From Hydrogenophaga intermedia (lineage in GTDB: Bacteria > Pseudomonadota > Gammaproteobacteria > Burkholderiales > Burkholderiaceae_C), in contig CAMDCY010000005.1 of the NCBI GenBank assembly GCA_945890705.1, positions 1-47,432 of the forward strand: a DNA stretch of 47,432 bases, given 5' to 3'. Below are positions 1 through 47,432 of the stretch, piece by piece. Made by a program: the position numbers and the translations under genes. Position 1 is the first letter of the stretch; each line of letters begins with the position of its first letter. Below the pieces are notes generated by a model that ran no database searches, was not told where the DNA came from, and saw only the letters and a program-made list of their open reading frames with translations.

Positions 1-561
1 GCGAATGCTTTGGCCGCCTTGGCTTTGGCCACGTCCACCGGTTACCCCATGGGGCGCATGTTGCACGGCTTGCGCGAGTACCGCGGCGAGCCCCATCGGG
101 TGGAGCTCGTGGGCGTGATCCACGGCGTGACCTATTTTGACGACAGCAAGGGCACCAACGTGGGCGCCACCTTGGCGGCCATCAAGGGCTTGGGTCCCGA
201 CCAGCGTTTGGTGGTGATCTTGGGTGGTGAGGGCAAGGGGCAAGATTTTTCACCCCTGGCTCAGCCATTGGCGACCTTCGCGCGTGCGGTGGTCTTCATC
301 GGTCGCGATGCCCAGCGCTTGCGTGAAGCGGTGGGCGACGCCTTGGACGATGTACAAGTGCCCATGGGCATGGCATCGACCTTGCCCGAGGCGGTGCGTT
401 GGTCGGCTGAGCAAGCGCGCCACGGAGATGCGGTTTTGCTCTCACCCGCGTGTGCCAGTTTGGACATGTTCCGCGATTACGCGCACCGCGCCGAGGTTTT
501 TGTGCAGACCGTGGGCGAATTGGCTTTGGACGCGGGCGTGGACTTGGAGGTGCTGCGATGA
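1..561 (+). CDS. murD: UDP-N-acetylmuramoylalanine--D-glutamate ligase, C-terminal part
   Basis: This is the 3' end of murD; the reading frame is open at the left edge and 186 residues are visible of about 450 to 500 usual for the family. MurD adds D-glutamate to UDP-MurNAc-L-Ala in the cytoplasm, the second amino acid step of peptidoglycan precursor synthesis. The visible part starts in the Mur ligase central domain ([10 protein letters not shown]) and holds the C-terminal domain, with the MurD motif DDSKGTN near residue 50 and [10 protein letters not shown] near the end. The N-terminal substrate domain and the ATP P-loop lie outside the window. The stop overlaps the ftsW start by four bases (ATGA), so translation is probably coupled. 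Confidence 0.96.
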
Positions 562-1823
562 AGGCGTGGATGCAGCACACCTGGCAACAGCTTCGAACTT
601 GGGTGGGGGCTGGCGCCCCCGCAGCGGATGGACTGCCGCTGGGCTCGGCGAGTTGGGGTTATGCCGACCGAAGCCGCACGACGGCTGGGTGGATGGGCTT
701 TGACCAAACCTTGTTGGCGGTGGTGTCGGTGCTGCTGATCTGGGGATTGGTGATGGTGTATTCGGCCTCGATCGCCTTGCCCGACAGTCCCAAATTTTCG
801 AACTACAGCCACACCCATTTTGTCTTTCGCCACGGTTTTGCCATGTGCGTGGGCCTGGTGGTGGCCTTGTTGGCTTTTCAGGTCCCGATAAAGACTTGGG
901 AAAAATTTGCGCCGCTGCTGTTTTTGTTTGCCTTGGTGTTGTTGATCTTGGTGCTGCTGCCCTTCATTGGTAAAGGGGTCAACGGCGCGCGCCGCTGGAT
1001 TTCTTTGGGTGTGATGAATTTTCAGCCGTCGGAGTTGGCCAAGTTGGCGGTGGTGCTTTACGCAGCCAACTTCATGGTGCGCAAGATCGAGGTCAAAGAA
1101 AGCTTCAGCCGTGCGGTGGCGCCCATGTTGGTGGCCGTGGGTTTGACCGGTAGCTTGCTGTTGGCCGAGCCCGACATGGGTGCTTTCATGGTGATCGCGG
1201 TGATCGCCATGGGTATTTTGTTTTTGGGCGGCGTGAACATGCGCATGTTTTTGCTCATCAGCGTGGTGTTGGTGGGCGCGTTTTTGTTGATGATTCTTTT
1301 CAGCGACTGGCGCCGGGAGCGGATTTTTGCTTACCTCGACCCTTGGAGCGAGGTGCACGCTTTGGGTAAAGGTTACCAACTGTCGCACTCGCTCATCGCG
1401 TTTGGGCGAGGTGAGATTTTTGGTGTTGGGTTGGGCGGCAGTGTGGAGAAATTGCATTGGCTGCCCGAAGCGCACACCGATTTCTTGCTCGCGGTGATCG
1501 GTGAGGAGTTTGGTCTGGTTGGGGTGCTTACCCTCATCGGCTTGTTCGTGTGGCTCACCCGGCGCATCATGCACATCGGTCGCCAAGCGGTGGCCCTCGA
1601 CCAGGTGTTTGCGGGTTTGCTGGCCCAAGGTGTGGGGGTGTGGATGGGTTTCCAAGCCTTCATCAACATCGGTGTGAACTTGGGCGCCTTGCCCACCAAG
1701 GGCCTGACCTTGCCGCTCATGAGTTACGGCGGCTCGGCCATTTTGATCAACTTGGTGGCCTTGGCCATCGTGCTGCGCGTGGACTTCGAAAACCGCCAGA
1801 AAATGCGGGGGATTCGAGCATGA
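558..1823 (+). CDS. ftsW: Peptidoglycan glycosyltransferase FtsW
   Basis: FtsW is the septal SEDS-family glycosyltransferase that polymerises lipid II with its partner class B penicillin-binding protein. The 421-residue product has a cytoplasmic N-terminal tail of about 50 residues, then about ten hydrophobic segments starting near [24 protein letters not shown] signatures are visible: [18 protein letters not shown], a large loop with [15 protein letters not shown], and [10 protein letters not shown] near the C terminus. I chose the ATG that overlaps the murD stop (ATGA); the frame is open further upstream, but that would run deep into murD. The stop overlaps the murG start in the same way. 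A second SEDS gene, rodA, lies at 14841. Confidence 0.97.
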
Positions 1824-2896
1824 GGCAACGCGTGGCTTTGATCATGGCGGCCGGCACCGGCGGGCACATTTTTCCGGGTTTGGCGGTGGCCGAAGCGCTG
1901 CGTGCGCAAGGTTGGGCGGTGCATTGGTTGGGCACGCCCACGGGCATGGAAAACCGATTGGTGCGCCCCAAAGGTTTTGTGGTCGAGCCGATTGAGTTCG
2001 GTGGCGTGCGTGGCAAAGGATGGTGGACTTTGCCCTTCTTACCTTTGCGCTTGTTGCGTGCGTTTTGGCAGGCCCGCGCAGCTGTGCTCAAACTCAACCC
2101 GGACGTGGTGGTGGGCTTTGGCGGTTACGTGACCTTCCCTGGTGGTCTGATGTCGGTCTGGCTCAACAGACCCTTGATCCTGCACGAGCAAAATTCGGTC
2201 GCTGGTATGGCCAACCGCTGGCTCGCCAGCATCGCCGATCGCGTGTTCACCGCCTTCCCCAACACCTTGCCCAAAGGCGAATGGATCGGCAACCCACTGC
2301 GCGCCGATTTTTTCCGCCAAGCCACTCCCGCCCAGCGGTGGACGGGTCGTCAAGGGCCTTTGCGCTTGTTGGTGGTGGGTGGCAGTTTGGGTGCGCAAGC
2401 GCTCAACCAGATCGTACCCAAGGCCTTGTCCATGATGTCCGCCGAAGAGCGCCCTGTGGTCACCCACCAAAGTGGCGAGTCGCAAATCGCGGCCCTCAAA
2501 GCGAACTACGAACAAGCCGGTGTCCAAGCCAATTTGGTGCCCTTCATCCAAGACATGGCGCTGGCCATGGCCGAGGCGGATTTGGTGATCGCTCGGTCGG
2601 GTGCCAGCACGGTGACCGAAGTGGCGGCCATTGGGGTGGCTGCTTGGTTTGTGCCTTTTCCGTATGCGGTGGACGATCACCAGCGACACAACGCCGAATT
2701 TTTGTCGCAGGCCGGCGGTGCTTGGATGACGGTTCAAAACGAATTCACGCCTGAAAAATTGTTGGACGTGTTGCGCAACACACGTCGCCCCGTGCTTCAA
2801 GCCATGGCCCAACAAGCGCAACTCAAAGCCCAAACCCAAGCGGTGTCTGCGATCGTGGACGCCTGTGAAGCTCTGGCCCAAAGAAACATCCCATGA
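1820..2896 (+). CDS. murG: Lipid II synthase MurG (GlcNAc transferase)
   Basis: MurG transfers GlcNAc from UDP-GlcNAc to lipid I at the inner face of the membrane, giving lipid II, the substrate of FtsW and RodA. The 358-residue product has the GT-B layout: the N-terminal glycine-rich loop [13 protein letters not shown] near residue 12, [12 protein letters not shown] near residue 125, and the C-terminal UDP-GlcNAc region with [10 protein letters not shown] and [15 protein letters not shown], followed by PYAVDDHQ. Length matches the family. Both ends overlap neighbours by four bases (ATGA), which fixes the start. Confidence 0.97.
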
Positions 2897-4308
2897 AACA
2901 CGCCATTCGTCACATCCATTTTGTGGGCATCGGTGGAGCCGGCATGAGCGGCATTGCCGAGGTACTGCTCAACCAAGGCTACGCCATTTCGGGCAGCGAT
3001 TTGGGCGAGAACACCGCGACCCGACGCTTGACCGTGCTCGGCGCGCGTGTGCACATCGGACACCAAGCCAGCCACATCGATGGTGCCGACGCCATCGTCA
3101 CCTCAACGGCGGTCAAAGGCGACAATCCAGAAGTTGTGGCGGCTCACGCCAAGCTCTTGCCCGTGGTGCCGCGCGCGGTGATGCTGGCCGAGTTGATGCG
3201 CATGAAAAAAGGCATAGCGATCGCGGGCACCCACGGCAAAACCACCACCACCAGTTTGGTCGCCAGTGTGCTGGCGGAAGCCAACCTGGACCCCACGTTC
3301 GTGATCGGTGGCAAGCTCAACAGCGCCGGCGTGAATGCCCAACTGGGATCGGGTGAGTACATCGTGGTGGAGGCTGATGAGTCCGACGCTTCGTTCTTGA
3401 ATCTCTTGCCGGTGATGGCGGTGGTGACCAACATCGATGCCGACCACATGGACACCTATGGCCACGACTTTGGTCGTTTGAAACAGGCCTTTGTGGACTT
3501 CTTACACCACATGCCGTTTTACGGCGCTGCCGTGGTGTGTGTGGATGACCCCGCCGTGCGTAGCTTGTTGCCCCAAATTGCCCGACCTATCACCAGCTAC
3601 GGTTTATCGCCCGATGCGCAAGTGCGCGCCGTCGATGTGCGCGCGGTGGGCGGCCAAATGCATTTCACGGTCCTGCGCAAGAACGGCGTTGAGTTGCCAC
3701 CCCTGTCGGTGGTTTTGAATTTGCCCGGTGTGCACAACGTGCTCAACGCGCTGGCCGCCATCGGTGTGGCGGTGGAGTTGGGCGTGGAGGACGCTGCGGT
3801 GGTTCAGGCCTTGTCCAACTTCAAAGGTGTGGGCCGGCGCTTTCAGCGCTTTGGTGATGCACCCTTGCCGCAAGGGGGCCATTGCACTGTGGTCGATGAC
3901 TACGGTCATCACCCGGTGGAGATGGCCGCTACGATCGCCGCAGCGCGCGGGGCATTTCCCGGTCGGCGCTTGGTGTTGGCCTTTCAGCCGCACCGCTACA
4001 GCCGCACCCGGGATTGTTTTGAAGACTTCATCAAGGTCATGGGCCAGGCCGATGCGATTTTGCTCGCCGAGGTTTATGCCGCTGGTGAAGCGCCACTGGT
4101 TGCCGCCGATGGTCGTTCGCTGGTACGCGCCGTGCGGGTGGCCGGTCAGGTTGAGCCCGTGTTTGTGGATGAGATTGAACACATGGCCGCAGCCATCGTG
4201 CGAAACGCCCGCGATGGCGATGTGGTCCTGTGCATGGGCGCAGGCTCCATCGGCACCGTGGCGGCGCAGGTGATGGCTTTGACGGCCCCAACAGGAACCC
4301 AGCCATGA
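2893..4308 (+). CDS. murC: UDP-N-acetylmuramate--L-alanine ligase
   Basis: MurC attaches L-alanine to UDP-MurNAc, the first step of stem peptide assembly in the cytoplasm. The 471-residue product shows the N-terminal nucleotide-sugar domain ([17 protein letters not shown]), the ATP P-loop [10 protein letters not shown] near residue 113, the Mur ligase centre ([22 protein letters not shown]) and the C-terminal domain ([21 protein letters not shown]). It overlaps murG and ddl by four bases each. Its paralogue Mpl, which ligates recycled tripeptide to the same sugar, is encoded at 19731 to 21209. Confidence 0.97.
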
Positions 4309-5270
4309 GTTTGCAAACTCCTTCGATTGACGTGACCCAGATCGGCAAAGTGGCCGTGCTGATGGGCGGGCGCTCGGCCGAGCGCGAAGTCTCTTTGATG
4401 TCCGGTCAGGGTGTGTTGGCGGCTTTGCGTGCGCAGGGCGTGGACGCCCACGCCTTTGACCCCGCCGCACAAGGCTTGGATGCTTTGCGCACGCAGGGCG
4501 TGCAGCGTTGTTTCATCGCTTTGCACGGGCGGTTTGGTGAAGACGGCACGGTGCAAGGCGCGCTGGAGCTGCTGGGCATTCCTTATACCGGCCCTGGCGT
4601 GATGGCGTCGGCCGTTGCCATGGACAAACTCATGACCAAGCGCATTTGGCTCGCCGAAGGTCTGCCCACACCGGCTTGGCGCCAGGTGCGCAGCGCTCAG
4701 CAAGCGCGCGAGGCATTTCAAGCCTTGGGTTCGCCCATGATCGTCAAACCCGTTCGGGAAGGCTCCACCATTGGCCTGACCAAGGTCACCACGATCGAGC
4801 AATGCGATGCCGCTTTTGCTTTGGCCCGGGAACAAGACCCATTGGTGATGTGCGAGCAGTTCATCGCCGGTGATGAAGTCACCTGCCCCGTGCTGGGCAC
4901 GGGGGACCAGGCCAAGGCACTGCCGATCATCCGCATCGTGGCGCCGGACGGTAACTACGATTACCAGAACAAATACTTCACCGACGACACCCAATACCTG
5001 GTGCCATCGGGTCTGCCGGCCTCCGAAGAAGCGAACATCCAAGCGCTGGTGCTCAAAGCCTTTCAGGCCTTGGATTGCCGTGGCTGGGCCCGTGCCGATG
5101 TGATGATCGACCAGCACACGCGAAAGCCCTATTTGTTGGAAATCAACACCTCGCCGGGCATGACCAGCCACTCGCTCGTGCCGATGTCGGCGCGTGCCAC
5201 CGGCATGGACTATGAGGCCCTGTGCCTGCATTTGCTCGCCAGTGCCAGTCTGGACAACCCCACGCCGTGA
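4305..5270 (+). CDS. ddl: D-alanine--D-alanine ligase
   Basis: This ATP-grasp enzyme makes the D-Ala-D-Ala dipeptide added by MurF. The 321-residue product has the N-terminal [14 protein letters not shown] motif, the substrate loop [15 protein letters not shown], the ATP-binding [14 protein letters not shown] segment, and the C-terminal metal and D-Ala site [15 protein letters not shown]. The start is the ATG overlapping the murC stop. ftsQ starts two bases after the stop. By position in the division cluster it corresponds to the DdlB type. Confidence 0.97.
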
Positions 5271-5272
5271 CC

Positions 5273-6070
5273 ATGTCCACCACCGCCCTTTTGCCCCTCG
5301 ACATCAGGCTCATGCGCCTGGCCACCCGTCTGCTGATGGGGGTATTGGCCGTGCTGGTGTTGGGTGCCTTGGGTCATTGGGCCTTGAACCATCCTATGTG
5401 GTCGGTGCGTTCCATGGTGGTGGTCGGTGATGTGGCACACCAAAACGCGATCACCTTGCGTGCGCAGGTGGTCACGCGCATGCGAAACGAATTGGGCAGC
5501 AGTTTCATGACGCTGGACTTGGAGCGCACGCGCGATCTGTTTGAGTCGGTGCCTTGGGTGCGACAGGCCGTGGTGCAGCGCGAATTCCCCAACCGCTTGC
5601 GCATCACGCTGCAGGAGCACCAGGCCGTGGCGTGGTGGCAGACCGAAGGGTCCGGTCAATTGGTCAACACCTGGGGCGAAGTTTTTGAAGCCAACCCGGA
5701 CGACAGCGACAACTTGCCGGTCTTGGCGGGGCCGGCCAACAGCGCGGGCGATGCCTTGCGCTTGTTCAACGCCCTGCTGCCTCAGTACCAGTACTTGGGC
5801 TTTGGCGTGGAGCGTTTGGCTTTGACCGAACGCGGCAATTGGCAGGTGGGCTTGGACAACGGGGCCCGCGTTGAGCTTGGACGCGGGGATCACGCGGCAT
5901 TGGTCGCGAGAAACCAGCAATTCATTCGGACCGTCAGCCAGGTCACCCAGCGGTTTGCGGGCGACATGCAGGAGGTCGATTTGCGTTACCCCAACGGGTA
6001 CGCATTGAACATGCGGGGAGTTTCAACGCTCGCCACAACCGTGCCGGGTCAGCCGGCCAACACAAGGTAA
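5273..6070 (+). CDS. ftsQ: Cell division protein FtsQ
   Basis: FtsQ is a bitopic divisome protein that links early and late division proteins through FtsB and FtsL. The 265-residue product has a short cytoplasmic N terminus, one membrane segment at about residues 18 to 42 (LLMGVLAVLVLGALGHW), a POTRA domain beginning around WSVRSMVVVGDVAHQNAI, and the FtsQ beta domain with VPWVRQAVVQREFPNRLRI. The start ATG lies two bases after the ddl stop. An upstream frame extension exists only inside ddl and was not used. Confidence 0.95.
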   Translation: MSTTALLPLDIRLMRLATRLLMGVLAVLVLGALGHWALNHPMWSVRSMVVVGDVAHQNAITLRAQVVTRMRNELGSSFMTLDLERTRDLFESVPWVRQAVVQREFPNRLRITLQEHQAVAWWQTEGSGQLVNTWGEVFEANPDDSDNLPVLAGPANSAGDALRLFNALLPQYQYLGFGVERLALTERGNWQVGLDNGARVELGRGDHAALVARNQQFIRTVSQVTQRFAGDMQEVDLRYPNGYALNMRGVSTLATTVPGQPANTR

Positions 6071-6079
6071 ACAGCACAC

Positions 6080-7309
6080 ATGGCCAAAGAATACAAAGAT
6101 TTGGTGGTCGGTCTGGACATTGGAACGTCCAAGATCATGGTCGTCGTGGCCGAGGTCTTGCCCAACGGCGAACTCAAGCTTGCCGGGATGGGTGTGGCGC
6201 CAAGCAACGGTCTCAAGCGCGGCGTGGTGGTCAACATCGACGCCACCGTACAAAGCATCCAGCAAGCGCTCAAAGAAGCTGAGTTGATGGCCGACTGCCG
6301 CATCGCGCGGGTCTACACCGGCATCACCGGCAGCCACATCCGAGGCATGAACTCCAGCGGCATGGTGGCCATCAAGGACCGCGAGGTCAGCGCCAACGAC
6401 GTGGCGCGCGTCATCGAGACCGCGCAAGCCATCAACATCTCCACCGATCAACGCTTGTTGTTGTTGGAGGCGCAAGAGTTCGTGATCGACGGCCAAGAGG
6501 TCAAAGAGCCCATCGGCATGAGCGGCTTGCGCTTGGAGGCCAAGGTGCACATCGTGACCGGCGCGCAGAGCGCAGCTGAGAACATCATGAAGTGTGTGCG
6601 TCGCTGCGGTTTGGAAGTGGACCACCTGATGCTCAACCCGGTGGCGTCCAGTCACGCAGTGCTCACGCAAGACGAGAAGGAGTTGGGCGTTGCGCTGGTG
6701 GACATCGGCGCTGGCACCACCGACATCGCCATTTACGCGGGTGGCTCAATTCGGCACACCGCGGTCATTCCGATCGCCGGTGACTTGATCACCAGCGATA
6801 TCGCCATGGCCTTGCGTACGCCCACCAAAGACGCCGAAGATATCAAGGTGGAGAGCGGTTTTGCCAAACAACTCTTGGCCGATCCCGATCAACAAGTCGA
6901 GGTGCCTGGTTTGGGCGATCGCCAACCGCGCATGCTCAGCCGCCAGGCCTTGGCTGGTGTGATCGAGCCGCGCATCGAAGAAATTTTCACCTTGGTGCAG
7001 CAAGTCATTCGCGACTCGGGTCACGAAGAAATGCTGTCCTCGGGCATCGTGCTCACCGGTGGCAGCGCGATGATGCCGGGCATGCCTGAGCTGGGTGAGG
7101 ACATCTTCCTCAAGCCCGTGCGTCGCGGCATACCGCAATACAACAGCGCCTTGTACGACATGGTCGCGCAGCCTCGAGCCGCCACGGTGATGGGCTTGCT
7201 TGAGGGCGCTCGCTTGGCCCGCGTGCGTGGTCACAAAGTGGCTCAAAAAGCGGGCTCTGTTCACAGCGCACTCGGTCGAATCAAAGACTGGTTTGTGGGG
7301 AGTTTTTGA
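6080..7309 (+). CDS. ftsA: Cell division protein FtsA
   Basis: FtsA is the actin-like protein that anchors FtsZ filaments to the membrane. The 409-residue product has the phosphate 1 motif VVGLDIGTSKI at the N terminus, a 1C domain with GAQSAAENIMKC, phosphate 2 motif DIGAGTTDIAIY, and the adenosine motif LTGGSAMMPGM. The extreme C terminus (LGRIKDWFVGSF) is the usual amphipathic membrane-targeting helix. The start lies 9 bases after ftsQ. The gap to ftsZ (7310 to 7478) is one of the few spaces inside this cluster and probably carries an ftsZ promoter, though I see no convincing -35/-10 pair. Confidence 0.97.
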   Translation: MAKEYKDLVVGLDIGTSKIMVVVAEVLPNGELKLAGMGVAPSNGLKRGVVVNIDATVQSIQQALKEAELMADCRIARVYTGITGSHIRGMNSSGMVAIKDREVSANDVARVIETAQAINISTDQRLLLLEAQEFVIDGQEVKEPIGMSGLRLEAKVHIVTGAQSAAENIMKCVRRCGLEVDHLMLNPVASSHAVLTQDEKELGVALVDIGAGTTDIAIYAGGSIRHTAVIPIAGDLITSDIAMALRTPTKDAEDIKVESGFAKQLLADPDQQVEVPGLGDRQPRMLSRQALAGVIEPRIEEIFTLVQQVIRDSGHEEMLSSGIVLTGGSAMMPGMPELGEDIFLKPVRRGIPQYNSALYDMVAQPRAATVMGLLEGARLARVRGHKVAQKAGSVHSALGRIKDWFVGSF

Positions 7310-7478
7310 TGGAGCACACACTCAACAAGTCCTCACAGCTGGAAACCCGCAAGGTCAAACGAAGGCGCTGTCGATGGCGATCCACCACCGAACCCCCGGG
7401 TTGAGAACCCACAACCGATTCATTTTTTAACCATTGAACCGAAAGCCGAACGAAGCGGCATTCACACAGGAGAACACC

Positions 7479-8711
7479 ATGACCATCGAAATGATTGAAG
7501 TTGAAGAAGGTTTCAACCAAGGCACACAAATCAAAGTGATCGGCGTCGGCGGCGGCGGGAGCAACGCCGTTGAACACATGATCCAGCGCGGCGTACAAGG
7601 CGTTGAGTTCATCGCGGCCAACACCGATGCCCAAGCTTTGTCGCGCAGCTCCGCCGACAAAATCATCCAGTTAGGTGGCACGGGTTTGGGTGCGGGCAGC
7701 AAGCCCGAAAAAGGCCGTGACGCGGCCGAGCAAGCCGAGCAAGAAATTCGCGACAGCATCGCGGGCGCACACATGCTCTTCATCACCGCGGGCATGGGCG
7801 GCGGCACGGGTACCGGTGCAGCGCCTGTGATCGCTCGCGTGGCCAAAGAGATGGGCATCTTGACTGTGGGCGTGGTCACCAAGCCGTTTGACTGGGAAGG
7901 TGGTCGCCGCATGTCCAACGCCGACGGTGGTTTGGGTGAACTCGAAGCCAATGTGGACTCCTTGATCGTCGTGTTGAACGAGAAGTTGCAAGACGTGTTG
8001 GGCGATGACATCACCCAAGAGGAAGCCTTTGCACACGCCAACGACGTGCTGAAAAACGCGGTGGGTGGTATTGCCGAGATCATCAACGAGTACGGCAACG
8101 TCAACGTCGACTTTGAAGACGTGCGCACCGTGATGGGTGAGCCTGGCAAGGCCATGATGGGCACCGCGGTGGCCAACGGTCCGGATCGCGCACGCATCGC
8201 GGCCGAACAAGCCGTGGCATGCCCCTTGTTGGAAGGCATCGACCTGTCTGGCGCCAAAGGCGTGCTGGTTTTGGTCACCGCCGCCAAGGGATCTTTGAAG
8301 TTGTCCGAATCCAAGCAGGCGATGAACACCATCCGCGCCTATGCTTCGCCCGATGCGCACGTGATTTATGGCGCTGCCTACGATGAGAGCTTGGGCGAAG
8401 ACATGCGCGTGACCGTTGTGGCCACGGGCTTGTCCAAACACGGTTCGCGCGGCCGAACCCCCAACATCCAAATGGTGCAAACCCTGCGCACTGGTACCGA
8501 CAACGTGCCGTTCGACATTCCCACGGTCAATACAGCCATCGATGGTCCTGGCGCGGCCGCCATGGCTCAGCCCAACTACGCGGGCTTGCAAGGCCCAGCG
8601 GTTTGGCGCACCCCCAACCGCACGCAAGCCGCGGCCAAGGTGGATGCCCTGTCCTCGGGCGGCATGGACGACTTTGAAATCCCTGCCTTCCTGCGCAAAC
8701 AGGCCGATTGA
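7479..8711 (+). CDS. ftsZ: Cell division protein FtsZ
   Basis: FtsZ is the tubulin-like GTPase that forms the division ring. The 410-residue product has the N-terminal GVGGGGSNAVEHM nucleotide loop, the tubulin signature GMGGGTGTGAAPV, and the T7-like loop NVDFEDVRTVM. The C terminus carries a variable linker and then the conserved tail DDFEIPAFLRKQ that binds FtsA and ZipA-type partners. The start ATG has a good Shine-Dalgarno, CAGGAG, at 7468 to 7473, preferred over a longer frame beginning at 7434. Confidence 0.97.
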   Translation: MTIEMIEVEEGFNQGTQIKVIGVGGGGSNAVEHMIQRGVQGVEFIAANTDAQALSRSSADKIIQLGGTGLGAGSKPEKGRDAAEQAEQEIRDSIAGAHMLFITAGMGGGTGTGAAPVIARVAKEMGILTVGVVTKPFDWEGGRRMSNADGGLGELEANVDSLIVVLNEKLQDVLGDDITQEEAFAHANDVLKNAVGGIAEIINEYGNVNVDFEDVRTVMGEPGKAMMGTAVANGPDRARIAAEQAVACPLLEGIDLSGAKGVLVLVTAAKGSLKLSESKQAMNTIRAYASPDAHVIYGAAYDESLGEDMRVTVVATGLSKHGSRGRTPNIQMVQTLRTGTDNVPFDIPTVNTAIDGPGAAAMAQPNYAGLQGPAVWRTPNRTQAAAKVDALSSGGMDDFEIPAFLRKQAD

Positions 8712-8713
8712 AA

Positions 8714-8719
8714 TAAAAT
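8714..8719 (+). promoter_or_regulatory. -10-like TAAAAT directly before lpxC
   Basis: TAAAAT ends six bases before the lpxC ATG, and there is no Shine-Dalgarno between them. If used, transcription would begin at about the first base of the start codon and give a leaderless lpxC mRNA. No clear -35 is visible. lpxC could also be reached by readthrough from ftsZ. Confidence 0.5.
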
Positions 8720-8725
8720 CGTCCC

Positions 8726-9649
8726 ATGCTGGCTCAAAGAACCCTCAAATCGCTGACCACCGCCGTTGGGGTGGGTCTGCACAGCGGGCAACGCGTCGAG
8801 CTGACCCTGCGCCCAGCTGCGCCCAACACCGGCATCGTGTTTCGGCGGGTGGATTTGCCAGAGCCGGTGAACATCCCCGTCAACGCCACGGCGGTCACCG
8901 ACACGCGTTTGGCATCCACCATCTCGCATGGTGGGGCCAAGGTGCACACCATTGAGCATTTGATGAGCGCGTGTTCGGGCTTGGGCATCGACAACCTGAT
9001 GGTCGACATCACGGCCGAAGAGGTGCCCATCTTGGATGGTTCTTCGGCCTCGTTTGTGTATTTGCTGCAAAGCGCGGGCATTGAGACCCAAGGCGTGGCC
9101 AAGCGTTTCATCCGCGTGCTCAAGCCCGTCGAGGTTCGCGAAGGTGATGGCAGCAACGTCAAGTGGGCGCGCTTGGACCCGTACCACGGCTTCAAGCTGA
9201 GCTTTGAAATCGAGTTCAACCACCCCGCGGTCAACTCCACAGGTCAGCAGGTCACCTTCGATTTCGGCAGTGGCCGCTACGCCCGTGAAATCGCCCGTGC
9301 CCGCACCTTTGGCTTCACCCGCGACGTGGAAATGATGCGCTCGCATGGCTTGGCCATGGGCGGCGGTTTGGACAACGCCATCGTGATGGACGACGTCAAG
9401 GTGCTCAACGCTGATGGTTTGCGCTACCACGACGAGTTTGTCAAACACAAAATCTTGGACGCCATTGGCGACCTCTACATCTTGGGTCAGCCACTGCTGG
9501 CGGCCTACAGCGCTTACCGCTCGGGCCACGCCATGAACAACCAGTTGCTGCGCGTTTTGCTCAGCGACGAGAGCGCCTACGAGATCGTGAGCTTCGAGAA
9601 AGAGCGCGACGCGCCTGCGGGTTTTGCCGCACTGGCGCCGGCCTGGTAA
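8726..9649 (+). CDS. lpxC: UDP-3-O-acyl-N-acetylglucosamine deacetylase
   Basis: LpxC is the zinc-dependent deacetylase that commits UDP-GlcNAc derivatives to lipid A synthesis. The 307-residue product has the starting [24 protein letters not shown], the zinc histidine in [21 protein letters not shown], the second zinc site [12 protein letters not shown], and the C-terminal [13 protein letters not shown]. Length matches the family. It starts 14 bases after ftsZ, its usual place at the end of the dcw cluster in proteobacteria. Confidence 0.97.
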
Positions 9650-9667
9650 GGCCTAAGGATCCCCAAG

Positions 9668-9841
9668 ATGTGGTTACGTTGGGTCATTCTGTTCTTGTTC
9701 GTGGTGGCCGCCGCGTGCTTTGTGGCTTATATGGTCACGGGCCACATGGCTTACCGACGCTGGGGTTTGGTCATCTTCAAATGGACCGTGTTCGCTGGCC
9801 TGGGCTTTTTTGCCGTGCTGGTCGTGCAGCGCCTGTTCTGA
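9668..9841 (+). CDS. Small two-helix membrane protein, unknown function
   Basis: A 57-residue frame follows lpxC after an 18-base gap. It starts MWLRWVILFLFVVAAACFV and has two hydrophobic segments (about residues 5 to 25 and 37 to 54) joined by a short polar loop, TGHMAYRRWGL, giving a hairpin membrane topology. It ends CAGCGCCTGTTCTGA, 15 bases before the convergent ruvC stop. A weak AGGATCCCC precedes the ATG. Nothing in the sequence indicates a function. Its hydrophobic pattern, good stop placement and co-orientation with lpxC support a real gene. Confidence 0.72.
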   Translation: MWLRWVILFLFVVAAACFVAYMVTGHMAYRRWGLVIFKWTVFAGLGFFAVLVVQRLF

Positions 9842-9856
9842 CCCCCTGCAATCTGC

Positions 9857-10429
9857 TCAATACCAACGGCCGTCTTTGTAGCTCGCGTGGGTGCGCCCTT
9901 GCAGCGCACTGACCTGCTCGATGGCGTGTTTGGTTTTGCTCACCTGTGCGTGGGTGATCGCCAAGCCCAGCGCGTCGGCCGCGTCTTTCCCTGGTAGAAC
10001 GGGCAGGTTGAGCAGGCGTTTGACCATTTCCTGCACCTGCGGCTTGGCCGCCCGCCCGTAGCCCACCACCGCTTTCTTGAGCTGCAGCGCGGTGTACTCG
10101 CTCACCGGCAAACCGTTGACCACCAAGGCCGTGAGACAGGCGCCACGGGCCTGACCCAGCAACAAGGTGGCTTGTGGGTTCACGTTGACGAACACAATCT
10201 CACACGCGGCCACCGACGGTTGGTAGCGCTGCACGACCTCGGTGATGCCCTCAAACAAAATTTTCAGTCGCCCTGGCAAGAGTTGCGGGTGGTCGGGCTC
10301 GGTGCGGATGGTGCCGCTGGCCACGTAGTGCAGGGCGGAGCCCTCGACGTCGATCACCCCAAAACCGGTGCACTGCAAACCGGGGTCGATCCCCAAAATG
10401 CGGGTGGCGGTCTTGGGCTGAGCGCTCAT
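9857..10429 (-). CDS. ruvC: Crossover junction endodeoxyribonuclease RuvC
   Basis: RuvC resolves Holliday junctions together with RuvAB. The 190-residue product has the RNase H-like fold with the acidic residues in place: [15 protein letters not shown] (first Asp), [13 protein letters not shown] (Glu) and [14 protein letters not shown] (C-terminal Asp pair). The start ATG overlaps the mtgA stop by four bases, so it is the last gene of the minus-strand unit TonB-like, mtgA, ruvC. ruvA and ruvB are not in the window. Confidence 0.96.
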
Positions 10430-11202
10430 GGCAGTTCCACCGAGGGCATGCGGGCCAGGGTGGTGCCCGCACGGTTGCTCAGGTAAGCCGAACCGGTGCG
10501 GGTTTCAAAGAATTTGGGCGATGGCAGCATGACGGCCAATCGGGCGGCTTCGACCCGGCTGAGTTGGGCCGCTGACTTTTTGAAGTAGCGCTGGCTGGCG
10601 GCTTGGGCACCAAACACCCCGTGCCCCCACTCGACGCTGTTGAGGTAGATCGTCAAAATGCGGTCTTTGTCCAGCACGGCTTCGATCATCAAGGCCAGCA
10701 CCAGTTCTTGGCCTTTGCGCAGCAGGTTGCGCTCGCCCGACAAGAAGAGGTTTTTGGCCAACTGTTGGGTGATGGTGGAGCCGCCAATGATTTTGGCCGG
10801 GCGGGTTCGCGGTGGGGCCGCGTTGGGTTTTTGGGCGGCGCGTGCGGCTGCGGCCGCGGCCCGCTTCTCGGCTTGAGCTTGGCGACGTTGGTTTTTGTCC
10901 CATGCCGATTCGATGGCCGCCCAGTCCACACCGGCGTGGTTCACGAAACCACCATCCTCGGAGGCGATGACGGCGCGGCGCAAATGGGTGCTGATGGCCT
11001 TGGGCTCGACCCACTCTTGCGACCAACGCCACGCCTTGTCGCCCAGCAAGGCCTTGACGCCAACGCGGACCATTTCGGACCGCATGAAGGCCGTGCTCTC
11101 AGGCGCGACCACCGCCATGCTCGCGATGCGCGCCAAGAAAAACACTTGCAGCGCCAAACCAGCGAGTAGACACCATGACAGGTAGCGCCAGACAAGCTTC
11201 AT
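10426..11202 (-). CDS. mtgA: Monofunctional peptidoglycan glycosyltransferase MtgA
   Basis: MtgA is a GT51 enzyme that polymerises lipid II at the membrane. The 258-residue product has one N-terminal membrane segment (about residues 7 to 28), the catalytic region [18 protein letters not shown], then [20 protein letters not shown], the GT51 core motif, and [20 protein letters not shown]. Between the two catalytic blocks is an extra Ala/Lys/Pro-rich stretch (roughly residues 100 to 130) not expected in MtgA. The gene starts one base after the TonB-like gene and overlaps ruvC by four. Confidence 0.94.
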
Positions 11203-11203
11203 C

Positions 11204-12082
11204 TCACTGGCTCCTCAGCTGGGTTTGGAGGGTTTCGTTGCGCGTGAACCGAAAACGCGAGACCACCACGATGTGGTCGGCTTGGCGACGCATCGCTGGG
11301 GTGAACGCTGAAAAACGTTGTGAACGCACGATGGCTTGAGCACGTCGGTCCAAGGCCGGCGAGCGCGAGCGCTCAGCGATTTCGGTGTCGATGACCTCGC
11401 CGGTGTGGTTCACGGTGATGACCATGGTCAATTCACCGTAGAGTTTTTGGCCGTTTTCCTGAGGGAACTGCTGGGTCCCTTGTTCTTCAATTTGCTGGCG
11501 CAGAGCGTCGTAGTACGCCGCGTACACCGCCTCGCGTGTGGCCGGGCTGATGTAGTGCTTGCGCGGGCGCGCATTTTCTTCTTGGATGCGCTTTTCAATT
11601 TGCGCGAGCATGTTGAGCAGGGCTTGGCGTTTGCGCTCTTCTTCTTGGGCTTGTGGTGTGTTCGCGCTGGCGTTGGGGTCCACCGGCGGGAGTTGTGCGA
11701 TCTGTTGGCGCACTTGCGTGAGTAAGGCCTGTTGACGTTGGCGCAAGGAGGCCAAAGCGGAGGCTTGGGGCTCTGGCGCATTGCCGATTTGAGCCGTCGC
11801 CATGCTGGGCAGGGGGGCGCTGGCCAGGCCTTTTTCGGCGCTACCGCCCCCGGCCAGCGAGGCTTGGGCAATGGCTTGAGCCTGGTCGGGCACTTGGTCG
11901 CTTTGGGTGTTGACCAAGATCACCTCCAGCGGCGTGTTCTTGAACAGGCGGTTAAAGCCTGCTGGGTCCACGGCGCGGATGGTCAACAAGGCGGCGTGAA
12001 AGGCCACGGAAATTCCGAGTGCCCATTGCAGGGTACTGCGTCGCCGAAGCCATCGGATCACGGTTGAGACCATCGCTTGCAT
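11204..12082 (-). CDS. TonB-family energy-transducer-like protein
   Basis: The roughly 292-residue product has an N-terminal membrane anchor (LQWALGISVAFHAALLTI), a long Gln/Ala-rich coiled-coil-prone periplasmic region (LRQRQQALLTQVRQQIAQL and EEERKRQALLNMLAQIEKR), and a TonB C-terminal-like domain (LYGELTMVITVNHTGEVID, then SPALDRRAQAIVRSQRFSAF). TonB proteins couple the proton motive force to outer-membrane transport, but no ExbB/ExbD is nearby, so the role here is not shown. The start is either 12082 (used) or 12073; a CATAAT hexamer ends six bases before 12082. A longer frame to 12136 would overlap the RNB gene. Confidence 0.85.
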   Translation of the reverse strand: MQAMVSTVIRWLRRRSTLQWALGISVAFHAALLTIRAVDPAGFNRLFKNTPLEVILVNTQSDQVPDQAQAIAQASLAGGGSAEKGLASAPLPSMATAQIGNAPEPQASALASLRQRQQALLTQVRQQIAQLPPVDPNASANTPQAQEEERKRQALLNMLAQIEKRIQEENARPRKHYISPATREAVYAAYYDALRQQIEEQGTQQFPQENGQKLYGELTMVITVNHTGEVIDTEIAERSRSPALDRRAQAIVRSQRFSAFTPAMRRQADHIVVVSRFRFTRNETLQTQLRSQ

Positions 12083-12088
12083 GGTCGA

Positions 12089-12094
12089 ATTATG
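12089..12094 (-). promoter_or_regulatory. -10-like CATAAT directly before the TonB-like gene
   Basis: Read on the minus strand, CATAAT is followed by exactly six bases and the ATG at 12082. It overlaps the stop codon of the upstream ribonuclease gene. There is no Shine-Dalgarno, which fits a leaderless start, but no -35 was recognised. Confidence 0.42.
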
Positions 12095-14138
12095 GGGCGG
12101 GATTTTCGACTGGGGGCTCGGCCTCATCCACCTCAATGGCCAAGGCCACAGGGGTGGTCAGAACTGCGTCATCATCCTCGGGGTCGATCAAGGCGTCGTC
12201 ATCGGTGCTGTCGGGGTTGTCCAATCGAGCGACGACGGTGGCCGATATGTCCAAGGCCATGAGGTCGGATCGACCTAAGCGCACGCGGGCTTGCGCACCG
12301 CGTGGCCAGCCATCGGCCCCCATGACGGACATGACCAAGGGCAGCGTGTCGGCGCGCACGAGTTGCTCTTTGATCAGCGTCGCGTCCAGCTCGGTGATGC
12401 CGTTTTGTTCTAGGTACTTCAAGGTCCAGTAGCGTTCCATGCCGCGCTGGAAGTCGTTGTAAGCGCCGTAGGCGGCGTCAAATGCACCGATAACGGCCAA
12501 CAGGTTGGCGTCTTTGGGTTTGAACGGAGCGACCAAGGCGGCGGTGGCGCCGTGGCGCACACAGGCGATGATTTGCCACTGGTTGACCATGTCCACGTAG
12601 CGCCGCAGCGGGGAGGTGCTCCACGCATAGGCTGGCACACCGATGCCCGCGTGTGGCAAGGCTTTGGCGCCCATGCGCACCTTGATGCCCGGCGACAAGC
12701 TGGCTTGGCTGCGGTAAATGCCAGGCACGCCACATTGGGCCAACCATTGGCCCCAGGTGCTGTTGGCCACGATCATGGCTTCGGCCACGATCAGGTCCAG
12801 TGGTGCGCCCCGCTGGCGCAGGCCCATGACGACGGTCTCGTGCCCTTGTGGGCCGCGTTCGCCCACACCGTCCAATTTGAAGGTGTGGTCGGGTCGGTTG
12901 AAGGTTTCTGGCTTGCCACGCACGACCTCGCGTGCGGCTTTGAGGTGTTTGGCCAAGCCGTGCAGCCACGACAACGACGCTTGCCAGCGCTGGGCTTCGG
13001 CAGGGGCCTCGGGGTTGGGCTCGCCCTGCAACCACGCCTCGGTGACGATGTGGTCGATTTGGTCGTGGCGCAGGTTGTCGGCGATCGGCACGCGCTCCAA
13101 GCGGGTGTGGCTGTCGAGCACCGCCAAGCTGGTTTCATCGATGCGGACATACAAAGACACGGCTGGGCAGGCTTGGCCGGCTTGCAGGGTGAAGGCCTGC
13201 ACCACCGTATCGGGCAGCATGGTGATTTTGTGGCCCGGCATGTAGACCGTGGACATGCGTTGTCGCGCGATTTGATCCAAGGCGCTGTCGGGGGCAATCG
13301 ACAGGGCCGGGGCGGCGATGTGGATGCCCAATGTCACGCAGCCGGTTCCCAGGCCTTGAACCGACAAAGCATCGTCGATTTCCGTGGTTTGAGAGTCGTC
13401 GATGGAAAACGCTTGCACGTCGGCCAAGGGCAAGGCTTCGCTCAAACTGGGCACGGCCAACTCGCCAAACCCGGTGCCTTTGGGGAAGTGCTCAAACAGG
13501 AAGCGTTGCCAATGGAATTCGTAAGCGTTTTCAATGGCGCCCGATTGCAGCAACAGGGTCAGTGGGGCTGTGTGGCTGCCGCGCGCGGCTTGAACCACGG
13601 CCTTGTATTCGGGGCTGTTCTTGTCGGGCTTGAACAAGATTTTGTAGAGCTGTGCGCGCACCGGATCGGGGCAGGTGCCGGCCACCAACTCAGCCGCCCA
13701 GGCTTCGATCTGCGCTTGGACTTGCTGCTTTTTCTCAATCGCCACCAAGGCTTGGGCCAAGATGTCGGCGGGGGCTTTTTTGAAGCGACCTTTGCCCATG
13801 CGTCGAAAGTAATGCGGTGCGGATTGCAAGCACAGCAGGGCCGCGGCTTGTTGAACGGCGCTGGGCGGGTCGTCGAAATACACGCCAGCCAAGGCCGCGA
13901 AGTCAAATTCGTCTTCGGGCGCGAATTCGTAGGCCAGTGGCAACTCCATGTCCGCTTGCAAAGCCAAGGCTTGGCTCATCAGGGCGCTGGGTTCGGGCTT
14001 GTCAAAACGCAGCCAAGCGTTGGCGCTTTTGACCTTGACCCGTTTGCCCGAATCGAGCTCCACTTGCAAGGAGTTGTCGGCCTCGGAAAGGATTCGACCG
14101 GTCGTGGGCTTGCCGGCATCGTCAAACAATAAGTGCAT
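12090..14138 (-). CDS. RNB-domain exoribonuclease (RNase II/R family)
   Basis: This 682-residue protein belongs to the RNB family of 3'-5' exoribonucleases. The catalytic segment AFSIDDSQTTEIDDALS carries the four-aspartate pattern of RNase II, and downstream blocks STVYMPGHKITMLPD, APLDLIVAEAMIVANSTWG and AYAWSTSPLRRYVDMVNQW match the conserved RNB core. The N terminus (MHLLFDDAGKPTTGRILSE) resembles the beta-barrel start of this subfamily, and the acidic C terminus may be an S1-like remnant. It is shorter than RNase R and closer to RNase II in size. It is probably the first gene of the unit running to ruvC. In related genomes aroE often follows it, but here the TonB-like gene does. Confidence 0.9.
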   Translation of the reverse strand: MHLLFDDAGKPTTGRILSEADNSLQVELDSGKRVKVKSANAWLRFDKPEPSALMSQALALQADMELPLAYEFAPEDEFDFAALAGVYFDDPPSAVQQAAALLCLQSAPHYFRRMGKGRFKKAPADILAQALVAIEKKQQVQAQIEAWAAELVAGTCPDPVRAQLYKILFKPDKNSPEYKAVVQAARGSHTAPLTLLLQSGAIENAYEFHWQRFLFEHFPKGTGFGELAVPSLSEALPLADVQAFSIDDSQTTEIDDALSVQGLGTGCVTLGIHIAAPALSIAPDSALDQIARQRMSTVYMPGHKITMLPDTVVQAFTLQAGQACPAVSLYVRIDETSLAVLDSHTRLERVPIADNLRHDQIDHIVTEAWLQGEPNPEAPAEAQRWQASLSWLHGLAKHLKAAREVVRGKPETFNRPDHTFKLDGVGERGPQGHETVVMGLRQRGAPLDLIVAEAMIVANSTWGQWLAQCGVPGIYRSQASLSPGIKVRMGAKALPHAGIGVPAYAWSTSPLRRYVDMVNQWQIIACVRHGATAALVAPFKPKDANLLAVIGAFDAAYGAYNDFQRGMERYWTLKYLEQNGITELDATLIKEQLVRADTLPLVMSVMGADGWPRGAQARVRLGRSDLMALDISATVVARLDNPDSTDDDALIDPEDDDAVLTTPVALAIEVDEAEPPVENPAP

Positions 14139-14145
14139 GGAGTCT

Positions 14146-14151
14146 ATTGTC
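14146..14151 (-). promoter_or_regulatory. -10-like GACAAT directly before the RNB gene
   Basis: On the minus strand GACAAT is followed by seven bases and then the ATG at 14138, with no Shine-Dalgarno. It fits the same layout as lpxC and tldD. Confidence 0.4.
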
Positions 14152-14163
14152 CCACGCAGCCCC

Positions 14164-14793
14164 TCAGGCTTTGGGGGGCGATTCGGTTGCCAAGTTCAAA
14201 AAATCCATCAAAGCGTCCATGTGCTGTTCAAAGTCGCTCAGGGCATGGTCGCTGCCCGGCAAGAGCCGCACCGTGGCGTGGGCACAAAACGCTTGCATTT
14301 CACGCCAGTCCAGCACCTCGTCGCCTTGGGCCACGATGGCCCAGTGGCGCTGCCGCTCTTGGTTATGGGCCACGCCTGTGGGGGGCAGGGTGGCCTCCCA
14401 TTCGCGCAACTCCTCGATAAACGCTGGTTGAAAATGCACCCGCTCTTGAGGGTCGTGCCAAGCGGGGTGTTCTCCGATGTGGCGCTGCAAGTCCCTGGAT
14501 GGGTGTGCGGCTGGGTTGATCAAGGCGCTGCGGCAGCCCAAGCGGTGCGACAAGACCCGGGCATAAAAGCCGCCCAAGGAAGAACCCACGACGACCATCT
14601 GCTCGCGCGGCCAGTCGGCCAACCCGTGAAGCAGCAGGTCCATGGCGGCGCGGGGCGACACCGGCAAGGCCGGGCACCACCAATGCACCCCGGGGTGTTG
14701 GCTGCGCACCCGGTGCTCCAGTTGTTGGGCTTTGGTCGATTGGGGGGACGAGCGAAACCCGTGCAGGTAGAGCAGGTGGGTGGTGGGCAGCAT
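14164..14793 (-). CDS. YqiA-like alpha/beta-hydrolase esterase
   Basis: The 209-residue product begins MLPTTHLLYLHGFRSSP, the HGF oxyanion-hole motif of the YqiA/YcfP family, and has the nucleophile elbow VVGSSLGGFYA near residue 80. The likely Asp and His are in WAIVAQGDEVLDW and LLPGSDHALSDF. The family comprises small cytosolic esterases with poorly known natural substrates. I used the internal ATG at 14793, because the longer frame starting at 14868 would extend into the divergent rodA gene. The stop lies 25 bases before the RNB start. Confidence 0.88.
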   Translation of the reverse strand: MLPTTHLLYLHGFRSSPQSTKAQQLEHRVRSQHPGVHWWCPALPVSPRAAMDLLLHGLADWPREQMVVVGSSLGGFYARVLSHRLGCRSALINPAAHPSRDLQRHIGEHPAWHDPQERVHFQPAFIEELREWEATLPPTGVAHNQERQRHWAIVAQGDEVLDWREMQAFCAHATVRLLPGSDHALSDFEQHMDALMDFLNLATESPPKA

Positions 14794-14826
14794 GGTCAAA
14801 ACGCAACAAGTCAAGTTCAGAGCAAG

Positions 14827-14832
14827 GATAAT
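14827..14832 (+). promoter_or_regulatory. -10-like GATAAT before rodA
   Basis: GATAAT ends eight bases before the rodA ATG, inside the 47-base gap between the divergent esterase gene and rodA. No Shine-Dalgarno of normal strength is seen (only GGCAGG). The spacing is slightly longer than in the other cases listed. Confidence 0.35.
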
Positions 14833-14840
14833 GGCAGGCC

Positions 14841-15995
14841 ATGGCCACCACCTTTGACAAACCCTCACTTCAACAACGCATCGTGGCGTCGTTGCAAACC
14901 TATGACGGGCCTTTGCTGTTGGCCGCGCTCATTTTGTCCCTCATCGGCCTGATCACCATGTACTCCGTGGGTGCCGATCATGGTGCCCGTTTTGTGGGCC
15001 ATGCGCGCAACCTCTTGATCGCCGCTGTCGTGATGTTCGCCGTGGCCCAAATTCCACCCCAGCGCATGATGGCCTTGGCCATTCCCATGTACACCATTGG
15101 TGTGGCACTGCTGTTCGCTGTGGAGTTTTTTGGCATCGAGCGCAAGGGCTCGCAGCGCTGGCTCAACATCGGGGTGGTGATCCAGCCCAGTGAGATCATG
15201 AAAGTGGCGCTGCCGCTGATGATGGCTTGGTGGTTTCAGCGCCGCGAGGGACAAATCCGCGCTTTGGATTACGTGGTGGCCGCTGGCTTGCTGATGGTGC
15301 CTTGGGCGCTGATCTTCATCCAGCCCGATTTGGGCACTTCGTTGCTGGTCTTGGCCTCGGGCTTGTTCGTTTTGTTTTTCGCGGGTTTGAGTTGGAAGCT
15401 CATCATCCCGCCGGTGCTCATGGGCTTGGTGGGTGTGACGGTGCTCATCGTGATGGAAGACCCCTGGTGTGCGCCAGGGGTGGACTGGGTGGTCTTGAAA
15501 GATTACCAACGGATTCGGGTGTGCACCTTGCTGGACCCCTTCCAAGACCCCTTGGGTAAAGGTTTTCACATCATCCAAGGCATGATCGCCATTGGTTCGG
15601 GTGGTGCTTGGGGCAAGGGCTATATGCAAGGCACCCAAACCCATTTGGAGTTCATTCCTGAGCGCACCACCGACTTCATCTTTGCGGCCTTCTCTGAAGA
15701 GTTTGGTCTGATCGGTTTCTTGGCTTTGGCGGTGGCCTTTGTGTTTTTGATTGTGCGTGCACTGACGATCGCCTTGGAGGGACCCACGCTCTTTGCCCGT
15801 CTGTTGGCTGGTGCCATGGCCCTGAACATTTTTGTCTATGTCTTCGTGAACATGGGCATGGTCAGCGGCATCTTGCCGGTGGTGGGAGTGCCTTTGCCTT
15901 TCGTGAGTTACGGCGGTACGGCGATGGTCACCATGGGCTTGGGTCTGGGCATTCTGTTGTCCGTGGCCAAGTCCAAACGCTTGATGCAGTCATGA
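14841..15995 (+). CDS. rodA: Rod-shape SEDS glycosyltransferase RodA (MrdB)
   Basis: RodA polymerises lipid II for cell elongation together with PBP2. The 384-residue product has about ten membrane segments and SEDS motifs: GSQRWLNIGVVIQPSEIMK, FIQPDLGTSLLVL, a large loop with DYQRIRVCTLLDPFQDPLG and TDFIFAAFSEEFGLIG, and PLPFVSYGGTAM near the C terminus. It is a paralogue of FtsW (558 to 1823). No mreBCD or PBP2 gene is adjacent in the window. The stop overlaps the next gene by four bases. Confidence 0.96.
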   Translation: MATTFDKPSLQQRIVASLQTYDGPLLLAALILSLIGLITMYSVGADHGARFVGHARNLLIAAVVMFAVAQIPPQRMMALAIPMYTIGVALLFAVEFFGIERKGSQRWLNIGVVIQPSEIMKVALPLMMAWWFQRREGQIRALDYVVAAGLLMVPWALIFIQPDLGTSLLVLASGLFVLFFAGLSWKLIIPPVLMGLVGVTVLIVMEDPWCAPGVDWVVLKDYQRIRVCTLLDPFQDPLGKGFHIIQGMIAIGSGGAWGKGYMQGTQTHLEFIPERTTDFIFAAFSEEFGLIGFLALAVAFVFLIVRALTIALEGPTLFARLLAGAMALNIFVYVFVNMGMVSGILPVVGVPLPFVSYGGTAMVTMGLGLGILLSVAKSKRLMQS

Positions 15996-16897
15996 TGGCT
16001 TGGCCCAACCTCGCTGTGCTGGGCGCTGGCAACATGGGCGGCGCTTTGGTGGCCCGCTTGCGCGAACATGGCGTGTCGGTGGCGGTGTGCGACCCCGATG
16101 CGCAGCGCCAAGCCGAGGCCTTGGCCGTGGGCGCTCAGGTCCTGCCCACCCCCTCGGCCGCCGTGCAAGGCCTGGGCCTCAATGGCGTGGTCTTGATCGT
16201 GGTCGTCAACGACGCGCAATGCGAAGACGTGTTGTGGGGCGAGCAAGGCGCAGCGGCTGCACTGCAAGCCGGACAGACCGTGGTCCTGTGCCCAACCATG
16301 GCCCCTGAGGCGGTGGAGTCCATCGCCGAGCGATTGGTGGCGATGGGCGTGGCTTGTGTGGATGCGCCCATGTCGGGTGGCCCGCTGCGCGCCCGTGCCG
16401 GCACCATGAGCTGGATGCTGGCCGGGCCCAAGGCCGCGTTGGCCCGACACCCCGAGCTCTGGCGTCTGTTGGCCAACCCGGTGTTCCATGTCAGCGAGCG
16501 TTGCGGCGATGGTTCGCGCACCAAACTCGTCAACAACCTCTTGGCCGGCATCAATTTGGTGGGGACGGCCGAGGCCTTGGCCTTGGCCGAGCGCATGGGC
16601 TTGAACCTGAACACCACACTGGATGTGATCGAGCGCTCCAGCGGTCAGAGCTGGATCGGCTCGGACCGCATGCGCCGTGCACTGGCGGGGAATTTCGCAC
16701 CCCTGGCGCACGTGACCCTGCTGGAAAAAGACACCGGTCTGGCCATGGCCGCGGCCCAGCGCGTGGGGTTCGAGGGGCCTTTGGGCGCAGGTGCCACCGC
16801 GGTGTTTGCGCAAACCCGCCAAGCCGGCTGGGCCGAACACGACGACGGCGCGGTGTTTGCGCACCTGCGCGGCGAGGCGCCACCGTCAAAGCCCTAA
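15992..16897 (+). CDS. 3-hydroxyisobutyrate dehydrogenase-family oxidoreductase
   Basis: The 301-residue product has an N-terminal Rossmann fold (LAVLGAGNMGGALVARL), the substrate signature DAPMSGGPLRARAG near residue 125, the catalytic lysine region GDGSRTKLVNNLLAGINL near residue 175, and a helical C-terminal domain. This is the beta-hydroxyacid dehydrogenase family, which includes 3-hydroxyisobutyrate, tartronate semialdehyde and L-threonate dehydrogenases; the substrate cannot be decided from sequence. It overlaps rodA by four bases, and a second ATG follows immediately at 15995. Coupling to rodA is probably for expression, not pathway. Confidence 0.88.
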   Translation: MMAWPNLAVLGAGNMGGALVARLREHGVSVAVCDPDAQRQAEALAVGAQVLPTPSAAVQGLGLNGVVLIVVVNDAQCEDVLWGEQGAAAALQAGQTVVLCPTMAPEAVESIAERLVAMGVACVDAPMSGGPLRARAGTMSWMLAGPKAALARHPELWRLLANPVFHVSERCGDGSRTKLVNNLLAGINLVGTAEALALAERMGLNLNTTLDVIERSSGQSWIGSDRMRRALAGNFAPLAHVTLLEKDTGLAMAAAQRVGFEGPLGAGATAVFAQTRQAGWAEHDDGAVFAHLRGEAPPSKP

Positions 16898-16922
16898 ACC
16901 CCCTGTGCCCACGGGGCTTATC

Positions 16923-16928
16923 TACAAT
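16923..16928 (+). promoter_or_regulatory. -10-like TACAAT directly before tldD
   Basis: TACAATGGCGGC is followed at once by the tldD ATG, so the hexamer ends six bases before the start codon. No Shine-Dalgarno is present. The same AATGGCGGC string recurs before the DUF3426 gene and upstream of ychF. Confidence 0.5.
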
Positions 16929-16934
16929 GGCGGC

Positions 16935-18395
16935 ATGATCAATCAAGCGTCCACCCAGTCCCGTCTCTCCACCGCCCAAGCCAGCTTACTCGATCCCTTT
17001 GGTTTGACGCCCGCCTTGTTGCAGCGCGCCTTGGGCGAGATCATGGCGCGTGGCGTGGACGACGCCGACCTGTACTTTCAAACCACGCGCAGCGAAGGCT
17101 GGAGCTTGGAAGAAGGTATTGTCAAAACCGGCAGCTTCAGCATCGACCAAGGCGTGGGCGTGCGCGCGGTCAGTGGCGAGAAAACCGCCTTTGCCTATTC
17201 CGACGATTTGTCGTGGAGCGCCTTAATCGACGCGGCCCACACGGTGCGCACCATCGCCAACCAAGGCCAACAAGGGCGCGTGAAAATCGCCCGCACCCGG
17301 GTGGCGTCTTCGCGCTCCTTGTACCCCGCGGTGGACCCCATCGCCACTTTGGACAGCACCCAAAAAGTCGCCTTGCTGGAGCGCGTGGAGCGCTTGGCCA
17401 AGGCCAAAGACCCGCGCGTGGTGCAGGTCATGGCCGGTTTGGCGGCCGAGCACGACGTGGTCTTGGTGGCCCGTGCCGACGGCACCATGGCCGCCGATGT
17501 GCGCCCTTTGGTGCGCCTGTCGGTCACGGTGATCGCCGAGCAGGCCGGTCGCCGCGAGGTCGGCTCGGCCGGCGGCGGTGGTCGTTACGGCTTGGCCTAT
17601 TTTGACGACGCCATGGTGCAGTCTTACGTGGACGAGGCCGTGGCCTCGGCCTTGACCAACCTGGACGCGCGTCCCGCGCCGGCCGGTGAAATGACCGTGG
17701 TGTTGGGCGCGGGCTGGCCGGGCATTTTGTTGCACGAAGCCGTGGGCCATGGCTTGGAGGGCGACTTCAACCGCAAAGGCTCCAGCGCGTTTGCGGGGCG
17801 CATCGGCCAGCGCGTGGCGGCCAAGGGCGTGACCGTGCTCGACGACGGCACCATCGCCGACCGCCGCGGCTCGCTCAACATCGACGACGAGGGCAACACC
17901 ACCCAGCGCAACGTGTTGATTGAAGATGGCATCTTGCGCGCCTACATCCAAGACGAACTCAACGCGCGCCTGATGGGCGTCAAGCCTACCGGCAACGGTC
18001 GCCGCGAGAGCTACGCCCACGTGCCCATGCCGCGCATGACCAACACCTACATGCTCGGCGGCGACAAAAGCCCCGAAGAAATCATCGGCAGCATCAAGAA
18101 GGGCTTGTACGCGGCCAACTTCGGCGGTGGCCAAGTCGACATCACCTCGGGCAAATTCGTGTTCTCCGCCAGCCAAGCGTATTGGGTGGAAAACGGCCAA
18201 ATCCAATACCCGGTCAAGGGCGCCACCTTGGTTGGCAGCGGCCCAGAATCGCTCAAAAAAGTCAGCCTGATCGGCAACGACATGAAGCTCGACTCGGGTG
18301 TGGGCACCTGCGGCAAAGAAGGCCAGAGCGTGCCGGTGGGCGTGGGCCAGCCCACGCTGCGCGTGGACGGTTTGACCGTGGGCGGCACGGCCTGA
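16935..18395 (+). CDS. tldD: Metalloprotease subunit TldD
   Basis: TldD is the zinc-bearing subunit of the TldD/TldE (PmbA) protease, known for processing modified peptides such as microcin B17 and for CcdA turnover. The 486-residue product contains the zinc motif HEAVGHGLEGDF near residue 265, the upstream block RREVGSAGGGGRYGLAYF, and the C-terminal PVGVGQPTLRVDGLTVGG. Length fits the family. The partner gene is not in the window. The start was chosen at MINQAST because the longer frame lies within the preceding gene and a -10-like box sits directly before this ATG. Confidence 0.95.
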   Translation: MINQASTQSRLSTAQASLLDPFGLTPALLQRALGEIMARGVDDADLYFQTTRSEGWSLEEGIVKTGSFSIDQGVGVRAVSGEKTAFAYSDDLSWSALIDAAHTVRTIANQGQQGRVKIARTRVASSRSLYPAVDPIATLDSTQKVALLERVERLAKAKDPRVVQVMAGLAAEHDVVLVARADGTMAADVRPLVRLSVTVIAEQAGRREVGSAGGGGRYGLAYFDDAMVQSYVDEAVASALTNLDARPAPAGEMTVVLGAGWPGILLHEAVGHGLEGDFNRKGSSAFAGRIGQRVAAKGVTVLDDGTIADRRGSLNIDDEGNTTQRNVLIEDGILRAYIQDELNARLMGVKPTGNGRRESYAHVPMPRMTNTYMLGGDKSPEEIIGSIKKGLYAANFGGGQVDITSGKFVFSASQAYWVENGQIQYPVKGATLVGSGPESLKKVSLIGNDMKLDSGVGTCGKEGQSVPVGVGQPTLRVDGLTVGGTA

Positions 18396-18417
18396 ACGGC
18401 CTGAGGCCAGCTTGTGC

Positions 18418-18423
18418 TAAAGT
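18418..18423 (+). promoter_or_regulatory. -10-like TAAAGT before the aroG leader peptide
   Basis: TAAAGT, preceded by TGC (extended -10 type), ends seven bases before the ATG of the leader peptide. If used, the leader transcript would start at or next to the leader ATG. No convincing -35 is visible in the end of tldD. Confidence 0.42.
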
Positions 18424-18430
18424 GATTCCC

Positions 18431-18502
18431 ATGAAACGCATCGCTTTCTTTGCTTTTTATTTTTGGTTCTCAGTCCCCGGCGGACGAGAGGCGATGCTGT
18501 AA
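18431..18502 (+). CDS. Aromatic leader peptide of the aroG attenuator
   Basis: A 23-residue frame begins MKRIAFFAFYFWFS and ends in a TAA at 18500 to 18502. Eight consecutive codons (6 to 13) read Phe, Phe, Ala, Phe, Tyr, Phe, Trp, Phe: five Phe, one Tyr and one Trp. That is the hallmark of a ribosome-mediated attenuator sensing charged aromatic tRNAs, like the E. coli PheL and TrpL leaders. It sits directly upstream of a strong intrinsic terminator and then a DAHP synthase gene. The peptide itself probably has no other function. Confidence 0.85.
   Translation: MKRIAFFAFYFWFSVPGGREAML
18468..18489 (+). promoter_or_regulatory. Attenuator 1:2 hairpin and antiterminator segment
   Basis: TCTC-A-GTCC (18468 to 18476) can pair with GGACGAGA (18482 to 18489), giving an eight-pair hairpin with one bulge just after the aromatic codons. 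Inside it, CCGGCGG (18477 to 18483) is an exact copy of the 3' arm of the terminator and can pair fully with the terminator 5' arm CCGCCGG (18525 to 18531). A ribosome stalled on the aromatic codons would open the first hairpin and free this segment to form an antiterminator. The pairing is visible in sequence; the mechanism is inference. Confidence 0.7.
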
Positions 18503-18521
18503 GCAAACCCCGATCTCGATC

Positions 18522-18556
18522 AAACCGCCGGCCCTCACAGCCCGGCGGTTTTTTTT
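18522..18556 (+). terminator. Intrinsic terminator of the aroG attenuator
   Basis: AAACCGCCGG (18522 to 18531) pairs perfectly with CCGGCGGTTT (18542 to 18551), a ten-pair stem with a ten-base loop. Eight T residues (18549 to 18556) follow the G/C part of the stem. It stands 20 bases after the leader stop and 36 bases before the aroG ATG, so it would stop transcription before aroG when aromatic tRNAs are charged. Confidence 0.9.
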
Positions 18557-18592
18557 GACCCATCAACCGTTTGATTTTTTCAGGAGACCCCG

Positions 18593-19708
18593 ATGAACGC
18601 CAACCCCACCCGCGACACCGCGTATTCGCGTCCTGCCGACAAGACCAGCCGCACTGACGACGAACGCATCCAGGACATCACCGTGTTGCCCCCTCCCGAA
18701 CACCTCATCCGCTTTTTCCCCATCGCTGGCACGCCGGTGGAGCAACTCATTGGGCAAACCCGCCAACGCATATCGCGCATCTTGCACGGCCAAGACGACC
18801 GCCTCTTGGTCATCATCGGCCCCTGCTCGATCCACGACCCTGCCGCCGCCATCGATTACGCGCGCCGCTTGAAGCCCTTGCGCGACCAATACGCCGACAG
18901 CCTGGAAATTGTGATGCGGGTCTACTTCGAAAAGCCACGCACGACCGTGGGCTGGAAGGGCTTGATCAACGATCCCTACTTGGACGAGAGCTTCCGTATC
19001 GACGAAGGCCTGCGCATGGCGCGCCAATTGCTCATTGAGATCAACCGCTTGGGCTTGCCTGCGGGCAGCGAGTTCTTGGACGTGATCAGCCCGCAGTACA
19101 TCGGCGACCTGATCAGCTGGGGCGCCATCGGTGCGCGCACCACCGAAAGCCAGGTGCACCGCGAATTGGCCTCGGGTTTGTCGGCGCCCATCGGTTTCAA
19201 GAATGGTACCGACGGCAACATCAAAATCGCCACCGACGCCATCCAAGCCGCAGCACGCGGCCACCACTTTTTGTCGGTGCACAAAAACGGCCAAGTGGCC
19301 ATTGTGCAGACCAAGGGCAACCAAGACTGCCACGTGATCCTGCGCGGCGGCAAGGCCCCCAACTACGACGCAGCCAGCGTGGCCACGGCCGTGGCCGATT
19401 TGTCGGCATCCCAATTGGCCCCGCGTTTGATGGTGGACTGCAGCCACGCCAACAGCAGCAAACAGCACGAGAAACAACTCGAGGTGGCGCGCGACATCGC
19501 GGGTCAAATCCGGGGCGGCTCGCGCAGCATTTTCGGTGTCATGATCGAAAGCCACATACAAGCGGGTGCGCAAAAGTTCACCCCCGGCAAAGACCGCGTG
19601 GACGCCTTGACCTACGGCAAAAGCATCACCGACGCTTGCTTGGGTTGGGACGATTCTTTGGCCGCCTTGGACGTGTTGTCACAGGCGGTGATCGCGGCCC
19701 GCGCTTGA
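18593..19708 (+). CDS. aroG: 3-deoxy-7-phosphoheptulonate (DAHP) synthase, class I
   Basis: This enzyme condenses phosphoenolpyruvate and erythrose 4-phosphate, the first committed step to Phe, Tyr and Trp. The 371-residue product has class I motifs: LLVIIGPCSIHDP near residue 65, YFEKPRTTVGWKGLINDP, WGAIGARTTESQ, GFKNGTDG, and the metal ligands in VDCSHANSSK and IFGVMIESH. Length and N terminus fit the AroF/G/H type; which end product inhibits it cannot be read with certainty. A strong Shine-Dalgarno CAGGAG (18581 to 18586) precedes the ATG. Regulation by the upstream attenuator is strongly suggested. Confidence 0.96.
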   Translation: MNANPTRDTAYSRPADKTSRTDDERIQDITVLPPPEHLIRFFPIAGTPVEQLIGQTRQRISRILHGQDDRLLVIIGPCSIHDPAAAIDYARRLKPLRDQYADSLEIVMRVYFEKPRTTVGWKGLINDPYLDESFRIDEGLRMARQLLIEINRLGLPAGSEFLDVISPQYIGDLISWGAIGARTTESQVHRELASGLSAPIGFKNGTDGNIKIATDAIQAAARGHHFLSVHKNGQVAIVQTKGNQDCHVILRGGKAPNYDAASVATAVADLSASQLAPRLMVDCSHANSSKQHEKQLEVARDIAGQIRGGSRSIFGVMIESHIQAGAQKFTPGKDRVDALTYGKSITDACLGWDDSLAALDVLSQAVIAARA

Positions 19709-19732
19709 GCCCAGGGGGCTTGCCCCCGGCTC
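19707..19732. terminator. Hairpin between convergent aroG and mpl
   Basis: GAGCC (19707 to 19711) pairs with GGCTC (19728 to 19732) and GGGGGC (19714 to 19719) with GCCCCC (19722 to 19727), with a two-base bulge and a two-base loop. The hairpin takes in parts of both stop codons and fills the 22-base gap between the genes. There is no T-tract, so it may act as a weak two-way terminator or as a 3'-end stabiliser. Confidence 0.5.
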
Positions 19733-21209
19733 AACGCGCCAAGGCTTTGAGCAGCTTGGCGTGGATGCCGCCAAAGCCACCGTTGCTCATGCACACGATG
19801 TGGTCCCCGGCTTGGGCTTGGGCGCTCACGCGCTCAACCAAAGCGTCGATGGTGGCGGCCACTTCGGCACGGGTGCCCATGGGCGCCAGTGCTTGCGTGG
19901 CGTCCCAGTCCAAGCCGCCACTGTGGCAAAACGCCAAGTCGGCCGATTCCAAACTCCAAGGCAGCTGCGACTTCATGGTGCCGAGCTTCATGGTGTTGCT
20001 GCGCGGCTCGAAGACCGCCAAGATGCGGCCCTGCGGCCCGATGCGTCGGCGCAAGCCGTCGAGCGTGGTGCGCAGCGCGGTGGGGTGGTGAGCAAAGTCG
20101 TCGTAGACCGTGATGTCACCGCCCGCGCGCAGGACGGTGCCGCTGACTTCCATGCGACGGCGCACGTTTTGGAATTGCCCCAAGGCTTCGGCGGCCAGAG
20201 CGGGCGCCACACCAACATGATCGGCCGCGGCAATCGCCGCCAGCGCGTTGAGTTGGTTGTGCACACCGCTGAGTGACCAGCGCACGTGGGCCACGGTTTG
20301 GTTGGACTGCAGCACGGCAAAGTCGTGCGGTTCACCTTCGGCGCGAAAGTCGCTCACCGCCGAACCAAAGGTGCGCAAGGTGCTCCAAAGCCCTTGGTGG
20401 ATCACGCGGTCGATGCTTTCTTCTAAACCATTGGCCACCACACGGCCGCTGCCGGGCACGGTGCGCAGCAGGTGGTGGAACTGGCGTTCGATTGCGGCGA
20501 GGTTGTCAAAAATGTCGGCGTGGTCGAATTCGAGGTTGTTGACGATGGCCGTGCGTGGGCGGTAGTGCACGAATTTGCTGCGTTTGTCGAAGAAAGCCGT
20601 GTCGTATTCGTCGGCTTCGATGACGAACAGCGGGCGTTGGGCTGGGTGTGCACTCTGCGTAGGTAAAGGAGGAGCCCGCAAAGCGGGCGGGGGACACGGA
20701 GCAGAGGGCGCACCCAGTTCAACGCTGGCTGGGCTGCCCAGACGCGCCGACACGCCAAAATTCAACGGCACACCACCCACCAAGAAACCGGGTTGCAGAC
20801 CCGCGTACTCCAAGATCCAAGCCAACATCGAAGTGGTCGTGGTTTTGCCATGCGTGCCCGCCACCGCCATCACGTGTCGGCCTTGCAGCACGTGTTCGCT
20901 CAGCCACTGTGGGCCGCTGGTGTAGTTGGCGCCCGACTCCAAAATCGCTTCCATCAAGGGATAGCGCGGCGTGCCATCGGACATTCGCGTGCGGCTGACC
21001 ACGTTGCCGACCACGTACATGTCGGGCTCGAGCTGCAATTGGTCGGCGCTGTAGCCCTCGATGAGCTCAATGCCCAAGGCCCGCAACTGGTCGCTCATGG
21101 GGGGGTAGACCCCCGTGTCGCAACCGGTGACTCGGTGACCGGCTTCGCGAGCCAACGCCGCCAAACCGCCCATGAACGTTCCACAAATGCCCAAGATGTG
21201 TATATGCAT
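19731..21209 (-). CDS. mpl: UDP-N-acetylmuramate:murein tripeptide ligase Mpl
   Basis: Mpl reattaches recycled L-Ala-gamma-D-Glu-meso-DAP to UDP-MurNAc, bypassing MurC, MurD and MurE. The 492-residue product has the N terminus MHIHILGICGTFMGGLAAL, the P-loop [14 protein letters not shown] near residue 118, the centre FVIEADEYDTAFFDKRSKF and NNLEFDHADIF, and the C-terminal VYDDFAHHPTALR. Residues about 165 to 190 are a Pro/Ala-rich insert encoded by a palindromic element (separate entry). The start at 21209 matches the family N terminus and has TAAAAT seven bases upstream; the frame stays open to 21560 but only by overlapping the divergent gene. Confidence 0.95.
   Translation of the reverse strand: MHIHILGICGTFMGGLAALAREAGHRVTGCDTGVYPPMSDQLRALGIELIEGYSADQLQLEPDMYVVGNVVSRTRMSDGTPRYPLMEAILESGANYTSGPQWLSEHVLQGRHVMAVAGTHGKTTTTSMLAWILEYAGLQPGFLVGGVPLNFGVSARLGSPASVELGAPSAPCPPPALRAPPLPTQSAHPAQRPLFVIEADEYDTAFFDKRSKFVHYRPRTAIVNNLEFDHADIFDNLAAIERQFHHLLRTVPGSGRVVANGLEESIDRVIHQGLWSTLRTFGSAVSDFRAEGEPHDFAVLQSNQTVAHVRWSLSGVHNQLNALAAIAAADHVGVAPALAAEALGQFQNVRRRMEVSGTVLRAGGDITVYDDFAHHPTALRTTLDGLRRRIGPQGRILAVFEPRSNTMKLGTMKSQLPWSLESADLAFCHSGGLDWDATQALAPMGTRAEVAATIDALVERVSAQAQAGDHIVCMSNGGFGGIHAKLLKALAR
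20642..20717. repeat. 76-bp palindromic element inserted in mpl
   Basis: CTGGGTGTGCACTCTGC (20642 to 20658) and GCAGAGGGCGCACCCAG (20701 to 20717) are inverted copies: 15 Watson-Crick pairs, one G-T and one mismatch. The centre holds a perfect inner hairpin GCCCGC-AAA-GCGGGC (20674 to 20688). The element is read in frame through mpl and encodes a Pro/Ala-rich insert between two conserved Mpl blocks. It looks like a mobile REP- or RPE-like sequence. No second copy was seen in this window. Confidence 0.75.
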
Positions 21210-21216
21210 GGCCCCG

Positions 21217-21222
21217 ATTTTA
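21217..21222 (-). promoter_or_regulatory. -10-like TAAAAT directly before mpl
   Basis: On the minus strand TAAAAT is followed by seven bases (CGGGGCC) and the mpl ATG at 21209. There is no Shine-Dalgarno, as in the other leaderless candidates. Confidence 0.48.
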
Positions 21223-21274
21223 GAGGCCTGCACGGTCATGCCCTTTCGGCTCAGCGCCACGCGAGGTGCCCATG

Positions 21275-21280
21275 CACAAT
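21275..21280 (+). promoter_or_regulatory. -10-like CACAAT directly before the 21287 gene
   Basis: CACAAT ends six bases before the ATG at 21287, with ACCGGC between and no Shine-Dalgarno. It faces the mpl promoter across about 50 bases. Confidence 0.38.
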
Positions 21281-21286
21281 ACCGGC

Positions 21287-21895
21287 ATGCACGAACACGC
21301 TTTGTCTCAAGATCCGCAAGCCTTGGAGCTGGCCTCGGTGGCTGCGCGCTGGGTGGTGGAAGAGGGCCTACGCCCCAGTGAGGCCAAACAGCGCGCGGCC
21401 GAGCACCTGGGTTTGAGGGGGCGCGTGCGTTGGCCCGATGAGTCCATGATGGACGCGGCCGTGCGCGAGCACATCGCCGTGTTTTGCCCGGAGAGCCAAG
21501 CCCAAGAACTGTTGGCTTTGCGTGCCGTGGCTTTGCGCTGGATGGCGCGTTTGTCGGCATTCCAGCCGCACGTGAGTGGGTCGGTCTGGCATGGCACGGC
21601 GACTCGCCACAACGATGTGTTCTTGCAGCTGTTCCTGGACGACGAAAAAGCCGTCGAGTGGTTGTTGATGGAGCGCCGCGTGACCTACCACCCCGGCTCG
21701 GCCAAGGGCTGGCGCGGTGAGATGGTACCGGTCTTGACCGTGCAGGACACCGATGAGGCCTTGGGCCCGGTGCTGATTCACCTCATGCTGCACGCTGCGG
21801 ACGACGTGCGTGGTGCCCTCAAACCCGATGCCATGGGGCGGGCACCCAGGGGCAACACGGCGGCTTTACAAAACTTGTTGGAGAACGTGGGATGA
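21287..21895 (+). CDS. Uncharacterised protein with nucleotidyltransferase-like segment
   Basis: The 202-residue product begins MHEHALSQDPQALELASVA. I do not recognise it as a named protein. The middle segment GSVWHGTATRHNDVFLQLF followed by an acidic DDEKAV loosely resembles the GS...D.D region of minimal nucleotidyltransferases, but key acidic spacing is not convincing. The C-terminal part (LGPVLIHLMLHAADDVRGAL) is helical. Its stop overlaps the TlpA-like gene by four bases and it is divergent from mpl, which gives no clear functional link. The earlier in-frame start at 21266 is possible; 21287 is chosen because CACAAT sits six bases upstream. Confidence 0.85.
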   Translation: MHEHALSQDPQALELASVAARWVVEEGLRPSEAKQRAAEHLGLRGRVRWPDESMMDAAVREHIAVFCPESQAQELLALRAVALRWMARLSAFQPHVSGSVWHGTATRHNDVFLQLFLDDEKAVEWLLMERRVTYHPGSAKGWRGEMVPVLTVQDTDEALGPVLIHLMLHAADDVRGALKPDAMGRAPRGNTAALQNLLENVG

Positions 21896-22428
21896 GCGAC
21901 TTGAGAAGACGGACTTTGGTTTGGGGGGGCGCCGGCTTGCTGGCCGCGGCCGCCGGTGCGGTGGTGTCTTGGCGTCGCTGGACACCCCAACCTTTGGCGG
22001 ATGACGCTGTGAATGGTTTTTGGGCGGCTGCCTTCGATTCCCCGCCAGGCGACCGGTCTTGGGTCATGGCCGACTTTCGGGGCAAACCGCTGGTGCTGAA
22101 TTTTTGGGCCACCTGGTGCCCGCCTTGTGTGGAAGAAATGCCCCTGCTGGATACTTTTTACCGACAGCAAAAAGATCAGGGGTGGCAGGTCTTGGGTTTG
22201 GCGGTTGATCAAGCGCCTGCGGTGCAGCAGTTTTTGCGGCGTTTGCCGGTGAGCTTTCCGATCGGGATGGCCGGCTTGCCAGGCGTGGAGCTGAGCCGCG
22301 CTTTGGGCAACACCACCGGGGGACTTCCCTTCACGGTCGTGTTCTCCCCCAAGGGCGAAGTGGCGCACCGCCAAATCGGCAAGCTGACGGCAGCCGATTT
22401 GGCGCGTTTGGGCGGTTTATTTTCTTGA
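21892..22428 (+). CDS. TlpA/ResA-like membrane-anchored thioredoxin
   Basis: The 178-residue product has an arginine-rich start (SDLRRRTLVWGGAGLLAAAAG) that could be a twin-arginine-like or plain signal anchor, then a thioredoxin domain with the redox motif FWATWCPPCVEEMPLLD near residue 67 and the cis-proline region TGGLPFTVVFSPKGEV. Such proteins reduce disulfides in the periplasm, often for cytochrome c maturation. A CcsA-like gene is in the window, but far away at 32453. It overlaps the preceding gene by four bases. Confidence 0.9.
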   Translation: MSDLRRRTLVWGGAGLLAAAAGAVVSWRRWTPQPLADDAVNGFWAAAFDSPPGDRSWVMADFRGKPLVLNFWATWCPPCVEEMPLLDTFYRQQKDQGWQVLGLAVDQAPAVQQFLRRLPVSFPIGMAGLPGVELSRALGNTTGGLPFTVVFSPKGEVAHRQIGKLTAADLARLGGLFS

Positions 22429-22487
22429 TGTCATTAAGTGTCGTCTTTTGCTGTTATTTGATATTCAATTGCTAGTAAATTAAATTT

Positions 22488-22510
22488 CCCTGCTCCGTGA
22501 ATGAGCAGGG
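22488..22510. repeat. Inverted repeat in the tlpA-accB gap
   Basis: CCCTGCTC (22488 to 22495) and GAGCAGGG (22503 to 22510) form a perfect eight-pair stem with a seven-base loop. It follows an AT-rich stretch (22452 to 22487), and no T-tract follows on the plus strand. The 206-base gap (22429 to 22634) otherwise holds a possible -10 (TAAACT, 22539 to 22544) and the accB ribosome binding site; no gene was found in it. Confidence 0.5.
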
Positions 22511-22634
22511 AGGTGGCCAACAAAGCCTTTCTTTGCGGTAAACTGTGGCCCATTCATGGGTGCGGTGTTCTGTCCATCATTTCGAACGATGAACGAACAT
22601 GACACCGAATTGGCGGCAATTTATTGGAGAAGCT

Positions 22635-23090
22635 ATGGACTTGCGAAAACTGAAGACCTTGATTGACTTGGTCTCTGAATCCAACGTGTCTGAACTGGAA
22701 ATCACCGAAGCCGAAGGCAAGGTTCGCATCGTCAAAAGCATGCCGATGGGCATGGTCCCTGCACCGGTGACCTACGCCATGGCTCCTGTGGCCGCCGCGC
22801 CGGCCTCTGCCGCAGTGGTCGATGCCGCGCCTGTGGCTGTTCCAGCTGAGCCCGCAGGGCACGCCGTGACCTCTCCCATGGTAGGTACTTTCTACCGCGC
22901 TGCCAGCCCTGGCGCGAAGGCCTTCGTGGAAATCGGTGACACCGTCAAGGTGGGTCAGACCATTTGTATCGTTGAGGCCATGAAGATTCTCAACGAAATC
23001 GAGACCGACAAGGCCGGGGTGGTCAAGCAAATCCTGATCGACAACGGCCAAGCGGTTGAATACGGCCAGCCTTTGCTGATCATCGAATAA
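22635..23090 (+). CDS. accB: Biotin carboxyl carrier protein of acetyl-CoA carboxylase
   Basis: AccB carries biotin for acetyl-CoA carboxylase, which makes malonyl-CoA for fatty acid synthesis. The 151-residue product begins [18 protein letters not shown], has an Ala/Pro-rich linker at about residues 45 to 72, and a C-terminal biotinyl domain with the thumb region [16 protein letters not shown] and the biotinylation motif [21 protein letters not shown] before the ATG is a good ribosome binding site and fixes the start; an upstream in-frame ATG at 22599 gives an atypical N terminus. accC follows 11 bases later. In many relatives aroQ lies just before accB; it is absent here. Confidence 0.97.
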
Positions 23091-23101
23091 GCGGCAGGAC
23101 C

Positions 23102-24451
23102 ATGTTCAAGAAAATCCTGATCGCCAACCGCGGCGAAATTGCCTTGCGCATCCAGCGCGCGTGCAAAGAAATGGGCATCAAAGCGGTGGTGGTTTACTCA
23201 GAAGCCGATCGCGACGCCAAATACGTCAAACTCGCCGACGAAGCGGTGTGCATTGGCCCAGCCCCTTCGGGTTTGAGCTACCTCAGCATGCCGGCCATCA
23301 TTTCAGCCGCCGAGGTGACCGACGCCGAAGCCATTCACCCCGGTTACGGCTTCTTGAGTGAAAACGCCGACTTCGCTGAGCGCGTAGAAAAAAGCGGATT
23401 CACCTTCATCGGCCCCACCCCTGAATCTATTAGGTTGATGGGTGACAAGGTCTCGGCCAAACAAGCCATGATTCGCGCCGGTGTGCCGTGTGTGCCCGGT
23501 TCCGAAGGTGCTTTGCCCGACGACCCTGCGGTCATCAAGCGCACGGCCAAGGCCGTGGGTTACCCCGTGATCATCAAGGCTGCGGGTGGTGGCGGTGGTC
23601 GTGGCATGCGTGTGGTGCACACCGAAGCGGCTTTGTTGCACGCGGTACAGACCACCAAAGCCGAAGCCGGTTCTGCGTTCGGTAACCCCGAGGTGTACAT
23701 GGAGAAGTTTCTCCAGAACCCGCGTCACATTGAAATTCAGATCCTAGCCGATCAGCACAAAAATGCGGTCTATTTGGGCGAGCGCGACTGTTCCATGCAG
23801 CGCCGCCACCAAAAGGTCATTGAGGAAGCGCCGGCACCGGGTATTCCGCGTAAGCTGATCGAGAAAATCGGTGAGCGCTGCTCTGCAGCGTGCAAAAAAA
23901 TCGGCTATCGTGGCGCTGGCACCTTCGAGTTCTTGTTCGAAAACGGAGAGTTCTACTTTATTGAAATGAACACCCGCGTGCAGGTCGAGCACCCCGTGAC
24001 CGAGTGGATCAGCGGCGTGGACATCGTGCGCACGCAGATCGCGGTGGCCGCCGGTGAGAAGCTGCCCTTCACGCAAAAGCAAATCGAGTTGCGTGGGCAC
24101 GCCATCGAGTGCCGTATCAATGCCGAAGACGCTTACAAGTTCACGCCTTCTCCCGGGCGCATCACCTCGTGGCACATGCCCGGTGGCCCGGGCGTGCGCG
24201 TGGACTCGCACGCTTACACCAACTATTTTGTGCCCTCGAATTACGACTCCATGATCGGCAAGTTGATCGTGTACGGCGACACGCGCGAACAGGCCTTGGC
24301 CCGCATGCGCACGGCCTTGTCCGAGACCGTGATCGAAGGCATCAAGACCAACATTCCCTTGCATCGCGAAATCATGGTGGATGCCAGTTTCGTGGCCGGT
24401 GGCACCAACATTCACTACTTGGAAGAGTGGCTGAGTCGACGCGAGCGTTGA
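23102..24451 (+). CDS. accC: Biotin carboxylase subunit of acetyl-CoA carboxylase
   Basis: AccC carboxylates the biotin on AccB using ATP and bicarbonate. The 449-residue product has the family start [19 protein letters not shown], the ATP-grasp glycine loop [14 protein letters not shown] near residue 160, [19 protein letters not shown], the catalytic region [16 protein letters not shown], and the C-terminal biotin carboxylase domain ([12 protein letters not shown]). It lies in the standard accB-accC pair, followed three bases later by prmA. Confidence 0.97.
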
Positions 24452-24454
24452 CCC

Positions 24455-25345
24455 ATGGCCTTATATGAATTGGTGTTGATGGTGCCCGAGGCGGTCGTGG
24501 AAACGGTCGGCGAGGCCTTGGACGCTTTGGATGCCCTGAGTGTGTCGGTGGAAGACGCCGATGCGATGACCGATGCCGAGACCGCTTTGTTTGGCGAGCC
24601 TGGCATGCCCGCCCCCAAAGAGGGTTGGTGCCGTTCGCGCATCGTCGGTTTGTTTACCACCGAGTTGGCGGCTCGAGAAGCCTCTGACTTGCTGGGTGCG
24701 CAAGACTTCTTTGTGGGCTGTGAAGTTTTGGGTGTGAAAAACGTGCCCGAACAAGACTGGGTGCGCCTGACCCAATCGCAGTTCGAGCCCGTGGCCATCA
24801 CCGACGATTTTTGGATCGTCCCGAGTTGGCACGAACCCCCCGCCGGTGCACAACACGTGATCCGCTTGGACCCGGGCTTGGCCTTCGGCACCGGCACCCA
24901 CCCCACCACCCGCATGTGTTTGCGCTGGATCGCGGCGCGAAAGCTGAGCGATCAACGTGTGTTGGATTACGGTTGTGGTTCGGGCATCTTGGCCATTGGT
25001 GCGGCCCGTATGGGTGCCACCGATGTGACCGCGGTGGACATCGACCCTGCCGCGGTGACCGCCACCGACCTCAACGCACATGCCAACCACGTGAGCTTGC
25101 ACACCGGTTTGCCAGATTTGGCCTGCGGTACGTACGACGTGGTCTTGGCCAACATCTTGGCCACGCCGCTCAAGGTCTTGGCGCCTTTGTTGTGCGCTCA
25201 TGTGGCGGCGGGCGGTCATTTGGTGTTGGCTGGCATCCTGTCGCGCCAAGCCACGGAGCTGCAAGAAGCCTACGCGCCTTACTTGCTTTTGTCGGTGGCC
25301 GACGAACAAGAAGGCTGGGTGCTCATGTCCGCTCAGCGGATTTGA
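24455..25345 (+). CDS. prmA: Ribosomal protein L11 methyltransferase
   Basis: PrmA trimethylates ribosomal protein L11. The 296-residue product has an N-terminal substrate-recognition domain (MALYELVLMVPEAVVETVG), a linker, and a class I methyltransferase domain with LDPGLAFGTGTHPTTRMCL, motif I VLDYGCGSGILAIGAARMG, the acidic VDIDPAAV, and the catalytic-loop motif VLANILATPL. It is co-oriented with accC and probably cotranscribed; this order is common in proteobacteria. Confidence 0.96.
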   Translation: MALYELVLMVPEAVVETVGEALDALDALSVSVEDADAMTDAETALFGEPGMPAPKEGWCRSRIVGLFTTELAAREASDLLGAQDFFVGCEVLGVKNVPEQDWVRLTQSQFEPVAITDDFWIVPSWHEPPAGAQHVIRLDPGLAFGTGTHPTTRMCLRWIAARKLSDQRVLDYGCGSGILAIGAARMGATDVTAVDIDPAAVTATDLNAHANHVSLHTGLPDLACGTYDVVLANILATPLKVLAPLLCAHVAAGGHLVLAGILSRQATELQEAYAPYLLLSVADEQEGWVLMSAQRI

Positions 25346-25360
25346 TTCAACGCTCCCTGC

Positions 25361-25366
25361 AATAAT
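25361..25366 (+). promoter_or_regulatory. -10-like AATAAT directly before the DUF3426 gene
   Basis: AATAATGGCGGC runs straight into the ATG at 25373, so the hexamer ends six bases before the start, with no Shine-Dalgarno. The arrangement matches tldD, sharing AATGGCGGC-ATG exactly. Confidence 0.45.
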
Positions 25367-25372
25367 GGCGGC

Positions 25373-26347
25373 ATGAGTTTCATCACCCGCTGCCCTTCGT
25401 GTTCGACCTCCTTCAAGGTGGTGGCAGACCAGCTCCGCGTCTCGCAAGGGTGGGTGCGCTGTGGGCACTGCGCTGAAATCTTTGATGCCAACCAAGACAT
25501 CAAGCCGTGGGTGCCCACACCACCAGTTTTGACCAATGTGGTGGACGAACAGCAGCAACCGCCCGACCACGCATGGGCTCGCCAAGCCAGAGAGGGCGAG
25601 TCGTTGGTGCCGAACGACTCACCCTTGGACGGTGTGCTCGACGGTTTGTCTGAGCTCAGCGAGTCGCAATTGCCAGCCAATGCGAACGCCGATGCCTTAC
25701 ATCCCAACCATGAGATTGACGACAGATGGGCTTCGCCAGAGGCCATGCCGATCGATCAAGATCCGGTGTTGCACATCGATGTGCTGCAAGCCGACGGCGA
25801 CGAGCTGATCAATGAAGCGCCCGAGCCTGAACCCCGTTTCGTGCAGCAAGCCAAGCGACACGTGTTTTGGGCGTCAAGACGTGTGCGCGCCGTTTTGTGG
25901 GCTGGCGTTTGCTTGGGGGTTTTGGGCTTGGCTTTGCAGTGGGCTATTCACGATCGAGATCGTTTGGCTGCATGGCAACCCGCACTCAAGCCGCTGCTCA
26001 CGGCCATTTGCCAACCCATGGGATGTCGCATTGAATCGGTGCGACAGCTGGATGCTGTGGTCATCGAGAGCTCAGGCTTGGTGCGCTTGTTGGGCCAGTT
26101 GCATGCGATGGATGTGGTGCTCAAAAACACCCAAGCATGGCCGGTGGCAATGCCCTCATTGGAGTTGAGCCTGACCGATGGTCAAGACCAAGTGCTGGCT
26201 CGTCGAGCCTTGTTGGCCCAAGATTGGCCCGGTGCACCGCTGGTCCTGCAACCCGGGCAGTCGTGGCCCGTGAAGCTGCGCTTATCGATTGCCTTGGCCC
26301 CTGAGCAGACCATGGCGGGGTATCGCATGGCCTTGTTCTATCCCTGA
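25373..26347 (+). CDS. Zinc-ribbon and DUF3426 membrane protein
   Basis: The 324-residue product begins with a zinc ribbon, TRCPSCSTSFKVV and VRCGHCAEIFDA, the MJ0042-type CxxC...CxxC finger. A disordered acidic region follows, then one membrane segment (about residues 174 to 195, AVLWAGVCLGVLGLALQWAI), and a C-terminal DUF3426 beta domain with LELSLTDGQDQVLARRAL and GAPLVLQPGQSWPVKLR. The family is common in betaproteobacteria next to prmA; its function is not established. The layout suggests a cytoplasmic sensor-like finger with a periplasmic domain, which is inference. Confidence 0.9.
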   Translation: MSFITRCPSCSTSFKVVADQLRVSQGWVRCGHCAEIFDANQDIKPWVPTPPVLTNVVDEQQQPPDHAWARQAREGESLVPNDSPLDGVLDGLSELSESQLPANANADALHPNHEIDDRWASPEAMPIDQDPVLHIDVLQADGDELINEAPEPEPRFVQQAKRHVFWASRRVRAVLWAGVCLGVLGLALQWAIHDRDRLAAWQPALKPLLTAICQPMGCRIESVRQLDAVVIESSGLVRLLGQLHAMDVVLKNTQAWPVAMPSLELSLTDGQDQVLARRALLAQDWPGAPLVLQPGQSWPVKLRLSIALAPEQTMAGYRMALFYP

Positions 26348-26377
26348 CCGCACTGCGCTCGATCTCAGCCGACCATG

Positions 26378-26405
26378 AAAAAAGCCCAACACTTGCGTGT
26401 TGGGC
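26378..26405 (-). terminator. Intrinsic terminator of the H1-like histone gene
   Basis: GCCCAACAC (26384 to 26392) and GTGTTGGGC (26397 to 26405) make a perfect nine-pair stem with a four-base loop. Six A residues at 26378 to 26383 become a T-tract on the minus strand, so it terminates the minus-strand histone gene 36 bases after its stop. It may also slow plus-strand transcription from the DUF3426 gene. Confidence 0.88.
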
Positions 26406-26441
26406 CATTCACCACCGTGAGGTGGAAGGAAGCATCCAACC

Positions 26442-26924
26442 TTAAGGCTTGGTGGACGTTGGAAACGGCCAGGCAGCTTGAGGGGTCAACTTCGTTTGCG
26501 CCGCAGGAGCAGCAGGGGCAGCCGGCTTATTAGCCGGCAGTGCTTTTTTTGCTGGAGCCGCTTTCTTCACGACAGCTTTCTTGGCTGCTGGCTTTTTGGC
26601 TGCAGGTTTCTTCGCTGCAGGCTTTTTAGCCGCTGGCTTCTTAGCTGCAGGCTTTTTGGCCGCGGGCTTTTTAGCTGCTGGCTTCTTGGCCGCAACCGCT
26701 TTTTTCACTGCTGCTTTTTTGGCGGCAGGCTTTTTGGCGGCGGGCTTTTTAGCTGCTGGCTTCTTAGCCGCAACCGCTTTTTTCACCACTGCTTTTTTAG
26801 CAGCAGGCTTCTTAGCGGCGGGCTTCTTGGCTGCTGGCTTCTTAGCCGCAACAACCTTCTTCACAGCTGCTTTTTTCGCAGCGGGTTTCTTTTTGGCCGG
26901 GGCGGCCTTTTTCGCAGTTGCCAT
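26442..26924 (-). CDS. H1-like histone (Lys/Ala/Pro repeat protein)
   Basis: The 160-residue product is almost wholly built of short KKPAA and KKAVA type units after [13 protein letters not shown], ending in an Ala/Pro-rich, uncharged tail ([15 protein letters not shown]). This is the composition of eukaryotic H1-tail-like bacterial proteins (Hc2, BpH1, AlgP type), which bind and compact DNA. It has no globular domain. An in-frame start six codons upstream at 26942 exists, but GGAGAACAAA stands before the chosen ATG. It lies between nrdB and the DUF3426 gene on its own transcription unit with its own terminator. The repeat number is likely to vary between strains. Confidence 0.9.
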
Positions 26925-26991
26925 TTTGTTCTCCTTGATCAAGTTGCAAAGAGCACTTCATCCAGCAAGGGGCTGGTGAAGCGATTCAGCG

Positions 26992-27031
26992 CTTTGCAGT
27001 CGTGTGAATGCATCCACTTCAGACTGCAAAG
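26992..27031. promoter_or_regulatory. Long inverted repeat upstream of the histone gene
   Basis: CTTTGCAGTC (26992 to 27001) and GACTGCAAAG (27022 to 27031) are a perfect ten-base inverted repeat; inside, TGAA (27005 to 27008) can pair with TTCA (27018 to 27021). A third partial copy, TTGCAAAG, lies at 26944 to 26951. The repeat is 67 to 107 bases before the histone ATG and has no T-tract, so it is more likely an operator or a 5'-leader hairpin than a terminator. Confidence 0.5.
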
Positions 27032-27045
27032 GGTTGAATTCAGTG

Positions 27046-27090
27046 AAAAAACCCTGCGCCCCGCGCCAAGGCGAAGAGTGCAGGGTTTTT
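27046..27090 (-). terminator. Intrinsic terminator of nrdAB
   Basis: AAAAAACCCTGC (27046 to 27057) pairs with GCAGGGTTTTT (27080 to 27090), separated by a 22-base loop. The A-run at the left becomes a T-run on the minus strand, 32 bases after the nrdB stop at 27123. The T-run on the plus strand would let it act in both directions. Confidence 0.8.
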
Positions 27091-27122
27091 AAAAAGGGTG
27101 CCATGTGCGGTGATTTCAGGAC

Positions 27123-28256
27123 TCAATCCCAAGACAGGGCGCCGCCCGTTTGGTATTCGATCACACGGGTTTCAAAGAAATTGCGTTCCTTCTTGAGGTC
27201 GATCATTTCGCTCATCCAAGGGAACGGATTTTCTTCATGAGGGAACAAAGCTTCGAGTCCAATTTGTGTGGCGCGTCGGTTCGCAATATAACGCAAATAA
27301 CCCTTGAACATGGAGGCGTTCATGCCCAGCACGCCGCGGGGCATGGTGTCTTCGGCGTATTGGTATTCGAGTTCGACGGCTTTGAGGAACAGCTCTTTGA
27401 TTTCGGCCTTGAATTCGGCGGTCCACAACATGGGGTTCTCATGCTTAATCGCGTTGATCAAGTCGATACCGAAGTTGCAGTGCATGGACTCGTCGCGCAA
27501 GATGTATTGGTACTGTTCGGCAGCACCGGTCATCTTGTTTTGGCGACCCAAGGCCAAGATTTGTGTGAAGCCGACGTAGAAGAACAGGCCTTCCATCAAG
27601 CAAGCAAAGACGATCAGGCTTTTGAGCAAGGTCTGGTCGTTCTCTGGGGTGCCCGTCTTGAAATTCGGGTCCATGATGGCTTCGATGAAGGGCAGTAAGA
27701 ACTGGTCTTTGTTGCGAATCGATGGCACTTCCAAATAAGCGCTGAAAATTTCGCCTTCGTCCAAGCCCAAAGACTCGACGATGTATTGGTAAGCGTGCGT
27801 GTGGATAGCTTCTTCGAACGCTTGGCGCAACAAGAACTGACGGCACTCGGGCGCCGTGATGTGGCGATAAGTACCTAAAGTGATGTTGTTGGCGGCCAGC
27901 GAGTCGGCGGTGGTGAAAAAGCCCAGGTTGCGTTTGACGATGAGTCGCTCGTCGTCGGTTAAACCATTGGGGTCTTTCCACAGCGCGATGTCGCGGCTCA
28001 TGTTGACCTCTTGCGGCATCCAGTGGTTGGCGCAGGTGGCCAAATACTTTTCCCAAGCCCACTTGTATTTGAAGGGCACGAGTTGGTTGACGTCGGTCTG
28101 TCCGTTGATGATGCGCTTGTCGGCGGCGTTCACGCGCTGAGGAGCGGCGGCCGGTGTCGGCGATGCGGCCGAGCTGGTCCGAGCTTCAGGCTGGACGGGC
28201 ATGGCGGTGGCGGGCTTGACAGAAGCGGGGGTGGCGTTTTCGTCCCAAGTCAACAT
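27123..28256 (-). CDS. nrdB: Class Ia ribonucleotide reductase beta subunit
   Basis: NrdB holds the diiron-tyrosyl radical that activates NrdA for making deoxyribonucleotides. The 377-residue product has an Ala/Pro-rich N-terminal extension of about 40 residues, then ferritin-like motifs [35 protein letters not shown] (metal ligands Glu and His) and [16 protein letters not shown]. The C-terminal end, [20 protein letters not shown], is the NrdA-docking tail type. The start is ATG 28256; the non-ATG extension to 28268 is not needed. It is 97 bases downstream of nrdA in the same orientation. Confidence 0.96.
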
Positions 28257-28292
28257 AGGTGATTCCAATTCTGTGAATTATGTGAGCGTAAG

Positions 28293-28323
28293 TGCGAAAT
28301 GCAAAGCAACTGAGCATTTCGCA
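28293..28323. repeat. Perfect hairpin between nrdA and nrdB
   Basis: TGCGAAATGC (28293 to 28302) and GCATTTCGCA (28314 to 28323) form a perfect ten-pair stem with an eleven-base loop. It sits within the 97-base nrdA-nrdB gap and is not followed by a T-tract on the minus strand. It may set the relative amounts of the two subunits through mRNA processing or stability. Confidence 0.6.
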
Positions 28324-28353
28324 GGTGCAATGTGTTGTGATGCAGCATCGAAT

Positions 28354-31236
28354 TTATTGACAAGCTTCGCAGCCAGGATCATCGATCGCGCAAAACTTGA
28401 TGTCGGTGGCGGCTTCCATCGGAGCAGCCGCAGCAGCCACCGGTGTGCTCGATGACACCGCGTTGAGTTGACCGGTTCGGCCCGTCGACTTCTCGATTTG
28501 CGTGGCGCTGGTGGTGCGCAGGTAGTAGGTGGTCTTCAGACCGCGCAGCCAAGCGAGCTTGTAGGTCTCATCGAGTTTCTTGCCCGATGCGCCGGCCATG
28601 TAGATGTTCAAGCTCTGGGCCTGATCGATCCACTTTTGGCGCCGTGCGGCGGCTTCGACCAACCAATGCGTGTCGACTTCAAACGCGGTGGCGTAGAGGT
28701 CTTTGATGTCGTTGGGCACGCGGTCGATGGCGCGCAGTGAGCCGTCGAAGTGTTTGAGGTCCATGACCATCACGTCGTCCCACAGGCCCAAGCGCTTCAG
28801 GTCTTTGACGAGGTAGCCGTTGATGACGGTGAACTCGCCCGAGAGGTTGGATTTCACCGACAGGTTGCCAAAGCTCGGCTCGATCGAGGCGTCCACACCA
28901 ATGATGTTGGAGATGGTCGCGGTCGGCGCGATGGCCACGCAATTGGAGTTGCGCATGCCGTCGGCCGCGATCTTGTTGCGCAAGGCGTTCCAGTCCAAGG
29001 TGGCGCTGCGATCGACTTCGACGTAGCCGCCACGGGCTTGTGCCAACAAGTCCAATGAGTCCAGGGGCAAGATGCCTTGGTCCCAGAGCGAGCCTTTGTA
29101 GCTGGAGTAGGTGCCGCGCTCTTTGGCCAACTCGGTCGAAGCCCAATAGGCGTGGTAGCACACGGCTTCCATGGAGCGGTCGGCAAAGTCCACGGCGGCT
29201 TGCGAAGCGTAGGACACGCGCAGTTGGTACAGCGCATCTTGGAAGCCCATGATGCCCAGACCCACGGGGCGGTGGCGCAGGTTGGAGTCGCGCGCTTTTT
29301 TCACGGCGTAGTAATTGATGTCGATCACGTTGTCGAGCATGCGCATGGCCGTGTTGATGGTGCGCTTGAGCTTGTCGTGGTCGATCTCTTTGCCGTTGGG
29401 GCCGTCTTTCAGGTGCTGGGCCAGGTTGACCGAGCCCAAGTTGCAGACCGCGGTTTCGGTGTCGCTGGTGTTGAGCGTGATCTCGGTGCACAGGTTGGAG
29501 CTGTGAACCACGCCGGCGTGCTGCTGCGGGCTGCGCACGTTACAAGCGTCCTTGAAGGTGATCCAAGGGTGGCCGGTTTCAAACAGCATGGAGAGCATCT
29601 TGCGCCACAGGTCGGTGGCGGGCACTTGGCGCGAGGGCTTGATCTCGCCACGCGCGGCTTTGGCTTCGTAGGCCACATAGGCTTTTTCGAACGCTGCGCC
29701 AAACAGGTCGTGCAAGTCGGGCACGTCGTTGGGCGAGAACAAGGTCCACTGGCCTTTTTCCATCACGCGCTTCATGAACAGGTCGGGGATCCAGTTGGCC
29801 GTGTTCATGTCGTGGGTGCGGCGGCGGTCATCGCCGGTGTTCTTGCGCAGCTCCAGGAATTCTTCGATGTCCAAGTGCCAAGTTTCCAAGTAGGTGCAGA
29901 CCGCGCCTTTGCGCTTGCCGCCTTGGTTGACCGCCACGGCCGTGTCGTTGACCACTTTGAGGAACGGCACCACGCCTTGCGATTCGCCGTTGGTGCCTTT
30001 GATGTGGGCGCCCAAAGCGCGCACGCGGGTCCAGTCGTTGCCCAAGCCGCCGGCGAATTTGGAGAGCAAGGCGTTTTCTTTGATGGACTCGTAAATGCCG
30101 TCCAAGTCGTCGGGCACGGTGGTCAGGTAGCAGCTCGAGAGCTGGCTGCGCAGCGTGCCGCTGTTGAACAGCGTGGGGGTCGAGGACATGAAGTCAAAGC
30201 TCGAGAGCACTTCGTAGAACTCGATGGCGCGGGCTTCGCGGTCCACTTCGCCCAGCGACAGGCCCATGGCCACGCGCATGAAGAAGATTTGGGGCAGTTC
30301 GATACGGGTCTTGCGCACGTGCAAGAAATAGCGGTCGTACAGGGTTTGCAAGCCGATGAAGTCGATTTGCAGATCGCGCTCGGGTTTGAGGGCGGCGGCC
30401 AAGCGGGGCAGGTCGAATTGCAAGAGCTTTTCGTCGAGCAGTTGGTTTTCAACCCCCTTCTTGATGCTCTGGGGGAAGAAGTCCGCGTAACGGGCACCCA
30501 TTTGGTCGAACGCCATTTCTTCGCCCAGCACTTCCTTGACCACGGTGTGCAACAACAAACGCGCGGTGGCGTAGGTGTAGTCGGGGTCTTTTTCGATGTG
30601 GGTGCGGGCGGCCAAGATGGCGGCCTTGTAAACCTCTTCGATCGGCACGCCGTCGTAGAGGTTGCGCATGGTCTCGCTGACGATGGGGTCGGCTTTGACG
30701 TCGGGGCTCAGGCCCGAGCAGGCGCTGTGAATCAGTTGTTGCAGACCAGCCAAGTTCAAAGGCTTGCGTTGACCACCTTCGGTGACTTGGATGGTGGGCG
30801 CGGCGGGCGCTGTGGTGGCTGGTTGCTGGGCACGCTCTTGGGTGCGACGCTCACGATAGAGCACATAGGCGCGGGCGACTTCGTGGTGGCCGCTGCGCAT
30901 CAGGCCGAGTTCGACTTGGTCTTGCACGTCTTCAATGTGGAAGGTGCCACCGCTGGGGCGCGAACGCATCAGGGCGCGCACCACATTTTGGGTCAGGGCA
31001 TCGACGTCCTCGCGTACGCTGGCCGAGGCGGCACCTTGGGTGCCGTGCACAGCCAAAAACGCCTTCATCAGGGCAACCGCGATTTTGCTGGGTTCAAACG
31101 ACACCACGGCGCCATTGCGGCGGATGATCTGGTAGTGCGCAAACGCGGCGTTGTTGCTCAAGGCCAAGGGCTCGCTCTTGAGGCTCAAGCCCGCGCTCAT
31201 GGGGCTGGCGGCGGTGGGCGTTGCGGTGGTTTGCAT
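28354..31236 (-). CDS. nrdA: Class Ia ribonucleotide reductase alpha subunit
   Basis: NrdA is the catalytic subunit that reduces ribonucleoside diphosphates. The 960-residue product has an N-terminal extension, an ATP-cone (IIRRNGAVVSFEPSKIAVAL, about residues 36 to 130), the active-site region NSGTLRSQLSSCYL, NLCTEITLNTSDTETAVCNLG with the second active cysteine, and a C-terminal redox pair in DDPGCEACQ. It is longer than E. coli NrdA (761 residues), as in many beta- and other proteobacteria. The ATG at 31236 has GAGGAAAA before it; the frame extends to 31332 but without support. Upstream are two NrdR boxes. Confidence 0.96.
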   Translation of the reverse strand: MQTTATPTAASPMSAGLSLKSEPLALSNNAAFAHYQIIRRNGAVVSFEPSKIAVALMKAFLAVHGTQGAASASVREDVDALTQNVVRALMRSRPSGGTFHIEDVQDQVELGLMRSGHHEVARAYVLYRERRTQERAQQPATTAPAAPTIQVTEGGQRKPLNLAGLQQLIHSACSGLSPDVKADPIVSETMRNLYDGVPIEEVYKAAILAARTHIEKDPDYTYATARLLLHTVVKEVLGEEMAFDQMGARYADFFPQSIKKGVENQLLDEKLLQFDLPRLAAALKPERDLQIDFIGLQTLYDRYFLHVRKTRIELPQIFFMRVAMGLSLGEVDREARAIEFYEVLSSFDFMSSTPTLFNSGTLRSQLSSCYLTTVPDDLDGIYESIKENALLSKFAGGLGNDWTRVRALGAHIKGTNGESQGVVPFLKVVNDTAVAVNQGGKRKGAVCTYLETWHLDIEEFLELRKNTGDDRRRTHDMNTANWIPDLFMKRVMEKGQWTLFSPNDVPDLHDLFGAAFEKAYVAYEAKAARGEIKPSRQVPATDLWRKMLSMLFETGHPWITFKDACNVRSPQQHAGVVHSSNLCTEITLNTSDTETAVCNLGSVNLAQHLKDGPNGKEIDHDKLKRTINTAMRMLDNVIDINYYAVKKARDSNLRHRPVGLGIMGFQDALYQLRVSYASQAAVDFADRSMEAVCYHAYWASTELAKERGTYSSYKGSLWDQGILPLDSLDLLAQARGGYVEVDRSATLDWNALRNKIAADGMRNSNCVAIAPTATISNIIGVDASIEPSFGNLSVKSNLSGEFTVINGYLVKDLKRLGLWDDVMVMDLKHFDGSLRAIDRVPNDIKDLYATAFEVDTHWLVEAAARRQKWIDQAQSLNIYMAGASGKKLDETYKLAWLRGLKTTYYLRTTSATQIEKSTGRTGQLNAVSSSTPVAAAAAPMEAATDIKFCAIDDPGCEACQ

Positions 31237-31370
31237 GGGTTTTCCTCTGGTGTGTGTTCTGGTGGGCCTGGCGGCTTGCGGGTTGTACGGGCCCACGTTG
31301 GTGCGGGTCTGGGCTTCGAAAAAAGCACGCACAAACTGTCAAGTCGTCGGCGGGGCAAAAAATCGTGCAA

Positions 31371-31386
31371 ACACCATATCTGGTGT
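31371..31386 (-). promoter_or_regulatory. NrdR box, promoter-proximal
   Basis: ACACCATATCTGGTGT is a near-perfect palindrome matching the NrdR box consensus (roughly ACACWATATATWGTGT). Its centre is 32 bases from that of the second box, the usual three-turn spacing. NrdR represses ribonucleotide reductase genes when dATP is high. No nrdR gene is in the window. Confidence 0.85.
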
Positions 31387-31395
31387 GTCCGATGG

Positions 31396-31423
31396 ATTCT
31401 AACCACTACCGGTAGCGTTTGAA
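31396..31423 (-). promoter_or_regulatory. Candidate nrdA promoter
   Basis: On the minus strand TTCAAA (31423 to 31418), a 16-base spacer and TAGAAT (31401 to 31396) form a plausible sigma-70 promoter. The spacer is occupied by the upstream NrdR box, and the other box lies just past the expected start site, so NrdR binding would block it. The leader to the nrdA ATG would be about 150 bases. Confidence 0.6.
31403..31418 (-). promoter_or_regulatory. NrdR box, upstream copy
   Basis: CCACTACCGGTAGCGT contains the perfect palindrome CTACCGGTAG and keeps the outer CxA...TxG pattern of NrdR sites, though the centre is more G/C-rich than the consensus. Tandem boxes with this spacing are the established NrdR layout. 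Confidence 0.72.
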
Positions 31424-31639
31424 GGAAAAAATGCACACTTTCTCAAGTGACATATTTCACAAGGGCCGAGTATTCAAAATTGACAGTTTTGTTCGTTTTG
31501 ATAGATATGCCCTGCAGGCCGCAAAAACTGGGCAACAAACGTCTGGCCTCAAGGATTGGCCGGGCTTGGCAGGGGTTTTGTGGCGCAAAGGCCGGTGGAT
31601 TTTTGAAGCCAGAGCCGATCGATGCGCTGGCGTGGCGCT
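31424..31639. other. Non-coding gap between the nrdA promoter and ampD
   Basis: Together with the nrdA leader (31237 to 31395) this is the only gene-free stretch over 300 bases in the window (31237 to 31639). The left half is AT-rich for this genome. TTGACA at 31479 on the plus strand has no good -10 partner. I see no gene, RNA fold or repeat here beyond the nrdA control sites. Confidence 0.5.
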
Positions 31640-32239
31640 TCAGCCTTGGCGCGGAGACACGACACACTCGGGAAAACACCGATCGGGCCAGGCCAATTGC
31701 TGTTGCAAAAAAGCCCAATCAAAACCCGGCCCTGGGTCTTGCTTGCGACCGGGCGCAATGTGTTCGTGTCCGGCGATGTCCACCACGGGGTAGCGCTCTT
31801 GCAGGGCTTGGCACAAGCGCACCAAGGCCACGTACTGCAGGGGCTCGAAGTGCAAGCCTTCCAAGCCTTCGAGCTCGATGCCCACCGAGGCGTCGTTGCA
31901 ACCTTCTCGGCCCCGCCAACTCGAGCGTCCAGCGTGCCAAGCTCGGGCATCGGCATCGACAAATTGCACGACCTCACCATCACGCCGAACAAAGAAGTGG
32001 CTGGAGACTTCCGCGCCTCGAATCTGGTCAAAGTAGGGGTGGGCATCCCAGTCGAGGCGGTTGGTGAAAAGCGCTTCGACGTGTGGGGTGCCGTAGACCC
32101 CCGGGGGCAAGCTGATGGAGTGAATCACCACCAAGTCAATCGCGGTATTCGCTGGCCTAGGCCCGAAGTTGGGCGAGTCGCAACGACGGGCGGGGCGCCA
32201 CCAGCCACCCTGCCAATCGTCCAACTGCTCAGTCGACAT
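31640..32239 (-). CDS. ampD: 1,6-anhydro-MurNAc-L-alanine amidase AmpD
   Basis: AmpD cuts the stem peptide from 1,6-anhydro-muropeptides in the cytoplasm during cell wall recycling, freeing the tripeptide that Mpl reuses, and it affects AmpR signalling where present. The 199-residue product has an amidase_2 fold with SPNFGPRP, the zinc ligand in DLVVIHSISLPPG, EVSSHFFVRRDGEVVQFV, NDASVGIELEG, and the C-terminal ligands in AGHEHIAPGRKQDPGPGF. The start at 32239 overlaps the upstream small gene by 11 bases. Confidence 0.95.
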   Translation of the reverse strand: MSTEQLDDWQGGWWRPARRCDSPNFGPRPANTAIDLVVIHSISLPPGVYGTPHVEALFTNRLDWDAHPYFDQIRGAEVSSHFFVRRDGEVVQFVDADARAWHAGRSSWRGREGCNDASVGIELEGLEGLHFEPLQYVALVRLCQALQERYPVVDIAGHEHIAPGRKQDPGPGFDWAFLQQQLAWPDRCFPECVVSPRQG

Positions 32240-32456
32240 GGCGCTCGCGGTGCTCGGCGCTGCAATAAAACACACCGCCAACCTGCAGCGCGTCGGTGCT
32301 GGGCAGGTGCGTGCCGCAATGGGCACAGGCCACCATGGCCAAGGGTTTGGCGGGGCTGCGTTGGGCAGACTTGCTTGGTCCCGTGTCGGCCATGCGCCCT
32401 TTGCGCCACAGGTGGTAGCCCACCCACACCACGAGCAAGACCAAGATGTATTTCAT
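32229..32456 (-). CDS. Small membrane zinc-ribbon protein (PP0621-like)
   Basis: The 75-residue product has one N-terminal membrane segment (KYILVLLVVWVGYHLW), a basic polar linker, and a C-terminal part MVACAHCGTHLPSTDA followed by VFYCSAEHRERH, with a CxxC and a further Cys and His fitting a treble-clef-like zinc ribbon. It resembles the PP0621 family of unknown function. Both ends overlap neighbours: four bases with the CcsA-like gene and 11 with ampD, so the three genes form one unit. Confidence 0.85.
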   Translation of the reverse strand: MKYILVLLVVWVGYHLWRKGRMADTGPSKSAQRSPAKPLAMVACAHCGTHLPSTDALQVGGVFYCSAEHRERHVD

Positions 32457-33241
32457 GACAGGCGGTGCAAGACGATTTCCAGCACAAAGCGTGAGCCTAC
32501 ATAGCCCAGCAACAACAGACCGGCGGCCAAGTACAAGGTCCGAATGGCCAGTCGACCCCGCCAGCCCCGGCGCCAGCGCCCCCAGATCAACACGCCCATG
32601 GTGAGCCAGGACAGCACGGTGAAGGTGGTTTTGTGGTTCCACTCAAAGCCGGTGGGCAAGCCATATGAAAACCACCAACCCGCCAGCACCGTGGCGCTCA
32701 GCAGCACGAAACCCAAGCCCACGAAGCGAAAGGTCATTCGCTCCAAGGTCAACAAGGGCATGCCATCGACGTCACCCGCACCCAGCCGAATGCGCCGTTC
32801 GGTGCGTTGCAACAAACCCGCGTGGGCTACCGCAGCGGCGATGAGGCCATAGGAAGCAAAACCCAGCGCCCAATGCAAAGGCATCCACGGCGAGATCAAA
32901 TGGGGTTGGATTTGGCCCGGCAGACTCGCGGCCAGCAGAACCGCGCTGGCGCTCAAAACGGCCACGGACCAGCGCAGTGTGGGCGTCGTGTGCAAGCGGG
33001 TTTCCAGCGCGTAGATGGAAAACACCCACCACATCGTCACCGACAAGGCCATGGCAAAACCAAAGCTCGGTGGGTCGGCGGTGAAGTGGGTGTGCAAACT
33101 GGCCAAATGCAAGAGCCACACCAGCACCAAGGCCCCACGGCTCGCGGCGGGGGACAGTCGGGGCTGGCCCCAAGCCCAAGCGGCGTAAGCCAACACCACC
33201 CCAAAGGGCAGTGCTTGCGTCAGCGTGGAGGCTAAAATCAT
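32453..33241 (-). CDS. CcsA/YpjD-like cytochrome assembly membrane protein
   Basis: The 262-residue product has about eight hydrophobic segments and the family blocks SPWMPLHWALGFASYGL and WNHKTTFTVLSWLTMGVLIWG. It belongs to the CcsA/ResC superfamily, most like E. coli YpjD, which is likewise found next to ffh. A role in heme handling is known for the superfamily but not shown for YpjD proteins. It is divergent from ffh. The start was set at ATG 33241, with TAAACT six bases upstream. Confidence 0.88.
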   Translation of the reverse strand: MILASTLTQALPFGVVLAYAAWAWGQPRLSPAASRGALVLVWLLHLASLHTHFTADPPSFGFAMALSVTMWWVFSIYALETRLHTTPTLRWSVAVLSASAVLLAASLPGQIQPHLISPWMPLHWALGFASYGLIAAAVAHAGLLQRTERRIRLGAGDVDGMPLLTLERMTFRFVGLGFVLLSATVLAGWWFSYGLPTGFEWNHKTTFTVLSWLTMGVLIWGRWRRGWRGRLAIRTLYLAAGLLLLGYVGSRFVLEIVLHRLS

Positions 33242-33247
33242 CCCCAC

Positions 33248-33253
33248 AGTTTA
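33248..33253 (-). promoter_or_regulatory. -10-like TAAACT directly before the CcsA-like gene
   Basis: On the minus strand TAAACT is followed by GTGGGG and the ATG at 33241, the same six-base spacing seen at lpxC, tldD and others. No ribosome binding site is present apart from the G-run. Confidence 0.42.
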
Positions 33254-33291
33254 ACGGCCCTTGAGGCCCCTCACGAACCGAGACCTTCCCG

Positions 33292-34674
33292 ATGGCATCA
33301 GCCTTGTCCGAACGCCTATCTGGCATCGTCAAAACCCTGCGCGGTCAGGCCCGCATCACCGAAGACAACGTGGCCGAGATGCTGCGCGAGGTGCGCATGG
33401 CCTTGCTGGAGGCCGACGTGGCCTTGCCGGTGGTGCGCGACTTCATCGCCCGCGTCAAAGAAAAAGCCTTGGGTGAAGAGGTGGTGGGCTCGCTCACGCC
33501 GGGCCAGGTCTTGGTCAGCATCGTCAACCGCGAACTCGCCGCCACCATGGGCGAGGGCGTGGCCGACATCAACCTCGCGGCCCAGCCGCCCGCGGTCATC
33601 TTGATGGCCGGCTTGCAAGGTGCCGGTAAAACCACCACCACCGCCAAGCTGGCCAAACACCTGATCGAGAAGCGCAAAAAGAAGGTGCTGACCGTCTCGG
33701 GCGACGTGTACCGCCCCGCGGCCATCGAACAGCTCAAGACCGTGAGCGCCCAAGCCGGTGCCGAGTGGTTCCCCAGCTCGCCCGACCAAAAGCCCGCCGA
33801 CATCGCGCGCGCCGCGCTCGACCACGCCAAGCGCCATTTCTTTGACGTCTTGCTGGTCGACACCGCCGGTCGCCTGGCCATCGACGAAGCGCTGATGCGC
33901 GAGATTCAAGAACTGCACGGTGTGCTCAAACCGGTGGAGACCCTGTTCGTGGTCGATGCCATGCAAGGTCAAGACGCGGTCAACACCGCCAAGGCCTTCA
34001 GCGACGCTTTGCCCCTGACCGGCATCATCCTGACCAAAACCGACGGCGACTCGCGCGGCGGTGCAGCCCTGTCGGTGCGCCACATCACCGGTGTGCCCAT
34101 CAAGTTCGCCGGTGTGTCTGAAAAAATCGACGGCTTGGAGGTCTTCGATGCCGAGCGTCACGCTGGGCGCATTTTGGGCATGGGTGACATCGTTGCGCTG
34201 GTCGAGCAAGTCACCTCCAACATGGACATGGCCGCGGCGCAAAAGCTCGCCGCCAAGGTCAAGAGCGGCGGCGGCTTTGACCTCAACGACTTCTTGGCCC
34301 AGTTGCGCCAAATGAAACAAATGGGCGGCTTGTCCAGCCTTATCGACAAACTGCCGGGCGCCATGGCCTCCAAGGCCTCGGGCATGGACATGGGCCGCGC
34401 CGAGCGCGACATGAAGCGCAAGGAAGGCATCATCTGCAGCATGACTGCCAAAGAGCGCACGCGCCCAGACATCATCAAGGCCACGCGCAAAAAACGCATC
34501 GCCGATGGCGCGGGTGTTCAGGTGCAGGAGGTCAACCGCTTGCTCAAAGAGTTCGAGCAAATGCAAGGCATGATGAAAAAAATGCAGGGCGGCGGCATGA
34601 TGAAAATGATGAAGCGCATGGGCGCCATGAAAGGCATGCCCGGCATGCCGAAGCTGCCGGGCATGGGCTCTTGA
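33292..34674 (+). CDS. ffh: Signal recognition particle protein Ffh
   Basis: Ffh binds 4.5S RNA and signal sequences and delivers ribosomes to FtsY at the membrane. The 460-residue product has the N domain (MASALSERLSGIVKTLRGQ), the G domain with GLQGAGKTTTTAKLA near residue 107, DTAGRLAIDEAL, TKTDGDSRGGAALS and the closing GMGDIVALVEQ, then a methionine-rich M domain that ends in a run of Met, Lys and Gly. The 4.5S RNA gene is not in the window. The stop TGA overlaps the next ATG by one base. Confidence 0.97.
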   Translation: MASALSERLSGIVKTLRGQARITEDNVAEMLREVRMALLEADVALPVVRDFIARVKEKALGEEVVGSLTPGQVLVSIVNRELAATMGEGVADINLAAQPPAVILMAGLQGAGKTTTTAKLAKHLIEKRKKKVLTVSGDVYRPAAIEQLKTVSAQAGAEWFPSSPDQKPADIARAALDHAKRHFFDVLLVDTAGRLAIDEALMREIQELHGVLKPVETLFVVDAMQGQDAVNTAKAFSDALPLTGIILTKTDGDSRGGAALSVRHITGVPIKFAGVSEKIDGLEVFDAERHAGRILGMGDIVALVEQVTSNMDMAAAQKLAAKVKSGGGFDLNDFLAQLRQMKQMGGLSSLIDKLPGAMASKASGMDMGRAERDMKRKEGIICSMTAKERTRPDIIKATRKKRIADGAGVQVQEVNRLLKEFEQMQGMMKKMQGGGMMKMMKRMGAMKGMPGMPKLPGMGS

Positions 34675-35720
34675 TGGGCTGGCTGAAGACATTCAACAGG
34701 CCGCTGCAGTTGATACCCGGCGCCTTGCTCGCCATTACGGTGGCCATGGCCGCCACGTGGGTGTCCACCGCGCACGGCGGTCCTCAGCTCCTGTACGCTT
34801 TGTTGTTTGGGGTCGCGCTGCACTACCTCAGTGCGGACGCCAAAGCCAAACCCGGTATTGAATTTTGTGCGCGCAACGTCTTGCGTTTGGGCGTGGGTTT
34901 GCTGGGCGCGCGCATCACGGCCGGGCAAATCGTGGGCTTGGGCTGGACCACCGCGGCCATCGTCATTGGGGCGGTCTTCACCACCTTGCTGATGGGCTAT
35001 GCGTTGGCCCAACGCTTGGGGATGAGCCGTGCCGAGGGCACCTTGTCGGGCGGCTCGGTGGCGATTTGTGGTGCTTCGGCCGCGTTGGCAATTTCATCGG
35101 TCTTGCCGCGCACCAAAGACAGTGAGCGTTTCACTTTGATGGTGGTGGTCACGGTCACCGTGTTCTCCACCATCGCCATGGTCCTCTACCCCTTGATCGC
35201 CCGGGCTTGGGGCTTGCCCCCCGAATTGGCGGGTTTGTTCTTGGGCGGCACCATCCACGATGTGGCGCAGGTGGTGGGCGCGGGCTACACCATCGACACC
35301 GCCACGGGCGACTACGCCACCATCGTCAAACTCTTCCGGGTCTCGATGCTGGCCGTGGTGGTGGTGGTCGTCTCGGTGATGTTCAAAGCCGAGCGCGAGC
35401 GCGCCGAACGCGAGTGGCAGGCCGCGGGCGACACGGGTGTTGTTGAACAGCAGCCCTTGGTGCCCTGGTTTTTGTGGCTGTTTCTGGCCTTGGTGGTGGT
35501 CAATTCGGCCGGCTGGTTACCCACCGAGCTGGCCCAAGGCGTGAGCGCCGTCTCTCGCCTGTGCTTGGTGGTGGCGATTGCCGCTTTGGGCCTGAAGACC
35601 TCGTTCGAGCAATTGGCCAAAGCCGGTTGGCAGCCCATCACCTTGCTGTTGATCGAGACGGTGTGGATGGCGCTCTTCGTCTTGTTGGCGATCGCACTGA
35701 CCCAGTCCGGCTGGGTCTGA
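34674..35720 (+). CDS. YeiH/UPF0324-family membrane transporter
   Basis: The 348-residue product is very hydrophobic with about ten membrane segments. Family blocks include FGVALHYLSADAKAKPGIEF, GVGLLGARITAGQIVGLG, the GTLSGGSVAICGASAALAI loop, and LGGTIHDVAQVVGAGYTI. YeiH-type proteins are proposed anion or sulfate exporters; the substrate is unproved here. The ATG overlaps the ffh stop (TGATG), indicating coupling. It ends ten bases before the convergent miaB stop. Confidence 0.88.
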   Translation: MGWLKTFNRPLQLIPGALLAITVAMAATWVSTAHGGPQLLYALLFGVALHYLSADAKAKPGIEFCARNVLRLGVGLLGARITAGQIVGLGWTTAAIVIGAVFTTLLMGYALAQRLGMSRAEGTLSGGSVAICGASAALAISSVLPRTKDSERFTLMVVVTVTVFSTIAMVLYPLIARAWGLPPELAGLFLGGTIHDVAQVVGAGYTIDTATGDYATIVKLFRVSMLAVVVVVVSVMFKAERERAEREWQAAGDTGVVEQQPLVPWFLWLFLALVVVNSAGWLPTELAQGVSAVSRLCLVVAIAALGLKTSFEQLAKAGWQPITLLLIETVWMALFVLLAIALTQSGWV

Positions 35721-35730
35721 GCGCAGCGCT

Positions 35731-37074
35731 TCAGCTCACCACGACTTCGCCGCGCAAGGTGTAGGCCAGTGCCTTTGTGATGCGCACGTCCACCATCTGA
35801 CCGACCAGGCGATCGGCCAAGGGGCCACCTTCGAAGTTCACCACCCGATTGCACTCGGTGCGCCCCATCAGCTCAGGCACTTCGCCGGTGGACTTGCGCG
35901 AAGCGCCTTCGACCAAGATCCGCTGCACCGTGCCCATGCGGCTCTCGCTGATGCGTTTGACGTTGTCGTTGATCACAGCTTGCAGCACATGCAAGCGCTT
36001 GAGCTTCACGTCGGCCGGCGTGTCGTCGGGCAGGTTGGCCGCGGGCGTGCCGGGGCGGGGGCTGAACACAAAGGAGAAGGAGTTGTCAAAGCCCACGTCG
36101 TCGATGAGCTTCATCATCTTGTTGAAGTCGGCTTCGGTCTCGCCGGGGAAGCCCACGATGAAGTCGCTGCTCATGGCCATGTCGGGGCGGATGGCGCGCA
36201 GCTTGCGCACCGTGCTCTTGTATTCCATGGCGGTGTAGCCGCGCTTCATGGCCGTCAAGATGGTGTCGCTGCCGTGCTGCACCGGCAGGTGCAGGTGGTT
36301 CACGAGTTGCGGGATCTTGGCGTAGGCCTCGATCAGGCGCGGGGTGAATTCGTTGGGGTGGCTGGTGACGTAGCGGATGCGCTCGATGCCGGGGATGTCG
36401 GCCACGTACTCCAGCAGCAAGGCAAAGTCGGCCACGTCCGCCGTCTGGCCCATGGCGCCACGGTAGGCGTTGACGTTTTGCCCGAGCAAGGTGACTTCCT
36501 TCACGCCTTGATCGGCCAAGCCGGCCACTTCAACCAAGACCTCTTCGAATGGGCGGCTGAATTCTTCACCGCGGGTGTAGGGCACCACGCAGTAGCTGCA
36601 GTACTTGCTGCAACCTTCCATGATGGACACAAAGGCCGAGGCGCCGTCGACGCGCGCGGGCGGCAGATGATCGAACTTTTCGATCTCGGGAAAGCTGATG
36701 TCGACCTGTGGTTTCTGCAGCGCTTGGCGCTGGCGCAGCAACTCGGGCAAACGGTGCAGGGTTTGCGGACCAAAGACCACGTCCACATAGGGCGCGCGTT
36801 TGATGATCTCAGCGCCTTCTTGGCTGGCCACACAACCACCCACGCCAATGAGCACACCTTTTTCCTTCAGGTGCTTGACGCGGCCCAAATCGGAGAAGAC
36901 CTTTTCTTGCGCTTTCTCTCGCACCGAGCAGGTGTTGAAGAGAATCAGGTCGGCCTCTTCGACGTCGAGGGTGGGCTCGTAGCCTTGGGCGGCGCCCAGC
37001 ACATCGGCCATCTTGTCCGAGTCGTACTCGTTCATTTGGCAGCCGAAGGTCTTGATGAAAACTTTTTTGGTCAT
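35731..37074 (-). CDS. miaB: tRNA-2-methylthio-N6-dimethylallyladenosine synthase
   Basis: MiaB is a radical SAM methylthiotransferase that makes ms2i6A at position 37 of tRNAs reading UNN codons. The 447-residue product begins [18 protein letters not shown] (first cluster Cys), has further auxiliary-cluster cysteines in [13 protein letters not shown] and [11 protein letters not shown], the radical SAM motif [16 protein letters not shown] near residue 155, and a C-terminal TRAM domain. The ATG at 37074 matches the family start; a frame reaching 37191 would run into the tRNA gene. It lies just downstream of tRNA-Met on the same strand. Confidence 0.97.
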
Positions 37075-37114
37075 GGCTCGCTCAGCGGTGTCTGGTGTGT
37101 ATCCAGTGGCTGTG

Positions 37115-37147
37115 AAAAAGCCCTTGGGCCGAGCGGCACAAGGGCTT
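37115..37147 (-). terminator. Terminator after tRNA-Met
   Basis: AAGCCCTTG (37118 to 37126) and CAAGGGCTT (37139 to 37147) form a nine-pair stem with a twelve-base loop, and the A-run at 37115 to 37119 gives a short T-tract on the minus strand. It starts five bases after the tRNA 3' end, so it should separate the tRNA transcript from miaB. Confidence 0.82.
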
Positions 37148-37152
37148 GAAGG

Positions 37153-37229
37153 TGGTGGTGATAGGTGGATTTGAACCACCGACATCAGCATTATGAATGC
37201 TGCGCTCTAACCAACTGAGCTATATCACC
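37153..37229 (-). tRNA. tRNA-Met (anticodon CAU), elongator type
   Basis: A 77-base cloverleaf: acceptor GGTGATA/TATCACC, D arm GCTC...GAGC, anticodon arm CAGCA-TTCATAA-TGCTG, variable ATGTC, T arm GGTGG-TTCAAAT-CCACC, discriminator A and encoded CCA. The anticodon is CAT in DNA. The fully paired 1-72 acceptor and G1 argue against the initiator. The lysidine-modified tRNA-Ile2 also has CAT, but the acceptor stem here is unlike its usual sequence, so elongator Met is preferred. Confidence 0.93.
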
Positions 37230-37284
37230 AGCAGGCGAAATTATAGCCATTTTTTGGGGACCCTTGGCAGGGTGGCGACGGGCT

Positions 37285-38067
37285 TCAGCGGTGTTTGAAG
37301 ACCGCTGGGCGTTTGTTCACGAAGGCGTCCATGCCTTCTTTTTGGTCTTCGGTGGCGAAGAGCGCGTGGAACAAACGGCGCTCGAACATCACACCGTCGG
37401 ACAAGCCGCCCTCAAAGGCGCGGTTGACGGCCTCTTTGGCGGCCATCACGCTGGGCAGGCCCAAGGCGGCGATCGTCAGTGCCGCCCCCAGGGCCTCGTC
37501 CATGAGTTTGTCCAGCGGCACCACGCGGCTGACCAAGCCGGCGCGCTCGGCCTCCGCGGCGTCCATCATGCGACCCGTGAGCACCAAGTCCATGGCCTTG
37601 GCCTTGCCCACCGCGCGCGGCAGGCGTTGCGTGCCACCGGCGCCGGGGATGATGCCCAGCTTGATCTCGGGCTGGCCGAACTTGGCGTTGTCGGCGGCGA
37701 TGATGAAGTCGCACATCATGGCTAGCTCACAACCGCCACCCAACGCAAAGCCGCTGACCGCGGCGATCACGGGCTTACGCACGCCGCGGATGGTTTCCCA
37801 GTTGCGGGTGATGTAGTCCTGGCCGTAGACATCGGCGAAGCTGAGCTGGGCCATGTCGCCGATGTCGGCGCCCGCGGCAAAGGCTTTTTCGCTACCGGTG
37901 ATGACCATGCAGCCGATCTCGGGGTTGGCGTCAAAGGCTTGCAGCGCCGTGCCGAGCTCGTCCATCAGTTGGCCGTTGAGGGCGTTGAGCGCTTTGGGGC
38001 GGTTGAGCGTGACGATGCCCACACGGCCTTCGGTGCGCACCAGAATCGTTTCGGGGGTGGTGGTCAT
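37285..38067 (-). CDS. Enoyl-CoA hydratase/isomerase family protein
   Basis: The 260-residue product is a full-length crotonase: [19 protein letters not shown], the oxyanion loop [13 protein letters not shown], the signature [16 protein letters not shown] with the first catalytic Glu region, and [19 protein letters not shown] with the second Glu position. It hydrates trans-2-enoyl-CoA in beta-oxidation. The sequence resembles FadB1x/PaaF-type short-chain hydratases, but the exact substrate is open. It is the last gene of a four-gene unit and overlaps the M61 gene by four bases; the frame is open much further upstream only as a shadow of that gene. Confidence 0.93.
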
Positions 38068-39860
38068 GGGGTTTCCGGTTGGGGGTTGAGCCAAAGGGCC
38101 AGTGTGATGGCGTCGCTGCCGGCCACATTCGCCACGCGCTCCACGCGGCGCAAGCTCACGGGACAACGCAGCAAGCGCTGGTCGCGGTGGATGAGGGCGG
38201 TGAAATCGGTGCGCGGACCCAACCAGCGCGGCAAGGCCTCCAGGCTGTTCATGCGCCATGACTCGGCGGGCAGATCGCCGTGGGCGGGCACATCCACACC
38301 GAGCCACTCGTCGCCCGCGGCCATGCCCGCGGCTTCGGCCGCGCCGCCGCGCAGCACGGTTTTGAGCCGCACCGCACCGCCGCTCTCGCTCACGCGCACA
38401 CCCAGTTGTTGCGCCATCGGTGCGCTCTCGTGGCCCACGCGCACCCCGTGGCGCTCCAAACACACGATCACCGGCAAGTCCTCCGTGCCGTGCACCCAAG
38501 CTTGCAGCTCGGCGTGCCACGAGCGGCCCGAGAGGGTGAGCAGGGTCTGCTCAATGTCGGCTGCGCAGATCGGCCCGCCTTGGCTGCTGCGCCACAGCGA
38601 CTGCACCACCGCGTCCAGCGTGGTGCGGCCCTCCGCGCGCAAGCTCAGGTCCAGGCACAGGGCCACCAAGGCGCCCTTGGTGTAGTAACTCACCGTGGCG
38701 TTGGGCGTGTTTTCGCCCATGCGGTAGTACTTGGTCCAGGCATCAAAACTGGCTTGGGACACGCTTTGCAGGTGACGTCCGGGCGTTTGCAAGACTTGGT
38801 TGTGGTGCTTGACCACCAATTGCAGATACACCTCATCGCTGATCAGCCCAGCGCGGCGCAAGATCAGGTCGTCGTAATAGCTGGTGAAGCCTTCGAACCA
38901 CCACAAGAGCTCGCTGTGGTTCTCGCGGTCGTAGTCGATCGTGGTGAGCTCACTGGGGCGCAAGCGCTTGACGTTCCAAGTGTGGAAATATTCGTGGCTG
39001 ATGAGGCCGAGCAAGGTGGTGTAGCCGTCGCTGGCTTTGAGCGCGGCGGGAGGCGATTCGCTGAGCGCGGGCAAGTCCTTGCGCTGCGCGATCAGGGCGG
39101 TGGAGTTGCGGTGCTCCAAGCCACCGTAGCCGTCGGCCGTGGCGTTGAGCATGAACACGTAGCGATCGAAGGGCGCGCTGCGCGGCGGCGCATCGGCGCC
39201 GTGCCAAAAGTCGATTTCGGTTTCGCAAATGCGTTGGGTGTCGGCCAGCAAACGCGCGCCATCAAAAGTGCCCGCGCCACTGACCACGAAGCTGTGCGGC
39301 ACGCCGCGCGCCACGAAGTCGCCGCGCCAAAACGTGCCCATTTCCACCGGGCAGTCAACCAACTCGTCGTAGTCTTGCGCGATGTAAGTGCCCCAGCCCC
39401 GGGCGTTGGTTTGCTCGGCGCGCAGGCCGGTGATGGCCGACCAGGCCGTGGTGTGTTCGTTGTCCACCAGACGCAGTTGGTGCGGCGCATCGGTTTGACC
39501 GATCACGCGCAAGCACAGGCTGGTGCCGTTGAAAAAACCGCGCTGCGCATCGAGCCAAGCCATGCGCACCGAGGCGTCCAAGGCGTAGACCTCGTGCTGT
39601 ACCACCAAGGGCTGCGTGGGATCGCACTGCACCTGCCACTGGTGTTTGTTGAGTTGGCGCACCGCACAGGCTTGGCCGCCTTGCTCGGCGCGCAGGCCCT
39701 GCAGGTGTTGAGAAAACTCGCGCACCATGTAGCTGCCCGGGATCCACACAGGCAAGCTCAGCACCTGCTCGGGCGCAGGTTGCGCCACGCGCAGCGTGAC
39801 GGCAAACAGGTGGCTGTGCGGGTGGCGCACCGCCACGTCATACGCGACGGCGGCGGTCAT
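38064..39860 (-). CDS. M61-family metallopeptidase with PDZ domain
   Basis: The 598-residue product shows the M61 (glycyl aminopeptidase-like) layout: N-terminal beta domain ([19 protein letters not shown]), zinc motif [19 protein letters not shown] near residue 290, the third ligand in [17 protein letters not shown], and a C-terminal PDZ domain ([23 protein letters not shown]). No signal peptide is visible, so a cytosolic location is likely. It overlaps dsbC and the hydratase by four bases each. Confidence 0.93.
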
Positions 39861-40579
39861 TTTTGGGCGGCCAAACCGCGTTCGATGGCCGTGATGTCGG
39901 CGCCGGCGATGCGCGTGCCGTCGCCTAGGAAGCTGGTGGGCGTGCCGTTGATGCGGTGTTTTTGTGCGAAGGCCAGGTTGCGCGTCAAGGCCGCTGTGTC
40001 ACAGCTTTGTGTGGGCGGGTTTTGTCCGTCGAGCATCCAATCGTTGTAGGCCTCTGCGGGTTTGGCGGCGCACCAAATGTTGCGCGCCTTGGTTTGTGAG
40101 TCGGGACCCAACATGGCCACCACGAAGGTGTAGACGGTCACGTCGTTGAGTTTGAGCAGGTCGCGCTCCAAGCGCTTGCAAAAGCCGCAATTGGGGTCGC
40201 TGAAAACAGCGATCTTGCGCGAGCCGTTGCCGCGCACCGTCACCACGGCGTCTTTGAGAGGTAGGTCTTTGAAGGCGATGGCGGTGAGTTGGTTCATGCG
40301 CGCCTCCGTCAGGTTCACGCGCTGGCGGGTGTCGAACAACTCGCCTTGTAGCAGCACGAAGTCGCCGTTGGCGTCGCTGTACAACAGTTCGGTGCCGTTG
40401 ATGCGCACCTCGTACAAACCCTTCATGGGCGTGGCTGTGACGCTGTCGATGGGTGGCAGGGTGGGCAGGCGCTGCGGCAGGTTTTTACGGATGTTGGCTT
40501 CTTGTGCCACGGCGGTGCTCAGGCAAAAGCCCAGGCCCATCAGCAACAGGGCGGCGCGGGAGACGGTGGAGGTGTGCAT
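39857..40579 (-). CDS. dsbC: Thiol:disulfide interchange protein DsbC
   Basis: DsbC is the periplasmic disulfide isomerase, kept reduced by DsbD. The 240-residue product has a cleavable signal peptide (RAALLLMGLGFCLSTAVAQ), an N-terminal dimerisation domain (VTATPMKGLYEVRINGTEL), and a thioredoxin domain with the active site FSDPNCGFCKRLERDL near residue 130 and cis-Pro loop RINGTPTSFL. A second Cys pair (NIWCAAK and QSCDTA) matches the structural disulfide of DsbC. Confidence 0.95.
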   Translation of the reverse strand: MHTSTVSRAALLLMGLGFCLSTAVAQEANIRKNLPQRLPTLPPIDSVTATPMKGLYEVRINGTELLYSDANGDFVLLQGELFDTRQRVNLTEARMNQLTAIAFKDLPLKDAVVTVRGNGSRKIAVFSDPNCGFCKRLERDLLKLNDVTVYTFVVAMLGPDSQTKARNIWCAAKPAEAYNDWMLDGQNPPTQSCDTAALTRNLAFAQKHRINGTPTSFLGDGTRIAGADITAIERGLAAQK

Positions 40580-40592
40580 GGTGGTGAGTCGT

Positions 40593-41741
40593 TCAAGGTT
40601 GAGGGGTGACGCCCATGGCGCGTTGGGCCATCCACTGTTTGATAGGGCCGCTGCGGTCGAATTGGTTCAATCCCCAGTTGCGCAGGGTTTGGATGCGCCC
40701 GTCGGTGTGGTCGAAGAGACCAAACAGGCCGTCCGTGACCCAGGCCATCGCGCTGACATCGGCGGCGCGTGCGCGCTCGTAACGGCGCAGCAAACGCCAG
40801 TCGCCCAAAGGCCGCCAGTATTCGCGTTCGCGCAGCACGCGGGCGAGCTCGGCCACGTCGGCCAAACCCAAATTCAGGCCCTGTCCGGCCAAGGGGTGCA
40901 TGGCGTGGGCGGCATCACCAGCCAAGGCCACAGTGCCATCGGGCGTTTGGGCCAGCCAACGGTCGGCGGTGGACAGCTCCAGTGGCCAAGCTTGTGCCGC
41001 GCCACTCACGCTCAACTCACCCAAGACCGAGGCGCTGCGGCTTTGCACCTCGCCCAACCAGTCGCCCGAAGCGATACGCGCATCGGTGCGCTCCACGGGA
41101 GCCGACCACACCAAGGCCACGGTGCGACCACCGGGGCCACCAATGGGCAAAAAGGCCATGATCTCGCCGTGCGCGAACCACTGGTGCGCCACGCCGCCGT
41201 GTGGGCGTTCGCATTGCAGCCGCGCCGCCAAGGCTTTGTGGGCGTAAGGCTTGACCAAAAAATCCAAACCGCGTGAGGCGCGCGTGGCGCTGCGCTTGCC
41301 TTCGCAAACCACCGTCAAGGGAGCGCTGGGGGCTTGCTCCAAACGCTCAATGCCGCTTTGGTAAGACACCGCTTGCGCCAGCTGGTCTTCCAACAGCGGC
41401 ACGTCGACGATCCAGCCCAACGCGTCCGCGCCTTGCTCGTGGGCGTCAAAGCCCAAGCGACCGCCGGCGTCGGCGTGCACCCGCATGGCGCTGATGGGCG
41501 TGGTGCTCTGGGCGTCGCTGGGCCACGCACGAAGGGATTCCAACAGGCGGCGCGAAGCGGTGTTCAAGGCGTAGGCGCGCACATCGGACGCGGACGGGTT
41601 GAGCGGGGTCTCGCCTACCAAGGCGACACGCAAGCGGTCTTGCGCCAAGAGCAAGGCCAGGCTTTGCCCGACGATGCCGCTGCCGCGCACGACCACGTCG
41701 AAACGTCGACCGCTCGGGGAGGGGCTCTGAAATGCGTTCAT
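40593..41741 (-). CDS. UbiH/UbiF-family FAD-dependent hydroxylase
   Basis: The 382-residue product has the FAD-binding start DVVVRGSGIVGQSLALLLAQ, a short-chain form of the DG region, and the second FAD motif VALAGDAAHAMHPLAGQGLNLGL near residue 295. This is the UbiH/UbiF/VisC/COQ6 family of flavin monooxygenases, which hydroxylate the ubiquinone ring; which position it acts on cannot be told. It is the first gene of the unit running to the hydratase, 13 bases before dsbC, with TAAAAT six bases before the ATG. Confidence 0.9.
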   Translation of the reverse strand: MNAFQSPSPSGRRFDVVVRGSGIVGQSLALLLAQDRLRVALVGETPLNPSASDVRAYALNTASRRLLESLRAWPSDAQSTTPISAMRVHADAGGRLGFDAHEQGADALGWIVDVPLLEDQLAQAVSYQSGIERLEQAPSAPLTVVCEGKRSATRASRGLDFLVKPYAHKALAARLQCERPHGGVAHQWFAHGEIMAFLPIGGPGGRTVALVWSAPVERTDARIASGDWLGEVQSRSASVLGELSVSGAAQAWPLELSTADRWLAQTPDGTVALAGDAAHAMHPLAGQGLNLGLADVAELARVLREREYWRPLGDWRLLRRYERARAADVSAMAWVTDGLFGLFDHTDGRIQTLRNWGLNQFDRSGPIKQWMAQRAMGVTPQP

Positions 41742-41747
41742 GAGCCC

Positions 41748-41753
41748 ATTTTA
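41748..41753 (-). promoter_or_regulatory. -10-like TAAAAT directly before the UbiH-like gene
   Basis: On the minus strand TAAAAT is followed by GGGCTC and then the ATG at 41741. No Shine-Dalgarno is seen. It would drive the hydroxylase-dsbC-M61-hydratase unit as a leaderless transcript. Confidence 0.5.
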
Positions 41754-41762
41754 GGAGCAGGT

Positions 41763-41768
41763 GACAAT
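41763..41768 (+). promoter_or_regulatory. Possible -10 (GACAAT) for the MOSC gene
   Basis: GACAAT lies about 60 bases before the MOSC start, facing the divergent UbiH-like promoter. No -35 could be assigned, so this is tentative. Confidence 0.3.
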
Positions 41769-41829
41769 GCGCCGCAGAGGTAGAGAAGCATCACCCTGTC
41801 TCGCCGTTTCACCTTTTGAGCCCAAACGC

Positions 41830-42711
41830 ATGTCCGACCGTTTTCAAGCCACCATCGCCCAACTCTGGGTTTACCCCATCAAGTCCTGTGCGGGTGTGTC
41901 TTTGACGCAGGCAGAGCTCACCGACGATGGCCTGTTGTTCGACCGGTCTTGGATGGTGGTCGATGCGCACGGCGACTTCGTGAGCCAACGCGAATGCCCG
42001 CGCATGGCCTTGATTCAACCCACGCTTATATCCACGCACCAACTCGCGGTCCGCGCCTCCGGCATGCCGGACTTGAGCGTGGAGGGGGCATCCGCGGCCC
42101 AGGCGCTGCGCGTGCGCGTGTGGGACGACGAGGTGGCGGCGCACGACATGGGCGAGGCGGCTGCGGACTGGTTCACCCAATGCCTCAACCCAGAGGGCGA
42201 CCCGTCACTGGGGCGTTTGCGTTTGGTCCGTTTTGACCCGCAGGGGCGCCGCGTGAGCGAGCGCCGCTGGACCGGCGCGCGCGAGGCCACGACCCAATTC
42301 GCCGATGGCTTTGCCGTACTCGTGACCAGCGAAGCGTCCTTGGATGGGCTCAACACCCGCTTGACCCGAGCCGGTCAAGCGGCGGTGGACCAGCGCCGCT
42401 TTCGCCCCAACATCGTCTTGGCCGGCGTCGCAGCCCACGACGAAGACCGTGTGGGCGCGCTCACGGTGGACACCGGCGCGGGCGGGGCGACCTTGGAAGC
42501 CGTCAAGCCCTGCGGCCGCTGCCCCATCCCCAACATCGACCCCGACACCGCGCTGGCCAGCCCCGCCGTGGGCGACACTTTGCAAAGCTACCGCGTGGAC
42601 CCGCAGCAAAAGGGCGCCATCACCTTTGGCATGAACGCCGTGGTGCGCGCCGGCGCCGGCGAGGTCTTGCGCGTGGGACAGGGCGTGCAAGGTGATTGGC
42701 GCTTCGACTGA
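41830..42711 (+). CDS. MOSC-domain protein (mARC/YcbX-like)
   Basis: The 293-residue product has an N-terminal MOSC_N beta domain (IAQLWVYPIKSCAGVSLTQ, LLFDRSWMVVD) and a C-terminal MOSC domain with VDQRRFRPNIVLAG and the conserved cysteine in KPCGRCPIPNIDPDT. The family binds molybdenum cofactor and reduces N-hydroxylated bases, as in YcbX and mARC. It lacks the ferredoxin domain of E. coli YcbX. I used the ATG at 41830, where homology begins; the frame is open to 41761. Confidence 0.92.
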   Translation: MSDRFQATIAQLWVYPIKSCAGVSLTQAELTDDGLLFDRSWMVVDAHGDFVSQRECPRMALIQPTLISTHQLAVRASGMPDLSVEGASAAQALRVRVWDDEVAAHDMGEAAADWFTQCLNPEGDPSLGRLRLVRFDPQGRRVSERRWTGAREATTQFADGFAVLVTSEASLDGLNTRLTRAGQAAVDQRRFRPNIVLAGVAAHDEDRVGALTVDTGAGGATLEAVKPCGRCPIPNIDPDTALASPAVGDTLQSYRVDPQQKGAITFGMNAVVRAGAGEVLRVGQGVQGDWRFD

Positions 42712-42723
42712 GGGCCGCGCCTT

Positions 42724-42729
42724 TAGAAT
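42724..42729 (+). promoter_or_regulatory. Candidate -10 (TAGAAT) for ychF
   Basis: TAGAATGGCGGC lies 33 bases before the ychF ATG, giving a normal short leader. It shares AATGGCGGC with the tldD and DUF3426 sites. No clear -35 is visible. Confidence 0.45.
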
Positions 42730-42762
42730 GGCGGCTTTCCCCCAGATCCAGAAAGCCCCGCC

Positions 42763-43854
<1,092 letters not shown>

Positions 43855-43856
43855 GC

Positions 43857-44630
43857 ATGGCCGACCCACAAGGGCCCGAGCCGATCCGCTTGGCCAAACG
43901 CGTGGCGGCGCAGCTCAGCTGTTCGCGCAGCGACGCCGAAAACTTCATCGCTGGTGGTTGGGTGCGCGTCAACGGCCATGTGCAAGAGTCGCCGCAAAGC
44001 CGCGTCGAGGAACGCGACGTGGTCGAGGTCGACCCCAAAGCGCGGCTCGAGGCCTTGGCCCTAGTCACCGTGCTTTGGCACAAACCCGCGGGCGTGGCCA
44101 TGCCCGAAGGGGGCTTGGTGCCACCGGCTTGGGCCGCGCAACACCTGGGTGCGTCCACGCGCTGGTCGGGTGACCGCTCGGGCGTGCGTTTGCTCAAAGC
44201 GCACGCGCAGCAACTGCAAATCGCCGCGGGCTTGGCCCCCAAGGCCAGCGGTTTGGTGGTGCTCACGCAAAACCCCGGTGTGGTGCGCAAGCTCAGCGAC
44301 GCCAGCGACGCGGTCGAACACGAGTGGTTGGCCGAAGTCGCCCAAGACCTGGCCGTGCAAGACCCCGACCGACGCGAGGCCGTGCTGCAATCCTTGGGCA
44401 AGGTGGTGTTCGTGGACGGCACCTCCGTGCCTAAAGCGCGTGCGAGTTGGCAAAGCGAGTGGCGCTTGCGCTTGGCCATCAAAGGCTACCTCGATGGCCA
44501 AGTCGCGCACTTGGCCGAGCGCGCGGGCCTGTCGCTCACCGGCCTGCGCCGCCTGCGCGTGGGTCGCTTGAGCCTGACACCGCTGCCCGAGGGGCAGTGG
44601 CGCTTCTTGCTCTTGCACGAACGGTTTTAA
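43857..44630 (+). CDS. S4-domain pseudouridine synthase-like protein, catalytic Asp lost
   Basis: The 257-residue product has an N-terminal S4 RNA-binding domain (IRLAKRVAAQLSCSRSDAEN, GWVRVNGHVQESP) and then a RsuA/RluB/E/F-like domain with LWHKPAGVAMPEGG. Where the family has GRLDxxSxGLLLLT, with the catalytic aspartate, this protein reads AGLAPKASGLVVLTQN, so the Asp is replaced by Ala. The C-terminal RRLRVGRLSLTPLPEGQW keeps the family end. It is either an inactive RNA-binding relative or uses another residue. It lies two bases after ychF, probably cotranscribed. Confidence 0.85.
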   Translation: MADPQGPEPIRLAKRVAAQLSCSRSDAENFIAGGWVRVNGHVQESPQSRVEERDVVEVDPKARLEALALVTVLWHKPAGVAMPEGGLVPPAWAAQHLGASTRWSGDRSGVRLLKAHAQQLQIAAGLAPKASGLVVLTQNPGVVRKLSDASDAVEHEWLAEVAQDLAVQDPDRREAVLQSLGKVVFVDGTSVPKARASWQSEWRLRLAIKGYLDGQVAHLAERAGLSLTGLRRLRVGRLSLTPLPEGQWRFLLLHERF

Positions 44631-44636
44631 AGCGTT

Positions 44637-45119
44637 TTAAGGCAACCAATCGGTGGGCACCGCCCACACCAACGCCCCGGTCATGATCACGTAACGGGCG
44701 AATTTGCCCACCGCCATGTAGGCCACGCAGGGCCAAAACGGCAGCTTCATCCAGCCCGCCACCACACACAGCGGGTCACCTACCACCGGCAACCAGCTGA
44801 GCAAACAGGCTTTGGCCCCCCAGCGGCGCAGCCACTGAAGGGCCTGGGTCTCGCTGCGCTGGCCACGCACCTTGTCCACCGCTTGGTGGGCGCCCCAGCC
44901 CATCCACCAGCTCACCGCACCACCCAAGGTGTTGCCCGCCGTGGCCACCAACACAGTCGTCCAAAACAGATCGGGCTGCAAGGTGACCATGGCAAACACC
45001 ACCGCTTCGGAGCCCATGGGTAAAAGTGTGGCTGAGACGAAAGCCACCACAAACACCGTGGACAGCCCCACCTCGGGCAAGGCCAGGACCTGGAGCCAAC
45101 TCATGAGGGTTTCTTGCAT
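44637..45119 (-). CDS. YqaA-like (DedA/SNARE-associated) membrane protein
   Basis: The 160-residue product has about four hydrophobic segments and DedA-related blocks: FVSATLLPMGSEAVVFAM, TAGNTLGGAVSWWMGWG and LSWLPVVGDPLCVVAGWMK. DedA proteins influence membrane lipid and proton handling; YqaA itself is uncharacterised. Starts at 45119 and 45104 are both possible. The minus-strand frame stays open far upstream, but that part is the shadow of dusB. Its stop is six bases from the convergent gene end. Confidence 0.86.
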   Translation of the reverse strand: MQETLMSWLQVLALPEVGLSTVFVVAFVSATLLPMGSEAVVFAMVTLQPDLFWTTVLVATAGNTLGGAVSWWMGWGAHQAVDKVRGQRSETQALQWLRRWGAKACLLSWLPVVGDPLCVVAGWMKLPFWPCVAYMAVGKFARYVIMTGALVWAVPTDWLP

Positions 45120-45161
45120 GGGTGTGTGAGGTTTTGTGGGTTTGCTGAAAAAGTAGGCAGT

Positions 45162-45167
45162 TACAAT
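45162..45167 (+). promoter_or_regulatory. Candidate -10 (TACAAT) for dusB-fis
   Basis: TACAAT, preceded by GT, lies 36 bases before the dusB ATG in the divergent gap with the YqaA-like gene. No good -35 was found; dusB-fis promoters in other proteobacteria are growth-rate controlled, but nothing here shows it. Confidence 0.45.
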
Positions 45168-45203
45168 GCCCTCCCGCGCTCTACTGATCATTCTCCCACT
45201 CCC

Positions 45204-46268
45204 ATGCACATCGGGCCCTATTCTTTGCCCAATCGGTTTTTCGTCGCGCCCATGGCCGGCGTGACCGATCGGCCGTTTCGCACCCTTTGCAAACGGCTGG
45301 GCGCGGGCTATGCCGTGAGCGAAATGGTTACCTCGCGCCCGGATCTGCAAAAAAGTCTCAAGACCTCGCGACGCGCCAACCACGAGGGCGAAACCGCCCC
45401 CATCGCCGTGCAGATCGCCGGCACCGACGCGCAGATGATGGCCGACGCGGCCCGCTACAACATCGACCGTGGCGCTCAAATCATCGACATCAACATGGGC
45501 TGCCCGGCCAAAAAAGTGTGCAACAAATGGGCCGGCTCGGCCCTGATGCAAGACGAAACCTTGGCCCTGCAAATCGTGTCGGCCGTGGTGCAAGCCGCCG
45601 CACCCCACGGTGTGCCCGTGACCCTGAAGATGCGCACCGGTTGGTGTGCCTCGGCGCGCAACGCCCCGAGCATGGCCGTGGCCGCGCAAGAAGCCGGCAT
45701 TGCCATGCTCACCGTGCACGGCCGCACGCGCGAACAAGGCTACCAAGGCCAAGCCGAACACGAGACGGTGGCGCACATCAAGTCGCTGTTGCGCATTCCT
45801 GTGGTGGCCAATGGCGACATCAACAGCCCCGAGGCGGCTCGCGCCGTGTTGGCGCGCACCGGCGCCGACGCCGTCATGGTGGGCCGCGCCGCACAAGGGC
45901 GGCCGTGGATTTTTCGCGAAATCGCCCATTTCATCGAGACCGGTGAGCAACTGCCGCCGCCCACGCTGGCCGAGATCCGCGGCTGGCTCATCGTGCACCT
46001 GCACGAGCACTATGCGCTGTACGGCGAGTACACCGGCGTGCGCAGCGCGCGCAAACACCTCGGTTGGTACGTCGACGCCTTGCCCTTGCCCGAGGGTTTG
46101 GTGCCCGACGCCGCCGAGCGTTTTCGCCAACACATCAACACCTTGGACAGCTGCGAAGCCCAATTGCACAGCGTGGCCGAGAGTTTTGACGCCTGGCAAG
46201 CGGGGCTGGATGCGCCCAGCGCCCACGGCGATCACCTTGAACATTTGAACTGGAAGTTGGCCGCATGA
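45204..46268 (+). CDS. dusB: tRNA-dihydrouridine synthase B
   Basis: DusB reduces uridine to dihydrouridine in the tRNA D-loop using FMN. The 354-residue product begins MHIGPYSLPNRFFVAPMAGV (FMN site), has IIDINMGCPAKKVCNKWAG with the catalytic Cys, TLKMRTGW, TVHGRTREQGYQG, VVANGDINSPEAA and VMVGRAAQGRPWIF. The C-terminal helical domain follows. A frame extending to 45114 lacks homology. It overlaps fis by four bases, the classical dusB-fis operon. Confidence 0.97.
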   Translation: MHIGPYSLPNRFFVAPMAGVTDRPFRTLCKRLGAGYAVSEMVTSRPDLQKSLKTSRRANHEGETAPIAVQIAGTDAQMMADAARYNIDRGAQIIDINMGCPAKKVCNKWAGSALMQDETLALQIVSAVVQAAAPHGVPVTLKMRTGWCASARNAPSMAVAAQEAGIAMLTVHGRTREQGYQGQAEHETVAHIKSLLRIPVVANGDINSPEAARAVLARTGADAVMVGRAAQGRPWIFREIAHFIETGEQLPPPTLAEIRGWLIVHLHEHYALYGEYTGVRSARKHLGWYVDALPLPEGLVPDAAERFRQHINTLDSCEAQLHSVAESFDAWQAGLDAPSAHGDHLEHLNWKLAA

Positions 46269-46501
46269 GCACCCAATACCTGCACGACAGCGTGCGCAAA
46301 AGCCTGGAAACGTATTTTGAAGTCTTGGGTGAGAGCGAACCCACCAACCTGCACGACATGCTCATCAAAGCCGTCGAAGCGCCGCTGCTCGAAGTGGTCA
46401 TGGCCAAGGCCGACCACAACCAGTCGCGTGCGGCGCAATGGCTCGGCTTGAACCGCAACACCTTACGCAAAAAGCTGCTCGAGCACGGCCTCATCGATTG
46501 A
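46265..46501 (+). CDS. fis: Nucleoid-associated DNA-binding protein Fis
   Basis: Fis bends DNA and regulates stable RNA and recombination genes. The 78-residue product is shorter than E. coli Fis (98 residues), as usual in betaproteobacteria, and has the helix-turn-helix [20 protein letters not shown] at the C terminus. It is translationally coupled to dusB. purH follows after 28 bases. Confidence 0.95.
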
Positions 46502-46529
46502 TTTTTATTTTTTGGAAACGACCACCACC

Positions 46530-47432
46530 ATGCGCGCCCTGATCTCCGTCTCTGACAAAACCGGCATCGTCGAACTCGCCCAGCAACTCCACGCCTTGGG
46601 CGTGGGCCTGATCTCCACCGGTGGCACGGCCAAACTCTTGGCCGACCAAGGCCTTCCCGTGACCGAGGTGGCCGAGGTCACTGGCTTCCCCGAAATGCTC
46701 GATGGCCGCGTCAAAACCCTGCACCCCAAGGTTCACGGCGGTTTGCTGGCCCGGCGCGACACGCCCGAGCACATGGCGGCTTTGAAGGCGCACCACATCG
46801 ACACGATTGATTTGTTGATCGTCAACCTCTACCCATTCGAAGCCACCGTGGCCAAGCCCGGTTGCACGCTGGCCGATGCCATCGAGAACATCGACATCGG
46901 CGGCCCCGCCATGGTGCGAAGCGCGGCCAAAAACTGGAAAGACGTGGGCGTGGTCACCGACGCGAGCCAATACGCTTGCGTGATCGACGAGTTGAAAGCG
47001 AACGGCAAACTGAGTGACCAACTTCGCTTCGCTTTGTCGGTGGCCGCATTCAACCGCATCAGCCAATACGACGGCGCGATCAGCAACTACCTCTCCAGTG
47101 TGAAGTTCGAAGCCGAGAAGCTGAGCGAGACCTATATGCCCGAGCGCGCCCAATTCAGCGCCCAGTTCAATGAGCAGTATGTGAAGGTGCAAGACCTGCG
47201 CTACGGCGAAAACAGCCACCAGCAAGCCGCTTGGTACCGCGACTTGGCCCCCGCGGCCGGCTCGCTCGCCACCGGCGTGCAGCTGCAAGGCAAAGAGCTG
47301 AGCTACAACAACATCGCCGACGCCGATGCGGCATGGGAGTGTGTAAAGAGCTTCGAGGCCACCGCCTGCGTGATCGTCAAACACGCCAACCCCTGCGGTG
47401 TGGCCGTGGGCGCCAGCGCACTTGAAGCCTAC
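46530..47432 (+). CDS. purH: Bifunctional AICAR formyltransferase/IMP cyclohydrolase, 5' part
   Basis: PurH carries out the last two steps of IMP synthesis. 301 codons are visible, open at the right edge, of about 525 usual. The N-terminal MGS-like cyclohydrolase domain has [45 protein letters not shown] and [15 protein letters not shown]; the start of the formyltransferase domain shows [14 protein letters not shown] and [12 protein letters not shown]. The ATG is preceded by TTTGGAAACG, a weak ribosome binding site. Confidence 0.97.

Follow-up and report, generated by a model that had tools for sequence, protein, structure and literature searches.

A conserved aromatic leader peptide and a predicted transcription attenuator ahead of the DAHP synthase gene in Hydrogenophaga intermedia and related bacteria

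Introduction

DAHP synthase carries out the committed step toward Phe, Tyr and Trp, and in enteric bacteria its regulation is known for protein repression. A preliminary description of a 47,432-nucleotide stretch of Hydrogenophaga intermedia DNA (contig CAMDCY010000005.1, hereafter the window; the source assembly comprises 1.92 Mb in 128 contigs and is 83% complete) proposed that a DAHP synthase gene is instead preceded by an attenuator with an aromatic leader peptide. We asked whether a conserved RNA switch stands ahead of this gene and, as the question of greater interest, whether its leader truly weighs all three aromatic amino acids. Such an element would allow multivalent attenuation and leaderless leader peptides to be put to the test, and is a target for genome annotation.

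Results

Organization of the DAHP synthase locus

The putative regulated gene, located at 18593..19708 on the forward strand, as are tldD and all parts of the leader, codes for a 3-deoxy-7-phosphoheptulonate (DAHP) synthase of the aroFGH family (TIGR00034, 533 bits against a cut-off of 173). It is called aroG here after the preliminary description. The assignment to DAHP synthase held, while the score for the AroG-specific model stayed below its cut-off (536 versus 568 bits) and that for the AroH subfamily model exceeded it (508 versus 463), so that neither the name aroG nor the allosteric or feedback type is settled. Since the next long frame lies on the opposite strand, the gene probably stands alone. 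Its upstream neighbour, tldD (16935..18395, NF008006; start codon chosen by us), is outside the element. A leader RNA of about 125 nt lies between the end of tldD at 18395 and the start of the DAHP synthase gene at 18593, and 35 nt separate tldD from the leader frame.

The leader ORF, MKRIAFFAFYFWFSVPGGREAML, has 23 codons (18431..18502; ATG at 18431, stop TAA at 18500-18502) and contains, at 18446..18469, the codons Phe Phe Ala Phe Tyr Phe Trp Phe, seven aromatic codons within a run of eight; a cluster of end-product codons in a short ORF is what an attenuator is expected to carry. A protector hairpin (1:2), derived from per-locus folds, occupies 18463..18494 with a core at 18467-18490; it begins at the Trp codon, and its 5' arm lies under and just 3' of the last sensor codons. 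Within the loop and 3' arm of this hairpin is region 2, CCGGCGG (18477..18483), the putative antiterminator strand, whose exact complement CCGCCGG is included in the 5' arm of the terminator. The terminator hairpin (3:4; 18522..18551) has ten pairs (stem 18522-18531 / 18542-18551), a loop of 10 and an energy of -16.4 kcal/mol, and with the run of eight T at 18549..18556 forms an intrinsic terminator spanning 18522-18556. Thus the frame, the hairpin just after the aromatic codons, the competing CCGGCGG copy and the terminator with its T run, all read from this DNA in the preliminary description, were recovered. As in known attenuators, a terminator lies between leader and gene, an alternative antiterminator pairing would exclude it, and a protector overlaps or follows the sensor codons.

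Evidence from the window by itself was moderate. A density of at least seven aromatic residues in ten arises twice in its six frames, and the aromatic run is therefore unconvincing on its own; the other such stretch, WPAWRWWWFY, lies at 33655 on the minus strand. The folding energy of the leader was moderately better than that of shuffled sequences (z -2.17), 7 of 200 shuffles being equally good. A simple consensus scan of the window, in which terminator loops of 3-8 were allowed, reported neither a promoter nor a terminator at the leader. At the window leader no Rfam 15 amino acid leader family matched above its gathering score, and the T-box model gave no match in the Rfam library scans. Since the single-window statistics are only moderate, conservation in relatives decided that the element is real.

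Conservation and distribution of the element

The first comparison covered 110 DAHP synthase loci, made up of the best 80 among 589 named relatives and the top 30 from a family search (the window's own locus included), a composition that biases the set to near relatives. A leader with at least five aromatic residues in ten, together with an intrinsic terminator before the gene, was present in 91 of the 110 (61 of the 80 named relatives and all 30 from the family search), which bears out the expectation of conserved aromatic codons in relatives. The 91 include the window's locus (L084) and two pairs with identical leader stretches, L051/L085 and L068/L071, each member being counted. Named carriers belong to Hydrogenophaga, Ramlibacter, Polaromonas, Variovorax, Acidovorax, Limnohabitans, Rhizobacter, Burkholderia, Caballeronia, Massilia and Janthinobacterium. 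The 19 loci not counted were L022 (excluded, no upstream DNA), L028, L032, L033, L037-L039, L048, L050, L053, L060, L073, L076, L077, L078, L079 and L081-L083. Among them, the Comamonadaceae locus L028 carries a leader, MRTTVRYHFWHFHIQHLTGAGVANA, with several His codons amid fewer aromatic ones, 163 nt 5' of the DAHP synthase start and with an intact terminator. L078, on a contig labelled Anaerolineae that may be misbinned, has an aromatic leader before DAHP synthase and a strong hairpin without a clear T run.

Searched with a covariance model derived from 55 of these 91 loci, the window's genome gave a single full-length match (101 bits) and, at E<=1, 20 partial ones. The same model detected a full-length copy in 96 of 100 sampled family genomes and never two per genome. 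The four genomes without a copy were G055, with no DAHP synthase match; G043, whose best DAHP synthase match is 60% identical and starts at a contig end; G074, whose best match reaches just E = 3.4e-56; and G093, which is 55% complete and has a best match of 63% identity. Many family genomes carry a second DAHP synthase gene, and no ORF with four aromatic residues in ten was found in any of 20 regions upstream of such genes (taken from matches of 57-64% identity in the family search; one, L222, is merely 318 bases long). Three Polynucleobacter loci have no room for the element because tldD ends too close to the gene.

Across the order, at least 64 of 250 genomes, from 14 of 50 family codes, carry a full-length match at E<=1e-7, a lower bound because the stricter search filters lose weak matches; under these filters no element was detected at that threshold in the other 186. 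All 64 matches precede a DAHP synthase gene, and 63 have a leader with at least four aromatic residues in ten, the remaining one (L178) having three. Seven weak full-length matches (E 1e-6 to 9e-5) appeared among the order matches listed. One is antisense over the true copy in genome G102. Of the other six, five lack a neighbouring DAHP synthase gene, and at L190 such a gene is present but does not lie downstream. When 232 genomes were sampled across the class, only one further family emerged (f60), with full-length matches at E<=1e-6 in two genomes. The order of this family, presumably Xanthomonadales, contained a full-length match in 18 of 81 genomes, and all 13 copies that were examined precede DAHP synthase, with leaders such as FYFWYYFPKPLAEEG. 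Every copy with examined flanks (77/77, being 64 plus 13) thus lies before a DAHP synthase gene.

Composition of the sensor codons

The sensor block was defined as the codons 11 to 3 before region 2, giving 792 codons in 88 loci; three of the 91 loci, in which more than 60 nt separate region 2 and the ATG, were omitted from this and the ribosome-mask analyses. Aromatic codons numbered 579 of the 792, a fraction of 0.73 in the leader frame versus 0.23 and 0.18 in the other two frames. This frame dependence weighs against the proposal that the structure is a simple tldD terminator accompanied by a chance T-rich reading frame. The proximity of tldD would suit that proposal: in 67 of the 91 loci a same-strand tldD match ends within 1 kb of where the DAHP synthase gene starts. 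However, leader and terminator persist in the 24 loci where no tldD was found directly upstream (in some the available DNA ends), and both the aromatic frame and region 2 are conserved. We consider it extremely improbable.

The block is 58% T, which would suit an alternative in which an unstructured U-rich tract is selected at the RNA level (for Rho, Hfq or a small RNA) and the aromatic codons are a by-product. The frame dependence counts against this reading as well. Moreover, 72 of the 74 TGN codons are TGG and two are TGC, TTA is absent and TTG occurs three times, a TGG excess with almost no TGY or TTR that U-richness alone does not explain. Relative to codon-position composition, Trp was observed 72 times against 12.8 expected (about 5.6-fold), Cys 2 against 77 and Leu 16 against 67; the Trp excess with depletion of Cys and Leu argues for selection on aromatic residues, Trp included. 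Weak sub-threshold matches to Rfam small RNAs might speak for the U-rich tract, but none of 11 Burkholderia-group loci matched the weakly matching Burkholderia families at E up to 0.1, and this explanation, too, is very improbable. The two families concerned, BcKCsr2 and ncS025, had matched the window weakly over their full length and were dropped as chance on account of those 11 loci.

Phe was the commonest residue of the block (354 codons), followed by Tyr (153) and Trp (72). The 143 distinct leaders comprised 91 with Phe, Tyr and Trp, 48 with Phe and Tyr, three with Phe only and one with Phe and Trp, so that Trp is missing from 51. Both the predominance of Phe and the leaders lacking Trp would be expected if the same attenuator effectively sensed only Phe, perhaps with Tyr, while the Trp codon, and Tyr where its tRNA is never limiting, contributed little. 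The Corynebacterium glutamicum leader peptide AroR, which has Phe-Tyr-Phe and is unaffected by Tyr availability according to the excerpted text of PMC11802643, points the same way. Set against this are the roughly 5.6-fold excess of Trp with Cys almost absent, and the presence of Trp in 100 of 153 loci with 21 state changes on a quick tree. Phe codons in the 91 leaders were TTT in 261 cases and TTC in 140, as raw counts not set against genome usage.

Alternative base pairings

The five-base core of the antiterminator was paired in 144 of 153 loci (87/91 of the first set and 57/62 of the second) and unpaired by the rule used in the other nine. All seven Watson-Crick pairs between region 2 and the terminator arm were present in 59% of the 91 loci, compared with 1.3% when the region was shuffled and 0.3% when the arm was scrambled. 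Among the 55 aligned sequences the terminator pairs were found in 97.3% of cells and the antiterminator pairs in 94.5%, with 14 cells altered on both sides; none of 500 shuffles was as high, and the antiterminator value fell to 15-57% when the partner was slid by 1-3 columns.

The arm variant CCGCCAG occurred most often with region 2 CTGGCGG (31/58). All four loci with the arm CCGTCGG have CCGACG in region 2 and CGTC, with T there too, in the partner strand of the protector, while the other terminator arm kept G, giving a G-U pair. The preliminary description had suggested compensatory changes in the arms as a check; conserved and compensating arms were indeed found, but the case became thin once descent was allowed for. 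The terminator-arm position changed about eight times on the quick tree. Averaged over six independent pairs, region 2 changed in the same direction in 1.8, in the opposite direction in 0.1 and did not differ in 4.1; a sign test on these six pairs was not significant, and the G-to-A change in region 2 happened once. Compensatory covariation after allowing for descent is accordingly weak, though its direction is consistent.

A firmer argument comes from the codon frames of region 2, which fall into groups of 55, 33 and 3 among the 91 loci, the core GGCGG being read as Pro-Gly-Gly, Thr-Ala-Ala or Leu-Ala-Asp. Since the core is kept in different codon frames, it is the RNA and not the peptide that is conserved at region 2. 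In L012, L029, L030, L031 and L104 the leader stop lies directly 3' of region 2 (Gly-Gly-stop); a ribosome terminating there would lie over region 2, which is not so in most other loci.

RNAalifold on a MAFFT alignment predicted the terminator alone, and the protector was therefore assessed locus by locus. In 89 of 91 local minimum-energy folds region 2 has two or more bases paired upstream, and in 63 three or more, figures that stand without a shuffled control.

Predicted promoter and start of the leader RNA

A predicted extended -10 element (TGC TAAAGT, 18415..18423), based on sequence and position statistics, ends 7 nt 5' of the leader start codon. Of 153 upstream regions, 87 have a TGnTAnnnT motif that ends 6-9 nt 5' of the leader start codon; over 200 rounds of shuffling the count averaged 0.9 and never exceeded 4. 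A similar box, TGTGCTATCAAT, was seen in several of the 13 second-order copies. Transcription is expected to start at about 18430-18431, roughly 0-2 nt before the AUG. The window leader has no Shine-Dalgarno-like motif upstream, and such 4-mers precede the leader in only 3 of 153 loci, being absent from 150. An extended -10 so close to the start codon and the rarity of Shine-Dalgarno-like motifs suggest that many lineages probably have a leaderless leader mRNA, a point that goes beyond the preliminary description. The leaderless form is not universal, since Burkholderia- and Massilia-like loci have, as judged by eye, a -10-like box about 35-40 nt upstream instead.

Inspection by eye of the 60 nt 5' of the leader start showed repeated TGTCA-like words in L011, L018, L095, L096, L103 and L105. 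These are perhaps a protein-binding site additional to the attenuator.

Predicted ribosome position and mode of action

The ribosome footprint was masked codon by codon in the 88 loci and the remaining RNA was folded at equilibrium. The mean antiterminator probability fell from 0.91 with the ribosome four codons ahead of region 2 to 0.61 at three codons and 0.03 at two; further on it was zero until the ribosome was about eight codons past region 2. Aromatic frequencies at four, three and two codons before region 2 were 0.77, 0.38 and 0.0. The aromatic codons thus end where, in this model, a stalled ribosome would begin covering the antiterminator, and varying the front edge of the footprint from 11 to 16 nt shifts the switch by about one codon either way. 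This geometry, in which the sensor codons are so placed that a stalled ribosome leaves the antiterminator free, fits stalling as the ON state. Trp lies nearest the switch point, being found at five codons before region 2 in 45% and at four codons in 30% of the 88 loci, and this position also weighs against sensing of Phe alone.

The conservation, the pairings and the position of the sensor codons support the attenuator proposed in the preliminary description, and we hold with high confidence that the element controls the DAHP synthase gene as a classical ribosome-mediated transcription attenuator. The aromatic leader very probably turns the gene up when Phe, Tyr or Trp run short. From the parts, their positions and the alternative pairings we infer the following course for translation, stalling and readthrough. 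Transcription would begin at the leader ATG or immediately beside it, and the 5'-terminal start codon would receive a ribosome. A shortage of charged tRNA for Phe, for Tyr or, in leaders with a Trp codon, for Trp would make the ribosome stall on the aromatic codons and cover the 5' arm of the protector, leaving region 2 (CCGGCGG) free to capture the 5' arm of the terminator (CCGCCGG), and RNA polymerase would read into the gene. When all are plentiful, the ribosome would run over region 2, or would finish and let the protector form; with region 2 covered or held in the protector, the terminator would form and transcription would end before the gene.

Without a ribosome, the antiterminator probability was 0.96 for the window and 0.47 on average over the 88 loci, and with a ribosome at the stop codon it was 0.79 for the window. 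The equilibrium model of these 88 loci shows no terminated default state in the absence of a ribosome, so that the OFF state would need cover by a moving ribosome or early folding of the protector.

A single leader may plausibly sense Phe, Tyr and Trp alike. The fuller proposal is that a single leaderless 5'-terminal ORF merges the charging of three aromatic tRNAs into one decision at the entry enzyme of the shikimate pathway, and that this RNA integrator is old, near-universal in the family (96/100), present in a second order and used in place of or beside protein repressors; we put it forward tentatively, as having close to an even chance. Effective sensing of Phe, perhaps with Tyr, by the same attenuator is a serious contender, though one we would not expect to prevail.

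Discussion

The enteric pheL, trpL and his leaders have protector, antiterminator and terminator hairpins and a Shine-Dalgarno sequence before the leader, and the his leaders, attenuators of the same type, are single-amino-acid sensors. The trpL leader of Sinorhizobium meliloti senses Trp only, which is a difference from the element described here. Multivalent leaders are known from the enteric ilvGMEDA and thr operons, where branched-chain or Thr/Ile codons are combined in one leader; the present element would resemble these in having codons for several amino acids in a single leader, here aromatic ones.

The preliminary description held that this is not a textbook system. As far as the name is concerned this stood: the element was not found in the literature searched, from which subscription journals were mostly outside scope, and it had no Rfam 15 match at curated thresholds. 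The excerpted text of a premature-terminator screen (PMC2965389) makes no mention of DAHP or aromatic, and leader peptide, aroG and phenylalanine are not mentioned in two papers on Burkholderia cenocepacia transcripts (PMC4603805, PMC5688073), the second of which tabulates 82 short 5'UTR transcripts. In the excerpted text of a 2005 survey of Actinobacteria, no conserved RNA structure is recorded ahead of the phenylalanine or tyrosine operons (PMC1262725). The principle of attenuating a DAHP synthase gene through an aromatic leader peptide, however, is not new: C. glutamicum aroR-aroF is a reported case and Acholeplasma aroF a proposed one (both discussed below), and attenuation of Escherichia coli aroF was once hypothesised, as a passage of PMC8632094 recounts. 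The element is therefore new as a named element, as far as searched, known in kind, and widespread.

With the enteric pheL-pheA and trpL-trp systems, as outlined in the excerpt of PMC11802643, the element shares runs of cognate codons, and it differs from them in that they are single-amino-acid sensors. The leader RNA of S. meliloti trpL, an attenuator before trpE(G), starts with the AUG of the leader ORF, and its products rnTrpL and peTrpL act in trans, according to the excerpt of PMC7298713; the present element is likewise an attenuator with a start predicted at the leader AUG. By analogy with this precedent, the terminated leader RNA or the peptide might also act in trans on other genes, but the peptide outside the aromatic block differs between lineages, and we regard such action as improbable.

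The Acholeplasma uORFC-13-1 motif before aroF, with a proposed Phe-containing uORF and a terminator (PMC8632094, excerpt), resembles the attenuator described here in having a uORF with Phe and a terminator before DAHP synthase. Unlike it, uORFC-13-1 has a ribosome-binding site, names Phe alone and is limited, in that excerpt, to Acholeplasma and environmental sequences. In C. glutamicum an aromatic leader peptide attenuates the DAHP synthase gene in aroR-aroF (PMC11802643, PMC4046766; original report Neshat et al. 2014), and AroR, with its Phe-Tyr-Phe, responds to Phe and not to Tyr (PMC11802643), as given in the excerpted texts. The C. glutamicum system belongs to another phylum, and no Trp codon is mentioned beside Phe-Tyr-Phe in those excerpts; an aromatic-codon leader before DAHP synthase and ribosome-mediated attenuation, which is predicted here, are common to both, and the likeness is one of design.
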